Below are positions 1-64,000 of a stretch of 64,000 nt of DNA, piece after piece. Positions within the stretch are counted from its first letter, which is position 1. Every line of letters starts with the position of its first letter. The translations under genes were made by a program, and so were the position numbers. The notes below the pieces were generated by a model that was not told the origin of the DNA, did no database searches, and was given only the letters and a program-made list of their open reading frames with translations. Source of the DNA: Actinospica robiniae DSM 44927 (lineage in GTDB: Bacteria; Actinomycetota; Actinomycetes; Streptomycetales; Catenulisporaceae); NCBI RefSeq assembly GCF_000504285.1, contig NZ_KI632511.1:4957372-5021371 (forward strand). The letters are read 5' to 3'.

Positions 1-1343
1 TCGGTGGACTTCAGGAAGATCTCGGTGGGCGTGGTCGCGCCGGCGGGCTCGCCGCGCAGCAGCTGGTTCTGCCACACCGTCGACTCCGCGGTGGAGCTGG
101 TCGAGCCGGCCGAGAGGTCGAAGCTCGGGTGGAAGCTGAACGCCGCGATCGCCAGCGCCACCATGATCAGTCCGGAGACGGCGGCGAAGCGGGCCGGGCG
201 CCGGCCCATCGAGCGGCCGATGGCGGCGAACCGGGCGCCGCGCGGTTCGTTGCGCCACGCCTTCGAGGGCCAGAACACCCGGGTGCCGAGCAGGGCGACG
301 ACCGCCGGGATCAGCGTCAGGCCGGCCAGCAGGGTCACCGCGACCGCGATCGCCAGCGCCGGGCCGAGCGAGCGGAACAGGCCGAGGGTGGAGAGGGTGA
401 GCGCCAGGAAGGAGACGATCACCGCGCCGCCCGCGGAGGCGATCGCCTCGCCGGCCCGGGTGACCGCCGCGACCACGGCCTGACGCGGGTCGTCCCCGGC
501 GCGCAGCCGTTCCCGGTAGCGGAACATGAAGAACAGGATGTAGTCCGTGCCGACGCCGAAGAGCACCACGATCAGCATCGAGGTGACCGAGCTGTCGGTC
601 TTCAGGTTGAACGCGTTGCTGGCCCAGGCGATCAGGCCGTCGGCCACCTGGGAGACGATGCCGATGGTGATGATCGGCAGGAAGGCGATGATCGGGCTGC
701 GGAAGATGATCAGCAGCAGCACCAGGATCAGGCCGATGGTGGCGATGCCGATGATCGCGTCGGCCTTGTTGCCGGAGGACTGCGAGTCGAGGGTCTGCGC
801 CGCGGTACCGGTGATGCCGCCCTTGAGCCCGGTGCCGGACAGGTCGGACTGCAGCTGGGTGCGCAGGGTCTTGACCGCGTCGGTCTGGTGCGTGTCCTGC
901 GGATCCGACTCGGTCGGCATCTGCACGCCGATGGTCTGGATCAGCTTGTTCGCCGAGGGCTCGCCGACCTGCAGGGTCGTCACGTCGGCTATGTGCGCGG
1001 CCTCGAGCTTGGACCCGATCTGCTGCACGGCCGCCGAGTCGGCGGCGGACAGCGCCGTGCCGTCGGCCCGCTCGAGCACGATGATCGCAGCCGGGGAGGC
1101 GGCCTGCGGGAACGCGGACTCCTGCAGGTTCTGCGCCTGCACCGACTCGTAGTGGCTGGGCAGGAAGCTGGCCTCGTCCGTGGTCGAGGTCAGGTGCGGC
1201 GCCAGGCCGATCACGGCGACGGCCGCGATCACCCAGACCCCGATGACCCGCCACGGGTGGTGCGCGACCAGACGGCCGAGCCGTGCGAACAAGCCCCGTT
1301 CGCCCTCGCCGTGCCCGCCGAGCTCCGGCTTGGCTTTCGACAT
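1..1343 (-). CDS. MMPL/RND-family membrane transporter (3' end outside window)
   Basis: Proton-driven MMPL-type exporter in the cytoplasmic membrane; substrate unknown, in actinobacteria often lipids or drugs. From the ATG at 1343 about 447 residues are visible: a first membrane helix near residues 33-52 (WRVIGVWVIAAVAVIGLAP), an extracytoplasmic loop to about 190, then a helix bundle to about 390 with the family signature GVGTDYILFFMF (Asp267-Tyr268). The next extracytoplasmic domain begins before the window edge, so at least 250 residues are missing. A good ribosome site (GAGAGGA) precedes the ATG. The gene runs away from a histidine kinase, and two palindromes at 1472-1510 lie upstream, so control by a TetR/MarR-type repressor or by the neighbouring two-component system is possible but inferred. 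Confidence 0.9.
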   Translation of the reverse strand, partial: MSKAKPELGGHGEGERGLFARLGRLVAHHPWRVIGVWVIAAVAVIGLAPHLTSTTDEASFLPSHYESVQAQNLQESAFPQAASPAAIIVLERADGTALSAADSAAVQQIGSKLEAAHIADVTTLQVGEPSANKLIQTIGVQMPTESDPQDTHQTDAVKTLRTQLQSDLSGTGLKGGITGTAAQTLDSQSSGNKADAIIGIATIGLILVLLLIIFRSPIIAFLPIITIGIVSQVADGLIAWASNAFNLKTDSSVTSMLIVVLFGVGTDYILFFMFRYRERLRAGDDPRQAVVAAVTRAGEAIASAGGAVIVSFLALTLSTLGLFRSLGPALAIAVAVTLLAGLTLIPAVVALLGTRVFWPSKAWRNEPRGARFAAIGRSMGRRPARFAAVSGLIMVALAIAAFSFHPSFDLSAGSTSSTAESTVWQNQLLRGEPAGATTPTEIFLKST

Positions 1344-1471
1344 GGGTGTTCCTCTCTTCGTGGCCCACGGATGTGCGCTTGGCCTACGGATCGTCGCGTC
1401 CGGCCCAGGCAAGGGCGGCCTGGCCCCCGTATGAGCGTAGATCCCCGTTGAGACGCGACGGCGGTACCCGG

Positions 1472-1510
1472 GTGCCGAATCGGCACTGATCGGTGGTACC
1501 GCGGTACCAC
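1472..1510. promoter_or_regulatory. Two adjacent palindromes, operator candidates
   Basis: In the 364-bp gap between the divergent MMPL and histidine kinase genes lie GTGCCGAATCGGCAC (1472-1486, 7-bp arms round one A) and the perfect 18-mer GTGGTACCGCGGTACCAC (1493-1510), centres about 22 bp apart, roughly two helical turns. This spacing suits two repressor dimers on one DNA face. No regulator gene is adjacent. The rest of the gap holds nothing else I recognise. Confidence 0.45.
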
Positions 1511-1707
1511 AGTTTATCCGCCCGGAGCAGGACGCCTGCCCTTTCCGGTACGACTACGGTGGTGGGTGAGCGGCTCGCGGCGTCTGCAGCGGCGCCGTGA
1601 GCAGGCGCGTCGCGACGGTGAAGCAGCCCTGGCGCACTACGGTCGGAAGGTCACGGTCCGGGCGCGCGAGCCGGACCGCGTCCAACCCGGGAGTGGAAGA
1701 AAGCAGC

Positions 1708-3009
1708 GTGGGCCCCACCGTGCGTGAGCCGGAACCCGACCAGAGCGCGACGGCTCGGCCGGGCGGTCCGGGATACGAGTGGCCGCGGCCCTTCCAGCAG
1801 TTACGCACGGTGTTCCGAGGACATACGTACCGTCAGGACGTGCTGCTCGGACTGGCCGTGCTGCTGCTCGGCCTCTCTCCGCGGTCGGGCACGGGGCTCG
1901 ATCTGTCCTACCTGACGCCGCTGTTCGTGGTCAGCTCGACCGTGCAGGCGCTGGCCCTGGTCTGGCGGCGCAAGGCGCCGTTCACGATCTACTGCGTGGT
2001 GCTCGCGTCCTGCACCGTGCAGTGGGCGGCCGGGGAGAGCTCCGGCAGCAACCTCAGCTTGATGATCTGCGTGTACACGGTGACGCGGTACCGCTCGGTG
2101 CGCGCGCTGCGGGCGGCGGTGGGCGCGGCGGCGCCGAGCCTGCTCGTGTTCGTGTTCCGGGTGGCGCAGGTCCAGCACCAGATACTGGCCGGCCTGCTCT
2201 TCCTCGCCTGCGCGGTGGCGGCGAGCGTCGCGCTGGGGCTGGTGGCGACGGAGCGTCATGCCCAGTTCGAGGCCCTGGCCGAGCGGGCGGCGCACGCCGA
2301 GATCGAGCGCGAGCAGCGGGCCCGGATGGCTGTGCTGGCCGAACGGGCCCGGTTCTCGCGGGAGATGCACGACATCGTCGGCCACTCGCTGGCCGTCATC
2401 ACCGGTCTGGCCGACGGCGGGGTCCGGCAGGTCGAGGCGAATCCCGAGCGCGGCCGGGAGGTTTTCGGGCTGATCGGCGAGACGAGCCGGCAGGCGCTGT
2501 CCGACCTGCGGCGCACGCTCGGAGCGCTGCGGGAGCGGCCGCTGGAGGAGGACGCGACGGGGGTCGCCGCGGAGAGCCTCGCCCCGCAGCCGGGGGTCGC
2601 CGACATCGAGGAGTTGATCGAGCGCACCCGTTCGGCCGGACCGCAGGTGTCCTACCGGATGAGCGGCGAGTCCCCGGAGCTTCCGCACAGCCTGCAACTG
2701 GCCATGTACCGCATCGTGCAGGAGTCACTGACCAACAGCCTCAAGCACGCCGGGCCGGACACGAGCGTGCAGGTGGCGGTCGAGGTGGCCGGGGACTCGC
2801 TGCTGGTCACCGTGGCCGACACCGGTTCGCGCGCGCACCACGTCCCGCCCTCGTCCGCGGGCTCCCCCGGGCAGGGCCTGGCCGGCGTCCGCGAGCGCGC
2901 GGCCTTGGCCGGCGGGCGGGCCGAGGCGGGCCCGAACGCCCGCGGCGGCTGGACGGTCACCGCGCGATTCCCGTTGAACCCGCCCGAGGAGGATCGCGAA
3001 CTGAGATGA
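1708..3009 (+). CDS. Sensor histidine kinase, NarL/DesK type
   Basis: Membrane sensor kinase of the HisKA_3/HATPase_c class. Helices cover roughly residues 45-185; the dimerisation helix carries the phospho-acceptor motif [10 protein letters not shown] with His221; the ATPase N-box (NSLKHAG) is near 343 and the G-box [11 protein letters not shown] near 390. The frame is open further upstream to a GTG at 1597, but the GTG at 1708 follows a GGAAGA ribosome site and drops an Arg/Ser-rich leader that does not look like a domain, so I prefer it. The stop overlaps the start of the response regulator (ATGA at 3006), so the two are translated together. The signal is unknown; the divergent MMPL exporter is the natural regulatory target by position. 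Confidence 0.9.
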
Positions 3010-3671
3010 CCAGCGTCCTGATCGTCGACGACCAGCCCCTGCAGCGCATGGGCTTTCGGATGGTGCTCGAGAGCGAGCCCGGGATCAGCGTCTCGGGCGA
3101 GGCCGGGAACGGGTTCGAAGCCGTGCGCCGGACCGCGGACCTGGCGCCGGACGTGGTGCTGATGGACATCCGCATGCCCGGGATGGACGGGATCGAGGCG
3201 ACGCGGCGGATCACCGAGAGCGGCGGCCGTTCCCGGGTGCTCGTGCTGACCACGTTCGACCTCGACGAGTACGTCTACGCCGCGCTGCGGGCCGGTGCCA
3301 GCGGATTCCTGCTCAAGGACGCGCGGCCGGACGAGCTGCTGGCCGGGATCCGGGCCGTGGCCCTGGGCGACGCCGTCGTGGCGCCCGCGCTCACACGCAG
3401 GCTGCTGCACGCGTTCACCGAGGCGCTGCCGGCCGCCGTCCGCTGCAGCGCGCAGGATCCCCGGCTCAGTGCCCTGACCGACCGCGAGCTCGAGGTCCTC
3501 CGGGCGGTGGCCACCGGGCTGACGAACGCGGAGATCGCGCAGGAGCTTCAGCTCTCTGAGTCGACGGTCAAGACGCACGTCGGCCGCGCCTTCGCGAAGG
3601 TCGGCGCGCGCGACCGCGTCCAGGCCGTCATCATCGCCTACGACGTCGGGCTGGTCGGGCCGCGCAGTTGA
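3006..3671 (+). CDS. Response regulator, NarL/LuxR family
   Basis: DNA-binding partner of the kinase just upstream. The receiver domain covers residues 1-120, with the acidic pair in IVDDQ, phospho-acceptor Asp54 in VVLMDIRMPG and the conserved Lys in FLLKDARPDE. The C-terminal LuxR helix-turn-helix (LTDRELEVLRAVATG, then TNAEIAQELQLSESTVKTHV) occupies about residues 155-215. At 221 residues it has the normal family length. The start codon overlaps the kinase stop. Its 3' end overlaps the convergent acetyltransferase gene by 34 bp, so no separate terminator lies between them. Confidence 0.93.
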   Translation: MTSVLIVDDQPLQRMGFRMVLESEPGISVSGEAGNGFEAVRRTADLAPDVVLMDIRMPGMDGIEATRRITESGGRSRVLVLTTFDLDEYVYAALRAGASGFLLKDARPDELLAGIRAVALGDAVVAPALTRRLLHAFTEALPAAVRCSAQDPRLSALTDRELEVLRAVATGLTNAEIAQELQLSESTVKTHVGRAFAKVGARDRVQAVIIAYDVGLVGPRS

Positions 3672-4138
3672 GAGCAGGAAGCAGCCGAGAGCAGGAAGAC
3701 GTGGAAGCGGCTGCTGTCGGTGGTCGCGGCGAAACTCGAGACATGGACGAAGCCGAGCGATTCGACCACTTGGCGGGCCCGGACGTTGAAGTCGGCGACG
3801 GTGACGCGGAAGGCCGTGGGCCGCAACCGCTCGCGCCCGAAGGCGAGGCCGGTGGCGATCGCGCGGCGTCCGAGGCCGCGGCCCAGGCCGGTGAGCTCCG
3901 GGCGCAATCCGCCGCCGGTGTCCAGCGCCGCGTCGTCGTAGGCGCCGCCGGGCACCTGGCCGTCGGGTCCGAAGGACCGGTAGCCGAGGAGTTTGCCCTC
4001 GTCGTCCACCAGCGCGAAGAAACCGTTGGCCGGGGCCAGGAAATACGCGGGGTCGGCGCCCGCCAGGTCATAACATTGATACGGGGCGGGATAGCGCCAC
4101 GTGCAGATGTCCGCGGCATGGCGCTCAGTCAGGTTCAT
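3638..4138 (-). CDS. GNAT-family N-acetyltransferase
   Basis: Cytoplasmic acetyl-CoA-dependent acetyltransferase of the GNAT/RimJ-like kind; acceptor unknown. The acetyl-CoA binding segment is visible as LTGLGRGLGRRAIATGLAFG (about residues 90-110), followed by the beta-strand RPTAFRVTVADFNVRARQ and VESLGFVHVS, the usual end of the fold. The ATG at 4138 (NLTERHAADIC) is chosen over an in-frame TTG at 4159. The gene converges on the response regulator and overlaps its last 34 bases. The last 15 or so residues (LRGPTSPTS) extend beyond the fold and are encoded in that overlap. Confidence 0.8.
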   Translation of the reverse strand: MNLTERHAADICTWRYPAPYQCYDLAGADPAYFLAPANGFFALVDDEGKLLGYRSFGPDGQVPGGAYDDAALDTGGGLRPELTGLGRGLGRRAIATGLAFGRERLRPTAFRVTVADFNVRARQVVESLGFVHVSSFAATTDSSRFHVFLLSAASCSQLRGPTSPTS

Positions 4139-4287
4139 GATCCGCACGGCCACAGGCAAGCGCCTGCGGGGCGGCGCGTCAACCGGATATCAAAAGCTCG
4201 GCAAAATCGCGGCCCCCGGTGTGTCCATGAGACGGGTCCACAACCGTCGTATCGATGGATAGCGACGACGGCCCGGGAAGAAGGACT

Positions 4288-4629
4288 ATGAAGTACTTGC
4301 TGCTGATCTGCGCCGACGAGGATGCCGAGGTCGCCGCCGAGGACGGACCGGACGTCGCCGCCGCCACGGCCTCCTGGGCCGCCGAGATGGACGGCCGAGG
4401 CGTGCGGCTGGACGGTGAGCGGCTGCGGCCGTCGGCCGACGCGACGACGGTGCGGGTGCGCGAGGGCGAGCTGCGGATCTGGCACGGCCCGCAGGCCGGG
4501 TCCGAGCTGCCGATCGCGGGCTACGACGTGATCGAGTGCGCCGATCTCGACGAGGCGATCGAGGTGGCCGGCAAGCACCCGGTGGTCCGTTTCGGCGCCA
4601 TCGACGTGCGGCCGGTGTGGTGCCGCTGA
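4288..4629 (+). CDS. YCII/DGPF-domain protein
   Basis: Small (113-residue) protein of the YCII-related fold, a ferredoxin-like dimer. It begins MKYLLLICADEDAE and ends with the strand HPVVRFGAIDVRPVW; the mid-part GYDVIECADLDEAIEVAGKH is the family's characteristic helix region. In the DGPF branch the motif usually reads DGPF; here the equivalent stretch is WHGPQAG, so that motif is lost. It is the first gene of the run YCII - VOC - YCII - ECF sigma. DGPF proteins are the usual neighbours of ECF42 sigma factors, but their biochemical role is not established. Confidence 0.85.
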   Translation: MKYLLLICADEDAEVAAEDGPDVAAATASWAAEMDGRGVRLDGERLRPSADATTVRVREGELRIWHGPQAGSELPIAGYDVIECADLDEAIEVAGKHPVVRFGAIDVRPVWCR

Positions 4630-4746
4630 GGCGGATCGCGGAAAAGTCCGGCGGCGGGTGTCCTCGGCGCGCACTCCGGTTCGTCGTCCTCACGACCGCG
4701 ACACGACGCGGCACGACGCGGACGATCCGTCCCGAGAAGGAGCATC

Positions 4747-5139
4747 ATGACCAAGGAACTGGGCAAGCTCGACGTCATCACCCTGTTCGTGGAGGACCTG
4801 CCGGCCTCGAAGAAGTTCTACACGCAGGTCTTCGGCCTCGAAGTGGTCTGGGAGGACGAGGTCTCGGCGGTGGTCGCGTTCTCGAACCTGCTCGTCAACC
4901 TGCTCGAAGTCTCCCAGGCCCCGACCCTCGTCGAGCCGGTCCGGGTGGCGCCTCCCGGCGGCTCGCGCGCGCTGCTGACCATCGAGGTCGAGGACGCGGA
5001 CGCGGTGGTCGCCCAGCTCGCGGAGCACGGCGTGACGCTGCTCAACGGCCCGATCGACCGGCCGTGGGGCCGGCGCACCGCCGCGTTCGCCGACCCGGCC
5101 GGCCACACCTGGGAGATCGCGCAGAAACTCTCCGACTGA
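4747..5139 (+). CDS. VOC-superfamily (glyoxalase/bleomycin-resistance-like) protein
   Basis: A 130-residue single vicinal-oxygen-chelate domain with two beta-alpha-beta modules: LDVITLFVEDLPASKKFYTQ at the N-terminus and RTAAFADPAGHTWEIAQKL at the C-terminus. Likely metal ligands are the late Glu in HTWEIAQ and acidic residues of the first module; the substrate cannot be told from sequence. A strong ribosome site (GAGAAGGAG) precedes the ATG. It sits between two YCII genes and upstream of the ECF42 sigma gene in the same direction. VOC and YCII proteins both recur beside this sigma class, so co-regulation is likely. Confidence 0.87.
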   Translation: MTKELGKLDVITLFVEDLPASKKFYTQVFGLEVVWEDEVSAVVAFSNLLVNLLEVSQAPTLVEPVRVAPPGGSRALLTIEVEDADAVVAQLAEHGVTLLNGPIDRPWGRRTAAFADPAGHTWEIAQKLSD

Positions 5140-5214
5140 CGCCTCCGCCGGCCGGCCGCGCCTACCATGAGAGCGAGAACCGGCCGGCCCCGGAATGACT
5201 GGAGCTGCGAAGCG

Positions 5215-5553
5215 ATGAAATTCATGCTTTTCGTCTGCGTGGACAGGGATGCCTACGACGATCAGCCGGAGGAGCCGCGCAAACCCGGCGACCCGATGCC
5301 CTGGGCCGACGAGCTCGACGCGGCCGGCATCCGGATGGACGGGGACGAGCTGCGTCCGTACTACGCCGCCACCTCGGTGCGGGTGCGCGGGGGCGAGGTG
5401 CTCGCCGCCGACGGACCCTTCGCCGAGACGAAGGAGGTCATCGCCGGGTACGACGTGATCGACTGCGCCGACATGGACGAGGCGGTCGCGATCGCCGCGC
5501 GCCATCCGGTCGCCCGATTCGGCGTCATCGAGATCAGGCCGTTCCGGGTGTGA
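5215..5553 (+). CDS. YCII/DGPF-domain protein
   Basis: Second DGPF protein of the module, 112 residues. It starts MKFMLFVCVDRDAYDD, carries the diagnostic ADGPFAETKEVIAGYDVIDC (the DGPF motif) near residues 63-82, and ends HPVARFGVIEIRPFRV. The motif is intact here, unlike in the paralogue at 4288. An in-frame start at 5167 exists, but the ATG at 5215 places the fold exactly at the N-terminus. Its stop overlaps the GTG start of the sigma factor (GTGA at 5550), indicating coupled translation and therefore function together with that sigma factor. Confidence 0.9.
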   Translation: MKFMLFVCVDRDAYDDQPEEPRKPGDPMPWADELDAAGIRMDGDELRPYYAATSVRVRGGEVLAADGPFAETKEVIAGYDVIDCADMDEAVAIAARHPVARFGVIEIRPFRV

Positions 5554-6812
5554 ACGTCGAGGAGGCGGTCGCGCAGACCTTCCGGGCCGAGTGGGGCCGG
5601 GTGGTGGCGACGCTGATACGCACCACCCGGGACTGGGACCTGGCCGAGGAGTGCGCGCAGGACGCCTTCGCGCAGGCCCTGGCCAAGTGGCCGAGCGACG
5701 GTGTGCCCGATCGCCCCGGCGCCTGGATCGTGACCACGGCCAGGAACCGGGCGATCGACCGCCTCCGCCGCGGCCGGGTGGAAGCGGAGAAGCTGCGCGA
5801 GATCGCCCGCGAACTCGACCTCGAGCCCGACGAGGGCGCCGGCTACGCGCCCGGCGACGGATTCCGGGACGACCGCCTCAAGCTGATCTTCACCTGCTGC
5901 CACCCGGCGCTGCCGCTGAACGTGCGCGTCGCGCTGACCCTCAGGACCCTGGCGGGCCTGACCACGGCCGAGATCGCGCGGGCGTTCCTGGTCTCCGAAC
6001 CGACGATGGCGAAGCGGCTGGTGCGCGGCAAGGAGAAGATCCGCAACGCCGGGATCCCCTACCGCGTCCCGCCGGCGGAGCTGCTGCCGCAGCGCCTGCC
6101 GGGCGTGCTGGCCGTGCTCTACCTGCTGTTCAACGAGGGCTACGCGGCGACGGCCGGGGACCTGCTGCGCCCGGACCTGTGCGCGGAGGCGCTGCGGCTG
6201 GCCGGCCTGCTCGCGGGTCTGATGCCCGATCAGCCGGAGATCCAGGGCCTGCTGGCCCTGATGCTGCTTCACCACGCCCGCCGCGACGCGCGCACCGGGC
6301 CGAACGGCGAGCTCGTCCCGCTGGCCGAGCAGGACCGGGCCAGCTGGCGGCGGGCGGAGATCGACGAGGGCGTCGAGGTGCTGGAGAAGGCCCTCGACCA
6401 CGGCGACGTCGGCCCGTACCAGCTGCAGGCGACGATCGCCGCGTACCACGCGACGGCCGAGTCGGAGCAGGCCACTGACTGGGCGGCGATCGCGCACCTC
6501 TATCGGAGGCTGACGCAGGTGGCGCCGTCGCCGGTGGTGGAGCTGAACCGGGCGGTCGCGGTGGCGATGGCCGAGGGCCCGGAGGCCGGGCTGAAGCTGG
6601 TCGACGACCTCGCCGCGGACGGCGAACTGCCCGGCTACCACCTGCTCCCGGCCGTCCGCGCGGACCTGCTGCGTCGGCTCGGCCGCCGCGACGAGGCGGC
6701 CGGAGCGTACCGGCAGGCCCTCGCGTTGGCGGCGACCGAGTCGGAGCGCGACTACCTCACCCGCCGGCTGGACGAGGTGGCCGGCCGGGAAGCAGTGCCC
6801 GAACAGGTCTAA
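5550..6812 (+). CDS. ECF42-type RNA polymerase sigma factor with C-terminal helical-repeat extension
   Basis: Alternative sigma factor of 420 residues. Region 2 (EEAVAQTFRAEWGRVVATLI, then DLAEECAQDAFAQAL) and region 4 (LTTAEIARAFLVSEPTMAKR) take up the first 175 residues. The remaining 245 form the alpha-helical, TPR-like extension typical of ECF42, including PAELLPQRLPGVLAVLYLLF and TQVAPSPVVELNRAVAVAMA. In this group no anti-sigma factor is usually encoded, and the extension is thought to control activity. The start codon overlaps the upstream YCII stop, and its 3' end overlaps the next, convergent gene by 4 bp. Likely targets are the upstream YCII/VOC genes, by analogy with studied ECF42 members. 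Confidence 0.92.
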   Translation: MNVEEAVAQTFRAEWGRVVATLIRTTRDWDLAEECAQDAFAQALAKWPSDGVPDRPGAWIVTTARNRAIDRLRRGRVEAEKLREIARELDLEPDEGAGYAPGDGFRDDRLKLIFTCCHPALPLNVRVALTLRTLAGLTTAEIARAFLVSEPTMAKRLVRGKEKIRNAGIPYRVPPAELLPQRLPGVLAVLYLLFNEGYAATAGDLLRPDLCAEALRLAGLLAGLMPDQPEIQGLLALMLLHHARRDARTGPNGELVPLAEQDRASWRRAEIDEGVEVLEKALDHGDVGPYQLQATIAAYHATAESEQATDWAAIAHLYRRLTQVAPSPVVELNRAVAVAMAEGPEAGLKLVDDLAADGELPGYHLLPAVRADLLRRLGRRDEAAGAYRQALALAATESERDYLTRRLDEVAGREAVPEQV

Positions 6813-7687
6813 TCAAGGTTCGTTGACGTGTTGTCCGTGTTCCCTCCGGGGTAGATCTTGCCGTCGTCGGCGCAGATCCAGTCCGACCCGTTCTCGTCGG
6901 TCTTCGGCTGAAGCCCGCCGGGGCAGTCGATCTTCGGAGGCACGGCGGCGATCACCTTGTCCCAGGCGGGATCGGTGACCATGGCGAGCAGCTGCGATGC
7001 CGTCAGGACCGGCTGGTTCACCGGCGCGGTGCCCTGGAGCTGCAAGTGGACGTCGATGCCGCCGGGCAGGTTCCGATAGACGTCCACATCCGAGTTCACG
7101 CCCGAGCTTGTATGCATCGCCAACGTGTACGTGACGAGCGTCGCTCCGCCACCGAGAGCCGAGGCCGTACACGAATCCTTCGCGGTGTAGGGCAGCGCGC
7201 ACGTCATGATGGAGCCCAGGCGGTCCACGCTGATCTGCAGCCTCTCCTTCTGGCCGTGGATGATCGCATCCATGGAGACGATCGCACGCCACTCCCCGCC
7301 GCCGTAGATCGCGAAGGGGTACGCGAGGATCGACTGGTCGGCCGGATCCACTTCCACGTCGCCGGGCAGAAGCGCCCTGAAGGTCTCGAGCAGGTACTGG
7401 CTACTGATCGTTCCGGACGACGCGGTCGGCCATACGACGCTTGCGGACGAGGACGGCTCCACCCGGCCGCCGTCCGTCCCGCCGGCCAGTGCGAAAGCCA
7501 GCGATCCGGCCGCCGCCAACGCCACGGTCGCTCCGAACGCGCCCTGGGAAACCCGCCGCCTCTTGATCGCACGGCCCCGCGTCACGGCGCCACCGTAGAG
7601 GAGCTCCGTATTCGGGGCGTCGAAGGTCATGGCGACCTCGTGCAGGTCCTCGACGAAGCTGGGAGACTGCGATTCTTCATGCATCAT
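6809..7687 (-). CDS. Single-pass membrane protein partnered with an ECF sigma factor
   Basis: Hypothetical 292-residue protein. A cytoplasmic N-terminus of about 48 residues rich in Arg/Lys near its end (TRGRAIKRRRVSQG) is followed by one membrane helix (ATVALAAAGSLAFALAGG, about 51-68), then an extracytoplasmic domain with four cysteines (MTCALPY, DSCTAS, IDCPGG, WICADD) that could form two disulfides. No zinc-binding anti-sigma motif is present. It starts 16 bp after the stop of the SigE-like sigma gene on the same strand, so the two are co-transcribed. That arrangement, N-terminus inside and sensor-like domain outside, suggests an anti-sigma or co-sensor role; this is inference. Confidence 0.75.
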   Translation of the reverse strand: MMHEESQSPSFVEDLHEVAMTFDAPNTELLYGGAVTRGRAIKRRRVSQGAFGATVALAAAGSLAFALAGGTDGGRVEPSSSASVVWPTASSGTISSQYLLETFRALLPGDVEVDPADQSILAYPFAIYGGGEWRAIVSMDAIIHGQKERLQISVDRLGSIMTCALPYTAKDSCTASALGGGATLVTYTLAMHTSSGVNSDVDVYRNLPGGIDVHLQLQGTAPVNQPVLTASQLLAMVTDPAWDKVIAAVPPKIDCPGGLQPKTDENGSDWICADDGKIYPGGNTDNTSTNLD

Positions 7688-7703
7688 GTGTTCCGCCCAC
7701 CCT

Positions 7704-8258
7704 TCAGTTCTCTACGAATTCGACGAAGTCCGCACCCAGCAGCTCTCGCACTTTCGCCAGCGCGCGCATCGATTGGGATCGCACCGCGGTCGAGCTCAGC
7801 CGCATCACGGCGGCGGTGTCGTCGATGCTGCGGTCCTCCCAGTAGCGCAGCACAAGCACGGCGCGGTCCTGCGCGGGCAGCCGGCGCAGCGCGTCCAGCA
7901 GCGTGAGCCGCAGCGGGACGTCTACGTGCTCTGCCGTGTCCGCGGCGGCCGAGGCTTCGAGTCCGGCGCGTTCGGTGCTGCTCTTGCGCCGGCTCGATAT
8001 GAAGGCATTGACCAGGATGGTCTGGGCGTAGCCGGCCGGGTTCTCGATTCCGTTGCGCCGCCCCCATTTCGCGTACATGCGGCCGAGCGTCTCCTGCACG
8101 AGGTCCTCGGCCTGGTTCGTGTCGCCGCCGGTCAGCAGGCAGGCGGTGCGGTACAACGGCGTACCGCGGGACGCGACGAAGGCATGGAAGTCCTCAGGGT
8201 CCGCGGCGGACGGGTCGCGCTCCGTGCTCGATGGTTGCTCCACACCTTTATGACGCAC
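7704..8258 (-). CDS. SigE-family ECF RNA polymerase sigma factor
   Basis: Short (184-residue) extracytoplasmic-function sigma factor. Region 2 is seen in FHAFVASRGTPLYRTACLLT and TNQAEDLVQETLGRMYAKWG; region 4 as LRRLPAQDRAVLVLRYWEDR followed by SIDDTAAVMRLSSTAVRSQ. The spacing and the AEDLVQET signature match the actinobacterial SigE-like group. The start is a GTG at 8258 with no obvious ribosome site, so the exact N-terminus is uncertain. The single-pass protein gene follows 16 bp downstream. Upstream, within 45 bp, begins the left arm of the large inverted-repeat island. Confidence 0.9.
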   Translation of the reverse strand: MRHKGVEQPSSTERDPSAADPEDFHAFVASRGTPLYRTACLLTGGDTNQAEDLVQETLGRMYAKWGRRNGIENPAGYAQTILVNAFISSRRKSSTERAGLEASAAADTAEHVDVPLRLTLLDALRRLPAQDRAVLVLRYWEDRSIDDTAAVMRLSSTAVRSQSMRALAKVRELLGADFVEFVEN

Positions 8259-8300
8259 GGCCGCGGGGTTTTGTGGCAGCGGCTCAGCGAAGCGCTGAGA

Positions 8301-8799
8301 CTAGTGCGAGTTGATGATCGGCCGGATGCTGGTGGGGTGGGGGCTTGTCGGGTCGGGGTGGTCGTCGGGGTGCGGCCGGCCGCTTCGCGTCGCCCGTTTC
8401 GCCTGACCACCCGCCCCCCGTTGCGTTGGCAGGGCGGCCTGCGGTTTCAAGATCGAAAAGCGCCGCTGGCAGGCCCTTCTCTCGGAGAGATTGCCGGGTC
8501 TCTGTAGGTGCTCGCGAGGCGGGGCTGGCCGGAGTTCGGGGTGGTGGGGTGCCGGGGGCGTGCTCTCTCCTCGGTCGGTCCCCGGAGGCAATCAGGAACC
8601 TGCCGGGAGCTCAAGCGGCGGTGGCTTCCGCTGCTGGATCTTGCATCGCGCCGCTTGACCTCCCGGCAGAACCCTGATCGGGCTTCGCCTGCCCGACCGA
8701 GGAGAGAGCACACCCCCTGAGGGTCCGGTGCGAGCTGCGCTCGGGCCGAGTCCCATCCCGTGGCCCGGCCGCGCTCGATCCGGAAGAATCCTGCATCAC
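8301..8799. repeat. Left arm of a 0.5-kb inverted repeat
   Basis: This stretch reappears as its reverse complement at 9302-9793. Shared blocks include the outer end CTAG-N-GCGA-N-TTGATGATCGG, GGCCGCTTCGCGTCGCCC, CTCGGAGAGATTGCCGGG, the hairpin at 8560-8711, GTGCGAGCTGCGCTCGGGCC, and the inner GATGCAGGATTC motif. By eye most blocks agree at over 80 percent with small indels. No convincing reading frame is conserved in both arms and no transposase is present. Confidence 0.85.
8560..8711. repeat. Long hairpin within the left arm
   Basis: Arms 8560-8620 and 8649-8711 are near-perfect reverse complements: GTGCTCTCTCCTCGGTCGG at one end pairs with CCGACCGAGGAGAGAGCAC at the other, and the inner CTGCCGGGAGCTCAAGCGGC pairs with GCCGCTTGACCTCCCGGCAG (one mismatch). 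The loop is about 28 bases and includes GATCTTGCATCGC. The stem is about 60 bp. Confidence 0.9.
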
Positions 8800-9301
8800 C
8801 GTTCTAGACAGCTCTTCGCTTCCCTACTGATTCAACGCCGGGCAACACCCCCGAGTGCCCGGAAATCTCCACGATTTTTACTTTTCCGGCAAACACCGGA
8901 TTCGCGGCTTTTGTCGGTGGTGGCGTCTAGCATGGAAGAGTACGAGGGTCGGGGCTTGTGACAGGAGGGAGGTGGACGGGGTGGCTGGGCAGAGGGCGTC
9001 AGGGGTACGGCCGAAAGCGATGCAGGATTTCCCCTCGGCGTGCGACCGGGCCGCGCGATGCCGTGCAGTACGTGAGCTCCGGGTGGATCGGATCAGAGTG
9101 ATGCAGAATCCTTCCGCATCGAACGCGGCCGGCCTGCGGGATTCTGCCGCGAGATCTGGGATCGAGGCCGATCACACCAAGGCGATGCACGATTCAGCAG
9201 CAAGCCGGGCGGAGCGAACCGGGGCGATGCAGAATTCCACCGCAGGCACGACCGGAGCACCGACCTCCACGCGGATCGAGGACTGGGATGGCGGGATCAC
9301 A
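8800..9301. other. Central spacer of the repeat island with recurring GATGCA motif
   Basis: About 500 bp with no recognisable gene. The first 130 bp are less GC-rich (ATTTTTACTTTTCC near 8873) than anything nearby. From 9019 the motif GATGCA(G/C)(A/G)ATT recurs on the plus strand at 9019, 9100, 9184 and 9226, and again at 9304 and 9454 inside the right arm. Intervals of 81, 84, 42 and 78 bp are near multiples of 40-42. An open frame (8855-9391) runs through them, but its composition looks unlike protein. Confidence 0.7.
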
Positions 9302-9793
9302 GCGATGCAGAATCCTTCCGCATCGAGCACGGCCGGACCACGGGACAGGACCCGGCCCGAGCGCAGCTCGCACCGGACCCCCAGGGGGTGAGCTCTCTCC
9401 TCGGTCGGGCAGGCGAAGCCCGATCAGGGTTCTGCCGGGAGGTCAAGCGGCGCGATGCAAGATCGAGCATCAACCCAGGCCACCGCCGCTTGAGCTCCCG
9501 GCAGGTTCCTGATTGCCTCCGGGGACCGACCGAGGAGAGAGCACACACCCGCAACCCGACCACCCCCAACGTCAGCCCGCCCCACCAACGCCAGCACCCC
9601 ACAGACCCCGGCAATCTCTCCGAGGGAAGGCCCTCGCCGGAGGCGAGATCTTGAAACCCCAGCCCACCCCGCCAAAGCAACGGGTGGGCGGGCGGTCATA
9701 CAAACAGGGCGACGCGAAGCGGCCGCCCACACCCTGACCCGACACGTCATCCCACGCTCCACCAGCGCTCAGCCGATCATCAAATCGCGCTAG
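9302..9793. repeat. Right arm of the 0.5-kb inverted repeat
   Basis: Reverse-complement copy of 8301-8799. It ends nine bases before the stop of the M20 peptidase gene at 9803, with the same CTAG-N-GCGA terminus as the left arm. Relative to the left arm it has a different loop in its inner hairpin and small indels, so the two arms are diverged rather than freshly copied. Confidence 0.85.
9388..9544. repeat. Long hairpin within the right arm
   Basis: Arms 9388-9452 and 9484-9544 pair through GCTCTCTCCTCGGTCGG / CCGACCGAGGAGAGAGC and TCAGGGTTCTGCCGGGAGG / CTCCCGGCAGGTTCCTGA. The sequence is the inverted counterpart of the hairpin at 8560-8711, giving four copies of one 60-65-bp unit in the island. 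Confidence 0.9.
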
Positions 9794-9802
9794 AGCTACT
9801 GC

Positions 9803-11052
9803 CTAGGGCTTCAGCCAGGTCAGCGCGGCGACGACGAGCGCCTCCACGCCGGTGCCGAGGGTGGGCTCGATCAGCGGCGCGAACTCGGGCGAGTGGTTGG
9901 CCGGGAGGGAGTCGAGCCGGCCGGCGGCGAGGGCGTTGAACACAAGGTCCGGCTCGAGGCCGCCCCAGAACCAGAACACCGTCGGCACGCCGAGGCTCTC
10001 GCCGAACACTCCGACGTCCTCGCTCGCGGTCACCAGCGGCATCGGGTACAGCCGCTGCGGGCCGAAGTGCTCGGTGAACGCGGCGAGCGTCTTCGCGGTC
10101 GCGTCCGGGTCGCTGATCAGCGCGGGGGCGCTGGCGGACCACTCGATCGCGGGTTCGCGGACGGCTCCGCCGGCGGCCGACTCGGCCCGCACGATGCGCT
10201 CGATCGCGGCGCGGATCAGGTCCCTGGTCTGCGGCGAGTAAGACCTGGTGTTGATACCGAGCTCGGCGGTGTCCGGGATGATGTTGTCCTTCGTGCCCGC
10301 GTGCAGCCGACCGACCGTCACCACAGCGGCCTCGGCCGGGGGCACCTCGCGCGCCACGATGGCCTGCAAGCGGGTGACGACGCTGGCGGCCATCAGCACC
10401 GGGTCGATCGCGGCCTCCGGGCGCGAGCCGTGGCCGCCCCTGCCGAACAGGGTGACCTTCGCCGAGTCCGACGCGGCCATGAGCGGGCCGCTGCCGTGGC
10501 CGATGAAGCCGGCGGGCAGCGGGGCGACGTGCTGGCCGAGCACGATCTCGGGCTTCGGGAAGCGTTCGAACAGGCCGTCCTCGACCATGCCGCGGGCACC
10601 GGTGGCCAGTTCCTCGGCGGGCTGGAAGACCACCAGCAGTGTGCCGTGCCACGCATCCCGGGCCGCGGCCAGCAGAGTCGCCGCACCGACCAGTGCGGCG
10701 GCGTGCAGTCGTGGCCGCAGGCGTGCATGACGGGCACGTCGTTGCCGTCGTGGTCGACGCCGCGTGCGGTGCTCGCATACGACAGCCCGGTCTTCTCCTG
10801 CACCGGCAGCGCGTCGAAGTCGGCCCGGAGCATGACCACCGGGCTGTCCCCGTTGTGCAGCACGCCGACCACGCCGGTGACGCCGACCTGCTCGGCCACC
10901 TCGTCGAACCCGGCGGCCCGCAGCCGCTCGGCGAGCAGCGCGGCCGACCGGGTCTCCTGCAGCGAGAGCTCAGGGTTCTGATGGAGATCTCGGTAGAGCT
11001 CGGCCAGGTCCGCTCGGATCCGCTCGAGTCCCGCGGTCACCGTCTGCGCCAT
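9803..11052 (-). pseudogene. M20-family amidohydrolase/peptidase interrupted by a -1 frameshift
   Basis: Metal-dependent amidohydrolase (M20D, hippurate hydrolase/IAA-amino acid hydrolase type). The first frame runs from ATG 11052 through the metal-binding region (VVMLRADFDALPVQEKTG, PVMHACGHD). The second resumes as HAAALVGAATLLAAARDAWH, VVFQPAEELATGARGMVEDG and continues to the stop at 9803 with the dimerisation domain (FGRGGHGSRPEAAIDPVLMA). The break is at about 10705, exactly inside the conserved GHDxH motif: the minus strand reads GACTGCACGCC where GACTGCCACGCC would restore the frame and the ligand His. A single lost C therefore inactivates the gene, unless it is a sequencing error; both halves are otherwise intact. 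Confidence 0.85.
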
Positions 11053-11081
11053 GCCCGGCCTCCTTCGTCGACGTGCTCCGC

Positions 11082-12350
11082 TCAGACGCCGATGGCCTGC
11101 AGCGACACCCACAACACCACGGTGGCGCCGATCAAGGTGACCGGCACCGCGATGAGGCCTAGACGGGTGAAGCGGCCGAGTTCGACCGGGATGTCGTGGG
11201 TGCCCAGCACGCGGCGCCACAGCAGGGTGGCGAGCGAGCCGACGTAGGTCAGGTTCGGCCCCAGGTTGACCCCGAGCAGCACGGCCAGCACCGCGGCCGG
11301 ACCGACCTCCCCGGCCACCGGCAGCAGGATGAGCACGGCCGGCAGATTGTTGACGACGTTCGCCAGCACCGCCCCGGCCACGGCGTACGCGAACAGCGCG
11401 GCGAACTCGGTGTCCTTCGGCATCAGGTCGTGCACCGCGGTGCCGAGACCGTTGACCGTGACCGCCTTGACCACGACACCGAGCGCGAGCACGAACAGGC
11501 AGAACAACGGCGCGGCGGCCACGACCAGCTCGCGCGGGGTCGAGCGCCGCTGCGCCAGCGCCCGGACGCCGAGCACGATCACGCCGCCGAGCGCCGCCCA
11601 GGCCGGGTTGATCCCGGCCAGCGAGGTCACCGCGAAGCCGATCAGCGTGGCGATCACCACGACCAGCGTGAACACCGGCGTGCCGACCGGCTTCTGCGGG
11701 CCGGACGGGGTCGCCTCAGCGGACAGGTCCTCCGCGAAGAACCGACGGAAGATCAGATACTCGAGCCCGATCGAGACCAGCCAGGGCAGGGCCATCAGCG
11801 CGGCGAACCGACTGAAGGTCAGACCGCTCGCGGCGAACGCGAGCAGGTTCGTCAGGTTGGAGACCGGCAGCAGCAGCGACGCCGAGTTGGACAGGTGCGC
11901 GCAGGCGTAGACATGGGGTTCGCGGCGCACCCCGACCCGCCCGGACGTGACCAGCACCACCGGCGTGAGCAGCACCACGGTCGCGTCCAGGCTGAGCACC
12001 GCCGTGGTCAGCGAGGCGACCACGAACACCGCCGTGAGCAGCCGCTTCGGGCTGACCCGGCCGCCCTCGGCGCCACCGACGTGGGCGAGCCGCGCCATCG
12101 CCGCGCCGGCCGCCGCGAACAGCCCCTCGTCCGCGCACAGCTGGGCGAGCACGAGCACCGCGGCGAGGAACCCGACGGTCGGCGCCAGCGCGGACAGCTC
12201 CGAGGCGGCCTGGCCCGGGGAGACCGCGCCGCAGGCGATGAGGATCACGGCGGCGGGCACGGCGGCGGCCGCCTCGGGCCACCCACGCGGCCGCAGCACC
12301 GCGAAAGCGAGCACCGCGATCAGCAGGACGACGGAGATGGTCTCGGCCAC
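11082..12350 (-). CDS. ArsB/NhaD-type (SLC13-like) membrane permease
   Basis: Polytopic ion transporter of 422 residues with 10-12 predicted helices, e.g. ISVVLLIAVLAFAVL at the N-terminus. The family's two half-repeats are seen as ACAHLSNSASLLLPVSNLTN (about 150-170) and VLANVVNNLPAVLILLPVAG, with GVNLGPNLTYVGSLATLLW near the C-terminus; the Asn/Ser/Thr-rich turns are the expected substrate site. The closest class is arsenite/antimonite permease, but no arsR or arsC gene is nearby, so the substrate is open. It lies 29 bp upstream of the frameshifted M20 gene on the same strand and may share its transcript. Confidence 0.85.
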   Translation of the reverse strand: MAETISVVLLIAVLAFAVLRPRGWPEAAAAVPAAVILIACGAVSPGQAASELSALAPTVGFLAAVLVLAQLCADEGLFAAAGAAMARLAHVGGAEGGRVSPKRLLTAVFVVASLTTAVLSLDATVVLLTPVVLVTSGRVGVRREPHVYACAHLSNSASLLLPVSNLTNLLAFAASGLTFSRFAALMALPWLVSIGLEYLIFRRFFAEDLSAEATPSGPQKPVGTPVFTLVVVIATLIGFAVTSLAGINPAWAALGGVIVLGVRALAQRRSTPRELVVAAAPLFCLFVLALGVVVKAVTVNGLGTAVHDLMPKDTEFAALFAYAVAGAVLANVVNNLPAVLILLPVAGEVGPAAVLAVLLGVNLGPNLTYVGSLATLLWRRVLGTHDIPVELGRFTRLGLIAVPVTLIGATVVLWVSLQAIGV

Positions 12351-12446
12351 CGGTGGGCTCAGCTGCTCGGCGTCGAAAGGTCGCTGCTCACACGCTGATC
12401 ATCTCATCCAACCCCTGCCGAACCGGGCAGGACGGCGCCGCTTGGG

Positions 12447-13180
12447 CTAAGCCTTCGTCCCGGTGACGAGCCGTTCGCGGTCGAACAGCCGGGACACCAG
12501 CCGCCACGCGCCGACGTCGATCACCAGCAGCACCGCGCCCAGGGCGAGGGCCAGGCCGACCGTCGGCTGGATGACGCCGAAGCCCATGAGCGAGGCGATC
12601 GCGAGCGGCGGCAGGCTGACCAGGGAGCCGAGCTGCTGGGCCACCCGCACGTCGCCCACCTTCGTCGAGATCGCGATGGCGGCCCAGATCGACCAGCCCG
12701 CCAGCAGCGGGGTGAACAGCGCCTGCGGCAGGATCCGGGAGACCTGGAACACGTCGGTGACCACGTTCTGATGGGCGAACAGGCCCACCGCGGCGAGGAA
12801 GATCCCGAACATCGTGTAGGCGATCGCGATCGTCGGGACGAACACGGCGAGCGCCTTGCCGAGCAGGAACTCCTCCTTGCGCACCGGCGAGGTGAGCACG
12901 GGTTCGAGCGTGCCCTGCTCCCGCTCCCCCACCACCGAGTGCGCGGCCACCGTCGCCGGTACCAGCGCCGGGATCAGCAGCAGGTAGAGCAGGGCCACGC
13001 CGATCAGGTCGTCCAGCTTGGACGCGGGCACGTCGGCGCCGAGTTTGAAGATGTCGATGATCGGCAGCACGATGAAGACCAGGGGCAGCACGCCCATGGT
13101 GGACACGACGAAGCGGTTGCGCCGGTAGTCGCGCATCTCCTTGACCGCGATCGCGCGGATCCGGGTCCGACTGAGCGTCA

Positions 13181-13184
<4 letters not shown>
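12447..13184 (-). CDS. ABC-2 type exporter permease
   Basis: Membrane half of an ABC exporter, 245 residues with six predicted helices (FVVSTMGVLPLVFIVLPII; GVALLYLLLIPALVPATVAA; VFVPTIAIAYTMFGIFLAAV; and later segments). The sequence HSVVGEREQGTLEPVLTSPV near residue 85 is the hallmark of NatB/ABC-2 permeases. The start overlaps the stop of the ATPase gene (ATGA-type overlap at 13181-13184), so the pair is one operon and one complex. Substrate unknown; NatAB-like sodium export is one option. A weak 6-bp hairpin at 12414-12431 follows the stop. Confidence 0.88.
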
Positions 13185-14154
<970 letters not shown>

Positions 14155-14155
<1 letters not shown>

Positions 14156-14191
14156 GATTAAAGTGATATCACTTTACCCTGGGCGGGTCAA
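14155..14191 (-). promoter_or_regulatory. Promoter with palindromic operator over the -10 box, leaderless start
   Basis: On the minus strand TTGACC (14186-14191) is separated by exactly 17 bp from TATCAC (14163-14168), and 7 bp later comes the GTG of the ABC ATPase gene. The perfect 18-bp palindrome TAAAGTGATATCACTTTA (14159-14176) covers the -10 box. The palindrome also includes the stop codon of the RHH gene (TGA at 14169-14171). Confidence 0.7.
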
Positions 14192-14429
14192 CGTCCTCCG
14201 CAGGCTCCGACTCGGACTCCGACGCGGGCTTCGGCGGCCGCCCCCGGCGCGGCAGTCCGCCCACGTTGGAGGGCAGCCGGCCGGCGTCGGCCAGGGCGCG
14301 CCGCAGCACCAGCTCGATCTGGGCCGTGGTGCTGCGCAGCTCGTCGCCGGCCCATCGGGCCAGCGCGTCGTGTACGGACGGATCGAGGCGCAGCAGGATG
14401 TTCTTGCGCTCAGCCACCGGCCTCCCCAA
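14169..14429 (-). CDS. Ribbon-helix-helix (CopG/Arc-like) transcriptional regulator
   Basis: Small DNA-binding protein of 86 residues. The N-terminal half is a ribbon-helix-helix fold: RKNILLRLDPSVHDALARWA gives the beta-strand and first helix, DELRSTTAQIELVLRRALAD the second. The C-terminal third (RRGRPPKPASESESEPAED) is a disordered basic-then-acidic tail. The start lies inside the end of the GH13 gene (20-bp overlap), and the stop lies inside the palindrome controlling the ABC exporter. The likely role is repression of the downstream exporter through that palindrome; no toxin gene is next to it, so an antitoxin role is less likely. Confidence 0.85.
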   Translation of the reverse strand: MGRPVAERKNILLRLDPSVHDALARWAGDELRSTTAQIELVLRRALADAGRLPSNVGGLPRRGRPPKPASESESEPAEDVDPPRVK

Positions 14430-16059
14430 GCTTCTCCTCGAGCCCGGCCTTCTCCTCGAGCTCGAAGATGCCGTAGCCGAACGGCTCGGTCCGGGCGACT
14501 CCGCCCTCGACCACGACCCCGCGCGCGATGAGCGGCGTGCGTACGGGCAGGTCAGGCAGGTCGAAACGCTCGGGGCGGGCGCTCGGGTTGAGGATGACGA
14601 CGTACCGCTCGCCGCGCACGTACACGCCCGGGTAGCCGTCGTGCACCATCCGCACGGTCCCGCCCGTCGCGAGCTCGGGACGCGCCTTACGCAGCCGGAT
14701 CAGCGCCTTGACCTGGTTCAGCAGCGAATCCGGGTCCTGCTGCTCGGCGTGCACCGTCGGGCGGTCCGGCGCGGGGTCGATCGGCAGGTACAGCCGGTCG
14801 GCGGGCGCGGTGGAGAAGCCCGCGCTCCCGCCGGCTCCGCCGCCCTCAGCCCACTGCATCGGCGTCCTCGAGCCCTGGCGCGCCTCCGTGTTCAGCTGGC
14901 TGCCTTCCTTGTCCGGCAGGCCGGGGATGTAGCGCATGCCGATCTCGTCGCCGTAGTAGATCACCGGCAGCGTCGGCCAGGTCAGCAGGAAGGCGAAGGC
15001 GGGCGCGACCATCGCGCGGGTGCGGGTGCCGCAGGTCAGCCGGGAGAAGTCGTGATTGGCCGTCGGCAGGGCCGCGTGGCCGTTCCCGTCGATCGCCTCG
15101 TCGGCCTCCAGCCACGCCGCCAGGAACTCCGTCAGCGCGCCCCCGCCCTCGGGCGCGAAGTAGCACGGTTCCGTCCCCCAGTTCGGGGCATGGCTGCCCT
15201 GCGCGTTGCCCCACAGCGATCGCAGCGGACGGCCGACGAAGTGCAGGAAGAAGTCAGCGTGGAAGCCGGCCGGGACCGAGGTCTTCGGGTCGCCCCACTC
15301 GGAGATCAGGACCTTGTCGGGGTACGCCTCGTCCATCCAGGCGCGCATCTCACCCCACAGGGCCGCCGTGGCGGCCCGGCCCGGATCGTCCTCGACCAGC
15401 GAGGCCGCCATGTCGACCCGGAAGCCGGCCACCCCGCGGTCGAACCAGTAGGCCATGATCTCGCGCAGCGCCGCCCGGTTCGCCCGCGGGCCCGGCGCGT
15501 CGACCGGCTGCCGCCACGGCTCGGCCTGGTCCATCCGCGCGTAGCCGAAGTTCAGCGCGGGCTGGACGGCGTAGAAGTTCGGCAGGAAGTAGCCCGGCCG
15601 CGCGCCCGGCGAGGCGACCCAGCGCTCGTCCGGCGGCTCGGCGGTCTCGGCCCAGACGTACCGGTCCCCGCCGCCCGCGCCGGGCGGGGTGTTCGCGCTC
15701 GCCCGGAACCACGGATGCTGATCCGAGGTGTGCCCGGCCACCAGGTCGAGCAAGATCCTGATCCCGCGCTCGCCGGCGTCGCGCACGAGCTCGACCAGGT
15801 CCTGCTCGGTGCCGTAGCGCGGGGCGACGGCCTGATAGTCCGACACGTCGTACCCGGCGTCGAAGAACGGCGAGGCGAACAGCGGACTGAGCCACAGGGT
15901 GTTGACACCCAGGTCACTCAGATAGTCCAGTCGGCCGCGGATCCCCGGCAGGTCGCCGATCCCGTCGCCGTTCGAGTCCGCGAAGGACTGCGGATAGATC
16001 TGATAGAGCACCGCGTCTGCCAGCCAAGCCGGCGGGGAGGTCAGGAGCGCCACAACCAC
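14410..16059 (-). CDS. GH13 family alpha-glucosidase/trehalose-synthase-like hydrolase
   Basis: Cytoplasmic glycoside hydrolase family 13 enzyme, 549 residues, no signal peptide. The TIM-barrel starts at YQIYPQSFADSNGDGIGDLP. The catalytic residues are visible: nucleophile Asp in GVAGFRVDMAASL, acid/base Glu in KVLISEWGDP, and the third Asp in LPTANHDFSRL. Substrate-contacting motifs LDLVAGHTSDQHPWF and YYGDEIGMRYIPG are also present. A short beta-sandwich domain closes the protein (ERYVVILNPSARPERFDLPD). This pattern fits oligo-1,6-glucosidase or alpha-glucosidase; exact specificity is open. The regulator gene at 14169 starts within its last codons. The gene is divergent from the sORF/OsmC unit, with only 14 bp between the start codons. 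Confidence 0.9.
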   Translation of the reverse strand: MVVALLTSPPAWLADAVLYQIYPQSFADSNGDGIGDLPGIRGRLDYLSDLGVNTLWLSPLFASPFFDAGYDVSDYQAVAPRYGTEQDLVELVRDAGERGIRILLDLVAGHTSDQHPWFRASANTPPGAGGGDRYVWAETAEPPDERWVASPGARPGYFLPNFYAVQPALNFGYARMDQAEPWRQPVDAPGPRANRAALREIMAYWFDRGVAGFRVDMAASLVEDDPGRAATAALWGEMRAWMDEAYPDKVLISEWGDPKTSVPAGFHADFFLHFVGRPLRSLWGNAQGSHAPNWGTEPCYFAPEGGGALTEFLAAWLEADEAIDGNGHAALPTANHDFSRLTCGTRTRAMVAPAFAFLLTWPTLPVIYYGDEIGMRYIPGLPDKEGSQLNTEARQGSRTPMQWAEGGGAGGSAGFSTAPADRLYLPIDPAPDRPTVHAEQQDPDSLLNQVKALIRLRKARPELATGGTVRMVHDGYPGVYVRGERYVVILNPSARPERFDLPDLPVRTPLIARGVVVEGGVARTEPFGYGIFELEEKAGLEEKLGEAGG

Positions 16060-16073
16060 TTAGGCTAGCTGGC

Positions 16074-16154
16074 ATGAGCGAGCTTGCGAGCGAATCATCG
16101 AACACAGTGCCTTCGCGAATGCGCCTACCGAGCGCCAGCGAGGTGGAGTCATGA
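16074..16154 (+). CDS. Candidate 26-codon ORF inside the dispersed 83-bp element (copy A)
   Basis: ATG at 16074 opens a 26-residue frame beginning MSELASESS and ending PSASEVES; its TGA overlaps the ATG of the OsmC gene (ATGA at 16151). A -10-like TAGGCT (16061-16066) seven bases before the ATG would make it a leaderless start. The second copy (54782) has the same length and the same overlap. All differences between the two copies within the frame change the amino acid and no codon differs silently, which argues for conservation of the DNA or RNA rather than of the peptide. Translation therefore remains unproven; coupling of the downstream gene is the plausible function. Confidence 0.4.
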   Translation: MSELASESSNTVPSRMRLPSASEVES

Positions 16155-16157
16155 GCG
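16075..16157 (+). repeat. 83-bp dispersed element, copy A
   Basis: Matches 54783-54865 at 71 of 83 positions with no gap. Conserved blocks are TGAGCGAGCTTGCGAGC at the left end, TCGCGAATGCGCC in the middle and GCGAGGTGGAGTCATGAGCG at the right end. The right end supplies a ribosome-site-like AGGTGGAG and the ATG of the next gene. Confidence 0.9.
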
Positions 16158-16582
16158 AAACCCTGCGTACTGTCTCCGTCGAACGTCTCGGATCGGGGCG
16201 GTACGCCGCCGTCAACGAACGCGGCGGACGGATGGAGTTCGGGTCCGGCGAGGGCACCGAGTTCACCCCGGTCGAGCTGCTGCTGGCCGCCATCGGCGGG
16301 TGCACGGCCATCGACGCCGACGTCGCGACCACCCGCCACTCCGAGCCGCTGCGCTTCGACGTGGTGGTGCAGGGCGACAAGATCAGCGACGAGCAGGGCC
16401 ACCGGATGGAGAACCTCTCCGTCACCTTCCACGTGGAGTTCCCCGCCGACGAGGAGGGCGACAAGGCCCGGGCCATCCTGCCGCGCGCGGTCAAGCTCTC
16501 GCACGACCGGCTGTGCACGGTCAGCCGCACCGTGGAAATCGGCACGCCGGTGCGCAGCACCATCGCCGATTCCGCCGAGTAG
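16151..16582 (+). CDS. OsmC-family protein
   Basis: OsmC/Ohr-like redox protein of 143 residues. The N-terminal sheet (RTVSVERLGSGRYAAVNERG) leads to the central helix TPVELLLAAIGGCTAIDADV, which carries the first conserved cysteine (Cys51 in GGCTA). The second is expected in the C-terminal helix and is seen in SHDRLCTVSRTVEIG. Both catalytic cysteines are therefore present, consistent with peroxide reductase activity of the OsmC branch. The start codon is supplied by the 83-bp element and overlaps the stop of the small ORF in it. A 23-bp palindrome follows 19 bp after the stop. Confidence 0.87.
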   Translation: MSETLRTVSVERLGSGRYAAVNERGGRMEFGSGEGTEFTPVELLLAAIGGCTAIDADVATTRHSEPLRFDVVVQGDKISDEQGHRMENLSVTFHVEFPADEEGDKARAILPRAVKLSHDRLCTVSRTVEIGTPVRSTIADSAE

Positions 16583-16601
16583 CCGTCAGGTCACCCACCG
16601 C

Positions 16602-16624
16602 GCCGATGTCAGGCTGACATCGGC
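16602..16624. promoter_or_regulatory. 23-bp palindrome upstream of DrrA-like exporter gene
   Basis: GCCGATGTCAG and CTGACATCGGC form perfect 11-bp arms around a single G. It lies 52 bp before the ATG of the ABC ATPase. No T-run follows, so an operator is more likely than a terminator for the OsmC gene. GTCAG is repeated further on (CGTCAGCC, TGTCAGAG), possible half-sites. Confidence 0.5.
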
Positions 16625-16675
16625 TTCGTCAGCCACGTCAGCGCGGTGTCAGAGGTAGACGGCACAGTAGCCGTC

Positions 16676-17647
16676 ATGACGATACACAACGGATCCGGGG
16701 AGCTCGCGATCCAGGTCGAGGGCCTGGTGAAGCGGTTCGGCGAGCAGACCGCGGTGGACCACATCGACCTCGCCGTGCCCGCGGGCTCGGTGTTCGGGCT
16801 GCTCGGACCCAACGGAGCGGGCAAGACCACGATCGTGCGCATGCTGGCCACGCTGCTGCGGCCGGACGGGGGCACGGCCCGGGTGGCCGGCCTGGACGTG
16901 GTCGCGCACGGCCAGGCCGTGCGCCGGGTGATCGGCCTGACCGGCCAGTTCGCCGCGGTGGACGAGTCGCTCAGCGGCTACGAGAACATCTACATGATCG
17001 GCCGGCTGCTGGACCTGCCGGCCAAGCAGGCCAAGGCCCGGGCGCTGGAGCTGCTCGAGACCTTCGGCCTGGACGAGGACGCCAAGAAGGTGGCCAAGCA
17101 GTACTCCGGCGGCATGCGCCGCCGGCTCGACCTGGCCGCGTCGCTGGTGGGCCGGCCCAAGGTGCTGTTCCTGGACGAGCCGACCACCGGCCTGGACCCG
17201 GCCCGGCGCAACGACCTGTGGGAGATCGTGCGCGACCTGTCCTCCACCGGCACCACCGTGCTGCTGACCACGCAGTACATGGAGGAGGCCGAGGCGCTGG
17301 CCGAGGACATCGCGGTGATGGACCGCGGCCGGTTCATCGCGCGCGGCACCGCGGACGAGCTGAAGGTGACCATCGCCGGCCGCAGCATCCGGCTGCGCCC
17401 GGTGGTCGCGGCCGACCTGCCCGCGCTGCGCGAGGTGCTGACCGACGTGCTCGGCCTGGTGGAGGAGACCGCGCCGGGCACCGTCGGCGGCCCGGTGGTC
17501 GAGGACGACCAGGTGGCCCGGCTGCTCAAGGCCGTGGCCGCGGCGGACATCGCCATCGCCGACGTCAGTACCGTGACGGCCTCGCTGGACGAGGTGTTCC
17601 TGGCGCTTACCGAGACCGAGAAGAAGAAGAAGGAGGAGGCCCGATGA
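16676..17647 (+). CDS. DrrA-like ABC exporter ATP-binding protein
   Basis: ATPase subunit of a drug-resistance-type ABC-2 exporter, 323 residues. Walker A LLGPNGAGKTTIVRMLATLL (about 43-62), the Q-loop region LTGQFAAVDESLSGYENIYM typical of daunorubicin-resistance ATPases, signature YSGGMRRRLDLAASLVGRPK, Walker B VLFLDEPTTGLDPARR and H-loop TTQYMEEAE are all present. The C-terminal domain ends in a lysine/glutamate stretch (TETEKKKKEEAR). The ATG at 16676 is preferred to an in-frame start at 16646 that would overlap the upstream regulatory region. The stop overlaps the permease start (ATGA at 17644). Confidence 0.93.
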   Translation: MTIHNGSGELAIQVEGLVKRFGEQTAVDHIDLAVPAGSVFGLLGPNGAGKTTIVRMLATLLRPDGGTARVAGLDVVAHGQAVRRVIGLTGQFAAVDESLSGYENIYMIGRLLDLPAKQAKARALELLETFGLDEDAKKVAKQYSGGMRRRLDLAASLVGRPKVLFLDEPTTGLDPARRNDLWEIVRDLSSTGTTVLLTTQYMEEAEALAEDIAVMDRGRFIARGTADELKVTIAGRSIRLRPVVAADLPALREVLTDVLGLVEETAPGTVGGPVVEDDQVARLLKAVAAADIAIADVSTVTASLDEVFLALTETEKKKKEEAR

Positions 17648-18468
17648 CCGCGATGAGCACCCTGGCTCCGGCGAACCTGAGCCAGCGCACCGGAGTGCGC
17701 GACACCCTGCGCCACACCGGCGCGCTGATCCGCCGGAACCTGCTCTCGACGAAGGCGACGCCGGAGGAGCTGCTCGACGTCACCTTCTTCCCCATCATCA
17801 TGACTATTATGTTCACCTACGTATTCGGCGGTGGACTCAAGAGCAGCGTCGCGGGCGGGAACTACATCGAGTACCTGATCCCCGGCATCTTCGTGCAGAT
17901 GCTCTCGTTCGGCTCGATCGGCGTGGGCATCAAGCTCAACTCCGACTTCGACAAGGGCCTGATGGACCGGTTCCGGTCGCTGCCGATCGCGCGGGTCTCC
18001 GTGCTCACCGCGCACCTGGTCTCCAGCGTGCTGCGGCTGCTGCTGGCCAGCCTGATCACCCTGACCGTGGCCTTCGCCCTCGGCTTCCGGGTGCACACCG
18101 GCCTGCTCGAGTTCCTCGGCGGCATCCTGCTGCTGCTCGCCCTCGGCTTCGGCGTGTCCTGGCTCGCCCTGTACGTCGGCACCGTCGTGCGCAGCCCGCA
18201 GGCGGTCCAGGGCGTGCTGCAGATCGCGCTGTTCCCGCTGATGTTCTGCTCGTCCATCTTCGCCTCGGTCAGCACCATGCCGGGCTGGCTGCAGGCCTTC
18301 GCCAAGGTCAACCCGCTGACGACGGCCGCGGACGCGGCCAGGGCCCTGATGGTCGGCGGCCCCGCGTTCCCGGTGGGCAACGAGGTGTGGATCACCCTGG
18401 TCTGGGCGCTGGGGATGAGCGTGGTCTTCGCCCCGCTCGGCCTGCGCGCCTACAACCGTCACATCTGA
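17644..18468 (+). CDS. DrrB-like ABC-2 exporter permease
   Basis: Membrane subunit of 274 residues with six helices, including VTFFPIIMTIMFTYVFGGGL, LLLASLITLTVAFALGFRV and FLGGILLLLALGFGVSWLAL. The motif SDFDKGLMDRFRSLPIARVS after the second helix and FAKVNPLTTAADAARALMVG before the last are hallmarks of the DrrB family. Together with the upstream ATPase it should form an A2B2 exporter for a hydrophobic compound. Its last 10 bases overlap the end of the convergent SARP-type regulator gene, a possible controller of the locus. Confidence 0.92.
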   Translation: MTAMSTLAPANLSQRTGVRDTLRHTGALIRRNLLSTKATPEELLDVTFFPIIMTIMFTYVFGGGLKSSVAGGNYIEYLIPGIFVQMLSFGSIGVGIKLNSDFDKGLMDRFRSLPIARVSVLTAHLVSSVLRLLLASLITLTVAFALGFRVHTGLLEFLGGILLLLALGFGVSWLALYVGTVVRSPQAVQGVLQIALFPLMFCSSIFASVSTMPGWLQAFAKVNPLTTAADAARALMVGGPAFPVGNEVWITLVWALGMSVVFAPLGLRAYNRHI

Positions 18469-21400
18469 GCGGGCTGATCGGTCTGCCCGCCGCCGGAGGT
18501 ACCCGGCTTCGGCACCCCCAGCTTGACCCAGTCGTCGCCGACCTCGCCCTCGTGTTCGAAGACCTCCTTGCAGGCCTCGATCACGTGGGCCGGGTCGGTC
18601 GCGGCGCCCTCGGCGAAGGCGGCCTCGTACGCCTCGACGCCGATCTCGGCCTGCACGCCCACGGTGGTGCGGGCCAGATCCGGGGTGGCCGAGAGCGGCA
18701 GCCGCTGACCGCGCACCGCGGTGTGCAGGCCGTGCAGCCAGGCGGCCGTGCGCGGCTCGCCCCGGGCGAGCTCGACCGCGGCCTTCAGCTCCACCGCGGC
18801 GGCCACGTCCGGCCGGTCGTAGTGGAAGCCGATGGCGTGGCCGAAGGCTTCGTCGGCCAGCCGGCCGGCCGTCTCGACGTCCCCGCGGGCCAGCGCGATC
18901 CAGGCCTGCTGGCTGCGCAGCAGCGCGAGCATCGGGCCGACGAAGGCCTGCCCGGCCGCGATGACGACCTCGTCCAGCCAGTACTGGGCCTCGTCCAGGT
19001 TCCCGCGCAACCGCGCCCGGACCGAGCGGGCGGTGAGCAGATAGAGGTTGGCCCGGCCCTCCGGGTGCTCCTCGGTGAGCTCGCCGGCACGTTCGAGCGC
19101 GGCGTCGGCCTCGGCCTGCTCGCCCAGGCTGTTGTGCTCGTTGGCCGCCATGACCAGCAGCACCACCTGGTCGGTGATCGCGCCGAGGGTCCGGGCCGCG
19201 GGCAGCACCGTCTCGATCGCGGCCAGCGCTCCGCGGTGGTCGCCGCGCTGGCTGAGCAGCATCACCTGGGTCTGGCCGCAGTTGGCGATCCCCCACTGGT
19301 CGCCCAGCCGCTCGAACACCTCCAGCGCCTGCGCGGTCAGCTGCTCCGCGGCCTCGGGATCGTCCATCCGCACCTTGCCGAAGAACATCCGCACGGCGGC
19401 CAGGCCCCACTCGTCCCCGCTGCGCTCGAGCTGCTCGAGCTGCCGGATGAAGGCCTCCTCGGCCGAGGCGGGGTCGGAGAACATCGCGGCGACGACCTCG
19501 ACCAGGGCCGAGAGCGGGTCACGCCAGCCGATTCTGCGCCCCAGCTCCAAGGTGTCGCGCAGCCGCACGGCCGCCTCGATCGGCGGAGTCCCCCGCTCGA
19601 ACGAGTAGAGGGCGTCGAAGGTCCGGATCCGCATGAACTCGGCGCCGGGCGGCAGCTGCCGGCGCTCGGCCAGGGCGAGCACGTCCGGCGTGCGGCCGCG
19701 GTCGAGCTGCTTGCCGCGGATCATGCCGTACCAGCTCACGCCGTAGCACAGCCGCAGCGCCGCCTCGGCGTCCTCGCTCTGCACGGCCCAGTCCAGCGCG
19801 GCCCGCAGATTGTCCTCTGCGTCGTCGAGACGGGCGATCCAGCGGGCCTGCTCGGCGCCGCGCAGCTCTCCGTCCGCCCGCACCGCCAGATCGGCGAAGT
19901 AGCGGGCGTGCCGGGTGCGCAGCTCGTCCAGCCCGCCGCGCTCGGCGAGGCGTTCGAGGGCGTATTCCCGGATCGTCTCGAGCAGCCGGTAGCGCATGCC
20001 GCCGTCCCCGCCCGGGGTGCGCACGGTCTCGGCCAGCACCAGGGACTTGGACACGAGCCGGTCCATCCGGTCCAGTACGTCGACGGCGTCCAGACCGGCG
20101 ACGCCCTCCAGGTCCGCCAAGACCGCTCCGCCCGCGAAGACCCCGCAGACCGCGAGCAGGTCGCGCTCGGCGGCGTCCAGCAGATCCCAGCTCCAGTCGA
20201 CCACGGCGCGCAGCGTCTGCTGCCGGGGCAGCGCGGTGCGGGCGCCGGTGGTCAGCAGCCGGAAGCGGTCGTCGAGCCGGTCGGCCACCTGACGGGGCGT
20301 GAGCACGTTGAACCGCGCGGCGGCGAGCTCGAGGGCGAGCGGGATCCCGTCCAGGCGGCGGCAGATCTCGGCCAGCGCCGCGCCGGACGCGCCGTCCGCG
20401 CCGAGCTCCGGGCGCACCGCCCGGCCGCGCTCGAGCAGCAGCTGCATCGCCGAGTAGCCGGACAGCCGGTCCGCGGCGGAGTCGCTCGGCGGCACCTCCA
20501 GCGGCGCCACCGGCAGCCGGTGCTCCCCCGGCACGCCGAGCGGCTCGCGGCTGGTGGCCAGGATCGTCACCCGCGGGCAGGAGGCGAGGATGGACTCGGC
20601 CAGCCCGGCCGCGGCGTCGATCACGTGCTCGCAGTTGTCCAGCACCAGCAGCGCGGCCCGGTCGCCGAGCGCGTCGACCAGCCGGGCCCGGTCGTCCCGG
20701 TTCTCGGCCCGCCGGGCCCGCTCGGTGAGCACCGTCTCGCGCCCGCCGACGGCCGCGAACACCTCGGCGTCCACAGCCTGTGCGGTGACCGGCGCGAGCT
20801 CGGCGATGTGCACCGCGCCGTGGGTGGAGGCGACCGCCTTGGCCAGGGACGTCTTCCCGGAGCCGCCCGCGCCGGTGAGCGTGAGCAGCCGGGTGCGGCC
20901 GAGCCGGTCGTGGATCTCGGAGAGCACCGCCTCCCGGCCGATCAACCGGTGCGGGACGGACACCCGTGCGCGCGGGACACCCGCGAGGGCGGGGGCGGCG
21001 GAGGGAGCCGGCGGGGGCTGCGGGGCGCGGGCCGCGAGCACGCCCAGGCGCCCGCACTCGGTCTCGATCACCCGGGTCAGTCCGGCCAGGTCGGGTACGT
21101 CGGCGAACTCGGCCAGCGGCTCGGGGCCGGCCAGCGCCAGGGCTTCGCGCGCGGCGGCCGGAGTGCCGAGCTCGGCCAGCCGCTCGAAGCGGGAGAGGTC
21201 CACCAGGGCCGGGTCGACGTCGAGCAGGTAGCCGGTGGGCCGGGAGAGCACCGCCTCCGGGCCGAGCACCCGGCGCAGCCGGGATATCAGCGCCTGCAGC
21301 GCGTTGGCGCTGGGCGGCTCGCCGTTCCACAGCTGGTCGGCGAGGTATTCGGCCCGGCGCACCTGGCCGGGCGCGATGGCCAGCAGGACGAGTAGGGCGC

Positions 21401-21488
21401 GCAGCCGCGAACCGGCCACCTCTACGGCGCCCCCGTCGCGGCACACCGTCACGCCGCGCAGCACCGACACGTCTGTGACTCGACCCAT
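18459..21488 (-). CDS. SARP/AfsR-like transcriptional regulator with NTPase and helical-repeat domains
   Basis: Large regulator, 1009 residues. An OmpR-type winged-helix domain at 1-95 (EYLADQLWNGEPPSANALQA, then LISRLRRVLGP) is followed by a reduced bacterial transcriptional-activation segment to about 150. An NB-ARC/STAND ATPase follows: Walker A TLTGAGGSGKTSLAKAVAST (about 195-214), Walker B LLVLDNCEHVIDAAA, sensor ILATSREPLGVPGEHRLPVA, and IPLALELAAARFNVL. The last 500 residues are TPR-like helical repeats (for example AGRLADEAFGHAIGFHYDRP). Such proteins activate secondary-metabolite or stress genes. The usual full BTAD between HTH and ATPase is short here. It is convergent with the exporter operon and overlaps its stop by 10 bp. 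Confidence 0.92.
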   Translation of the reverse strand: MGRVTDVSVLRGVTVCRDGGAVEVAGSRLRALLVLLAIAPGQVRRAEYLADQLWNGEPPSANALQALISRLRRVLGPEAVLSRPTGYLLDVDPALVDLSRFERLAELGTPAAAREALALAGPEPLAEFADVPDLAGLTRVIETECGRLGVLAARAPQPPPAPSAAPALAGVPRARVSVPHRLIGREAVLSEIHDRLGRTRLLTLTGAGGSGKTSLAKAVASTHGAVHIAELAPVTAQAVDAEVFAAVGGRETVLTERARRAENRDDRARLVDALGDRAALLVLDNCEHVIDAAAGLAESILASCPRVTILATSREPLGVPGEHRLPVAPLEVPPSDSAADRLSGYSAMQLLLERGRAVRPELGADGASGAALAEICRRLDGIPLALELAAARFNVLTPRQVADRLDDRFRLLTTGARTALPRQQTLRAVVDWSWDLLDAAERDLLAVCGVFAGGAVLADLEGVAGLDAVDVLDRMDRLVSKSLVLAETVRTPGGDGGMRYRLLETIREYALERLAERGGLDELRTRHARYFADLAVRADGELRGAEQARWIARLDDAEDNLRAALDWAVQSEDAEAALRLCYGVSWYGMIRGKQLDRGRTPDVLALAERRQLPPGAEFMRIRTFDALYSFERGTPPIEAAVRLRDTLELGRRIGWRDPLSALVEVVAAMFSDPASAEEAFIRQLEQLERSGDEWGLAAVRMFFGKVRMDDPEAAEQLTAQALEVFERLGDQWGIANCGQTQVMLLSQRGDHRGALAAIETVLPAARTLGAITDQVVLLVMAANEHNSLGEQAEADAALERAGELTEEHPEGRANLYLLTARSVRARLRGNLDEAQYWLDEVVIAAGQAFVGPMLALLRSQQAWIALARGDVETAGRLADEAFGHAIGFHYDRPDVAAAVELKAAVELARGEPRTAAWLHGLHTAVRGQRLPLSATPDLARTTVGVQAEIGVEAYEAAFAEGAATDPAHVIEACKEVFEHEGEVGDDWVKLGVPKPGTSGGGQTDQPAQM

Positions 21489-21540
21489 GCAGCCATTGTC
21501 GCCTATGGCGAGGCCGCGCGGGGAAGCGGTTATCCGGCGC

Positions 21541-21612
21541 GCGAGGTCGCGAGGTCGCGGGGCCGCGGGGCCGCGGGGCCGCGGGGCCGCGGGGCCGCGG
21601 GGCCGCGGGGCC
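21541..21612. repeat. Octanucleotide tandem repeat
   Basis: Two GCGAGGTC units (21541-21556) are followed by seven perfect GCGGGGCC units (21557-21612). The tract lies just beyond the stop of the small membrane protein gene and 50 bp upstream of the SARP start. A short hairpin across the stop codon (CCGCCGAG / CGGCGG near 21611-21630) adjoins it. Copy number may vary between strains by slippage. Confidence 0.9.
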
Positions 21613-21620
21613 GCCGAGTT

Positions 21621-21830
21621 TTAGCGGCGGCCCTGCGCCGGGATCGCGTCCGAGGCGAGCTCCGCCTCGGCGGCCTCCTCCTCGGCCCGGAAGTCGGTGT
21701 CCAGCTTCGTCAGGTGCTTGCCCATGTTGCGGCAGAGCAGCCAGACCGCCACGCCCAGGATGCACACGATGATGAACCCGAGCAGGCCCGGGGAGACCTG
21801 GTTGGGGTCGAGGTTGAGGGCCAGACCCAT
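21621..21830 (-). CDS. Small single-pass membrane protein
   Basis: 69-residue protein: a short N-terminus (MGLALNLDPNQVSPG), one hydrophobic helix (LLGFIIVCILGVAVWLLCRN, about 16-35) and a charged acidic cytoplasmic tail (FRAEEEAAEAELASDA). Composition and codon use are those of a real gene. I do not recognise a named family, though proteins of this layout are common in actinobacteria. It follows rfbC after 41 bp on the same strand and may be the last gene of the rfbA-rfbC transcript. The octanucleotide repeat starts at its 3' end. Confidence 0.7.
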   Translation of the reverse strand: MGLALNLDPNQVSPGLLGFIIVCILGVAVWLLCRNMGKHLTKLDTDFRAEEEAAEAELASDAIPAQGRR

Positions 21831-21871
21831 CGGAGCGGCTCCTGTCGGTAGCGGCGGATCATCCGGACGAA

Positions 21872-22468
21872 TCAGCCGGACAATGAGGCAGTGTAGGCAA
21901 TGCAGTCCGCGTACCTCGGCAGCAGCCCCGACTCCAGCGCATCGGCCAAGCTCGGAGCCGCGTCGTCCTTGGCGGAGAGGATCGGGGTCTCGGTGGGCCA
22001 GTCGATGCCGAGGTCCGGGTCCAGCGGGTGGATGCCGTGCTCGCCGCTCGGGTTGTAGGTCTCCGAGACGCAGTAGTGCAGCGTCGCGTCGTCGGTCAGC
22101 GAGACGAAGCCGTGCCCGAGGCCCTCGGAGACGTAGACCGAGCGCCGGTCCACGTCGTCGAGCTGCACGAACTCCCAGGCGCCGAAGCTCTCCGAGCCGA
22201 CCCGCAGGTCCACGATGACGTCGAGCACCGCGCCGCGGACGCAGGAGACGTACTTGGCCTGGGACGGCGGGACGTCGGCGAAGTGGATGCCGCGCAGCAC
22301 GTCCTTCGCCGAGACCGAGAGGTTGCCCTGGGCCAGCCGCATCGGGTGCCCGACCGCCGCGGCGAGCTCGTCGTGCCGGTACCACTCCATGAACAGGCCG
22401 CGCGGGTCGCCGTACTGGACCGGGAGGATCTCCCAGGCGCCCTCGATGGACAGCGGCGTGATCTTCAC
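21872..22468 (-). CDS. rfbC: dTDP-4-dehydrorhamnose 3,5-epimerase
   Basis: Third enzyme of dTDP-L-rhamnose synthesis, isomerising dTDP-4-keto-6-deoxyglucose at C3 and C5. The cupin of 198 residues shows YGDPRGLFMEWYRHDEL, the catalytic His in VLRGIHFADVP, the strand KYVSCVRGAVLDVIVDLRVG and the active-site Tyr region VYVSEGLGHGFVSLTDDATL. The GTG start follows the rfbA stop with no gap (TAAGTG), so translation is coupled. The length is normal (180-200 residues). Rhamnose is a core element of actinobacterial cell-wall linkers and surface glycans. Confidence 0.94.
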   Translation of the reverse strand: MKITPLSIEGAWEILPVQYGDPRGLFMEWYRHDELAAAVGHPMRLAQGNLSVSAKDVLRGIHFADVPPSQAKYVSCVRGAVLDVIVDLRVGSESFGAWEFVQLDDVDRRSVYVSEGLGHGFVSLTDDATLHYCVSETYNPSGEHGIHPLDPDLGIDWPTETPILSAKDDAAPSLADALESGLLPRYADCIAYTASLSG

Positions 22469-23350
22469 TTACGACTCCTCTTTGCCTTCGGCGTCCAGCA
22501 GGTTCAGCAGGTAACGCCCGTATCCGCTCTTGAGCAGCGGCTGTGCCAACTCGCGCAGCGAGTCGTCGCTCAGGAAGCCGTTGCGCCAGGCGACCTCCTC
22601 GACGCAGCCGATCTTCAGTCCCTGGCGCTCTTCGATGACCCGGACGTACTCCGAGGCCTGCACCATCGAGACGAAGGTGCCGGTGTCCAGCCACGCGGTG
22701 CCGCGGTCGAGCACGGTCACGTTGAGCTGGCCGGCCTGGAGGTAGTGGTCGTTGACGGCCGTGATCTCGAGTTCCCCGCGCGCGCTCGGCTTGAGGTCGC
22801 GCGCGATCTCGATCACCTTGTTGTCGTAGAAGTACAGGCCGGGCACCGCGAACCGGGACTTGGGCCTGGCCGGCTTCTCCTCGATGGAGACGGCGCGCCC
22901 GGAGGCGTCGAACTCGACGACGCCGTACTCCGTCGGATTGGCCACCTGGTAGGCGAAGACGCGGCCGCCCTCGATCGAGGCGTTGTCGCGCAGCTGCCGT
23001 CCCAGCCCGACGCCGTGGAAGATGTTGTCGCCCAGCACCAGCGCGACCGTGTCCGAGCCGATGAAGTCGGCCCCCAGCACGAATGCCTGCGCCAGCCCCT
23101 CCGGCCGCGGCTGGACCGTGTACTCCAGGTTTATGCCGAATTGCGAGCCGTCGCCGAGCAGGCGCCGGAACGCCTCCTGGTCCTCCGGCGTGGTGATGAT
23201 CAGGATGTCCCGGATCCCCGCCATCACGAGCGTGGAGAGCGGGTAGTAGATCATCGGCTTGTCGAAGACCGGCATCAGCTGCTTCGAGATGGCTTTGGTG
23301 ATGGGCCACAGACGCGACCCGGTGCCGCCGGCAAGGATGATTCCGCGCAT
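22469..23350 (-). CDS. rfbA: Glucose-1-phosphate thymidylyltransferase
   Basis: First enzyme of the dTDP-rhamnose pathway: dTTP plus glucose-1-phosphate to dTDP-glucose. The nucleotidyltransferase signature is at the N-terminus ([20 protein letters not shown], then [15 protein letters not shown]). The metal-binding Asp is in [12 protein letters not shown], and the sugar-binding stretches [17 protein letters not shown] and [15 protein letters not shown] follow. At 293 residues it has the family length. It leads a two- or three-gene unit with rfbC and the small membrane protein, while rfbB and rfbD lie 8 kb away on the other strand. Confidence 0.95.
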
Positions 23351-23448
23351 GAAGCCAGAGTCTAGTCGGACGCGCAGGGGTCGGCTCAGCGCCGGGACGT
23401 CATCGTCGCCGCCGACGGATCACCCCCGGCATCCGGCAGAATCTCGGC

Positions 23449-23886
23449 ATGGCTCGTCGCGCTCACCCACACCGTCCCGGCCGAGACGAAGGTCCGGCGA
23501 CCCCGAAAGCTGACGATGCGTGTCCGTGTTGCTCCGGACGGGCGTACGGAGAATGCTGCGCTCCGCTGCACGAGGGACGAGCGGCGGCACCGACCGCAGA
23601 AGCGTTGATGCGTTCGAGGTACAGCGCGTTTGCCGTAGGCGACGTCGCGTACCTCGAACGGAGCTGGCACTCGAGCACCCGCCCCCGCCACCTCGAACTC
23701 GACCGCGCGACGCGCTGGACCCGGCTGGAGATCCTCGGCACCACCGGCGGCGGAGCGTTCCACACCGAGGGCACGGTCGAGTTCCGCGCGCACTACCGCG
23801 AGCGCGGCGGCGCGGAGCAGAGCATGCAGGAGAACAGCTCTTTCGTCCGTGAGGACGGAGCCTGGGTGTATCTGTCAGCCCTCTGA
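23449..23886 (+). CDS. YchJ-like (UPF0225) SEC-C motif protein
   Basis: 145-residue protein. A basic N-terminal tail is followed by a SEC-C-type zinc motif CPCCSGRAYGECCAPLHEGR (Cys26, Cys28/29, Cys37/38), then the YchJ core: AEALMRSRYSAFAVGDVAYL, ERSWHSSTRP, RWTRLEILGTTGGGAFHTEG and VEFRAHYRE. It has an NTF2-like fold with a zinc-binding clip; the molecular role is unknown. Its last 12 bases overlap the end of the convergent glycosyltransferase gene. It looks like a housekeeping gene embedded in the polysaccharide locus. Confidence 0.85.
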   Translation: MARRAHPHRPGRDEGPATPKADDACPCCSGRAYGECCAPLHEGRAAAPTAEALMRSRYSAFAVGDVAYLERSWHSSTRPRHLELDRATRWTRLEILGTTGGGAFHTEGTVEFRAHYRERGGAEQSMQENSSFVREDGAWVYLSAL

Positions 23887-24789
23887 GAGGACATCAGTGC
23901 CCTTACCCCGGTACTGCGCGCCCTCAGGGATGAAGCGGGCTGCGACGTGGCCGGTGAGGCCGTCCGCGACGCCGCGGAAGGCGGCCGGGGCATGGGTGCG
24001 GCGTTCGGGTTCGAACAGCAGGATGAAGGCGATCCAACGGGCCAGGAACAGCGCGTTCACCCCGGCCCAAACCGGCTTGTGGCGCAGGTGCTCGCGGATC
24101 AGCAGAATGCCGTTGCGCACGGTCCAGTAGTGGCGCCATGCGGCATGGTGGCCGACCTTCACGCTCTTGCCGAGGAACCGGTGCACCTGCACCTCGCCGA
24201 TCGAGTGCGGCATCTCCAGCGCCATGTCGCGCACGATGCGCACGCCGTTCCGCTTGGCGCGCAGGCAGAACTCGACGTCCACGTAGTCGACGAAGAAGTC
24301 CTCGCGGAAACCCCCGGGCACCTTCGCCAGGCTCTCCCGGCGGATCAGCATGCCGGAGGTGATCACCACGTCGCGGTCGTCGAACTGCTTGTGCCGGCCG
24401 GCCAGGGTCTCGTACCGGCGGCCGGAGAGCGCGTCGACCGGGCTCGGCCCGACGATGCCGACGGTCGGGTCGTCCAGGTCCTTGGCCAGGCCCTCGATCA
24501 GGCCGTCCGGGATCACCGAGTCCTGATCCAGCAGCAGCACGGCCTCGGCCTTCTCCGGCAGCATGGCCAGGCCGCGGTTGAGCGCGGCGGCGAGGCCCAG
24601 GTTGCTGCCGTCGCCGAGGACGGTGACGCGCGGGTCGTCGAGGTCCGGCAGCTTGGCCGGTGCGTCGCCCTCGGCGCGCGGGGTGTTGTCGACGACGATG
24701 ACGGACTCGCACGCGGCCAGCGCGGAGCGGACCACGCCCGAGAGCAGCTCGTCCGGGTGGTAGGCCGTCACGATCGCGGTGATGCGCAT
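23875..24789 (-). CDS. GT2 glycosyltransferase, rhamnosyltransferase-like
   Basis: Inverting family-2 transferase, 304 residues. Nucleotide-sugar binding begins at ITAIVTAYHPDELLSGVV, with VIVVDNTPRAEGD; the metal-binding signature is VLLLDQDSVIPDGLIEGL (DQD near residue 100), typical of RfbF/WbbL-like rhamnosyltransferases. VDYVDVEFCLRAKRNG supplies the later acidic motif. It is the third of three tandem paralogues on this strand. With rfbA/rfbC next door, dTDP-rhamnose is the probable donor. The C-terminus has amphipathic helices that may hold it at the membrane. Confidence 0.88.
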   Translation of the reverse strand: MRITAIVTAYHPDELLSGVVRSALAACESVIVVDNTPRAEGDAPAKLPDLDDPRVTVLGDGSNLGLAAALNRGLAMLPEKAEAVLLLDQDSVIPDGLIEGLAKDLDDPTVGIVGPSPVDALSGRRYETLAGRHKQFDDRDVVITSGMLIRRESLAKVPGGFREDFFVDYVDVEFCLRAKRNGVRIVRDMALEMPHSIGEVQVHRFLGKSVKVGHHAAWRHYWTVRNGILLIREHLRHKPVWAGVNALFLARWIAFILLFEPERRTHAPAAFRGVADGLTGHVAARFIPEGAQYRGKGTDVLSEG

Positions 24790-24794
24790 GGCGC

Positions 24795-25694
24795 TCAGCC
24801 TAGTGGGCCCGCGTATTCGGCCCCGGCCGGCAGACGCTTGCGCGAGACGCGGCCGGTGAGCCCGTGCGCGAGGCCTTGGAGCACGGCGGGGACACTCGCC
24901 CGGCGCCGGTCGTCGAACAGCGCCGTGACCACCAGCCAACGCGCCATGAACAGCGCGTTCGTCACGACGAAGGACCGCTCCTCGGCGAACTCGCGGCTGA
25001 GCACGACGCCGTTGCGCGCGATCCAGTAGTGCCGCCAGGCCGGGTAGTGCACCACCCGCACGTTCAGCGGGCCGAGGCGGTGGTCCCGCCCGGAGCCGAG
25101 GGAGTGCGGCAGCACCAGCGCGGCGTCGCGCACAACGCGGCTGCCACTGCGGCGTACCCGCAGGCAGAAGTCCGAGTCCACGCAGTCGACGAAGAACTCC
25201 TCGCGGAACCGCGGCACGGCTTCCAGGCACGAGCGGCGCACCAGCATGCCGGAGGTGATGATGCTCGGACGGTCGTCGAGGGTCTCGTGCCGGTCCGCGC
25301 CGCGCTCGTAGCGCCCGCCGGTCTCGGCGTCCACGGGCGTGGGCCCGACCACGCCGATCGCCGGGTCGTCCAAGTGCGCGGCGAGGCCGGCGACGAGCTC
25401 GGCCGGCAGGACGGAGTCCTGGTCGAGGAAGAGCACCGCCTCGGCGTCTAGCGGGAGCTGGTCCAGGCCCACGTTCAGGGCGCCGGCCAGGCCCCGGTTG
25501 TGACCGCTGCGCAGCACCCGCACCCGCGGGTCGTCGAGCTTGTCCGCCAGCGACGGCGCGTCGCCCGGGGTGTTGTCGGCCACGATCACCGTCGCGCAGC
25601 TGGTCAGCGCGGCTTCGACCACGGCGGCGAGGCGCTCGTCGGGGTGGTAGGCGGTGACGATCGCGGCGAGGACGAGAGGCCGATCGGGCGTCAC
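24795..25694 (-). CDS. GT2 glycosyltransferase, rhamnosyltransferase-like
   Basis: Middle member of the tandem trio, 299 residues. The same architecture is visible: LAAIVTAYHPDERLAAVVEA, VIVADNTPGDAPSLADKLDD, the DxD motif in AVLFLDQDSVLPAELVAGLA and the acidic VDCVDSDFCLRVRRSG. WRHYWIARNGVVLSREF near 215 is shared almost word for word with the gene at 25691. The GTG start at 25694 overlaps the stop of that gene (GTGA), so these two are translationally coupled; five bases separate this gene from the next. Donor and acceptor are inferred, not shown. Confidence 0.88.
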   Translation of the reverse strand: MTPDRPLVLAAIVTAYHPDERLAAVVEAALTSCATVIVADNTPGDAPSLADKLDDPRVRVLRSGHNRGLAGALNVGLDQLPLDAEAVLFLDQDSVLPAELVAGLAAHLDDPAIGVVGPTPVDAETGGRYERGADRHETLDDRPSIITSGMLVRRSCLEAVPRFREEFFVDCVDSDFCLRVRRSGSRVVRDAALVLPHSLGSGRDHRLGPLNVRVVHYPAWRHYWIARNGVVLSREFAEERSFVVTNALFMARWLVVTALFDDRRRASVPAVLQGLAHGLTGRVSRKRLPAGAEYAGPLG

Positions 25695-26596
25695 GCGGCA
25701 TCCCCGGGCGACTCGGCGTCCCGCACGCCCGGCGGGAAGGCGCCGTTGGGCAGGTAGCCGAGCGAGTAGCGGCCGGTCAGGCCGTCGAGCACGCCCCGGG
25801 TGAGCGCGGTGACCTGCGCGCCGCGTCGAGGACCCCAGCAGGCGACGGAGATGAACTTGCGGCCGAGGAAGATGCCCATCGAGCCGAAGGCGAGCGGCCT
25901 CCGCCTCAGGTAGTCGCGCACGAACTGCACACCGTTGCGCGCGATCCAGTAGTGCCGCCACGGCGGGTAGTGGATGACGCGGACGCGCCACGGCCCGAGA
26001 CCGTGCTCGCGGCGGTCGCCCATCGAGTGCGGCAGTTGCAGCGTGTAGTCCTGCACGATGCGGAACCCCGCGTCGTGCACGTCGATGCAGAAGGTCATGT
26101 CCACGAAGTCGTTGAACAGGTCGGCCCGGAAGGGCACCCGGTCGACGCACTCGCGGCGCACCAGCATCCCGGAGGTGATCACGACCGGCCGGTCCTCGAC
26201 GGTCTTGCCCTCGGTGCCGAAGCTGTAGGCGCCGCCGTGCTCGGCGTCCCACGGGGTGGGCGCGGCGATACCGATGGCCGGGTCGGACTCGAGGTGCCGG
26301 GCCAGCCCGGCCACGAGGCCAGCCGGGAGCACCGAGTCCTGGTCCATGAGCAGCACGGCCTCGGCGTCCGCGGGCAGTTCGCGCGCGGCCAGGTTGAGCG
26401 CGCCGCCGAGGCCGAGGTTGCGTCCGATCGGGAGCACGGTGACGCGCGGATCGTCGAGCTTCGAGGCGAGGCTGGAAGAGTCGGCCGGGGTGTTGTCCGC
26501 CACCACCACCGCCGCGCAGTCCTCGAGCGCGGAGTCCACCACGGCGACCAGGCGATCATCCGGATGGTAGGCCGTCAGCACCGCGACGATCTTCAT
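25691..26596 (-). CDS. GT2 glycosyltransferase, rhamnosyltransferase-like
   Basis: First gene of the trio, 301 residues: IVAVLTAYHPDDRLVAVVDS, VVVADNTPADSSSLASKLDD, the donor-metal motif VLLMDQDSVLPAGLVAGLAR and the acidic FNDFVDMTFCIDVHDAGF. The catalytic-base region differs most from its neighbours, in keeping with a different acceptor. The C-terminal 90 residues (WRHYWIARNGVQFVRDYLRR, then a hydrophobic stretch) resemble a membrane-association module. It is transcribed divergently from the flippase-like gene at 26675 across a 78-bp gap. Confidence 0.88.
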   Translation of the reverse strand: MKIVAVLTAYHPDDRLVAVVDSALEDCAAVVVADNTPADSSSLASKLDDPRVTVLPIGRNLGLGGALNLAARELPADAEAVLLMDQDSVLPAGLVAGLARHLESDPAIGIAAPTPWDAEHGGAYSFGTEGKTVEDRPVVITSGMLVRRECVDRVPFRADLFNDFVDMTFCIDVHDAGFRIVQDYTLQLPHSMGDRREHGLGPWRVRVIHYPPWRHYWIARNGVQFVRDYLRRRPLAFGSMGIFLGRKFISVACWGPRRGAQVTALTRGVLDGLTGRYSLGYLPNGAFPPGVRDAESPGDAA

Positions 26597-26659
26597 CTCT
26601 GGGTACTCCTATGGGCTACGGGCACCGCCCGAGCGTATCGGCTCGGCCCCGGGCTGCGC

Positions 26660-26675
26660 TAATATCACCAGGTCA
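26660..26675 (+). promoter_or_regulatory. -10 box TAATAT close to the flippase start
   Basis: TAATAT at 26660-26665 lies nine bases before the ATG at 26675, so the predicted transcript would begin within about three bases of the start codon. No ribosome site is present. I see no clear -35 hexamer. Confidence 0.4.
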
Positions 26676-28054
26676 TGCGCCGCGTCCTGGACCTCCTGCG
26701 CCGGCCCACCGCATTCCTCGCCGTGGGCCTGATCGTCTCGGCGTTCTCCGGATCGGTGTTCCTGCTGATCCTGAACCTGGCGCTGACCGCCACCGACGTC
26801 ACCGCGCTCAACGGCCTCAACGTGCTGCTCGCGGCGATCAGCACCGGCATCATGGCCGGGATCGAGCAGGAGATGGTGCGCGCGGTCAGCCGCGCGATCG
26901 CCCGCGGCCTCTCCCCGGCCCCGGTCATCCGGCGGCAGGTCAAGCAGGCCGGCTGGTTCGTCGGCGGCACCCTGGCGCTGTGCCTGGCGCTCGCACCGCT
27001 GCTGGTGGACCACTGGCTGGGCGACAGCTGGATCCTCTACGCCGAGCTGATGCTCGGCCTGGCCGGCGCGATGGTCTCGTTCCAGGTGCGCGGCACGCTC
27101 TCGGGCCGGCAGGACTTCCACGTCTTCTCGATCACGCTGCTGGTGGAGTCCTTCACCCGGCTGATCCCGAGCCTGGCGCTGCTGGCCCTCGGCTGTCACG
27201 CCGCCTGGGCCTACGGCTTCTTCTTCGCGCTCGGCCCGGTGCTCTCCGCACTCGTCGGGATCGTGCTGCCCCGGCTGTGGGTGCGACCGCACCTGGCGCA
27301 CCCGGCTCCCGCGAGCGGCGCGCAGCCGGCGGAAGAGGAGGGCAGCGGCCGGGCCGCGGCCAACCTGGGCCTGCTGACCAGCGCGACCCTCGCCTCGCAG
27401 CTGCTGCTCAACGCCGTGCCGCTGCTCGTGGAGGCGTTTTACCAGCACGCGAGCGACCACCTGGTGCAGAACCAGACCGCCGGAATCCTCTCGGCGGTGG
27501 GCCTGGCCCGGCTGGGCATCGTGGCGCTGCTGCCGATCCAGACCCCGCTGCTGCCGAAACTGACCTCGGCCGCGGAGCGGGGCGAGTTCGCCGAGGTCCG
27601 TCGGCGGACGCTGGTGCTCACGGCCGTGTGCGCGGGGCTCGGCCTGGCCGCGGTGCTGGTGTCGGCGACGTTGGGCCCCTGGGCGATGCGCGACATCCTG
27701 CACGCGAAGGCGGCCCTGCCTAGCTGGTTCCTCGCCGCCTTCTCCGCGGGCACCATGTTCATGATGATCGGGTTCATCCTGCAGGCCGGGCTGATCGCGC
27801 TCAACCGCCACCTGAGCGTGATGATCGGCTGGACGGTCGGCGTCGCCGTGACCGTGCCGGTCTTCGCGGTCTCCAACGCCGGCGACATCCTGCACGTCAC
27901 CGCCGCGGGCGCGCTGATCGGCCCGCTGGCCGCCGCGCTGTTCCTGGCGATCGACCTGTGGTGGACCATGCGCCGCCGCGCCGCGGCGCAGGGCACGCGC
28001 TCCGCGGCGGACCCGGCCTCGGCCACGGCGCTCGCCGCCCGGTCCCAGGTCTAG
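26675..28054 (+). CDS. Polysaccharide flippase-like membrane protein (MOP superfamily)
   Basis: 459 residues with about 12-14 hydrophobic helices, starting FLAVGLIVSAFSGSVFLLIL and ending with a basic Ala-rich tail. Length, even helix spacing and position among glycosyltransferase genes fit a Wzx-type lipid-linked glycan flippase. Short motifs such as VRGTLSGRQDFHVFSITLLV and LQAGLIALNRHLSVMIGW fit the MATE/MOP fold. The family call rests on topology and context rather than a diagnostic motif. It probably moves an undecaprenyl-linked, rhamnose-containing repeat unit across the membrane. No ribosome site is seen; a -10 box is nine bases upstream. Confidence 0.75.
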   Translation: MRRVLDLLRRPTAFLAVGLIVSAFSGSVFLLILNLALTATDVTALNGLNVLLAAISTGIMAGIEQEMVRAVSRAIARGLSPAPVIRRQVKQAGWFVGGTLALCLALAPLLVDHWLGDSWILYAELMLGLAGAMVSFQVRGTLSGRQDFHVFSITLLVESFTRLIPSLALLALGCHAAWAYGFFFALGPVLSALVGIVLPRLWVRPHLAHPAPASGAQPAEEEGSGRAAANLGLLTSATLASQLLLNAVPLLVEAFYQHASDHLVQNQTAGILSAVGLARLGIVALLPIQTPLLPKLTSAAERGEFAEVRRRTLVLTAVCAGLGLAAVLVSATLGPWAMRDILHAKAALPSWFLAAFSAGTMFMMIGFILQAGLIALNRHLSVMIGWTVGVAVTVPVFAVSNAGDILHVTAAGALIGPLAAALFLAIDLWWTMRRRAAAQGTRSAADPASATALAARSQV

Positions 28055-28101
28055 CGTCCCCGGGAGGGCGGCGAGGACGGCCGGTCGAACCGGCCCGGCG
28101 A

Positions 28102-29130
28102 TCAGAGCGTGCCGTTGTCCACGGCCTCGGTGATCCACGGGATGACCTCGTCGAGCATGTCCCCGAGCGAGGTGGCGGCCTCGAACCCGAGCACCCGCTT
28201 CGCCTTCTCCGTGGCCGGCACCCGGCGCTGCACGTCGTGCTCGAAGGACTCGTCGTGCACGAAGGCGAGCGGCGCGTCCGGGCCCTTGATCTTGCGCCAG
28301 ATCGCCTCGGCCAGCTCGAGCACGGTGTGGCCGTGCGGGGTGGAGAGGTTGAAGTCCTCGTTCAGCGCGTCCGGGTGCTCCATCGCCGTGACGATGCCGC
28401 GGGCGAGGTCGCCGCCGTAGGTGTAGTGGCGGATCTGCTCGCCGGTACCCAGCACGTGCAGCGGGTCCTGGCCCTTGAGGATCTTCTGCACCAGGTCCGG
28501 CACCACGTGCGACATGGCCAGCTTGACGTTGCCGGAGAGCACCTCCTGGTCGCCCAGGGCGCGCGACTCGCCGATGCCGACGCAGTTGAACGGCCGCACG
28601 ATCGTGTAAGGCACCTGGTACTGGTCCCAGGCGGCCCGGGCGAAGTACTCGACCGCGAGCTTCTGGAAGCCGTAGGAGGAGAGCGGCGGGGGCACCCGGC
28701 GCTCGTCGCCCTCGGCGCTCGGCCAGCTGTCGGTGGACTCGAACACCATCGACGAGGACAGATACGTCACCTTGCCCAGCGGCGAGCCGGCCCGGCGGGC
28801 CGCGATGGCCGCGTCGCAGGACGAGGCGATGATCCGCTCGTTCGCCGCGAGCAGGTCGTACGCGTAGGTGTGGAAGTACGAGATGCCGCCGATCAGCGCG
28901 GCGCCGGCGACGAAGTGGTCGCAGTCGCCGAGCAGCTCGGTCATCAGGGCCGTGTCACGCACGTCCCCCTCGGTGAAGTGGTAGTCCGGGTGGGAGTCGT
29001 AGGACTTGACCACCTTGCCGTACTTCGAGTAATCGTCGATGCCTGACACGGCGTAGCCCCGCCGAAGCAGTTCCTCGACCACGTAGCCGCCGATGAATCC
29101 GGCGGAGCCGCTGACCAGAACCTTCTGCAC
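28102..29130 (-). CDS. NAD-dependent nucleotide-sugar epimerase/dehydratase
   Basis: Extended short-chain dehydrogenase, 342 residues. The Rossmann motif GSAGFIGGYVVEELLRRGY opens the protein. The catalytic Ser lies in VTYLSSSMVFE and the Tyr-x-x-x-Lys pair is YGFQKLAVEYFA (about residue 153). The sugar-binding part contains VRPFNCVGIGE and GTGEQIRHYTYGGDLARGIV. A UDP- or dTDP-hexose epimerase acting before glycan assembly is likely; the substrate is not deducible. The GTG start lies four bases after the upstream GT2 stop, so it is in one operon with the GT2 and dehydrogenase genes. Confidence 0.88.
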   Translation of the reverse strand: MQKVLVSGSAGFIGGYVVEELLRRGYAVSGIDDYSKYGKVVKSYDSHPDYHFTEGDVRDTALMTELLGDCDHFVAGAALIGGISYFHTYAYDLLAANERIIASSCDAAIAARRAGSPLGKVTYLSSSMVFESTDSWPSAEGDERRVPPPLSSYGFQKLAVEYFARAAWDQYQVPYTIVRPFNCVGIGESRALGDQEVLSGNVKLAMSHVVPDLVQKILKGQDPLHVLGTGEQIRHYTYGGDLARGIVTAMEHPDALNEDFNLSTPHGHTVLELAEAIWRKIKGPDAPLAFVHDESFEHDVQRRVPATEKAKRVLGFEAATSLGDMLDEVIPWITEAVDNGTL

Positions 29131-29134
29131 GGTG

Positions 29135-29956
29135 CTATTCCTTTTCGTCGTCCGGGTGCGCGCGGTCGGCCAGCGCGCTCAGCGTCAACCGCCGGCCGAA
29201 CGCGAACAGGTACCAGCGCAGGTACTTCGGGATCCACTTGGCCAGGCGGAAGTTCGACACGCCCTCGCGGCGGTCGAGCCAGATCGTGGGGATCTCGGCG
29301 ACCGGGAGCCGGGCCCGGCGGGCCTTCGCGGTCAGCTCGATCCCGATCTCGAACCCGGCCCGGCTCTCGATGCCGACCAGCCGCACGAACTCGGTCGAGT
29401 AGGCCTTGAACGAGTTCGTCGCGTCCCGGGTGCCGATCCGGGCGAAGATCCGCAGCGAGCGGCCGGCCAGCGAGGAGAGCAGGCCCTTGAACAGCGGTCC
29501 GCCCACCTGCGCCCCGCCCGGCATGTACCGGGAGGCCGCGGCCACCGCCACGCCGCGCTCCACCAGCCGCACCAGGTCGTCGATCTGCTGCGGGTCGTCG
29601 CAGCCGTCGGCCATGGTGACCACGGCCACCTTGGCCGAGGCCGCGCTGATGCCGAAGCGGATGGCGTTGGCCGGGCCGCGCCCGTAGGTGTTGTGCAGCC
29701 AGCGCAACCGGGGCTCGTACTGCCGGTAGGCCTCGACCGCCGGGACGGTGGGGTCGTCCGGGCTGTCCACCACGACCAGCACCTCGGCGGGCAGGAGTAC
29801 GCCCTCGAAGATACGGTCCAGGGCGGGCACGATGTTCTCGGCCTCGCGGTACGCCGGGATGACGATGCTGACCCGCGGCACGGGCCGGCCGGTCGCGAGG
29901 CGTACCGGCCGCGTCAGTGTCGCGGACTCTCGTGTGCCTAACATTTCAGTGCTCAT
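29135..29956 (-). CDS. GT2 glycosyltransferase, dolichol-phosphate-mannose-synthase-like
   Basis: 273-residue soluble transferase with the polyprenyl-phosphate-sugar synthase layout: VSIVIPAYREAENIVPALDR, VLVVVDSPDDPTVPAVEAYR, the acidic catalytic motif VVTMADGCDDPQQIDDLVRL and RDATNSFKAYSTEFVRLVGI. No C-terminal membrane helices are seen. It probably makes a lipid-linked monosaccharide or adds an early sugar. The ATG at 29956 overlaps the stop of the dehydrogenase gene (ATGA), a sign of a tightly coupled pathway. The 25-residue N-terminal extension before the fold is not conserved-looking. Confidence 0.87.
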   Translation of the reverse strand: MSTEMLGTRESATLTRPVRLATGRPVPRVSIVIPAYREAENIVPALDRIFEGVLLPAEVLVVVDSPDDPTVPAVEAYRQYEPRLRWLHNTYGRGPANAIRFGISAASAKVAVVTMADGCDDPQQIDDLVRLVERGVAVAAASRYMPGGAQVGGPLFKGLLSSLAGRSLRIFARIGTRDATNSFKAYSTEFVRLVGIESRAGFEIGIELTAKARRARLPVAEIPTIWLDRREGVSNFRLAKWIPKYLRWYLFAFGRRLTLSALADRAHPDDEKE

Positions 29957-31179
29957 ATACGTACGCCGTTACCGAGCAGGTTCCAGAGGTCGACGACCGG
30001 TTTGTCGATGCGCAGTCCACGGTACTCGGTATGGGGAGCCGCGATGACCAACACATCCGCACGGTCGAGCACCTCTTCCAGGGGGCGCAGCGTCCGGTCG
30101 ACCGTGACGTGCGGATCGGTACAGACCACCGCGCCGGCTTTGAACGCGAGGACCCGCTTGAGCTTATAGGCCAGAGAGGAGCGGATGTCGTCGCTGTCAC
30201 CCTTGAAGGCCATGCCGAGGATGCCCACGGTCATGTCCTGCAGGTCGTAGGAGCGCTCCAGCCGGTTCGCCACGTACAGCGGCAGACCCTCGTTGACCTG
30301 CATGGCACTGACACCGAGGGCGAAGTTGTTGGCCGTCACCGCGGTCAGCTGCATGGTGTCCTTGAACAGGCACGGGCCGGCCGCGAAACCCGCGCCCGGC
30401 ATGTCGGCAGCCCTCGGATAGTCATATGTGATGGCGTGTCGGACCCGTTCGAAGTCCACACCGTGATCATTGGCCATCATGTAGAACTGGTTCGCCGCGG
30501 CGAACTTGATGTACCGCCAAACGTTGGTGAACAGTTTGGCGAACTCCGCCTCCTCCGGGGTCACCCGGACGATCTGCTCGGTCAGCAGGCGGAAGAGCCG
30601 CGAGGCGCGCTCGGTGGCCCGCACGGTGCGCCCGGCCACGATCTGCGGCAGCTCGAACAGCTCCGTCATCGCCTTGCCCTCGGCGATCCGCTCCGGGCAG
30701 AACGCGGTGTCCACGGCCACGCCCTGTTCCGCGAAGGTCTTCTCCACCAGCGCGGTGACGCCGGGGAAGACGGTGGAGCGCAGCACCACCAGCTGCCCCT
30801 CGCGGAAGTGCGCGATGGAGGCGCCGACCGCCTCGGGGATGGCGGTCTGGTCCGGGTTGAGGTATTCGTCCACCGGCGTGCCGATGACCACCACCACGTG
30901 CTCGGCGGTGGCGACGATCTCCGGGTCGGTGCTGGCCGCGAGCCGGCCGGACGCCACCGCCTCGGCCAACGGCCCGGCCGCGCCGGGCTCGGCGAACGGG
31001 AGCCGGCCCGCGTTGACGGTGTCCACCGCCTGGGCGCTGATGTCGTAGATGGCGACCGTGGCTCCGCGCGCGGCGAGTGCCACGGCCAGCGGGAGGCCGA
31101 CATGGCCGCCGCCGCCGATCACGACCACGTCGCGGCTGAAGCGGTCTGGACGTGTCGCCGACAGGGCCTCTTCACGCAC
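29953..31179 (-). CDS. UDP-sugar 6-dehydrogenase (UDP-glucose/UDP-ManNAc type)
   Basis: Four-electron NAD-dependent oxidation of a UDP-hexose to the uronic acid. The N-terminal Rossmann motif is VVVIGGGGHVGLPLAVALAA; the middle domain holds FANVWRYIKFAAAN-like contacts (seen as KLFTNVWRYIKFAAANQFYM) and the catalytic Cys in AAGPCLFKDTMQL; the C-terminal domain has VGILGMAFKGDSDDIRSS. The active-site segment reads GPCLFKD where most relatives have GxCxPKD. The GTG at 31179 with an upstream AGGA is my choice; ATG 31218 and an open frame to 31302 are alternatives. It starts the operon with the GT2 and epimerase genes and is divergent from rfbB. Confidence 0.87.
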   Translation of the reverse strand: MREEALSATRPDRFSRDVVVIGGGGHVGLPLAVALAARGATVAIYDISAQAVDTVNAGRLPFAEPGAAGPLAEAVASGRLAASTDPEIVATAEHVVVVIGTPVDEYLNPDQTAIPEAVGASIAHFREGQLVVLRSTVFPGVTALVEKTFAEQGVAVDTAFCPERIAEGKAMTELFELPQIVAGRTVRATERASRLFRLLTEQIVRVTPEEAEFAKLFTNVWRYIKFAAANQFYMMANDHGVDFERVRHAITYDYPRAADMPGAGFAAGPCLFKDTMQLTAVTANNFALGVSAMQVNEGLPLYVANRLERSYDLQDMTVGILGMAFKGDSDDIRSSLAYKLKRVLAFKAGAVVCTDPHVTVDRTLRPLEEVLDRADVLVIAAPHTEYRGLRIDKPVVDLWNLLGNGVRI

Positions 31180-31393
31180 GATCGCTGTATTCCTATCCGC
31201 CCTTACCAGTCCGGCCATCGCCGCGTGGCTCGGATTTACCGCGAGGCTACCGTGTCGCCGAGTCCGGGACCAAGGAAGGTCTTCGAGTTGAGACTCACTC
31301 AAGGGAATAGTCGCCGATTCGTTATTCGCTTTCTCAGATTCCCCTCAGTCTCCGTCGACGCGGCTTTTCCGCGCGCCCGGCACAGCGGATAGC

Positions 31394-32392
31394 ATGTCCG
31401 GCATGAAGATCCTGGTCACCGGTGGCGCCGGATTCATCGGCTCGGAGTACGTCCGAGCCCTGCTGAGCGAGCGGCTGCCCGGTTCGGCGGGCGCCGGCGA
31501 CACCGTGACGGTGTACGACAAGCTGACATACTCGGGCAACCCGGCCAACCTGGATCCGGTTCGCGCGCACGCGGGTTTCGCCTTCGTGCAGGGCGACATC
31601 AACGACGCCGCACTGCTCGACGAAGTGCTTCCTGGTCATGACGCGATCGTGCACTTCGCGGCCGAGTCTCACGTGGACCGCTCGATTCTCGGCGCGTCGG
31701 ATTTCGTCACCACCAACGTGCTGGGCACCCAGGTGCTGCTCGACGCGGCGCGCCGGCACCGGATCGGGCGCTTCCTGCACGTGTCCACGGACGAGGTCTA
31801 CGGCTCGATCGACGAGGGCTCCTGGACCGAGCAGTGGCCGATCGCGCCGAACTCGCCGTACTCGGCCGCGAAGGCCGGCTCGGACCTGCTCGTGCTGGCC
31901 GCGCACCGCACCCACGGCATGGACACGGTCGTCACCCGCTGCTCGAACAACTACGGGCACTACCACTTCCCGGAGAAGGTCATCCCGCTGTTCATCACGA
32001 ACCTGATGGACGGCCGGCACGTGCCGCTCTACGGCGACGGCGGCAACGTGCGCGACTGGCTGCACGTGTCCGACCACTGCCGCGGCATCCATCTGGCGTT
32101 GACCAAGGGCCGGGCCGGCGAGGTCTACAACATCGGCGGCGGCACCGAGACCACCAACAAGGAGCTCACCGAACTGCTGCTGACCGCGACCGGCCGGGAC
32201 TGGTCGTACGTGGACTACGTCGAGGACCGCCTGGGCCACGACCGGCGCTACTCGTTGGACATCACGAAGATCTCGCAGGAGCTCGGCTACCGGCCCGAGA
32301 TCGCGTTCGCCGACGGCCTGGCCGCCACGGTGGACTGGTACCGGGAGAACCGCGCCTGGTGGGAGCCGCTGAAGGCGAAGGCCGCGCTGTGA
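31394..32392 (+). CDS. rfbB: dTDP-glucose 4,6-dehydratase
   Basis: Second step of dTDP-rhamnose synthesis. 332 residues: the NAD-binding motif ILVTGGAGFIGSEYVRALLS, the diagnostic HFAAESHVDRSI, the catalytic STDEVYGSIDEGSWTE with adjacent Asp-Glu pair, and Tyr/Lys in YSAAKAGSDLLV. Substrate residues follow in TRCSNNYGHYHFPEKVIPLF and VRDWLHVSDHCRGIHLAL. The upstream 214 bp separates it from the divergent dehydrogenase gene and must hold both promoters; an inverted TTGAG/CTCAA pair lies at 31286-31300. The stop overlaps the rfbD start (GTGA). Confidence 0.95.
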   Translation: MSGMKILVTGGAGFIGSEYVRALLSERLPGSAGAGDTVTVYDKLTYSGNPANLDPVRAHAGFAFVQGDINDAALLDEVLPGHDAIVHFAAESHVDRSILGASDFVTTNVLGTQVLLDAARRHRIGRFLHVSTDEVYGSIDEGSWTEQWPIAPNSPYSAAKAGSDLLVLAAHRTHGMDTVVTRCSNNYGHYHFPEKVIPLFITNLMDGRHVPLYGDGGNVRDWLHVSDHCRGIHLALTKGRAGEVYNIGGGTETTNKELTELLLTATGRDWSYVDYVEDRLGHDRRYSLDITKISQELGYRPEIAFADGLAATVDWYRENRAWWEPLKAKAAL

Positions 32393-33288
32393 CCCGGGAG
32401 ACGGAGACGACCGAGAACACTGCTTCGCGGCTGCTGATCGTCGGCGCCGGCGGCATGCTCGGGCGCGAGCTGGCGGGCCTGCTGCGCGAAGCCGGCCGCG
32501 GGCCGGGCGCGCTGGGGCGGGCCGAGCTCGACGTGACCGACGCCTGCGCGGTCAAGGACGCGGTGGCCGGATACGACGTGGTCTTCAACGCCTCCGCGTG
32601 GACGGACGTGGACGGCGCCGAGACGCACGAGGACGAGGCCGCCGCGATCAACGGCGCGGCGGTGCGGAATCTGGCCGAGGCCTGCGCGGACGGCGGCGCG
32701 AAGCTGCTGCACATCTCCACCGACTACGTCTTCCCGGGCGACGCGACCGACCCGATCCGCGAGGACGCCCCCACCTCGCCGATCAACGCCTACGGCCGCA
32801 CGAAGCTGCTCGGCGAGCAGGCCGTGCTCGAGGTGCTGCCGGACTCCGGCTACGTGGTGCGCACGGCGTGGCTCTACGGCCCGTACGGCAGGAACTTCGT
32901 GGCCACCATCCTGAACGCGGCCACCCAGCGCGAGCAGCTGGACGTGGTCGACGACCAGCGCGGGCAGCCGACCTCGACGGCCGCGCTGGGCCGGCGGCTG
33001 GTGGAGCTGGCCGACGCCGCGCACCGCGGCGAGGCCCCGGCCGGGGTCTACCACGGCACCTGCTCGGGCGAGACGACCTGGTTCGGGCTGGCCCGGGCCG
33101 CGTTCGAGCTGACCGGCCTGGACCCGGAGCGGGTGCGGCCGACCACGAGCGAGAAGTTCCCGCGCCCGGCGCCGCGTCCCGCGTACAGCGTGCTCGGGCA
33201 CGGGCGCTGGGCGGCGGCCGGCCTCGGGCCCATGCCGGACTGGCACGACTCGCTGCGCGAGCACCTGGCCCGCGCCGCCGCACGATGA
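32389..33288 (+). CDS. rfbD: dTDP-4-dehydrorhamnose reductase
   Basis: Final step, giving dTDP-L-rhamnose. 299 residues: NADPH motif LLIVGAGGMLGRELAGLLRE, the family stretch VFNASAWTDVDGAETHEDEA, the active-site segment LLHISTDYVFPGDATDPIRE and YGRTKLLGEQAVLEV with the Tyr-x-x-x-Lys pair. The late motif TSEKFPRPAPRPAYSVL is characteristic of RmlD. The GTG start overlaps the rfbB stop, so it is coupled. A 15-residue N-terminal extension precedes the fold. With rfbA and rfbC at 21.9-23.4 kb the pathway is complete in this locus. Confidence 0.95.
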   Translation: MTRETETTENTASRLLIVGAGGMLGRELAGLLREAGRGPGALGRAELDVTDACAVKDAVAGYDVVFNASAWTDVDGAETHEDEAAAINGAAVRNLAEACADGGAKLLHISTDYVFPGDATDPIREDAPTSPINAYGRTKLLGEQAVLEVLPDSGYVVRTAWLYGPYGRNFVATILNAATQREQLDVVDDQRGQPTSTAALGRRLVELADAAHRGEAPAGVYHGTCSGETTWFGLARAAFELTGLDPERVRPTTSEKFPRPAPRPAYSVLGHGRWAAAGLGPMPDWHDSLREHLARAAAR

Positions 33289-33317
33289 ACGCAGAGAACT
33301 GAGGGGCTGGAACGGCC

Positions 33318-34238
33318 ATGGCCGAAGCCGTCGCGCCGCCGGGCATCGACATCCTGATGCCGTACTACGGCGATGTCGCGCTGATGCAGGAGTCTGTCCG
33401 CAGCGTGCTGAGCCAGACCGACCCGGACTGGCACCTGACCGTGGTCGACGACGGCGAGGCGGCCGGGGTGCCGGAGTGGTTCGCCGCGCTCGGCGACGAG
33501 CGGGTGAGCTATCTGCGCAATCCGGTCAACCTGGGCGTGTCCGGGAACTTCCAGAAGTGCCTCGGCCTGGCCCGACGCGAGCGCATGGTGATGATCGGCT
33601 GCGACGACCAGCTGATGCCGAACTACGTGGCGCGGGTGCGCGAACTCGAGCGCACCCGGCCGGGCGTCGGCCTGATCCAGCCCGGGGTCGAGGTCATCGA
33701 CGAGCACGGCGAGCCGGTGATGGGCCTGGCCGACACGATCAAGCGCCGCCTCTACGCGCCCAAGGAGCTGCACGACGGCGGGCCGATGTCACTGGCGGGC
33801 GAGGAGCTCGCGGCCAGCCTGCTGCGCGGCAACTGGCTCTACTTCCCCTCGCTGTGCTGGCGGACCGACGCGATCAAGGCCTCGCGCGGCTTCCGGGAGG
33901 ATCTGCGCGTGGTGCAGGACCTGGCCGTGATCATCGAGCTGGTGGAGAAGGGCGAGTCACTGCTGGCCGATTCGGTGCCGGCCTTCCGCTACCGCCGGCA
34001 CTCCGGCAGCGAGTCCTCGATCGCGGCGGTGGACGGCTCGCGGTTCGACGAGTCGCGCCGCTTCTTCACCGCGACCGCGGACCGGATGGACGAGATCGGC
34101 TGGCCCCGCGCCGCACTCGTCGCCCGCCGGCACCGGGCCGTGCGGCTGCACGCGCTCTCCCTGGCTCCCACGGCCCTGCGCCAGCACGACACCGCGCTCT
34201 TCCGTCGGCTGGTGCGGTACGCGGCGTCCACGAAGTGA
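33318..34238 (+). CDS. GT2 glycosyltransferase
   Basis: 306-residue family-2 transferase: DILMPYYGDVALMQESVRSV, WHLTVVDDGEAAGVPEWF and NPVNLGVSGNFQKCLGLARR form the donor site; MVMIGCDDQLMPNYVARVRE has the DxD-like CDDQ motif; LRVVQDLAVIIELVEKGESL carries the catalytic acidic residues. It follows rfbD by 29 bp on the same strand and is probably co-transcribed with rfbB-rfbD. That makes dTDP-rhamnose a candidate donor, though the motif class differs from the LLLDQDS type of the three genes at 23.9-26.6 kb. Confidence 0.87.
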   Translation: MAEAVAPPGIDILMPYYGDVALMQESVRSVLSQTDPDWHLTVVDDGEAAGVPEWFAALGDERVSYLRNPVNLGVSGNFQKCLGLARRERMVMIGCDDQLMPNYVARVRELERTRPGVGLIQPGVEVIDEHGEPVMGLADTIKRRLYAPKELHDGGPMSLAGEELAASLLRGNWLYFPSLCWRTDAIKASRGFREDLRVVQDLAVIIELVEKGESLLADSVPAFRYRRHSGSESSIAAVDGSRFDESRRFFTATADRMDEIGWPRAALVARRHRAVRLHALSLAPTALRQHDTALFRRLVRYAASTK

Positions 34239-34311
34239 CGCGGGGCCCTGAACGCCAGCAGCCCGCCACGCCCGCGGGTTCGCGCATTGCCGCACCTCGC
34301 CGGTAGGTCAG

Positions 34312-34444
34312 GGTCACCTCGGCCACGCGGCGGCTGCGCGCCGCGCTGAGGATCGGCTTCGGCGACGGGCGGATCACGGCCTACTCGGTGCTCGCCGACC
34401 CGGCCGAGCTCGGCGCGCTGGACCTGGCCGTGCTCGAACCCTGA
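34312..34444 (+). pseudogene. C-terminal remnant of an ECF41/SigJ-like sigma factor
   Basis: In the 231-bp gap after the GT2 gene one frame reads TRRLRAALRIGFGDGRITAY, then SVLADPAELGALDLAVLEP and a stop at 34442. This matches the usual ending of ECF41/SigJ sigma factors, where the SnoaL-like domain closes with a GRI-x-x-[YI]-x-[VL]-x-ADP-x-x-L-x-x-LDLAVL segment. Nothing of regions 2 or 4 is present, and an in-frame TAG stands just before it. I read it as a decayed fragment left by a deletion. The match is from memory of the family and needs a profile search. Confidence 0.5.
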
Positions 34445-34469
34445 TCGCGGGCGCGCCTGGGCGTCCGGC

Positions 34470-34862
34470 TCAGCGGGCCAGCACGTCCTGGTCGACGATG
34501 GTCTCCGGGTCGTCCTGCTCCAGCGCCCGCACCGGCGGGGCCACCGCGTCGCGGATCGCCATGGCCCGGGCCAGCTTCGTCAGCCGGCGCTCGGTGTCCT
34601 TGAACCGCAGGTAGGTGTTGAGCGAGAAGAACGCGAACACGACGACCAGTATGTACAGCAGCAGGTCCGTGCCGCGCCCGACGCCGACCTGGTTGGCCAG
34701 CCAGGTCATCACGCCCGGCCGCAGCACCGCGATCACGCCGAACAGGCAGAACAGCAGGAACCCTATGCGCTTGAACGCCTGCAGCCGCGCGGTGTGCGCG
34801 AGCCGCAGGAAGGTGGAGAACAGCACCAGGGCCGCGAGGATCAGCAGGAATTGGATCAGCAC
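34470..34862 (-). CDS. DUF2304 small membrane protein
   Basis: 130 residues with three hydrophobic helices (IQFLLILAALVLFSTFLRLA; FLLFCLFGVIAVL; LLLYILVVVFAFFSLNTYLR) and a charged C-terminal coiled segment (KDTERRLTKLARAMAIRDA). This is the DUF2304 pattern, a family nearly always encoded next to a GT2 of the DPM/GtrB type and thought to be its membrane partner. The GTG start lies five bases after that GT2's stop here, which supports the same pairing. Biochemical function is not established. Confidence 0.82.
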   Translation of the reverse strand: MLIQFLLILAALVLFSTFLRLAHTARLQAFKRIGFLLFCLFGVIAVLRPGVMTWLANQVGVGRGTDLLLYILVVVFAFFSLNTYLRFKDTERRLTKLARAMAIRDAVAPPVRALEQDDPETIVDQDVLAR

Positions 34863-34867
34863 GGCAC

Positions 34868-35551
34868 TCAGCCCCTTCGGCGCAGTGCGAGGTCGAAGAC
34901 GATGTTGATCCCGTTGAGCAGCGACTGGCCCTTCGAGAGCGAATATTCGGTGTAGTCGATGGTCACCGGGATCTCGCGCACCCGGAAGTCCGAGCGGGCC
35001 AGGAAGTCGACCAACTCGGAGGCGTGCGCCATGCCCGCCTGGGTGATGTCTATCTTCTCGGCCGCGGTGCGGCTGATCGCGCGCAGCCCGTTGTGCGCGT
35101 CGGTCAGGCCCAGCTTGCGCGAGGGCCGGCTGAAGAGCGCGACCGTGCGCAGCGCGAGCTTCTTGAGCGGCGGCACCTCGTGCGCGGCCTCCAGGAAGCG
35201 CGAGCCGAGCACGACGTCGGCCTCCTTGGTCCGCAGCACCTCGACCATCCGGACCACGTCCTCCACGCGATGCTGGCCGTCCGCGTCGAAGGTGACGAAG
35301 TATTCGGCGCCGGGCTGCTCGAGCGCATAGCTCAGCCCGGTCTGCAGGGCCGCGCCCTGGCCGAGGTTGATGGGGTGGCGCAGCAGGTGCGCGCCGGACC
35401 CGAGGATCCGCTGCGCCGAGGCGTCGCGGCTGCCGTCGTCGACGCACACCACGTGGGGGAAGGTCTCGAGGACGTGTGCGATCACGTCCGAGATCACCGT
35501 CTCCTCGTTGAAGACGGGCAACACGAGCCAAACGTCAGGAAAGTCTTGCAC
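34868..35551 (-). CDS. GT2 glycosyltransferase, DPM1/GtrB-like
   Basis: 227-residue polyprenyl-phosphate glycosyltransferase-like enzyme: VWLVLPVFNEETVISDVIAH, VVCVDDGSRDASAQRILGSG, the diagnostic YFVTFDADGQHRVEDVVRMV (DAD near residue 90), and LGSRFLEAAHEVPPLKKLAL. The C-terminal EYSLSKGQSLLNGINIVFDL is typical of the DUF2304-associated subgroup. It likely transfers a hexose to undecaprenyl phosphate, giving a lipid-linked donor for the large GT-C-like protein divergently encoded at 35843. Confidence 0.9.
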   Translation of the reverse strand: MQDFPDVWLVLPVFNEETVISDVIAHVLETFPHVVCVDDGSRDASAQRILGSGAHLLRHPINLGQGAALQTGLSYALEQPGAEYFVTFDADGQHRVEDVVRMVEVLRTKEADVVLGSRFLEAAHEVPPLKKLALRTVALFSRPSRKLGLTDAHNGLRAISRTAAEKIDITQAGMAHASELVDFLARSDFRVREIPVTIDYTEYSLSKGQSLLNGINIVFDLALRRRG

Positions 35552-35842
35552 CCGTCAACCCTGGATCTTCGAAGGGCCGCGCCGCCCGGGCCGAGCAACG
35601 GAGGCGGATCTGTTGGATCCTAACAGCCGCCCGGGCGGCCTGGCCAAGCTCAGGACGTCACAGCCCGGCACCAGGACGGCGCCGGACGCGCGCCGGGGCG
35701 CGCTGCGGGGCGGAAATTCCTCGCGTGTGCACGGTGAAGTAGTCTCGGATTCTGCCCGGGCCATTACCACGGGCCCTAAACTGTCGCCGCCGTCGAAGGC
35801 GGCGGCCGCGGGGAGCGCGCGAGCGCGGATAGAGGAGTGGCG

Positions 35843-37924
35843 ATGGGATCGCAGGCGCTGGGTTCCGAGGCGGCGCGGGCCGAGTCGGCCGACGCGCGAA
35901 CGGACCCTGCCCGGCCGCCCGCGCGCCGACGCCCGGGCCTCCCGGTCGTCGTCGGCCTGTTCGCCGGGGCCTGGGTGCTGCCGCTGCTGACCCACCTGAC
36001 CCGGTCCGACCTGCTGCTGGTGTTCGTGATCGTGTTCGCCACCGGCGGCCTGCTGCGGGTCGGCTCCACCGTGCTGGACCGGCTGATGGCCACGCTCGCG
36101 CTGGTCTTCAGCCTGGCCATGACGGCCGGTCTGATCTTCTCGCTCTGGCCCTGGGGCCTTCAGCCGGTGGCCGTCGGCGGCACGGCGCTGACCGTGCTGG
36201 TGGCCGCGTACCTCTGGCTCGGCGCGCCGCCGCCCTGGCGCGCGTGGCCGCGCCGGGTGCTCGGCAGCGACCTGGTGCTGGTCGGCGGGTTCCTCGCGGC
36301 GAGCGCCATCGCGTACGGCCCGAGCTGGGGCCAGGACTCCGGCGGACGGCTGGCCCTGGCCGGGATAACCGGTGACCGGCTGCGCCACTTCAACCTCTTC
36401 GACACCATCCACCGGGTCGGCGGCTACACCTTCCTCAAGCAGGGTCCGTCGAAGGACATGGTCGACCCGGGCATGCTGGCCACCTACCCGCCGGGCCAGC
36501 ACTTCCTGTACGCGCTCGGCGACATCTTCCTGCGCTCGAACGTGAACCCGGGCGGCTCCACCGGCGAACTGCAGCGCTACAACGTCTGGGTCAGCCTCGG
36601 CTACGGCTTCTTCGTGCTCTGTGTCGCCTGGGCCGCCCGCTGGGCCGCCGGACCCTCGCTGGCCGGCTGGCGCCGGTCCTTCCTGGTCACCGCGATCGCC
36701 GGCTGGCTGTCCGTGGCCACCTACACCAGCGCGGTGTGGTGCACCTGGGACCCGCAGGTGCTCGGCATGGGCCTGCTCGGCCTGCTGGCCGCGTTCTGCT
36801 TCCGCCCGCCGAAGGACCCGCGCACGCACATCGTCCTGGTGGCGGCGCTGTCCGTGGCGATCTGCCTGACCTACGAGCTGTTCGCGCCGTTCGTCGCCAT
36901 ATTGGCCGCGGTCACCGCGTACATCTACCGCAAGCGGCTGCTGCCGCACTGGAAGCTGCTGGTGGTGGTCGCGGTGCTGGCCGTCCCGGCCGCGCTGAGC
37001 GAGTACATCGCCGCCGTGGACGCCGGCCTCAACAGCGGCGCCACCGCCCAGTCGATCGGCTTCACCATCCCGTTCAGCACGCTGGCGCTCGTCGTCATGG
37101 TGGCGGCCTGCCTCATCGGCTTCGCGAGCCGCCGGGCCCGGCGGCGGCCGTCCGCCTGGGCCGGGCTGCTCGCCGTGGTGCTCTCCGGCGGGGCGATCAT
37201 CGCGTTCCGGATCTACCAGGAGCGCACCATCGGCACCACCAGCTACTACTATCCGAAGGCCGAGCAGGCCTGGGCCGTGCTGATGCTGGTCGCCTCGGGC
37301 ACGGCCGGGCACCTGCTGCGCCGTCCCCGGCTGCCCCAGCGCGGCTGGGCCGGCCTGGGCGTGGGCGCGGCCGCGGCGGTGGTCGCGGTGGTGGCCACCG
37401 GCAGCTACTGGTACGGCCCGGTCGAGGTGTCCAAGCCGCACACGACCGCGTCGAACCCGGGCGCGGTCTGGAAGCTGCGCGGCGGCACGAACTGGGCCTC
37501 GTACTGGCTCAGCGGAGAGCATTCCCCGTCGTACGTCGCCGCGATGCAGAACCTGCTGAACTGGCGGCTGCTCGGCGACGGCGTGCCCACCCTGGTGGTC
37601 GCCTCCGACAGCCAGGCCAACAACGTCAACCTCAGCCTGCTGCTGGCCACGCTCAACCAGGACGCCGGCCTGCTCACCGACCCGATCAACGCGGGCATGT
37701 CCACCACCGAGGGCCTGGCCTCGGTCGGGGTGGACGGCCAGGACTGGACCCCGGTGCTGCTCAACAACCTGAGCCAGTTCGAGGCGAGCCTCGCCGCGTC
37801 GCCGGTGAAGCTGCGGGTGATCGTCACGAACGCCCCGCTGCGGGACAAGCTGAACGACTGGGCCGCGGCCAACCCGGACAAGATCTCGGTCCTCTACAAG
37901 CCGGACATCAACAACCCGCGTTAA
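35843..37924 (+). CDS. Large polytopic membrane protein, GT-C glycosyltransferase-like
   Basis: 693 residues. A disordered cytoplasmic N-terminus (about 30 residues) precedes roughly 13 hydrophobic helices to residue 525 and a soluble C-terminal domain of about 170. The first large loop contains GPSWGQDSGGRLALAGITGD and TYPPGQHFLYALGDIF; acidic residues in such a loop are typical of GT-C enzymes that use lipid-linked sugars, but no classical motif is certain. The C-terminal part (TLVVASDSQANNVNLSLLLA) looks like an extracytoplasmic alpha/beta domain. The ATG at 35843 follows GAGGAG by five bases. The 291-bp gap upstream is a divergent promoter region with no other feature I can name. Confidence 0.75.
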   Translation: MGSQALGSEAARAESADARTDPARPPARRRPGLPVVVGLFAGAWVLPLLTHLTRSDLLLVFVIVFATGGLLRVGSTVLDRLMATLALVFSLAMTAGLIFSLWPWGLQPVAVGGTALTVLVAAYLWLGAPPPWRAWPRRVLGSDLVLVGGFLAASAIAYGPSWGQDSGGRLALAGITGDRLRHFNLFDTIHRVGGYTFLKQGPSKDMVDPGMLATYPPGQHFLYALGDIFLRSNVNPGGSTGELQRYNVWVSLGYGFFVLCVAWAARWAAGPSLAGWRRSFLVTAIAGWLSVATYTSAVWCTWDPQVLGMGLLGLLAAFCFRPPKDPRTHIVLVAALSVAICLTYELFAPFVAILAAVTAYIYRKRLLPHWKLLVVVAVLAVPAALSEYIAAVDAGLNSGATAQSIGFTIPFSTLALVVMVAACLIGFASRRARRRPSAWAGLLAVVLSGGAIIAFRIYQERTIGTTSYYYPKAEQAWAVLMLVASGTAGHLLRRPRLPQRGWAGLGVGAAAAVVAVVATGSYWYGPVEVSKPHTTASNPGAVWKLRGGTNWASYWLSGEHSPSYVAAMQNLLNWRLLGDGVPTLVVASDSQANNVNLSLLLATLNQDAGLLTDPINAGMSTTEGLASVGVDGQDWTPVLLNNLSQFEASLAASPVKLRVIVTNAPLRDKLNDWAAANPDKISVLYKPDINNPR

Positions 37925-37932
37925 GACGGCTG

Positions 37933-37982
37933 CATGCGAAGGGCCCGGCCGGATCAAGTGATCCGGCCGGGCCCTTCGCATG
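37933..37982. terminator. Bidirectional 23-bp perfect hairpin
   Basis: Arms 37933-37955 and 37960-37982 are perfect reverse complements (CATGCGAAGGGCCCGGCC and onward) around the loop AAGT. It stands between the ends of two convergent genes and lacks a T-run, as is common in actinobacteria. It closes the polysaccharide locus. Confidence 0.88.
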
Positions 37983-37986
37983 ACGG

Positions 37987-38856
37987 CTAGCGGATGCCGG
38001 CGAACAGGTCGTCCTCCGGGATCGCGGTGTCCACCAGGCTGCGCGCCAGTTCAAAGTCCTCGGTCGGCCAGACCGCCTTCTGCAGGTCCATCGGCACCGA
38101 GAACCAGGAGCCGTCCGGATCGACCTGGGTGGCGTGCGCCAGCAGCGCCTGGTCGCGCACCTCGAAGTAGTCCGCGCAGTTCACGTGCGTGGTGATCTCG
38201 CGCTCGAGCCGGTCGCCGCGCTCGTCCCAGCGCTCCATCCAGCCCTCGTAGGGCGAGGATCCGGTGCGCTCGAGCATCGCCTCGTGCAGGGCCATCACCC
38301 GGGCCCGCGAGAAAGTCTGGTTGTAGTACAGCTTGAGCGGCTGCCACGGCGCGCCGGTGCCCGGGTAGCGGTCCGGGTCCCCCGCGGCGTCGAACGCCTC
38401 CACACTCACCCGGTGGCACTGGATGTGGTCCGGGTGCGGGTAGCCGCCGTTCTCGTCGTACGTGGTGACCACGTGCGGCCGGAACTCGCGCATCAGCCGG
38501 ACCAGCGGCTCCGCCGCCGTCTCCACCTTCTCCAGCGCGAAGCAGCCCTCCGGCAGCGGCGGCAGCGGGTCGCCCTCGGGCAGCCCGGAGTCGACGAAGC
38601 CCAGCCACGCCTGCGCCACGCCGAGGATCTGCCGGGCCCGCTCCATCTCGGCCCGGCGCACCTCGTGGATGTTCGCCTCGATCTCGGGGTCGCCCTTCAG
38701 CCTCGGGTTGAGCACGTCCCCGCGCTCGCCTCCGGTGCAGGTGACCACGAGCACCTCCACCCCCTCGGCGACGTACTTGGCCATCGTGCCCGCGCCCTTG
38801 GACGACTCGTCGTCCGGGTGCGCGTGCACCGCCATCAGCCGCAGTCTGTCCTCCAC
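37987..38856 (-). CDS. mca: Mycothiol S-conjugate amidase
   Basis: Zinc amidase that cleaves mycothiol-toxin adducts, releasing mercapturic acids for export. 289 residues of the PIG-L/LmbE fold: RLMAVHAHPDDESSKGAGTM carries the zinc ligands His13 and Asp16, TYDENGGYPHPDHIQCH the third histidine, and CTGGERGDVLNPRL the family strand. The start is the GTG at 38856 behind a GGGAG site; an upstream in-frame start at 38922 adds only a basic leader. The order mca - (divergent) DUF4307 - greA is conserved in actinobacteria. With MshB at 49.9 kb it shows that the organism makes mycothiol. Confidence 0.94.
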   Translation of the reverse strand: MEDRLRLMAVHAHPDDESSKGAGTMAKYVAEGVEVLVVTCTGGERGDVLNPRLKGDPEIEANIHEVRRAEMERARQILGVAQAWLGFVDSGLPEGDPLPPLPEGCFALEKVETAAEPLVRLMREFRPHVVTTYDENGGYPHPDHIQCHRVSVEAFDAAGDPDRYPGTGAPWQPLKLYYNQTFSRARVMALHEAMLERTGSSPYEGWMERWDERGDRLEREITTHVNCADYFEVRDQALLAHATQVDPDGSWFSVPMDLQKAVWPTEDFELARSLVDTAIPEDDLFAGIR

Positions 38857-38913
38857 CGGTCCCTGCTCCCTCGTACCTGGCCGTTGCCGCCCGTGGCGTT
38901 CCACGGAGTCCCT

Positions 38914-38944
38914 TTGTCGCATCGGTTCTCGGAGTCTCTATAGT
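38914..38944 (+). promoter_or_regulatory. Candidate promoter for the DUF4307 gene
   Basis: TTGTCG (38914-38919) and TATAGT (38939-38944) are separated by 19 bp, slightly long. The predicted leader would be about 105 bases. It faces away from mca. Confidence 0.4.
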
Positions 38945-39056
38945 GGCGGACGGCCGGGGTGGATCGCGAGAAACCGCATCCGCTTGCCCCGACGCGCCCT
39001 CAAACCAGAGCGCGAACGGACCGCAGAAACTTCCCGGCACCGACCAAGGGACTTAG

Positions 39057-39524
39057 ATGACCGAGTACAGCGCCACCGACCAGCCCCGCGCCGACGAGCC
39101 GCAGGACGGACGGCCCGACGCCGAGACCGCCCCCACCTACACCGACCCCGACTTCGCCTCACGCTACGGCGTGAAGGGCGGCATGTCGCGCACCCGCAAG
39201 ATCACCCTCGGCGTGGCGGGCATCTGCGTGCTCGCCGGCGTGGCCGGCTACATCGGCTGGAACGAGGCCCACCCGGAGGTGCAGGCCACCGTCATCTCCT
39301 TCACCACCAGCGGAAACAGCGCGACCGTGCGGTTCGAGGTGGACAAGCCGGCGAACGAGATGCTCGAGTGCACCCTCGAGGCCGAGGACGTCAAGGGCGA
39401 GGTCATCGGCACGGTGAACGTCCCGGTGCTGGACAAGGGCACCGCGAAGCTGGATCAGCAGACGACCATCAGCGCCACCGGCACGCCCAACACCGTCATC
39501 GTCGCGAACTGCGTGAAAGCCTGA
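39057..39524 (+). CDS. DUF4307 single-pass membrane protein
   Basis: 155 residues. A hydrophilic cytoplasmic N-terminus with ASRYGVKGG, one helix (ITLGVAGICVLAGVAGYIGW, about 49-68), then an extracytoplasmic beta-rich domain of about 85 residues (VQATVISFTTSGNSATVRFE, KPANEMLECTLEAEDVKG, VIVANCVKA) whose two cysteines may pair. This is the actinobacterial DUF4307 family, found between mca and greA. No function is known; the fold suggests an envelope protein. Confidence 0.87.
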   Translation: MTEYSATDQPRADEPQDGRPDAETAPTYTDPDFASRYGVKGGMSRTRKITLGVAGICVLAGVAGYIGWNEAHPEVQATVISFTTSGNSATVRFEVDKPANEMLECTLEAEDVKGEVIGTVNVPVLDKGTAKLDQQTTISATGTPNTVIVANCVKA

Positions 39525-39674
39525 GCGACCTGCGGAGACGGGGCCGAACACCGCGACTTCTAGGAAACTGTCGGTCCGGCTTGGTAGCCTCGTAGTTTCG
39601 GCGGGTACCTGACTGTACGGAACCCGCGCACGTACCCGGCATGGCTGCCGCCACCCGACCCTACGAGGAGCATC

Positions 39675-40169
39675 GTGACCCAGACCAGCGATAACGTCAC
39701 CTGGCTTACCCAGGATGCGTACGACCGGCTGAAGGCCGAGCTGGAGTATCTCCAGGGTCCGTACCGGGTCGAAATCGCTAAGAAGATCGAGGCCGCCCGC
39801 GAGGAAGGCGACCTGCGCGAGAACGGCGGCTACCACGCGGCCAAGGAGGAGCAGGGCAAGATGCACGCCCGCGCCCTCCAGCTGCGCCAGCTGCTCGAGA
39901 ACGCCCAGGTCGGCACGGCCCCGAGCCAGTCCGGGACGGCCGCTCCCGGCATGGTGGTGACGATCGCGTTCGACGGTGACGAGGACGACACGCTCGAGTT
40001 CCTGCTGGGTTCGCGCGAGGAGTCCGGCGCGCAGATCGAGGTCTACTCCCCCCAGTCCCCGCTCGGCGCGGCCATCAACGGCCACAAGGTCGGCGAGACC
40101 GCCTCCTACGAGCTCCCGAACGGCAAGTCCATCTCCGTGAAGCTGCTCAAGGCCGAGCCCTACGCCTAA
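39675..40169 (+). CDS. greA: Transcription elongation factor GreA
   Basis: Stimulates RNA polymerase to cleave backtracked transcripts. 164 residues: the N-terminal coiled coil runs LTQDAYDRLKAELEYL to about residue 78, with the tip motif AREEGDLRENGGYHAAKEEQ holding the conserved acidic pair. The C-terminal FKBP-like domain includes LLGSREESGAQIEVYSPQSP and IINGHKVGE-type residues (here AAINGHKVGETASYELPNG). A GAGGAG site precedes the GTG/ATG start region. The TAA stop runs into a 16-bp tandem duplication. Confidence 0.95.
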   Translation: MTQTSDNVTWLTQDAYDRLKAELEYLQGPYRVEIAKKIEAAREEGDLRENGGYHAAKEEQGKMHARALQLRQLLENAQVGTAPSQSGTAAPGMVVTIAFDGDEDDTLEFLLGSREESGAQIEVYSPQSPLGAAINGHKVGETASYELPNGKSISVKLLKAEPYA

Positions 40170-40236
40170 GACGCGCCTTTGCCTAGACGCGCCTTTGCCT
40201 CGGCCCTGTCCCTACGCTTCGCTACGGGGCAGGGCC
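40169..40236 (+). repeat. 16-bp tandem duplication and hairpin after greA
   Basis: AGACGCGCCTTTGCCT occurs twice back to back (40169-40184, 40185-40200), the first copy starting in the greA stop. Directly after it GGCCCTGTCCC (40202-40212) can pair with GGGGCAGGGCC (40226-40236, one G-T pair), a likely greA terminator. A second small hairpin TTGGGGC/GCCCCAA follows at 40268-40284. Confidence 0.6.
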
Positions 40237-40437
40237 TACGTACGGGCGCACGGCTCCCTGTTACTTTTTGGGGCACGGCCCCAAGCCCCACGCCGGGGAC
40301 ACCCCGGACCCCGCGCGCGGCCTGACGGGGCGTGAAGTCCGTGCGGCGGCTTACGCCAATTGGGGATCAGCTGACGGTAAGACAGATGAATTCTCGTCAG
40401 ACAACCGTTCAATCACCGTTGGCCTTGAATTCTTCCG

Positions 40438-41295
40438 TCAGGTGATTGAGCGGTATTTTCTGACTGCGATGGGGACGAAGATCGCGAGGATGATCAGGGA
40501 CCAGAGCAGTGAGGTCAGCACCGGCTCGCGCATGGGGAAGACGTCGGGGATTCCGCCGGGCGGATAGCCGGTGGGGTTGCCGAAGAGTTCTCGGAGGGCG
40601 AGGACGGTGGAGGAGATCGGGTTCCACTCGGCGATCGGCTGGAGCCAGCCCGGTAGCGACGTGGTGGGCACGAAGGCGTTCGAGACGAACGTGACCGGGA
40701 AGAGCCAGATGAAGCCGGCGGTGTTGGCCGTCTCGGGGGTGCTGACGGTCAGTCCGATGACCGCGCCGATCCAGCTCATCGCGTAGGCGAAGAGCATCAC
40801 CAGCAGGAAGGCGCCGACGGCTTTGAAGAAGCCGTTGTGGATGCGCCAGCCCACCGCGACTCCGCACAGCGCCATGATGGCGAGGACGAGCAGGTTCTGG
40901 ATCCAGTCGGCGATGGTGCGGCCGAGCAGGACGGCCGAGCGGGCCATGGGCAGGGAGCGGAAGCGGTCGACGAGGCCTTTGCTCAGGTCGTCGGCGAGGC
41001 CCACGGCGGTGGTGCCGGTGGTGAAGGCGAGCGTCTGGGTGAAGATGCCCGGCAGCAGGTACTCGCGGTAGGCGTGCACTCCGCCGCCGCCGGCGACCGG
41101 GATCGCGCCGCCGAAGACGAAGGCGAACAGCAGCACGAACATGATCGGCTGGATGGTCGCGAACACGACCATCTCCGGGATCCTGGTCATCCGGCGCAGG
41201 TTGCGCAGGGTGACCACCCAGCCGTCGTGGAAGGCCCCGGTGATCCCGGGCATCGCGCGCGGTGCTGACGGGGCGTCGGCGGTGATCTCGCTCAT
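40438..41295 (-). CDS. DrrB-like ABC-2 exporter permease
   Basis: 285 residues, six predicted helices, e.g. MVVFATIQPIMFVLLFAFVF and FLLVMLFAYAMSWIGAVIGL. The family motif DDLSKGLVDRFRSLPMARSA follows the second helix, and LQPIAEWNPISSTVLALREL precedes the last. Paralogous to the permease at 17644. The ATG at 41295 overlaps the ATPase stop (ATGA). The final codons lie in one arm of a 9-bp inverted repeat (TCAATCACC 40409-40417 with GGTGATTGA 40441-40449), possibly a terminator. Substrate unknown; no drug-biosynthesis genes are adjacent. Confidence 0.92.
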   Translation of the reverse strand: MSEITADAPSAPRAMPGITGAFHDGWVVTLRNLRRMTRIPEMVVFATIQPIMFVLLFAFVFGGAIPVAGGGGVHAYREYLLPGIFTQTLAFTTGTTAVGLADDLSKGLVDRFRSLPMARSAVLLGRTIADWIQNLLVLAIMALCGVAVGWRIHNGFFKAVGAFLLVMLFAYAMSWIGAVIGLTVSTPETANTAGFIWLFPVTFVSNAFVPTTSLPGWLQPIAEWNPISSTVLALRELFGNPTGYPPGGIPDVFPMREPVLTSLLWSLIILAIFVPIAVRKYRSIT

Positions 41296-42257
41296 TCTCG
41301 GCCGCCTTCCTCGGCGGATTTGCCGGTCAGGGTGAGGAAGACGTCGTCGAGGGTCGGGCGGCGCAGCGCCAGGTCGTCGACGGCGATCCCCGCGTTGTCC
41401 AGCTGACGCACTGCCTCGACCAGCAGCTTCGCGCCGCCGGTGACCGGCGCGATCAGCTCTCGGGCCCGCTCGTCGACGGTGGGCTCGGACAGCGCGAGGC
41501 CGGTGAGGATGCGCGCCGCGTCGGGCAGCCGGCCGCGGTCGTGCACGACGAGTTGCAGCCGCTCGCCGCCGACCTGGCTCTTCAGCTCGTCCGCCGTGCC
41601 GCGCGCGATGACGCGGCCGTGGTCGACGACGGCGATGGAGTCGGCGAGGCGGTCGGCCTCCTCGAGGTACTGGGTGGTCAGCAGCAGCGTCGCGCCGCCC
41701 GCGACGAGGTCGGCGATCACGTCCCACATGGCGATGCGGGTGCGCGGGTCGAGGCCGGTGGTCGGCTCGTCCAGGAACATCACCGGCGGCCGGACCACCA
41801 GGGCGGCCGCGAGGTCCAGCCGCCGCCGCATCCCGCCCGAGTAGGTCTTCGCCGGCCGGTCGGCCGCGTCGGACAGCGCGAACTGCTCGAGCAGGTTCCG
41901 GGCGCGCGCGACGGCCGCGGCCTTGCCGAGGTGGTAGAGCCGCCCGACCATGACGAGGTTCTCACGCCCGGTCAGATTCTCGTCCACGGCCGCGTACTGC
42001 CCGGAGAGCCCGATCAGCTCCCGTACCCGGCGCGGATCCCGCCGCACGTCGACGCCGAGCACGCTGGCCGTGCCCGCGTCGGGGACGAGCAGGGTCGTCA
42101 GGACCCGGACAGCGGTGGTCTTGCCCGCCCCGTTCGGCCCAAGCAGCCCGAGCACGGTGCCCTCCGGCACCTCGAGATCCACCCCGTCGAGCGCGCGCAC
42201 CGTCCGGTCCCCGGAGCCGTACGTCTTGACCAGGCCCTCCGCCACGATCGCCGCCAC
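41292..42257 (-). CDS. DrrA-like ABC exporter ATP-binding protein
   Basis: 321 residues: Walker A LLGPNGAGKTTAVRVLTTLL, the DrrA-type Q-loop LIGLSGQYAAVDENLTGREN, signature YSGGMRRRLDLAAALVVRPP, Walker B VMFLDEPTTGLDPRT, H-loop TTQYLEEAD. The C-terminal segment ends LRRPTLDDVFLTLTGKSAEE, the family's usual close. The GTG start at 42257 has no ribosome site; a TACGAT hexamer (minus strand, 42264-42269) six bases upstream suggests a leaderless mRNA. The AT-rich stretch 42264-42290 also holds imperfect inverted halves (CGAATATAA / TAAGATACG) that could bind a TetR-like protein. Confidence 0.92.
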   Translation of the reverse strand: MAAIVAEGLVKTYGSGDRTVRALDGVDLEVPEGTVLGLLGPNGAGKTTAVRVLTTLLVPDAGTASVLGVDVRRDPRRVRELIGLSGQYAAVDENLTGRENLVMVGRLYHLGKAAAVARARNLLEQFALSDAADRPAKTYSGGMRRRLDLAAALVVRPPVMFLDEPTTGLDPRTRIAMWDVIADLVAGGATLLLTTQYLEEADRLADSIAVVDHGRVIARGTADELKSQVGGERLQLVVHDRGRLPDAARILTGLALSEPTVDERARELIAPVTGGAKLLVEAVRQLDNAGIAVDDLALRRPTLDDVFLTLTGKSAEEGGRE

Positions 42258-42301
42258 AGCGAAATCGTATCTTACGGGCCTTATATTCGCTTTTCGAGTT
42301 G

Positions 42302-42922
42302 CTACAACCAGCCCTTGGCGCGCGCGAGGGTGAGGGCTTCGGTGCGGTTGCGGGTGCCGGTCTTCTGGATGCAGGCCGAGAGGTAGTTGCGCACGGTGCC
42401 TTCGGACAGGAACAGGCGGGAGGCGATCTCGGCGTTGGTCGAGCCGCCTTCGGAGGCGGACAGGACGTCGCGCTCCCGGGACGTCAGGGGATTGATCCCG
42501 TCGGCGAGGGCCGCGGCGGCGAGGTCGGGGTCGATCACGCGCTCGCCGGCCATCACCCGGCGCACCGCGCCGGCGAGTTCGGCGGCGGGGGCGTCCTTGA
42601 CCAGGAACGCGCTGGCGCCGGCCTCCATCGCGCGGCGCAGGAAGCCCGGGCGGCCGAAGGTGGTCAGGATGACGATGCGCAGGTCGGGGTAGGCGGCGTG
42701 GGCTCCGGCCGCGGCGCAGATGCCGTCCATGCCGGGCATCTCGATGTCCAGCAGCGCGACGTCCACCGGGCTGCCGGCCTCCCGCGCCGCCGTGAGCGCG
42801 GGCAGCACCTCGTCTCCGCGGCCGGCTTCGGCGACCACCTCGAGGTCCGGCTCGAGGCCGAGAAGCGTGGCCAGCGCCTCCCGGATCATCGCCTGGTCCT
42901 CGGCGAGCAGCAGTCGAATCAC
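42302..42922 (-). CDS. Response regulator, NarL/LuxR family
   Basis: 206 residues: receiver with LLLAEDQAMIREALATLLGL, phospho-acceptor Asp in DVALLDIEMPGMDG (about residue 58), the Thr in VILTTFGRPGFL and the Lys in FLVKDAPAAE; LuxR-type helix-turn-helix at 140-200 (LTSRERDVLSASEGG, STNAEIASRLFLSEGTVRNY). This is the DesR-like subgroup. It ends the operon ABC ATPase - permease - kinase - regulator and lies nine bases after the kinase stop. It probably activates the exporter genes at 44.2-45.8 kb that precede it. Confidence 0.93.
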   Translation of the reverse strand: MIRLLLAEDQAMIREALATLLGLEPDLEVVAEAGRGDEVLPALTAAREAGSPVDVALLDIEMPGMDGICAAAGAHAAYPDLRIVILTTFGRPGFLRRAMEAGASAFLVKDAPAAELAGAVRRVMAGERVIDPDLAAAALADGINPLTSRERDVLSASEGGSTNAEIASRLFLSEGTVRNYLSACIQKTGTRNRTEALTLARAKGWL

Positions 42923-42931
42923 GTCGCGACT

Positions 42932-44140
42932 CTACTGTGGCGCACCGGCCTTCGTCGAAGGCTGGTTCGGGACGGTGGCGGTCAGCCGGAAGCCGGCGGC
43001 GACGGGGGCGGCGGTCAGCCGGGCGCCGGCGGAGACGACCTGCAGACGCTCGCGCAGGCCGCTCAGGCCGTTGCCCGGGGCGGCGGCGGTCTCGTCCGCG
43101 CCGACGCCGTCGTCGAGGACCTCGAGGGTGATCGTGCTCGCGCCGTCCACCGTCGCCTCGATCAGCCGGATCCGGCAGACGCGGGCGTGGGAGTGGCGCA
43201 CCACGTTCGTCACCGCCTCGCGCAGGCACCAGGCCAGCGCCTCCTCGACGCCCCCGGCCAGTTCGCCGGAACGCAGCGCCACCGACGGGTCGGCTTCGAG
43301 CTCGATGCCGGCCGCGTTCAACGCGGTGCGCGCCGAGGCGAGCTCCACCGCGAGGGTGGCCCGCCGGTAGCCGGAGACGGCCTCGCGGATGTCGGCCAGC
43401 GCCTGCCGCGAGACGTGTTCGAGGTCGAGTATCTGCTGCTCGGCGCGGCTCTGATCCACCGTCATGAGCTTGCGCGCGAGCTCCGCCTTGAGCGTGATCG
43501 TGGCGAGCGAGTGGCCGGCCAGGTCGTGCAGGTCGCGGGCCATGCGCAGCCGCTCCTCGCTCGCGGCGAGCCGGGCCACCTCGGCCCTGGCCTCGTTCAG
43601 CTCCCTGATCAGCTGCTGCATCCGCCGCACGCCGCTCGTGGCCAGGCAGGAGATCAGGGTGGGGACGAAGATCTCGATCCAGTTGCCCGCGGGCACGCCG
43701 AGGAGCGCCGACTCCACGCCCATCACGCCGCCGACCAGCAGACCGAGGATGAGTCCGAGGCCCGGGCCCGACCTCGGCCGCGGCAGGCTGTAGCCGCAGG
43801 AGGTGGATACGTAGATCCACAGCACCACCCAGGCCGGGTCGACGACCGCCGGCAGGGTCAGCGCGATGGCCGCCATCCCGCCGAGCAGGCTCAGCCGGAG
43901 CGGGTCGGCCCGCCAGCGCGGTTCCGCCCACGGGCCCCAGTCGCCGAGCTGGGCGAGCCAGATGTACAGGACGCAGAAGAGCCCGGCCGCGGCCAGCACC
44001 GCGGCCACCTCCGCGATGCCGTGGCCGCCGCGCAGCAGGTCCTTGAGCGGGTCGATCAGGTAGACCAGCCAGATACCCGCGAACAGCCAACCCACCCAGG
44101 CCTTGGGCTTGGGTGGGAGGGCTGTCACCTCGTTGCTCAT
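42932..44140 (-). CDS. DesK-like sensor histidine kinase
   Basis: 402 residues with about five membrane helices up to residue 165, then HisKA_3 (phospho-acceptor His in RMARDLHDLAGHSLATITLK, about 215) and a HATPase domain (AVTNVVRHSHARVCRI, VLDDGVGADETAAAPGNGLS, GLRERLQ). The six-helix bundle resembles the thermosensor DesK, suggesting membrane-state sensing, but the signal is not established. A coiled linker RRMQQLIRELNEARAEVARL joins membrane and kinase parts. It is encoded nine bases after the permease gene, so kinase and exporter are one operon. Confidence 0.92.
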   Translation of the reverse strand: MSNEVTALPPKPKAWVGWLFAGIWLVYLIDPLKDLLRGGHGIAEVAAVLAAAGLFCVLYIWLAQLGDWGPWAEPRWRADPLRLSLLGGMAAIALTLPAVVDPAWVVLWIYVSTSCGYSLPRPRSGPGLGLILGLLVGGVMGVESALLGVPAGNWIEIFVPTLISCLATSGVRRMQQLIRELNEARAEVARLAASEERLRMARDLHDLAGHSLATITLKAELARKLMTVDQSRAEQQILDLEHVSRQALADIREAVSGYRRATLAVELASARTALNAAGIELEADPSVALRSGELAGGVEEALAWCLREAVTNVVRHSHARVCRIRLIEATVDGASTITLEVLDDGVGADETAAAPGNGLSGLRERLQVVSAGARLTAAPVAAGFRLTATVPNQPSTKAGAPQ

Positions 44141-44149
44141 GACGGGCTG

Positions 44150-44878
44150 TCAGTCCTCGGCGCGCTTGGCGTAGAGCACCGCGGCCAGGACCGCGCAGGC
44201 GATGGTCCAGCCGCCCAGGATGAGCACGCCCTTCGCCGGGATCGCGGTGTTGGTGGCCGCGTCCATCGAGATCTCGCGCATCCAGTAGGTCGGGAAGGAC
44301 TTGCCGATGGTCTCCATCACGCCGCTGACCTGGAAGAACTGGCCGCCGAGCACCGAACCGGCCAGGAACACGATCATCGTGACCATCTGCGCCGAGTCCT
44401 GCGGCACGCCGTATCCGATCGCCACGCCCAGCGCGGTGAAGGCGAGCGAGCCGAGCCACAGCGCCAGGAAGGCGGTGAACCACTGGGTCGAGTCGAGCTT
44501 GGCGCCCATGGCCGCGCCGATGGCGAAGGTGACGACGATGGCCGGCAGCACGATCAGCAGCGACGCCACCACCTTGCTGGCGACGTAGCCGTAGCTCGGC
44601 GAGGCGGTCAGCCGCAGCTGCCGGATCCAGCCCTCCTTGCGCTCCTGGGCGATGCGCATCGCGTTGTTGTTCAGCGAGGCGGCGATGACGCCGAAGGAGG
44701 TGTAGGCGATCAGGAAGTAGGTCTTCCACGGGATGTGGGTGCCGTCGATGTCACCCTTGGCCGAGTTGCTGACCAGCATGAACAGCAGCGACGGGTAGAG
44801 CACCGTGAGGAACAGGACGCGCCGGTTGCGCAGGCCCCTGATCGCCTCGAACCGGGAGAGGGCTATCACGGCGTTCAT
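44150..44878 (-). CDS. ABC-2 exporter permease
   Basis: 242 residues, six predicted helices (e.g. VASLLIVLPAIVVTFAIGAA; GVLILGGWTIACAVLAAVLY). The motif QERKEGWIRQLRLTASPSYG after the second helix marks the ABC-2 class usually paired with DesKR-type systems. Its start overlaps the stop of the ATPase gene (ATGA, 44875-44878). With the kinase and regulator downstream it resembles exporters that respond to membrane stress or antibiotics. The substrate cannot be inferred. Confidence 0.9.
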   Translation of the reverse strand: MNAVIALSRFEAIRGLRNRRVLFLTVLYPSLLFMLVSNSAKGDIDGTHIPWKTYFLIAYTSFGVIAASLNNNAMRIAQERKEGWIRQLRLTASPSYGYVASKVVASLLIVLPAIVVTFAIGAAMGAKLDSTQWFTAFLALWLGSLAFTALGVAIGYGVPQDSAQMVTMIVFLAGSVLGGQFFQVSGVMETIGKSFPTYWMREISMDAATNTAIPAKGVLILGGWTIACAVLAAVLYAKRAED

Positions 44879-45843
44879 CGGGCGTCCTCCATGCTGATCT
44901 GGTTCTCCGCGCTCGGTGCGCCGGCTTCGTTGTCCCGCTCGGTGATGGCCACGAAGGCCTGCTCCAGGCCGAGCGCGGTGATCTCCAGCTCCATCGGCCG
45001 CAGCCCCTGGTCGAGCAGGGCGTAGAAGGTCTTGTCCGAGTCGGCGGTCTGGATCTGCACCCGGTCGTTGATGACCTCGATGGACACAGCGTGGGGCAGG
45101 TCGATCAGCTGCTCCCGGGTGATCCCCGGCAGCCGGAAGGAGACCCGCTGGAATCCGGCCATCGCCTTGATGTCGGCCACGGTGCCGTCGGCCAGCAGCC
45201 GGCCCTTGTTGATCACGATCACCTGGTCGGCTATGTGGTCGGCCTCCTCCAGGTAGTGCGTGGCGAACAGGATCGTCTTGCCGCGCTCGGCCTCGGCCTT
45301 CATCGAGGCCCAGAAGATCTGCCGGTTCTCCACGTCCATGCCGGTGGTGGGCTCGTCCAGGACGATCAGGTCGCTGTCGCCGGCGATCGCGATGGCGAAG
45401 CGGACCCGCTGGGTCTGGCCGCCGGAGAGCTTGTCGGCCTTGCGGTCGGCGAGGTCGGCGATGTTGGCGCGCTGGAGCACCTCGTCCACCGCCAGCGGCC
45501 GCGGGTGCAGCCGGCTCATCAGCTCGAGCAGCTCGCGCACCGTCACGTCCTGCGGCAGGCCGCCGGACTGCAGCATGGCGCCGACGTTGCCGGCCACCAT
45601 CGCCTGCCGCGGCGTCTTGCCGAACACCGTGACCCGGCCGCTGCTGGCCTTGCGCAGCCCGAGCATCATCTCGATGGAGGTGGACTTGCCCGCCCCGTTC
45701 GGCCCGAGGAACGCGACCGCCCTCCCGCGCGGAATCTGCAGGGTCAGCTCGCGCACCGCGCGCACGTCCCCGTAGTTCTTGGACACCTGCTCGAACGAGA
45801 CCGCGGGCGATCCCGCACCCCCCACGAGCTTTTCGTCGCTCAT
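44875..45843 (-). CDS. ABC exporter ATP-binding protein
   Basis: 322 residues: Walker A FLGPNGAGKSTSIEMMLGLR, the Q-loop region GAMLQSGGLPQDVTVRELLE, signature KLSGGQTQRVRFAIAIAGDS, Walker B LIVLDEPTTGMDVENRQ and H-loop ATHYLEEADHIAD. It is preceded by a strong ribosome site (GGGGAAGAG) and ATG at 45843, the first gene of the four-gene operon. The C-terminal 90 residues form the regulatory domain common to this subgroup. Confidence 0.93.
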   Translation of the reverse strand: MSDEKLVGGAGSPAVSFEQVSKNYGDVRAVRELTLQIPRGRAVAFLGPNGAGKSTSIEMMLGLRKASSGRVTVFGKTPRQAMVAGNVGAMLQSGGLPQDVTVRELLELMSRLHPRPLAVDEVLQRANIADLADRKADKLSGGQTQRVRFAIAIAGDSDLIVLDEPTTGMDVENRQIFWASMKAEAERGKTILFATHYLEEADHIADQVIVINKGRLLADGTVADIKAMAGFQRVSFRLPGITREQLIDLPHAVSIEVINDRVQIQTADSDKTFYALLDQGLRPMELEITALGLEQAFVAITERDNEAGAPSAENQISMEDAR

Positions 45844-45945
45844 CTGTCTCTTCCCCTGTTTCCGGTCCTTGCTCCAGCGGCCTCTTCCCCGGCCTCGGAA
45901 CGATAAGACTATGTAACCCTGCCGGGCCGGGGTCGCGTCAGTGTG

Positions 45946-45992
45946 CACCGTCGTGACGGCGGCATGACATCTGTCATGCCGCCGTGACGGTG
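45946..45992 (-). terminator. Hairpin after the VanW-family gene
   Basis: ACGGCGGCATGACA pairs with TGTCATGCCGCCGT across a two-base centre, extended by CACCGTC/GACGGTG beyond a three-base bulge. It lies 12 bp past the stop of the vanW-like gene and upstream of the ABC operon. Confidence 0.65.
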
Positions 45993-46003
45993 GGTCCGCG
46001 GGC

Positions 46004-49000
46004 TCAGTGCAGCAGTCCGCCGAGCACGCCGCCGGAGGTGGTGGGCGGGGCCGAGGGGGGCCCGGAGGGCGGCGGGTTGTGCGTCCCGCCGCCCGAGCCG
46101 CCGCTCGCCGGCGCGCTCGAACTGCCGCCCGAGCTGGGGGAACTCGGGGTACTCCCGCTGTTCGCGGTGGAGTCGGAGCCGCAGGCCGTACCCGCGAACG
46201 GGATATACGCGACGTGGTACTCCTCGGTGCCGACCTGCGCTCCGCCGCGCAGCAGCACCCGGGTCACGCTCACCTGGAAGCCGTCCGAGGCGGGCTGGGC
46301 CGGGCAGCCGGACTGCGGGCTCGAGCTCGCCGCGAGGACCTTCGTGCGGCCCGAGACGTTCACGCTGACCTGGTCGTACAGCGGCTGGCCGAGCACGGCC
46401 GCGGTCAGCCGGCCGCCCGCGAAGGAGACGTAGAGGTACACCGGGTGCGGGCTGGAGTCGGTCCACTGCAGGTCGGTGCCCGGCCAGACGACGGCCGCGT
46501 CGAGACCGACCGGGTAGCGGCTGAAGTAGGCCGCGTTGGGATGGTGCACGGTGTCGCCCATGCCGGCCCGGAACGCGGCGTCGAACACGGCCGTGGCCAC
46601 CAGGTCGTCGCCGCCGGACAGGTCCACGCCGGAGGACTCGGCGGTGGCCGCGTCGGTCTCGCTGAAGCCGTTGGCCAGGGTCGGCGGGCCGACGGTCTTG
46701 TCGAAGGACCAGACCGCGCCCGGCGCCACGACCGAGCCCATGGACAGCTCGGTGGCCCGCTGCGTGTCGGCGTTGCGGTCTTCCGCGTCCGGCACGGCGA
46801 GCGTCGAGCTGCCGAGCACCGCGGTCACGCCGAGGGCCTGCGCCTCGGCGGTGGTGAACGCCGGGGGCAGCGCGCCCGGCTGCAGGGTGGCGCCGCGCGG
46901 GGCCGACTTGGTCAGCACGCCGGTCAGCGCCGTGGCCAGGGCCTGCGGGGCGAAGCCGGTGCCGTCCCGCTCCGGGACGAGCTGCGGATCGCCGCCGACG
47001 AGGGCGAAGCCGGCGTCGGCGCCCGGGTGCTCGAGGGCGAGCGCGGCGGGGTTGAGGTCGGCGCGCAGCCGGGCGCCGTCGAAGCTCGGCTCCATGACGC
47101 CGTCCGCGTTGGGGCCGATGGTCAGGGCGTCGCCGATCTGAGCCGGCGTCAGCACGGTGGCGACGCCGCCGGTGTCGAGGGTGATCGGCGCGCTGACGGC
47201 CGGGCGGGCGAGCGCCTCCAGCGCGACCTGCAGCGCCTCCGGCGTGGCGAGCGGTTCGAGCGAGTTGACCGGAAGCATGATCGGCTCGGTGATCTGCAGG
47301 TAGCCGGAGCTGATCGCGGTCACCGCGGTCGGCACGTCGAAGCCGCGGCCCTCCCGAGGCGCGGTGACCACCGGCTGGCCGTGGGAGAAGGTGATCTTGC
47401 CCTCGACCAGCGGCGTGTCGTAGGCGGAGGCGAGGGTGCTCAGCGCGGCGGTGAGCGCGGTGGTGTCGATGTCGGTCACCGGCGCGAGCTCGTGGGTCAC
47501 GCCGAAGAGCGCGGGGATGATCGTGAACGGGTTCGAGCGCTGCGATCCGGCCTCGTCCAGGGTGGCGTCGACGTCCAAGGAGAGCCCTGCCTTGGCCGGG
47601 TCGAGCGTGGTCGGGGTCTGCCCGACCTGCAGCTGGATCGGCGCGGTCGCGGTCGGTCCGAGCGCCTGTTCGAGCTTGGTCCGCGCGGCGTCCGGGCTCA
47701 GCCCGCCGATCTGGACCCCCGCCACCATGGTGCCCGCGGGCATGGCTCCGCCGACGACGTTGCCGGAGAGCAGCAGGGCCACGCCGTAGAGGATGGCGAG
47801 CCCGGCGACGCAGAGCCCGGCGATGGTCAGCGCCCTGCCGCGGCCGTGGCCCGGGGCCGGCTCTTCGACGGCGGCGGCCGACTTGCGGCGCGAACCGGGC
47901 CGCTCGGTGCGGGTCGCGGCCGAGCGGGTGCCGGAGCGGGAGGAGTGCCCGCCCGGACGCGCCCGGCCGGCGCCGCCCGGCGAAGCGGAGGACGCGGCGG
48001 CGGTGGACGACGGGCGAGGCGCCGGGCCGGACGGCGCGGGCGGCGCGCTCGGATCGGCCACCGGCTGCGGCCGGGGACGCGGCGTCGGCCCGGGCGCGCT
48101 CGGCATCCGGGCCGGCGCTGCGGCCGGGGCCTGGGCGCGAACGGGGGCGGGCGCGCGAACCGGTGCAGGGGCCGGAGCGGGGACGCGGGCGATCTGCTCG
48201 GTCGGCGCGTCCGGCGGGATCGCGCCGAGGGCCGAGGGGATCCAGGCCTGGTCGACCTCTTCCGGATCGAGGTAGGAGGAACCGCCGCTGGAGTCGTGGA
48301 AGATGCCGCCGAGGTAGCGCAGCGCGAGCGCGTGCCGCGCCGGATCGGACGGGTCGGCGCCCTGGCCGAACGGCGCGCGCCGGTTCGGCGCGACCGGCAA
48401 CGGCGCCTGCTGGGTGGGCACGCCGTACGCGCCGCCGAACACCTCGGCCGGCACCACCCGCGGGAAGGTGACGGTCGGCGCGAGGTCCGGCGCGTCCTCG
48501 GCCCACGGCGCCGGCGGGAGCGGCGGGAAGACCTGGGTGGCGAAGTCGTCGGCGTATCCGCCCGCGTCGGCGGCCTCGTACCCGCCCGACACGTCCGGGC
48601 CGGGTGCGCCCCAGCCCTCGTCGCGCGCGGGCACCGGCCGGCGCGGAGCCAGGCCCAGGTCGGCCGGGTCGACGGTGTTCAGGTCGACGCCGAAGATCTC
48701 TTCGATGGTGTCGCGGAACGCGTGGCCGATCCGCCTGGCGTTGGCCTGGGCGGCCTGGTCCGGCGGCAGGGTCGTGGTGAGCAGGCCGCCGCTCGGCCGC
48801 AGCGAGGGCGGCAGCGGGATGACCATGGTCGCCGTGGTCATCGCGGCCAGCTGTGAGGGCAGCGTGCTCGGCGACGCCGGAGACGCCGCGACCCGGGCGA
48901 ACGGGGTGGTGGCGGTGGCCTCGGGCACCTCGTGGGTGTCCTCCCACGCGGCCTGCGGGCGCAGCGCGGTGGACGGGGTGGGCATCGTGGCCGGCAGCAG

Positions 49001-49288
49001 GATCCGCAGCCGGGCGGTGGCCTCGGCCTCGGGCACCATGCGCAACCCCGCTCCGCCGGGCGCGGGCTGGGCCGGCGCCGCCGGCCCGGCGGGCGGCCGC
49101 GGCGCGGAGCCGCCGGCGGAACCCGCAACCTGCGTCGTCCCGCGCCGACCCGGACCGGCCTGCTGCGGCAGCGGCGGGAAGTCCAGCAGGTCGGTGGGCG
49201 TCGGCTCGCTGGGATCTGTCGGTACGTCGGTCACTACGCCGGCCCGGCCTTCCGCTCCGCTGACGGACAGTATTTCGCCGATCACCAT
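46004..49288 (-). CDS. VanW-family envelope protein with long disordered N-terminus
   Basis: About 1094 residues. Residues 1-480 are Pro/Ala-rich and cytoplasmic (for example PVRAPAPVRAQAPAAAPARM), with weakly repeated acidic and proline motifs. One helix follows (LTIAGLCVAGLAILYGVALL, about 487-508). Outside are two peptidoglycan-binding-4-like modules (MVAGVQIGGLSPDAARTKLE; related segments to about 800) and the VanW domain at about 820-970 (GVTAVLGSSTLAVPDAEDRN, VVAPGAVWSFDKTVG, DLVATAVFDAAFRAGMGD). A Gly/Ser-rich tail ends the protein. VanW proteins are linked to glycopeptide resistance and cell-wall remodelling, with no defined reaction. The ATG at 49288 is preferred; GTG at about 49234 or an upstream start to 49375 are possible. 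Confidence 0.85.
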   Translation of the reverse strand: MVIGEILSVSGAEGRAGVVTDVPTDPSEPTPTDLLDFPPLPQQAGPGRRGTTQVAGSAGGSAPRPPAGPAAPAQPAPGGAGLRMVPEAEATARLRILLPATMPTPSTALRPQAAWEDTHEVPEATATTPFARVAASPASPSTLPSQLAAMTTATMVIPLPPSLRPSGGLLTTTLPPDQAAQANARRIGHAFRDTIEEIFGVDLNTVDPADLGLAPRRPVPARDEGWGAPGPDVSGGYEAADAGGYADDFATQVFPPLPPAPWAEDAPDLAPTVTFPRVVPAEVFGGAYGVPTQQAPLPVAPNRRAPFGQGADPSDPARHALALRYLGGIFHDSSGGSSYLDPEEVDQAWIPSALGAIPPDAPTEQIARVPAPAPAPVRAPAPVRAQAPAAAPARMPSAPGPTPRPRPQPVADPSAPPAPSGPAPRPSSTAAASSASPGGAGRARPGGHSSRSGTRSAATRTERPGSRRKSAAAVEEPAPGHGRGRALTIAGLCVAGLAILYGVALLLSGNVVGGAMPAGTMVAGVQIGGLSPDAARTKLEQALGPTATAPIQLQVGQTPTTLDPAKAGLSLDVDATLDEAGSQRSNPFTIIPALFGVTHELAPVTDIDTTALTAALSTLASAYDTPLVEGKITFSHGQPVVTAPREGRGFDVPTAVTAISSGYLQITEPIMLPVNSLEPLATPEALQVALEALARPAVSAPITLDTGGVATVLTPAQIGDALTIGPNADGVMEPSFDGARLRADLNPAALALEHPGADAGFALVGGDPQLVPERDGTGFAPQALATALTGVLTKSAPRGATLQPGALPPAFTTAEAQALGVTAVLGSSTLAVPDAEDRNADTQRATELSMGSVVAPGAVWSFDKTVGPPTLANGFSETDAATAESSGVDLSGGDDLVATAVFDAAFRAGMGDTVHHPNAAYFSRYPVGLDAAVVWPGTDLQWTDSSPHPVYLYVSFAGGRLTAAVLGQPLYDQVSVNVSGRTKVLAASSSPQSGCPAQPASDGFQVSVTRVLLRGGAQVGTEEYHVAYIPFAGTACGSDSTANSGSTPSSPSSGGSSSAPASGGSGGGTHNPPPSGPPSAPPTTSGGVLGGLLH

Positions 49289-49402
49289 ACTGTGACCGTC
49301 CGACGGCGTGGAGCGCTTTCCCGAATCCCGGCCGACCCTGCAGGGCGTACGCAGGGCGCTTCCCGGTGAATTCACCCGGGAGAGTGAGGGTTCTTCGACC
49401 TG

Positions 49403-49939
49403 CTAGGGACGGCTCTTGCCGTCCGGGCCGCGGTATTTGGCCATCTTCGCCTCGAGCGTGGCGATCCAGGCCTTGTACAAGAACGCGGTGGCGCCGGCCA
49501 AGCCGACGATCAGAAAGGTCATCGAGATCCAGTCGTTGGCCAGGATCACGTCGCCCTTGGCCTGGAACGAGGTCGGCGGACCCACGTAGGTCAGCCAGAT
49601 CACCGCGATCACCCAGCCGCCGGCGGCCGCGCCGAGGGCGGCGAGGCGGCCCGGGAGGCCGGAGGTCGCGGCCGGGACGGGGCGGGTGAGCCCGGTCAGC
49701 CCGAGCAGCAGGCCGGCCAGACCGCCGAGGCTGAGCAGCAGGCCGTCGGGGAAGCCGCCGTCGCCGTTGGTGCCGCCGAACTGGGCCCGGTGCAGGAAGG
49801 ACCCGACCACGCCGACGGCGAGGCCGGCCAGCAGGCACAGCACGAGCAGGCCGATCCGGGCGGCCCGGGTGGAGCGGGCGGACTCGCCCGCGGTCGGGGT
49901 GTCGGACTTCGTGGTCACACCGGCCATTGTCCCGGTCAC
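49403..49939 (-). CDS. Small polytopic membrane protein (DUF6113-like)
   Basis: 178 residues with four hydrophobic helices: IGLLVLCLLAGLAVGVVGSF, LLLSLGGLAGLLLGLTGLT, LAALGAAAGGWVIAVIWLTY and a last one, MTFLIVGLAGATAFLYKAWI. A conserved-looking stretch GDVILANDWISMTFL precedes the final helix. Membrane proteins of this kind follow mshB in many actinobacteria. I assign the DUF number from that context, not from a profile search. The GTG start overlaps the mshB stop (GTGA), so expression is coupled to mycothiol synthesis. Confidence 0.72.
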   Translation of the reverse strand: MTGTMAGVTTKSDTPTAGESARSTRAARIGLLVLCLLAGLAVGVVGSFLHRAQFGGTNGDGGFPDGLLLSLGGLAGLLLGLTGLTRPVPAATSGLPGRLAALGAAAGGWVIAVIWLTYVGPPTSFQAKGDVILANDWISMTFLIVGLAGATAFLYKAWIATLEAKMAKYRGPDGKSRP

Positions 49940-50799
49940 CGGTCGAGGCCCGCGAACAGGTCCACCGCGACCGGCGCGCCCGTGGGCGCCGAGCCCCGGG
50001 CCAGCCGGTAGTACTCCGTGCCGAGCACCCGCATGCCCACGTAGTTCGACAGAGCGAAGAAGGGTCCGTCGACGAGGATCTGGGTGGCGTGCTCGCGCAT
50101 CGCCTCGGTCTTCGCCGGCACGTGCTCCTCGGCGTGTATGACCGCTGAGACGAGCGAGTCGTCCTCGGCGTAGAGCAGCTCCTCCACCGCCTCCACGACC
50201 TTGAAGCCGGTGTCCGCGCCTTCCTCGCGCAACGTCCCGACGGCGTCGACGAGCACGGAGTAAGGCATCGTGTTCCAGTACACCCGCTCGACCTGCGCGT
50301 CGGTTCCCTCCACCAGTTCGACCGCGCGCATGGCCACGCGGTGGGCCTGGATGTGGTCGGGATGGCCGTAGCCGCCGAAGGGGTTGTAGGTCACCAGGAC
50401 CTGCGGCCGCACCTCGCGGATGACCTCGGCCAGCCGTTGCGCCGTCTGCCCGACGTCCGCCTGCCAGAACGCGTCAGCACGCTCATTGCCCTCGGTGCCC
50501 ATCATCCCGGAGTCGTGGAACTCGCCCGGCTCGCCGAGGAACCGGTGATCGCGCACCCCGAGCCGCGCCATGGCCCGGTCCAGTTCGCCGACCCGGTACT
50601 CGCCGAGGCGGTCCTCCCGGTCGGCGGCCAGGTGGGCGAGCTCCGGCAGCAGGATCTCCCCGTACTCTCCGCGAGTGCAGGTGACCAGAGTGACGCGGGC
50701 GCCCTCGGCGACGTATTTGGCCATGGTCGCGCCGTTGTTGATGGACTCGTCGTCGGGGTGGGCGTGCACGAAGAGGATGCTGCGGGCTTCGGTCGGCAC
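49936..50799 (-). CDS. mshB: N-acetyl-glucosaminyl-inositol deacetylase (mycothiol biosynthesis)
   Basis: Zinc deacetylase converting GlcNAc-Ins to GlcN-Ins in mycothiol synthesis. 287 residues of the LmbE fold: ILFVHAHPDDESINNGATMA with ligands His14 and Asp17, CTRGEYGEILLPELAHL, and YNPFGGYGHPDHIQAHRVAM with the third His. It differs from Mca (38.0 kb) in the insert EFHDSGMMGTEGNERADAFW, characteristic of MshB. The GTG at 50799 is the start. A 231-bp gap separates it from the divergent primase-like gene. Confidence 0.94.
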   Translation of the reverse strand: MPTEARSILFVHAHPDDESINNGATMAKYVAEGARVTLVTCTRGEYGEILLPELAHLAADREDRLGEYRVGELDRAMARLGVRDHRFLGEPGEFHDSGMMGTEGNERADAFWQADVGQTAQRLAEVIREVRPQVLVTYNPFGGYGHPDHIQAHRVAMRAVELVEGTDAQVERVYWNTMPYSVLVDAVGTLREEGADTGFKVVEAVEELLYAEDDSLVSAVIHAEEHVPAKTEAMREHATQILVDGPFFALSNYVGMRVLGTEYYRLARGSAPTGAPVAVDLFAGLDR

Positions 50800-51030
50800 G
50801 TGCGTCTCCTGCGGGTAGGGATACTCCGGGCCAGGTTAGTCCGTACCGAGGTGGCTGGCCCTGTCCGCTAGAAGTCCGCTCGCGCACTCTCGCCGAAACG
50901 TATCCGTGCCGTTTCACTGCGTAGTGACGGGAGTTCTCGCCCCTGGCGGGGAGCCCGCGGCATCCCACCGCACCACCGCACCGCCGGAGCCCACCACGTC
51001 CGGCCGATTCGGGGAGAGGACTGGCATCGG

Positions 51031-51804
51031 ATGACTGCCGAGGGTCAGCGAGGGCAGCACGTACGGGCGTGGCGGTCGGGAGTGGCCGCCACGCCGATCG
51101 CGTCGCCCAGGCCGGCGCGCGCGGCGATCGCCCCGCACGAGCCGATGGGCCCGGTCGCCGAGGCCGCCGTGGACTACGCCCGCCGGCTCGGCTGGCCGCT
51201 CACCCCCGGCTTCGCGGTGGACGGCGGGCGCTGCGCCTGCGGCGAGGCCGACTGCCCCGACTACGGCGCGCACCCGGTGCCCGGCGCCTGGCGGATCGCC
51301 GCCTGCGCCACGCCCTCGCTGGTCCGGGTGGTGTGGCGGATGTGCGCGGAGGCTCCGGTGCTCACCGTGCTGGGCCGGCCGGTGCCCGGCGCGGACCGGC
51401 TCGGCGCGGTCTCGGTGCCCGCCCTGATCGGCGTGGCTGCGCTGGAGCTGCTGGCCAAGCGCTCGGCCGCGTCCGGCCCCACCGTGGACGGGTACGGCCG
51501 GATCAGCTTCCTGGTGGACCTCGGTCACGACGGCGACGGCGCCGCGGAGGCCGTCGCGGCCTTCGACTGCTGGCGCCGGGCCGGCCTGGACCTCGCCGTG
51601 CTCGGGGCCATGCCGGTGCGGCAGCCGGGCTACATCCCGCTGCCCACCCCCGGCTTCACCGGCCGGCGCGGCGTGGTGTGGGCGGTCAAGCCGGTGGACG
51701 GGCGCGCGCTGCCGCCCCTCGCCGCGGTCGTCGAGGTCTTCGACCGGGCGGTGCGCTCGACCTACCCGAGCCTGTGGAGCTCGGTGCGGGCGCACCCGGC
51801 CTGA
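51031..51804 (+). CDS. Bifunctional primase/polymerase (Prim-Pol)-like protein, degenerate
   Basis: 257 residues. The region from about 40 matches the start of the actinobacterial Prim-Pol N-terminal domain: AAVDYARRLGWPLTPGFAVD, GRCACGEADCPDYGAHPVPG with a Cys-Cys-Cys cluster, and APVLTVLGRPVPGADRLGAV. The usual GKHPR reads GAHPV here, and I cannot find the paired catalytic aspartates, so activity is doubtful. No helicase domain follows. Stand-alone proteins of this type are common in Streptomyces-like genomes; function unknown. It is divergent from mshB and convergent with the S9 peptidase gene. Confidence 0.75.
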   Translation: MTAEGQRGQHVRAWRSGVAATPIASPRPARAAIAPHEPMGPVAEAAVDYARRLGWPLTPGFAVDGGRCACGEADCPDYGAHPVPGAWRIAACATPSLVRVVWRMCAEAPVLTVLGRPVPGADRLGAVSVPALIGVAALELLAKRSAASGPTVDGYGRISFLVDLGHDGDGAAEAVAAFDCWRRAGLDLAVLGAMPVRQPGYIPLPTPGFTGRRGVVWAVKPVDGRALPPLAAVVEVFDRAVRSTYPSLWSSVRAHPA

Positions 51805-51843
51805 CCCGGCGTCGGATCCCCGCGGCTAGTTTGAAAACACGGC

Positions 51844-54009
51844 CTAGCCGGCGTCCTTCATCCCCAGCGCCTCCTTGAGGAAGCCGACCTGGATCTTGAG
51901 CAGGTTCTCCGCCACGATCTCCTGCGGGGTCATGTGGGTCACCCCGCTCAGCGGCAGCACGGTGTGCGGCCGGCCGGCGGCGAGCAGGGCGGAGGAGAGG
52001 CGCAGCGTGTGCGCGGCCACCACGTTGTCGTCGGCGAGGCCGTGGATGATCAGCATCGGGCGGCGCGGCTCGGCCCACTCCCAGGCGCCGGAGCCGGCCT
52101 GCGGGAAGAGCGAGTTGGCCGCATAGACCGCAGGCTGCTGATCCGGGTGGCCCAGGTAGCGCTCGGTGTAGCAGGTGTCGTACATCTTCCAGTCGGTCAC
52201 CGGCGCGCCGACCACCGCGGCGTGGAAGACGTCGGGGCGGCGCAGAACGGCGAGCGCGGAGAGGTACCCGCCGTAGGACCAGCCGCGGATGGCCACCCGG
52301 GTCAGGTCCAGGTCCGGGTACTGCTCGGCGGCCGCGTGCAGGCCGTCGACCTGGTCCTGCAGGGTCGCGCCGGCGAAGTCGTCGCGCACGGCGCGGTCCC
52401 AGGCCGGGCCGCGGCCGGGGGTGCCGCGGCCGTCCACGACCAGCACCGCGAAGCCGTGGTCGGCGATCCACTGGGCGTTGAGGTAGAGGTTGTGCGCGGC
52501 CTTGACCATCTGGGCGTGCGGGCCGCCGTAGGGGTCGAGCAGGACCGGCAGCTTGCTGCCCGGCTTGTGGTTCGAGGGCAGCAGCAGCGCGCCGTGCAGC
52601 TCGCGCTCGCCCAGGACGAGCTCGATCGGCCGGGCCGTGATCAGCGGGGTCTCGGCCACCGACTCGATCACGGACAGCCGGGTGGGCTGCTCGGCCGACA
52701 TGTCCACCACGTACGTGCGCGTGTTCGGCTGGTCGAGGGTGGCCGAGGAGACGACGGCGAGGGTCCCGCCGACGGCCGCGGCGCTGACCCCGGACACGCC
52801 GTTGACGCGCTTCATCGCGCCGTCCGCCCAGGCCACCCGGAGCACGTGCTCGCGGGTCGGGTCGTCCATCGAGGCGGTGACGAAGCCGTACTCGGGTCCG
52901 GCCGAGACCAGCGAGCGCACCTGGACGCCCTCGGGCGTGACCGAGTCCTCGCCCAGCAGCAGCCGGTACGAGTCGCCGCGCGCGGCGATCCGGGCCAGCC
53001 GGGCCCGGCCCTCGCCCACCGGCGGCACCCACACCGGCGCGCCCGGGGCGAACTCGAAGAAGACCTCGTCGTGCTCCCGCGCCACGACGCTGGTCGACCC
53101 GTCCGCGGCCACGGCCAGCACCAGGCCGGTCTTCTGATCCCGGCTCAGCACCGAGACCAGCGCCGGACCGTGCTCGCTCCAGTGCACCCGGGCCAGGTAC
53201 TCGTAGCCGACGCGGTCCCACTCGACCTGGCTGCGCGCGCCGTCGAGGCCGAACAGGAACAGCTCCACCACCGCGTTGGCGGTGCCGGCGGCCGGATAGC
53301 GCACCGTGCGCGGAGCCACCACCGGGTTGGCCGGGTCGGCGATGTACTGGACCCGGACCGGGGCCTCGTCGACCCGCGCGACCAGCAGCTTCTCGCCGTC
53401 CGGGGACCACCAGTAGCCGCGGAAGCGGTCGAGCTCCTCCGCCGCGATGAAGTCCGCCGCGCCGTAGCCGACCGTCTCCGGGTTCGGCCCGTCCGGCTCG
53501 GCCAGCGCGCGGTCGCCGGTGCCGTCGACGCCGATGACCCGCAGCGATCCGCCCGAGAGGTAGGCGACCTGACGCCCCGTCGGGTCGATCCGCGGATCGA
53601 CCACCGGCCCCGCGGCCGGCAGCTCGCGCACCCCGCCCTTGACCAGATCCGCCGCGAACAGCCGGCCCGAGAGCGCGAAGACCGCACTGGTCACGGCCGC
53701 GTCCACGGCGTAGTCGACGATGCCGGCCGCTCCGGTGCGGCTGCGCTCGCGCCGGGCCTTCTCCGCGTCGGTCAGCTGCTCCGCGCCGGTGTCCGCGAGC
53801 AGCTCCACCGGGTCGGCTATCAGCGTGAGCACGCCGGTTGCCGGCTCCGCCGTCCACAGGCAGGTGGCCCGGTCCGCACCGGTCTTGGTGCGCAGCAGGG
53901 CGATGCGCGAGCCGTCCGGGGCGGGCGTGAACGCGCTCGGCGCGCCCAGCCGGAAGCGCTGGGTGCGGGCGAACTGCCGGGGGAAGGTGGTCTGTTCAGC
54001 GTCGGTCAT
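51844..54009 (-). CDS. S9 family prolyl oligopeptidase / dipeptidyl-peptidase IV-like
   Basis: 721 residues, no signal peptide. An N-terminal beta-propeller (to about 470; repeated strands such as RLFAADLVKGGVRELPAAGP) caps a C-terminal alpha/beta hydrolase. The catalytic triad is visible: Ser in VAIRGWSYGGYLSALAVL (about 577), Asp in IHGLADDNVVAAHTLR and His in LPLSGVTHMTPQEIVAENLL. DPP-IV-type propeller glutamates occur in FIAAEELDRFRGYWWSPDGE. It cleaves short proline-containing peptides, probably in the cytoplasm. Only 39 bp separate its stop from the convergent primase-like gene. Confidence 0.93.
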   Translation of the reverse strand: MTDAEQTTFPRQFARTQRFRLGAPSAFTPAPDGSRIALLRTKTGADRATCLWTAEPATGVLTLIADPVELLADTGAEQLTDAEKARRERSRTGAAGIVDYAVDAAVTSAVFALSGRLFAADLVKGGVRELPAAGPVVDPRIDPTGRQVAYLSGGSLRVIGVDGTGDRALAEPDGPNPETVGYGAADFIAAEELDRFRGYWWSPDGEKLLVARVDEAPVRVQYIADPANPVVAPRTVRYPAAGTANAVVELFLFGLDGARSQVEWDRVGYEYLARVHWSEHGPALVSVLSRDQKTGLVLAVAADGSTSVVAREHDEVFFEFAPGAPVWVPPVGEGRARLARIAARGDSYRLLLGEDSVTPEGVQVRSLVSAGPEYGFVTASMDDPTREHVLRVAWADGAMKRVNGVSGVSAAAVGGTLAVVSSATLDQPNTRTYVVDMSAEQPTRLSVIESVAETPLITARPIELVLGERELHGALLLPSNHKPGSKLPVLLDPYGGPHAQMVKAAHNLYLNAQWIADHGFAVLVVDGRGTPGRGPAWDRAVRDDFAGATLQDQVDGLHAAAEQYPDLDLTRVAIRGWSYGGYLSALAVLRRPDVFHAAVVGAPVTDWKMYDTCYTERYLGHPDQQPAVYAANSLFPQAGSGAWEWAEPRRPMLIIHGLADDNVVAAHTLRLSSALLAAGRPHTVLPLSGVTHMTPQEIVAENLLKIQVGFLKEALGMKDAG

Positions 54010-54227
54010 GGCTCCATTGTCGCGCCGCGCCCGGCCGCCGGGCAGCCGGGGTGCGCCCGTCGGGCGCCGTGCTCAGCGCCGTCAACGCTTTGCCGCCGGC
54101 GGGCGGCGGGAACCCGGCTCAACCGTTCCGCGGCGCCCTCGTCTCTTCCTTACGTGAGCTGCATGGGTGGGCAAAGGTCCGCGGGTCAGGGCAGACTTAC
54201 GTCGGCACCCCGAACGGGGGGTGTCGC

Positions 54228-54785
54228 GTGAGTGTTCTGTGTGGGGTGGGTGTGGAAGAAACCAGCGGAAGCTGGCCCCTGATAGCCGAGGACCTGGCGC
54301 CCGGAAGCCGGGCCCGCCTGTCCGACGACGCGGTCGCGGCGGAGTTGTTCGCCGCGCACTACAACCGCCTCGCGGGCTGGTGCCGGCGGCTCGTGGACGA
54401 TGATCAGACGGCCAGTGAGATCGCCATGGAGGCCTTCACCCGGCTGCTCGGCCGGCTGCGCAAGATCGAGGACCCGGTCGGCTACCTGTACGTCATCGCG
54501 GCGAATCTGGTGCGCGACCACTGGCGCAAGACCAGGCGGGAGCGCGACGGCATGCGGGTGCTGCAGCAGGAGCGCCCGGCCGACGAGAGCCCGGGCGACC
54601 CGGAGCTGCGCCGGCTGGTCGAGCAGCTGCCCGAGCGGCTGCGCACCCCGGTGCTGCTCTATTACTACGCCGGGTTCCCGGTGGGCGATATCGCACGGCT
54701 GACGAACCGGCCGACCGGCACCGTCAAGAGCGACCTGTTCCAGGCCAGGGCAGTGTTGCGCAAGGCACTGGAGGGAACCCGGTGA
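54228..54785 (+). CDS. ECF RNA polymerase sigma factor
   Basis: 185 residues: region 2 in AELFAAHYNRLAGWCRRLVD and QTASEIAMEAFTRLLGRLRK, then VGYLYVIAANLVRDHWRKTR; region 4 as LPERLRTPVLLYYYAGFPVG and DIARLTNRPTGTVKSDLFQA. The GTG at 54228 follows a GGGGGG site. Downstream comes the 83-bp element: the stop overlaps the small ORF start (GTGA at 54782), whose own stop overlaps the next gene, so three frames are chained by overlaps. The third encodes a single-pass membrane protein, the probable anti-sigma partner. Confidence 0.9.
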   Translation: MSVLCGVGVEETSGSWPLIAEDLAPGSRARLSDDAVAAELFAAHYNRLAGWCRRLVDDDQTASEIAMEAFTRLLGRLRKIEDPVGYLYVIAANLVRDHWRKTRRERDGMRVLQQERPADESPGDPELRRLVEQLPERLRTPVLLYYYAGFPVGDIARLTNRPTGTVKSDLFQARAVLRKALEGTR

Positions 54786-54862
54786 GCGAGCTTGCGAGCC
54801 AACCCATGAGCGCTGTGCGGTCGCGAATGCGCCCACCGAGCGCCGGCGAGGTGGAGTCATGA
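54782..54862 (+). CDS. Candidate 26-codon ORF inside the dispersed 83-bp element (copy B)
   Basis: GTG at 54782 overlaps the sigma factor stop (GTGA), and the TGA at 54860 overlaps the ATG of the membrane protein gene (ATGA). The predicted peptide starts VSELASQPM, contains SRMRPPSAG and ends EVES. It shares 17 of 26 residues with copy A (16074), in the same frame and length. As there, differing codons all change the residue. It may act as a coupling linker rather than a peptide gene. Confidence 0.4.
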   Translation: MSELASQPMSAVRSRMRPPSAGEVES

Positions 54863-54865
54863 GCG
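54783..54865 (+). repeat. 83-bp dispersed element, copy B
   Basis: Gap-free match to 16075-16157 at 71 of 83 positions; the twelve differences cluster in the middle, while the first 17 and last 20 bases are identical. Both copies end in the ATG of a functional gene on the same strand. Confidence 0.9.
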
Positions 54866-55785
54866 CTCCTCTCGACGACGAGAACGATGAAAGCGTGCCC
54901 GAGGAGCCCGGTGAGCGGCCCTTCGACGCCTCGGAGTCGGTGGACGACTTCGGCGAGGACTCCCCCACCTGGGGTGCCGCCGACCCGGACTTCGACCGGA
55001 TGCTGCGCGACCGGATCGGCCCGGTCGAGCCGATGCCCACCCCGCCGTACGGCTTCGAACGGGTCCTGATGGCCGGCCGGCGGCGGCGGGCGCGCAAGCT
55101 GTGGGCCGGCGCGTCGGCCGCGGCGCTGGTGGTGATGGCGGGCACGGCCGGCACGACCGTCGCGCTGCACGCCGGACCCTCCGGCGTGGCCGCGGCCGCG
55201 GCGCCCAGCGACAGCACCGTGCTGCTGGCCACCAGCCAGGCCGCGGTGCCGGCCACCTCGGACCCGGTCGCCTCGCCGAGCCCGTCCGCGTCGCCGAGTC
55301 CGTCGGTCCCCGCCAGCTCGGCCGCCCCGAGTTCGAGTTCGAGCACGACCGGGCAGTGTCGGAGCACGGATATGAACGCGACCGGCGTGGCGAAGGCGGG
55401 CCGCGCCGGGACGAGCGCGACGCTGGTGGTGACGCTGAAGAACACCTCCGGGCACTCGTGCATCACCGACGGGTACCCGGGCCTGGAGTTCGCCCCGGCC
55501 GGCGGCACGCCGCTGCAGCCGGTGACCGAGACCAGGGTGTCCGGAGCGCTCAAGCGCGAGCTCAGCGTGCCCGCCAACGGCACCGTCTCGACCCTGGTGA
55601 CGTATCAGACCACGATGTCGGGGGCCACTCCGGGCGCGGACTGCTACACGCCGAGCGTGTACGTGCTCATCATCCCGCCGAACCAGCAGGAGCAGCTGAT
55701 GGCCACGATCTCCGGCGGCCCGGTCACGGTCTGCGCGGACGGCGCGGTGAGCCTGACCCCGCTGGCGGGCGGCTCGAACGGCTGA
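54859..55785 (+). CDS. Single-pass membrane protein with C-terminal DUF4232 domain
   Basis: 308 residues. The acidic cytoplasmic N-terminus (DDENDESVPEEPGE) is followed by a basic stretch (MAGRRRRARKLWAG) and one helix (AALVVMAGTAGTTVALHA, about 88-105). An extracytoplasmic Ser/Pro linker at 130-165 (PSPSASPSPSVPASSAAPS) leads to a DUF4232 domain: CRSTDMNATGVAKAGRAGTS, TLKNTSGHSCITDGYPGLEF, SVPANGTVSTLVTYQTTM. Four cysteines are spaced for two disulfides. It is coupled through the small ORF to the ECF sigma gene, so an anti-sigma or sensor role is likely but unproven. The start codon is provided by the 83-bp element. Confidence 0.83.
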   Translation: MSAPLDDENDESVPEEPGERPFDASESVDDFGEDSPTWGAADPDFDRMLRDRIGPVEPMPTPPYGFERVLMAGRRRRARKLWAGASAAALVVMAGTAGTTVALHAGPSGVAAAAAPSDSTVLLATSQAAVPATSDPVASPSPSASPSPSVPASSAAPSSSSSTTGQCRSTDMNATGVAKAGRAGTSATLVVTLKNTSGHSCITDGYPGLEFAPAGGTPLQPVTETRVSGALKRELSVPANGTVSTLVTYQTTMSGATPGADCYTPSVYVLIIPPNQQEQLMATISGGPVTVCADGAVSLTPLAGGSNG

Positions 55786-55793
55786 ACAGACGA

Positions 55794-55835
55794 AACCGGG
55801 CGGGCACCGCGGAAGACCGCGGTGCCCGCCCGGTT
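55794..55835. terminator. Bidirectional 19-bp perfect hairpin
   Basis: AACCGGGCGGGCACCGCGG (55794-55812) and its exact reverse complement (55817-55835) enclose the loop AAGA, between the ends of the convergent DUF4232 and typA genes. There is no T-run. Confidence 0.88.
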
Positions 55836-55858
55836 CGCGTCAGGCGGGTGACCGGATG

Positions 55859-57724
<1,866 letters not shown>

Positions 57725-58012
57725 GCCGGTAGCGTCGCTTTCGAGTCGGGAGACAGGTGGGTGGTGCGTCCGTCGAGCGGGGCGTCCTTGCCCCGGCGGC
57801 TGCGAACGGGCACAGCACGGGCACCATCTCCATGGTACGGGCAATACGGACCTGCCGCCGACCAGCGCGGGCCGCGGGCTCTGGGAAGCCGGATCTCCCC
57901 GCCGCTATACTCGGCGCTCGCCCGCAGGGCCCGTTCGGGCCGCGCCGGTGGTCAGGGCCGGGTTCGGGCAGGGTGGGTTCGAGCGGGCTCACGCCCGGAA
58001 TCGAGGCTGGTC

Positions 58013-59278
58013 ATGGCACGCAGCGGGGCCGACGGCGGAGCACGCGGCTCGACCCGCGCCCGGAACCAGGTGCGGCAACTCCCGATCCTGGTGGCGACGC
58101 TGCTGGCCTTCTTCGCCGTCATGGAACACGTCACCAGCGGGGATCCCTCCCGGTTCGCCGGGTGCGTCGCCGCGTACGGGGTCGCGCTCGCCACACTCGT
58201 CCTGCGGCCGTTCGCGGTGATGCTGGTGATGGTCTGCCTGGGCTCCCGCGTCGCGCGCCTTCACGTGGGTTTCGGCCCATTCCTTGGCGTACGGGTCGTC
58301 CGGCATCACGTGGTGACCCTCCGCACCGTGCCGCTCGCTTTCACCGCCTCGTACCGCCCGCCGCCGTGGCGCTGGGCCCGCGACGTGCGCATCATGTACG
58401 CCGCCACCCTGCTCAGCCTGCTGGCGCTCAACCTCGTGGGTATGGCCGTGGTCCCGCCGTACGCGCGCGTTCTGTGTCCGATCTTCGGCCTCGGCTACTG
58501 CGCCAGCGCGGCGGTCTCCCGGTCGAAGGGTTCGCCGCGGACCATGTGGGCCCGCGCCTTCAGCAAGCCCACCCTGAAGAACGATCCGCAACTCGCGAAC
58601 CCGCACTGGGGGTACGCGGCGGACGGAATGACGGCCGCGCGTTTCGGCGACTTCGCCGAGGCCGCTACGGACCTGCAGTATCTGCGGAACGCCGGCTCCG
58701 AGCTCGGCGATGGGATCGAGGTGCTCCTCCAGCAGGCGCAGGGCGATTACCCCTCGGTCGCTCGGGCCTACAGCCGTCAGCTCGATGGGAAGACCCCGGT
58801 CCCCGCGGCAGTGCGCTCGGTCCTGATGGCCCGGCTCGCGTTCGTCACCCTGCTCGTAGCGGAGCAGGAACCCGCTCGCCAAGACCGCGCCGTGGCCTAC
58901 GTCGACCAGCACCTCGAACTGCGCGGCGCCGCGGCCACCTCGCCCGATACGCTGCCGGCGGCCGCACTCAGAGCCCTGCTCGACGGCGACACCGCGCGCT
59001 GCCTCAATCTGACGCGGCGGCAGCTCGCCGGCGCCTCCCACCCCATGGAGATCGCCGACGCGCTGTGCACCAGCGCGCGGGCACACGCCGCGGCCGGCCG
59101 CGGCGAGAAGGCGTTCGAGACGATCCACCGGGCCATCGGGATCGCGCCGTGGTACGCGCGCGTCGGCATCGTGCAACAACTGCTCGGAGCCGAGCCGTCC
59201 CCCACGGACTTGTCCGCGGCGCTACCCCCGGCCGAGGTCAGTCTTTTCGACGACCCTTGGTCCACGTCGGAGGCCTGA
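58013..59278 (+). CDS. Membrane protein with C-terminal helical-repeat domain, unknown function
   Basis: 421 residues. The N-terminal 160 hold four helices (LPILVATLLAFFAVMEHVTS; VAAYGVALATLVLRPFAVML; MYAATLLSLLALNLVGMAVV; LCPIFGLGYCASAAVSRSKG). The C-terminal 260 residues are soluble and alpha-helical with TPR-like spacing (FGDFAEAATDLQYLRNAGSE; VARAYSRQL; AHAAAGRGEKAFETIHRAIG). I do not recognise the family. A TATACT box at 57906-57911 could be its -10. It stands alone between typA (divergent) and the sdh operon, 151 bp upstream of sdhC. Codon bias is normal for the region, so it is a real gene. Confidence 0.8.
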   Translation: MARSGADGGARGSTRARNQVRQLPILVATLLAFFAVMEHVTSGDPSRFAGCVAAYGVALATLVLRPFAVMLVMVCLGSRVARLHVGFGPFLGVRVVRHHVVTLRTVPLAFTASYRPPPWRWARDVRIMYAATLLSLLALNLVGMAVVPPYARVLCPIFGLGYCASAAVSRSKGSPRTMWARAFSKPTLKNDPQLANPHWGYAADGMTAARFGDFAEAATDLQYLRNAGSELGDGIEVLLQQAQGDYPSVARAYSRQLDGKTPVPAAVRSVLMARLAFVTLLVAEQEPARQDRAVAYVDQHLELRGAAATSPDTLPAAALRALLDGDTARCLNLTRRQLAGASHPMEIADALCTSARAHAAAGRGEKAFETIHRAIGIAPWYARVGIVQQLLGAEPSPTDLSAALPPAEVSLFDDPWSTSEA

Positions 59279-59323
59279 CGAACCGCCCGACGCGCATGTG
59301 ATGTTGGTCACCAGCCACTACCA

Positions 59324-59367
59324 GGAGTGATGATCCCGTTTGGTTCTGAAGATCACTCCACTAGAGT
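59324..59367 (+). promoter_or_regulatory. sdh promoter candidate bracketed by an inverted repeat
   Basis: TTTGGT (59339-59344), a 17-bp spacer and TAGAGT (59362-59367) form a plausible promoter. The exact inverted pair GGAGTGAT (59324-59331) and ATCACTCC (59352-59359) brackets the -35 region and spacer, with centres 28 bp apart, and could be bound by a repressor. Confidence 0.4.
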
Positions 59368-59429
59368 GCGTTGCTGCCGACGACGCATAGCCGCCCGGCT
59401 CCTTCACAGCCGCAGGAGCTTCCACAAGC

Positions 59430-60233
59430 ATGAGCACCGGTACCGCATCGCCCTCGCGTACGAGGGCAGAGATCGAACAACCGACGCTGCGGACAGACCG
59501 CTACTGGGTCAGCCCGCTGATCACCTTCGTCATCTTCCTGGCGTTCATCGCCTACGCCACGTTCCGGGCGTTCCAGAACGCGGATTACTACTCCTCGCCG
59601 TACATCTCCCCGTTCTACTCCCCGTGCATCTCCGCGAACTGCAAGCCGATGCCGGGCGCGGGCGAGGTGCACATCATCGGCTCGTGGTGGGGCAACCTGT
59701 CCCCGGCGCTGCTGATCCTGATCTTCCCGCTGGGCTTCCGGATGACCTGCTACTACTACCGGAAGGCCTACTACCGGGCCTTCTGGCAGTCGCCGCCGGC
59801 CTGCGCGGTGGCCGAGCCGCACGGGAAGTACTCCGGCGAGACGCGCTTCCCGCTGATCTTCCAGAACTCGCACCGCTACTTCTTCGTCGCGGCCTCGCTC
59901 TTCAACGTGATCCTGACCTGGGACGCGATCCTCGGCTTCCGCAACGCGGCCGGGGCCTGGGGCCACATGGGCCTCGGCACGCTGGTGCTGCTGGCGAACG
60001 CGACGCTGCTGTGGCTGTACACGGCTTCGTGCCACTCGTGCCGGCACATCATGGGCGGCCGGCTCAAGCACTTCTCGAAGCACCCGGTGCGCTACAAGGC
60101 CTGGACCGTCGTGTCCAAGCTCAACACCCGTCACATGCAGCTGGCCTGGGCCTCGCTGTTCGGCGTCGCGCTGACCGACCTGTACGTCTGGCTGGTCGCC
60201 GCGAACGTATTCACCGACCCCAAGTTCTTCTAG
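59430..60233 (+). CDS. sdhC: Succinate dehydrogenase membrane-anchor subunit (actinobacterial Sdh1 type)
   Basis: 267 residues, five or so membrane helices (WVSPLITFVIFLAFIAYATF; LSPALLILIFPLGFRMTCYY; FVAASLFNVILTWDAILGF; MGLGTLVLLANATLLWLYTA; WASLFGVALTDLYVWLVAA). It has no similarity to classic SdhC/SdhD but matches the large anchor encoded before sdhA-sdhB in Streptomyces and the mycobacterial Sdh1 operon. Conserved cysteines and histidines appear in YSPCISANCKPMP, QSPPACAVAEPH and TASCHSCRHIMGG; published Sdh1 structural work reports a membrane-embedded Rieske-type cluster in this subunit, and the CHSCRH element is a candidate ligand site. It passes electrons to menaquinone. Confidence 0.82.
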   Translation: MSTGTASPSRTRAEIEQPTLRTDRYWVSPLITFVIFLAFIAYATFRAFQNADYYSSPYISPFYSPCISANCKPMPGAGEVHIIGSWWGNLSPALLILIFPLGFRMTCYYYRKAYYRAFWQSPPACAVAEPHGKYSGETRFPLIFQNSHRYFFVAASLFNVILTWDAILGFRNAAGAWGHMGLGTLVLLANATLLWLYTASCHSCRHIMGGRLKHFSKHPVRYKAWTVVSKLNTRHMQLAWASLFGVALTDLYVWLVAANVFTDPKFF

Positions 60234-60248
60234 ATCGGCCGATCGTAT

Positions 60249-62597
60249 ATGTCCACTGACATTCTCACGTATGAGTACGACGTCGTGGTGATCGGCGCGG
60301 GCGGCGCCGGTCTGCGAGCCGCGATCGAGGCACGCGCGCAGGGCCGCAGTGTCGCGGTGATCTGCAAGTCGCTGTTCGGCAAGGCGCACACGGTCATGGC
60401 CGAGGGCGGTGCCGCGGCGGCCATGGGCAATGTGAACAGCAACGACAACTGGCAGGTGCACTTCCGCGACACCATGCGCGGCGGGAAGTTCCTCAACAAC
60501 CCGCGGATGGCGGAGCTGCACGCGAAGGAGGCGCCGGACCGGGTCTGGGAGCTCGAGGAGTGGGGCGCGCTCTTCGACCGGACCAAGGACGGCAAGATCT
60601 CCCAGCGCAACTTCGGCGGGCACGAATACCCGCGGCTCGCCCACGTCGGCGACCGGACCGGGCTCGAGCTCATCAGGACGCTGCAGCAGGCCGTGGTCTC
60701 CTTCCAGCAGAAGGACTTCAAGGAGCACGGCGACTACGAGGCCCGGATCAAGGTCTTCGCCGAGTACACCGTCACCCGGCTGCTCAAGGACGGCGACCGG
60801 ATCGCCGGCGCGTTCGGCTACCGGCGCGAGGACGGCCAGTTCGTGCTGTTCAAGGCGCCCGCGGTGGTGCTGGCGACCGGCGGCATCGGCAAGTCGTACA
60901 AGGTGACCTCGAACTCGTGGGAGTACACCGGCGACGGCCACGCGCTCGCGCTGCTCGCCGGCGCCACGCTGATCAACATGGAGTGCATCCAGTTCCACCC
61001 CACCGGCATGGTCTGGCCGCCTTCGGTCAAGGGCATCCTGGTGACCGAGTCGGTGCGCGGCGACGGCGGTGTGCTGCGCAACTCGGAAGGCAAGCGGTTC
61101 ATGTTCGACTACGTCCCGGACGTCTTCCGCAAGCAGTACGCGGAGACCGAGGAGGAGGCGGACCGCTGGTACACCGACCCGGACCACAACCGCCGTCCGC
61201 CGGAGCTGCTGCCGCGCGACGAGGTGGCCCGGTCGATCAACTCCGAGGTCAAGGCCGGCCGCGGCACCCCGCACGGCGGCGTGTTCCTGGACATCGCCTC
61301 GCGGCTGCCGGCCGACGAGGTGCGCCGGCGGCTGCCCTCGATGTACCACCAGTTCAAGGAGCTGGCGGACGTCGACATCACCGCGGAGCCGATGGAGGTC
61401 GGTCCGACCTGCCACTACGTCATGGGCGGGGTCGAGGTCGACCCGGACACCGCCGCGTCGACGGTGCCGGGCCTGTTCGCCGCGGGCGAGGTGGCCGGCG
61501 GTATGCACGGCTCGAACCGGCTCGGCGGCAACTCGCTCTCCGACCTGCTGGTCTTCGGCCGCCGGGCGGGTCTCGGCGCGGCCGAGTACGTCGGCGCGAT
61601 CGCGGCCGGCGCTCGCCCCGAGGTGGCCGACGGGGACGTGGCCGCGGCCCGGACCGAGGCGCTCGAGCCGCTGGTGAACGAGTCGGGTGAGAACCCGTAC
61701 ACGGTGCACTCCGAGCTGCAGCAGACCATGAACGACCTGGTCGGCATCATCCGGCGGGAGCACGAGGTGCAGACCGCGATCGACAAGTTGGGCGAGTTCC
61801 GGGAGCGGCGGGAGAAGCTGTCGGCCCCCGGCAGCCGCACCTTCAACCCGGGCTGGCACCTGGCCCTGGACCTGCGCAACATGCTGCTGGTCTCGGACTG
61901 CGTCTCCAGGGCCGCGCTGGAGCGGCAGGAGTCGCGCGGCGGCCACACCCGCGAGGACTACCCGGCCATGTCGGCGACCTGGCGGAAGGTCAACCTGGTG
62001 TGCTCGCTGGACGAGCAGGGCCGGGCGCGGCTGGAGCACAAGCCGGTCCCAGCGCTCCGGCGCGACCTGCTCGAGCTGTTCGAGGTCTCGGAGCTGAAGA
62101 AGTACATGACCGACGAGGAGCTCGTCGGGCTGCCCGGCGCGGAGCCGGCCGAGGACAAGGTCGAGGACAAGGTCGAGACCGAGGCCGTCGAGGCCGAAGC
62201 CGAAGTGGTCGAGGCCGAGCCTGAGGCTGAGGTCGAAGTCGAGACCGAGACCGAAGCCGACACCGAGACCGAGACCGAAGCCGAGACCCAGACCGAGACC
62301 GAGACCGAGACCGAAGCCGAGACCCAGACCGAGACCGAGACCGAGACCCAGACCGAGACCGAGACCGAGACCGAAGCCGAGACCCAGACCCAGACCGAGA
62401 CCGAGGCTGAGGCTGAGGCTGAGGCTGAGGCTGAGGCTGAGGCTGAGGCTGAGGCTGAGGCTGAGGCTGAGGCTGAGGCTGAGGCTGAAGTCGAGGCCGA
62501 GGCCGGCCAATCCGCGCAGATCCCGGCCCAGGCGGAGGCCGACGCCACCGAGTCGGCGCAGGACGTGTCCGCCGACGGCGAGGAAGGTGCGAAGTGA
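60249..62597 (+). CDS. sdhA: Succinate dehydrogenase flavoprotein with acidic repeat tail
   Basis: Oxidises succinate to fumarate. 782 residues, about 140 more than usual. The FAD-binding motif is YDVVVIGAGGAGLRAAIEAR; His47 in GKAHTVMAEGG is the expected covalent FAD site. Substrate residues are in QFHPTGMVWPP, RGDGGVLRNSEGKRF and HYVMGGVEVDPDT; FAAGEVAGGMHGSNRLGGNS and a C-terminal RGGHTREDYP complete the enzyme, which ends near residue 632. From there to 782 the chain is Glu/Thr/Gln/Ala only, in ET, QT and EA dipeptides, ending EDVSADGEEGAK-like. The tail is encoded by hexanucleotide repeats (62238-62486). The stop overlaps the sdhB start. Confidence 0.93.
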   Translation: MSTDILTYEYDVVVIGAGGAGLRAAIEARAQGRSVAVICKSLFGKAHTVMAEGGAAAAMGNVNSNDNWQVHFRDTMRGGKFLNNPRMAELHAKEAPDRVWELEEWGALFDRTKDGKISQRNFGGHEYPRLAHVGDRTGLELIRTLQQAVVSFQQKDFKEHGDYEARIKVFAEYTVTRLLKDGDRIAGAFGYRREDGQFVLFKAPAVVLATGGIGKSYKVTSNSWEYTGDGHALALLAGATLINMECIQFHPTGMVWPPSVKGILVTESVRGDGGVLRNSEGKRFMFDYVPDVFRKQYAETEEEADRWYTDPDHNRRPPELLPRDEVARSINSEVKAGRGTPHGGVFLDIASRLPADEVRRRLPSMYHQFKELADVDITAEPMEVGPTCHYVMGGVEVDPDTAASTVPGLFAAGEVAGGMHGSNRLGGNSLSDLLVFGRRAGLGAAEYVGAIAAGARPEVADGDVAAARTEALEPLVNESGENPYTVHSELQQTMNDLVGIIRREHEVQTAIDKLGEFRERREKLSAPGSRTFNPGWHLALDLRNMLLVSDCVSRAALERQESRGGHTREDYPAMSATWRKVNLVCSLDEQGRARLEHKPVPALRRDLLELFEVSELKKYMTDEELVGLPGAEPAEDKVEDKVETEAVEAEAEVVEAEPEAEVEVETETEADTETETEAETQTETETETEAETQTETETETQTETETETEAETQTQTETEAEAEAEAEAEAEAEAEAEAEAEAEAEAEVEAEAGQSAQIPAQAEADATESAQDVSADGEEGAK
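62238..62486 (+). repeat. Hexanucleotide repeats encoding the SdhA tail
   Basis: Two tracts. 62238-62402 consists of GAGACC with variants CAGACC, GAAGCC and GACACC, showing a higher-order pattern of about 12 codons (ETETETEAETQT). 62403-62486 is 14 perfect GAGGCT units. All units are six bases, so expansions or contractions keep the frame. Confidence 0.95.
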
Positions 62598-63343
62598 GCT
62601 ACAAGGCCAAGTTCAAGGTCTGGCGCGGCGACGCCGGGGCGGGCTCGCTGGAGGACTACGCGGTGGAGGTGAACGAGGGCGAAGTCGTCCTCGACATCAT
62701 CCACCGGCTGCAGGCGACGCAGGCGCCGGACATGGCGGTGCGCTGGAACTGCAAGGCGGGCAAGTGCGGTTCCTGCTCGGCCGAGGTCAACGGCGTCCCG
62801 CGGCTGATGTGCATGACGCGGATGTCCACCTTCACCGAGGAGGAGACCGTCACGGTCACTCCGCTGCGCACCTTCCCGGTCATAAGGGACCTGGTGACGG
62901 ACGTCTCGTTCAACTACACCAAGGCTCGCGAGGTCGCCGCGTTCGAGCCGCCGGCGGATCTGAAGCCCGGCGAGTACCGGATGCAGCAGGTCGACGTCGA
63001 CCGCTCGCAGGAGTTCCGCAAGTGCATCGAGTGCTTCCTGTGCCAGAACACGTGCCACGCCGTGCGTGACCACGAGGACAACAAGGAGCACTTCGCCGGA
63101 CCGCGCTTCCTGATGCGCGTCGCCGAGCTCGACATGCACCCGCTCGACGGCCGGGAGCGCCGCAACGAGGCGCAGGAGGACCACGGCCTCGGCTTCTGCA
63201 ACATCACCAAGTGCTGCACCGAGGTCTGCCCCGAGCACATCAAGATCACCGACAACGCCCTGATCCCGATGAAGGAGCGCGTGGCCGACCGCAAGTACGA
63301 CCCGCTGGTCTGGCTCGGCAACAAGATCGCCCGCCGGAAGTAG
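62594..63343 (+). CDS. sdhB: Succinate dehydrogenase iron-sulfur subunit
   Basis: 249 residues with all three clusters: [2Fe-2S] in WNCKAGKCGSCSAEVNG plus LMC, [4Fe-4S] in FRKCIECFLCQNTCHAVRD, and [3Fe-4S] in ITKCCTEVCPEHIKI. The N-terminal ubiquitin-like fold (YKAKFKVWRGDAGAGSLEDY) is of the actinobacterial Sdh1 kind. The GTG start overlaps the SdhA stop (GTGA at 62594). It transfers electrons from SdhA to the membrane anchor at 59430. A strong intrinsic terminator follows. Confidence 0.95.
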   Translation: MSYKAKFKVWRGDAGAGSLEDYAVEVNEGEVVLDIIHRLQATQAPDMAVRWNCKAGKCGSCSAEVNGVPRLMCMTRMSTFTEEETVTVTPLRTFPVIRDLVTDVSFNYTKAREVAAFEPPADLKPGEYRMQQVDVDRSQEFRKCIECFLCQNTCHAVRDHEDNKEHFAGPRFLMRVAELDMHPLDGRERRNEAQEDHGLGFCNITKCCTEVCPEHIKITDNALIPMKERVADRKYDPLVWLGNKIARRK

Positions 63344-63377
63344 CGGCGTCGATCGCAGCCTTCTGCAGGTTCCGCCC

Positions 63378-63416
63378 CGGTGGCCCGCCGTTCTCGGCGG
63401 GCCACCGCTGTTTTTT
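63378..63416 (+). terminator. Intrinsic terminator of the sdh operon
   Basis: CGGTGGCCCGCCG (63378-63390) pairs perfectly with CGGCGGGCCACCG (63395-63407) over the loop TTCT, followed after three bases by six Ts (63411-63416), the only textbook rho-independent terminator in the window. Confidence 0.92.
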
Positions 63417-63546
63417 CCGCCGTTTTCTTCCCACCATCACCCCGGCTCCTTCGCGTCCGGCTGCTGAGACGCCGCCGGTCGTGGCAGGATGGCACCCATT
63501 ACGCCGGTGATCAGCCACCGCGAGGACGCGTCGAAGGAGCCGTGCC

Positions 63547-64000
63547 ATGCCGGGGAAGAATCTGACCAGGGATGAGGCGCGGCGGCGGGCCGAACTGCTG
63601 GAGGTGGAGTCCTACCGGGTCTCCCTGGACCTGGGCAACGCGGCCGACCTGTCCGCGCCCACGTTCACCTCCACCAGCACGATCCGCTTCTCCTGCACCG
63701 AGCCCGGCGCCTCCACCTTCCTCGATCTGATCGCGCCCTCGGTGCGCTCGATCACGCTCAACGGCCACGAGCTCGCGCCGGCCGAGGCCTTCGCGGACAG
63801 CCGGGTGCAGCTGCCGCGGTTGCAGGCCTCGAACGAGGTCACGGTCGTGGCCGACTGCGCGTACAGCCGCACCGGCGAGGGGCTGCACCGCTTCCAGGAC
63901 CCGGCCGACCAGCTCGTCTACCTCTACACCCAGTTCGAGCCGGCCGACGCGCGGCGGCTCTACGCGAACTTCGAGCAGCCGGATCTCAAGGCATCCTTCA
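63547..64000 (+). CDS. pepN: Aminopeptidase N, M1 family (3' end outside window)
   Basis: First 151 residues of a zinc aminopeptidase. The N-terminal beta-domain of the actinobacterial PepN is clear: LTRDEARRRAELLEVESYRV, SLDLGNAADLSAPTFTSTST, LDLIAPSVRSITLNGHELAP, then HRFQDPADQLVYLYTQFEPA and ARRLYANFEQPDLKASF, just before the region that leads to the GAMEN and HExxH motifs, which lie beyond the window. The ATG at 63547 starts directly at the conserved MPGKNLTR. Confidence 0.94.
   Translation, partial: MPGKNLTRDEARRRAELLEVESYRVSLDLGNAADLSAPTFTSTSTIRFSCTEPGASTFLDLIAPSVRSITLNGHELAPAEAFADSRVQLPRLQASNEVTVVADCAYSRTGEGLHRFQDPADQLVYLYTQFEPADARRLYANFEQPDLKASF

Follow-up and report, generated by a model that had tools for sequence, protein, structure and literature searches.

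A 1.5-kb inverted-repeat island in Actinospica robiniae as a probable gene-less derivative of a DUF222-HNH element

The genome of Actinospica robiniae DSM 44927, an Actinospica-type actinomycete assembled in a single contig of 9.92 Mb, contains an island of nested inverted repeats that very probably belongs to a MITE-like, non-autonomous family, present in many copies and derived from a longer element, in which long inverted repeats enclose a DUF222-HNH endonuclease gene. The observations behind this reading are that the unit is bounded, that it has relatives bearing the nuclease gene, that a full copy has been duplicated while a short copy is species-specific, and that both the fold of the arms and the leader of the core are constrained. 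In the following, the window denotes the whole stretch of 64,000 nucleotides that was analysed, and the features of the island are collected in Table 1.

The island and its copies in the genome

The first-pass annotation had described two 0.5-kb arms in inverted orientation, each with a hairpin of its own, bounded by the rare tetramer CTAG and lying close to the flanking genes, and all of these features hold. The left arm and the inverted right arm are 83.7% identical over 504 aligned columns (E 1e-134). The left hairpin consists of the stems 8554-8578/8693-8717 and 8591-8620/8649-8678, and the right one of 9384-9408/9526-9550 and 9423-9452/9484-9513. For the left hairpin, z-scores of -10.5 as RNA and -9.0 as DNA were obtained, and none of 200 shuffles was equally stable. 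CTAG occurs 21 times in the window, compared to 79.8 times expected from shuffles. The distances from the outer ends to the neighbours are 42 bp to the sigma-factor frame (8258) and 9 bp to the M20-peptidase frame (9803).

Table 1. Features of the island and its immediate neighbours, in window positions.
Feature	Position	Strand	Remarks
Whole non-autonomous element	8301..9793	+	left arm, leader/core, right arm; strand set by leader
Left arm, 499 nt	8301..8799	+
Right arm (inverted left arm)	9302..9793	-	inverted alignment
Nested hairpin in left arm	8554..8717	+	imperfect, conserved internal loops; fold, covariation
Nested hairpin in right arm	9384..9550	-	repeat map, alignment, covariation
Core	8800..9301	+	leader, residual gene start, short-repeat array
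Leader, 30 nt	8909..8938	+	TTTTGTCGGTGGTGGCGTCTAGCATGGAAG
Stretch like start of HNH element	8778..9000	+	inner arm end, leader, first codons; 68-70% identity
Short-repeat array	9020..9314	+	GCGATGCANRATYC type; starts 9020, 9101, 9185, 9227, 9305
Outer end CTAG	8301..8304	.	pattern YTA + two variable bases + GCGANTTGATGATCGGCTG
Second outer end CTAG	9790..9793	.
Neighbour, sigma-70-type factor (PF08281, PF04542)	7704..8258	-	start faces element
Neighbour, M20-family peptidase/amidohydrolase (PF07687, PF01546)	9803..10633	-	stop faces element

That the arms might match a known coding family on translation was rejected, the five open frames inside the island giving no Pfam match at E 0.1. A known RNA family was likewise rejected, since Rfam returned miRNA models alone, far under their cut-offs. 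The 0.5 kb separating the two arms, the core, is conserved and belongs to the element. Besides the array given in Table 1, the short repeat starts once more at 9455 and twice on the minus strand (8796 and 8646). The element holds 8 repeats of this type, compared to 3 in the remaining 62.5 kb of the window.

A search of the genome with the arm, which had been proposed as a check, uncovered a large family. Matches were found at no fewer than 41 further places, each of at least 366 nt and with 82–89% identity, a lower bound because the best 40 candidates were scored. The hairpin motif, with up to two mismatches, is present at 392 places, while the reversed control gave 3. At four motifs per element, this corresponds to an estimate of ca 98 elements, and the gene-less copies are estimated to make up ca 1.4% of the genome. 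The 30-nt leader, with up to three mismatches, was found at 80 places (control 0), and 87 core matches of at least 150 nt were obtained, a number that includes the HNH-bearing elements discussed below.

We have read the layout of 86 other regions, and most of them have the same order of arm, core and inverted arm as the copy in the window. The exceptions are one region near the right end of the contig that has no copy, and some regions with shortened or split arms. Where there is no large insert, the spacing between the outer ends is mostly 1.35–1.6 kb. Within the core, the leader is the most conserved 30-nt stretch, with a mean column identity of 0.941 compared to 0.865 elsewhere.

Alignment of 128 intact arms gave a mean pairwise identity of 87%. 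The mean is 0.871 among left arms, 0.873 among right arms, 0.873 for the two arms of the same element and 0.871 for arms of different elements. There is thus no sign that gene conversion has acted on the arm pair within an element. Since the arms are about equally similar whether left or right and whether within one element or between elements, the star-like pattern of identities suggests a single burst from a master with near-identical arms.

The leader matches are unevenly distributed along the contig, with just 3 of the 80 at 5.0–7.9 Mb and 2 at 0.57–1.9 Mb, compared to 10 up to 0.5 Mb and 15 beyond 9.0 Mb. The contig starts inside an arm of the family (L044, 1-1104), and this contig end may be a break caused by the repeat and not the true chromosome end.

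We now turn to the hairpin, for which 25 sequences from the main and the divergent subfamilies in three genomes were aligned (both hairpins in the window, 12 of the main type drawn from a list selected to be diverse, and 11 others). The structure was taken from the fold of the window copy; one mismatch column was counted as an additional pair, and the small stems in the loops and a lone pair were omitted. Changes on both sides were found at 15 of 44 pairs, in a total of 54 cells, and neither number was reached in any of 500 shuffles, which had means of 6.5 and 15.2; as the structure derives from one of the aligned sequences, the count of paired cells is biased towards it. Control structures slid along the alignment gave 1–3 pairs. 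The number of further pair types is a weaker signal, reached by 36 of the 500 shuffles. The internal loops of the hairpin are conserved too. The fold could act as DNA or as RNA, and we favour folded single-stranded DNA, because the same fold is present on both sides of the nuclease gene in the longer relatives.

Nuclease-bearing relatives of the island

Among the regions read, 11 clearly have more widely spaced arm pairs, and in four of these (L050, L054, L060 and L059) an HNH gene is enclosed. Three of the genes are open frames, of 424, 415 and 452 aa for L050, L054 and L060, directly behind a related leader, and the one of L059 is broken by a Mutator-type transposase gene. In a protein search, 13 such HNH gene loci were recovered from the genome. 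Eight belong to the main type, and insertions have disrupted two of these; the other five show 38–42% identity. In each of the six undisrupted main-type genes, the frame is open and retains the motif HAHH...N...C..HH. Arm-type sequence, scored as arm matches or inverted repeats of at least 120 bp, lies on both sides at 12 of the 13 loci. At the remaining one (4366825) there is an arm downstream only, split by an insertion, and no convincing arm was found upstream. In Actinospica, the full element is ca 2.1–2.7 kb long and has the order arm, conserved leader, DUF222-HNH endonuclease gene and second arm, the arms being roughly 300–550 bp with a nested imperfect hairpin. The paired arm stretches within full elements are 78–97% identical.

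Eight of the HNH proteins were scanned against Pfam. Five of them exceed the cut-offs of both PF02720 and PF01844, which places the parent gene in the DUF222-HNH (13E12-type) family, and three, all main-type copies, exceed that of PF01844 alone. One of the proteins passing both models (L176) is 97% identical to a PF01844-only copy. The predicted structure of the HNH protein is poor (mean pLDDT 43), and its relatives in the PDB cover the HNH region only. As in the IscB/OMEGA nucleases, an HNH nuclease gene here lies beside structured non-coding DNA. However, the IscB model scores 20–23 bits against a cut-off of 175 and hits the HNH motif only, and RuvC plus HNH over the cut-off was not found.

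The relation of the window copy to the full element can be followed along the sequence. From 8778 to 9000 the two are alike over the inner arm end, the leader and the first codons. After 9000 the remainder of the HNH gene is absent, and the short repeats and then the right arm follow. The end sequence GATTGATGATCGGCTG is common to the short element and the full element of L050, which has only 3 of the short repeats. The variable linker of the HNH protein contains a protein-level repeat, AVKDPSAHVAGMKDPA, the DNA of which may, as judged by eye, be related to the short repeats of the element. In the proteins of L050, L060 and L169, the linker before the HNH domain has varying numbers of DPSAHVAGMK-like repeats, and a DNA-level repeat may be expanding inside the HNH reading frame.

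One full element has also been duplicated recently. The two divergent copies, located at 311 kb and 3.23 Mb, share 99.3% identity over 2,189 bp and lie in unrelated flanks. A 425-bp piece at their left end is 97% identical, and the similarity stops at TTA on that side; at the right end, one of the copies is short of some terminal bases.

MITEs are short, gene-less and present in high copy number, have inverted ends, and derive by internal loss from longer gene-bearing elements. Their ends are usually a few tens of bp, and ca 1.4–1.5 kb is large for a MITE. The island resembles them in being short, gene-less and high-copy, with inverted terminal repeats, many dispersed copies, and ends shared with the longer gene-bearing element from which it probably derives. 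It differs in its arms of ca 500 bp with nested hairpins, and in that the parent found encodes a DUF222-HNH endonuclease in place of a transposase. The autonomous partner that the first-pass annotation had proposed to look for has been found in part: a longer element with the same arms exists, but it carries the DUF222-HNH gene and no transposase gene.

Outer ends, insertion sites and distribution

Of the 116 outer ends, 110 were taken into an alignment, where the first three positions are Y in 94%, T in 87% and A in 84%, followed by two variable bases and then GCGANTTGATGATCGGCTG. The variability of the two bases after YTA speaks to some extent against the proposed reading. YTA is present at both ends of the element, which fits insertion at YTAR/CTAG. 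As to a target-site duplication, which had been named as something to look for, YTA does stand on both sides, but no duplication was proven, the empty site described below not being exact to the base. The TA may belong to the element and not to a duplicated target, since the bases next to the junction are unaligned at that single empty site.

The outer ends differ between the subfamilies. In members of other subfamilies (L178 and L183 in the sister genome G002, L171 and L172), the arm is shorter by about 145 bp at its outer end. The start of L171 is near GATCAAAGTCAAAGGCGCC, and a series of GTCAAC-like repeats lies outside L172.

For the copy at 6.44 Mb, an empty site was found in both of two sister genomes. 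In G001, the left flank (88% identity) and the right flank (86%) are adjacent on one contig, and in G002 they are adjacent likewise, with 79% and 86%. On realignment, the flanks are 13 and 6 bp apart in the two genomes with no element in between, and ca 20–50 of the flank bases adjacent to the element are unaligned. The suggestion of a non-autonomous mobile element is supported by ca 98 copies, sharp YTA boundaries and one copy whose empty site is seen in two sisters. For the copy in the window, no empty site was found in the sister genomes; its two neighbour genes are not adjacent there, and the similarity around the M20 gene begins at window position 9813. Paralogous flanks within the genome were also considered as empty sites, and among the loci read, no match spanned the junction in any of 37 joined flanks, the joins being one base too long. 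One such candidate, for the copy at 7.16 Mb, was rejected because the paralogous flank ends at an apparent gene stop codon. In 4 of the 37 joined flanks a gene-like frame stays open from one flank to the other, in each case for a single one of three joins, and the short copies apparently lie mostly between genes.

In Actinospica acidithermotolerans, an HNH protein with 43–46% identity lies between arms that are 71–72% like those of the source genome. When the best 15 candidates per genome were scored, G001 had at least three arm matches and G002 at least six. A contig scan for wider relatives gave 3 loci, all of them in A. acidithermotolerans. A search of 394 genomes of the class at E 1e-30, with the best 4 candidates per genome scored, returned the own genome only. 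In the plasmid collection, the HNH protein had one match, covering 19% of its length, and the element had none.

DUF222 genes are much more widespread: of 148 genomes sampled from the class (the own genome included), 111 have them, often in many copies. Among the 10 genomes listed for the family f2, which we infer to be the Streptomyces family, there were none. Strong arms were found at none of the top-scoring DUF222 loci of 30 other actinomycete genomes; four of these gave weak matches of 58–69%, and four loci were shortened by contig ends. Inverted arms as a general rule for DUF222 genes were therefore rejected. Nor were such arms found at HNH loci of a sister genus, probably Catenulispora, within the same family (0/10), a weaker comparison in that the match spans the HNH end only and little upstream DNA is covered. 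As far as tested, the arms thus appear to be confined to the genus Actinospica. REP13E12/HNH endonuclease/DUF222 is named as a repetitive category in mycobacteria (PMC10589994). The parent gene belongs to this DUF222-HNH/13E12 group by both Pfam models, but strong flanking inverted arms set it apart from the loci of the 30 other genomes.

The arm divergence of 13% is close to that of the flanks between species (12–14% for G001), which suggests that the burst probably does not predate the separation from G001. We also noted one gene that borders an element in each of two species, L110 (3410-4505) in the source genome and L183 (2626-3724) in A. acidithermotolerans, with 72% identity between the genes; the two elements belong to different subfamilies. 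This could represent either a common landing site or an old insertion.

Possible modes of mobilisation

In the mechanism that we propose, loss of the HNH gene from a full element would have left an arm, the leader, the first codons, a repeat array and the second arm, and this short form would have multiplied, at YTAR/CTAG-like sites, to ca 98 copies. An intact copy would supply the DUF222-HNH protein, which would act in trans on the short elements. It would recognise the folded arm, the leader with the short repeats, or both, and would nick or cut there and so start transposition; the freed element would then join a YTAR site, with insertion at the TA within CTAG-like sites. Recognition of single-strand palindromes is known from the IS200/IS605 and integron systems. 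The wider proposal, a new class in which a DUF222-HNH endonuclease mobilises long-inverted-arm DNA by recognising folded imperfect hairpins, is made tentatively, as a plausible reading that we judge to be somewhat short of probable.

Among the open-access titles and abstracts listed, none gave an account of inverted arms or gene-less copies for the DUF222-HNH family, and none of those listed on DUF222, 13E12 and HNH elements describes how they move. The island family suggests a kind of mobile DNA in bacteria that is not yet described. It places the HNH gene in a bounded, duplicated unit with folded arms and with about a hundred gene-less copies, and it offers the 1.5-kb element as a defined substrate together with a candidate enzyme. 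If the proposal is correct, a family that is very common in actinomycetes, and is still labelled as of unknown function in Pfam, would acquire a role.

The HNH gene could also be a passenger, considering that the arms are confined to the genus (0/30 DUF222 loci and 0/10 same-family HNH loci). The main rival to HNH-driven mobilisation is a conventional TA-targeting transposase, for example an IS630/Tc1-like one, that moves both element forms in trans with the HNH gene as cargo. We consider this unlikely, although it deserves to be weighed. Enzymes of the IS630/Tc1-like kind insert at TA, and the YTA at both ends together with the CTAG-like target would fit; the restriction of the arms to one genus, while DUF222 genes are widespread, points in the same direction. 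Furthermore, 7 of the 11 wide arm pairs (L052, L057, L072, L081, L101, L106 and L107) enclose a transposase gene. These seven enzymes are, however, of five kinds (IS3-like, DUF772/DDE, DDE group 1, IS4-like and ISL3, where L057 and L081 were classed via the 99%-identical copy L101), and no match to IS630-type models is listed among those scanned. The one present three times (L057, L081 and L101) is more than 99% identical between copies, while the arms differ by ca 13%. Because of this and of the variety of kinds, we read the transposases as probable later IS insertions. Finally, it is only the HNH gene that lies behind the leader, in the expected place, across the divergent subfamilies and in two species.

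A second rival to the nuclease-driven scheme, and in our judgement an improbable one, is that the repeats are kept for a host function, as structured RNA or as REP/BIME-like terminators or spacers, with mobility being secondary. The covarying hairpin and its strong fold could be understood in this way, and there is a crude bias towards the 3' ends of genes. The neighbouring gene has its end towards the element in 72 of 104 flanks, including 25 where a frame extends into it, and its start in 27, with 5 undecided; the 30 neighbour pairs are convergent in 14 cases, tandem in 14 and divergent in 2. Selection against insertions into promoters would, on the other hand, give the same bias. On the other side of the balance, the corresponding intergenic gap of both sister species lacks the copy at 6.44 Mb, the leader and the HNH gene start have been retained, and no Rfam family reaches its cut-off. 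The long structured RNA of the first-pass annotation is possible as a by-product of the element.

A decayed composite, that is, two inverted IS copies around a lost cargo, had also been suggested; it would account for the two inverted arms, but it has next to no chance of being correct, since arm, core and arm recur as a single block with a conserved core, the five island frames lack a Pfam match, the HNH parent accounts for the layout, and the transposases inside arm pairs are of many kinds and look later.

REP palindromes are landing sites for IS110-type elements. With REP/BIME sequences the island shares the multi-copy imperfect palindromes and, in its family, arms that also serve as IS110-type landing sites; it is much longer, and its palindromes are part of a 1.5-kb unit. 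The arms are a multi-copy landing pad for IS-like insertions. In a survey of 23 gaps chosen by eye from the region map, the same IS-like insertion repeatedly occupies one spot inside the arms, at arm positions of about 401–407 in L069, L089 and L123, about 346–350 in L060, L069, L121 and L126, about 362–379 in L084, L097 (twice) and L104, about 101–126 in L062 and L103, about 401–411 in L063 and L072, and about 365 in L059 and L071. Those scanned were of the IS110 type (L069 and L062) and of the IS4 type (L084 and L063).
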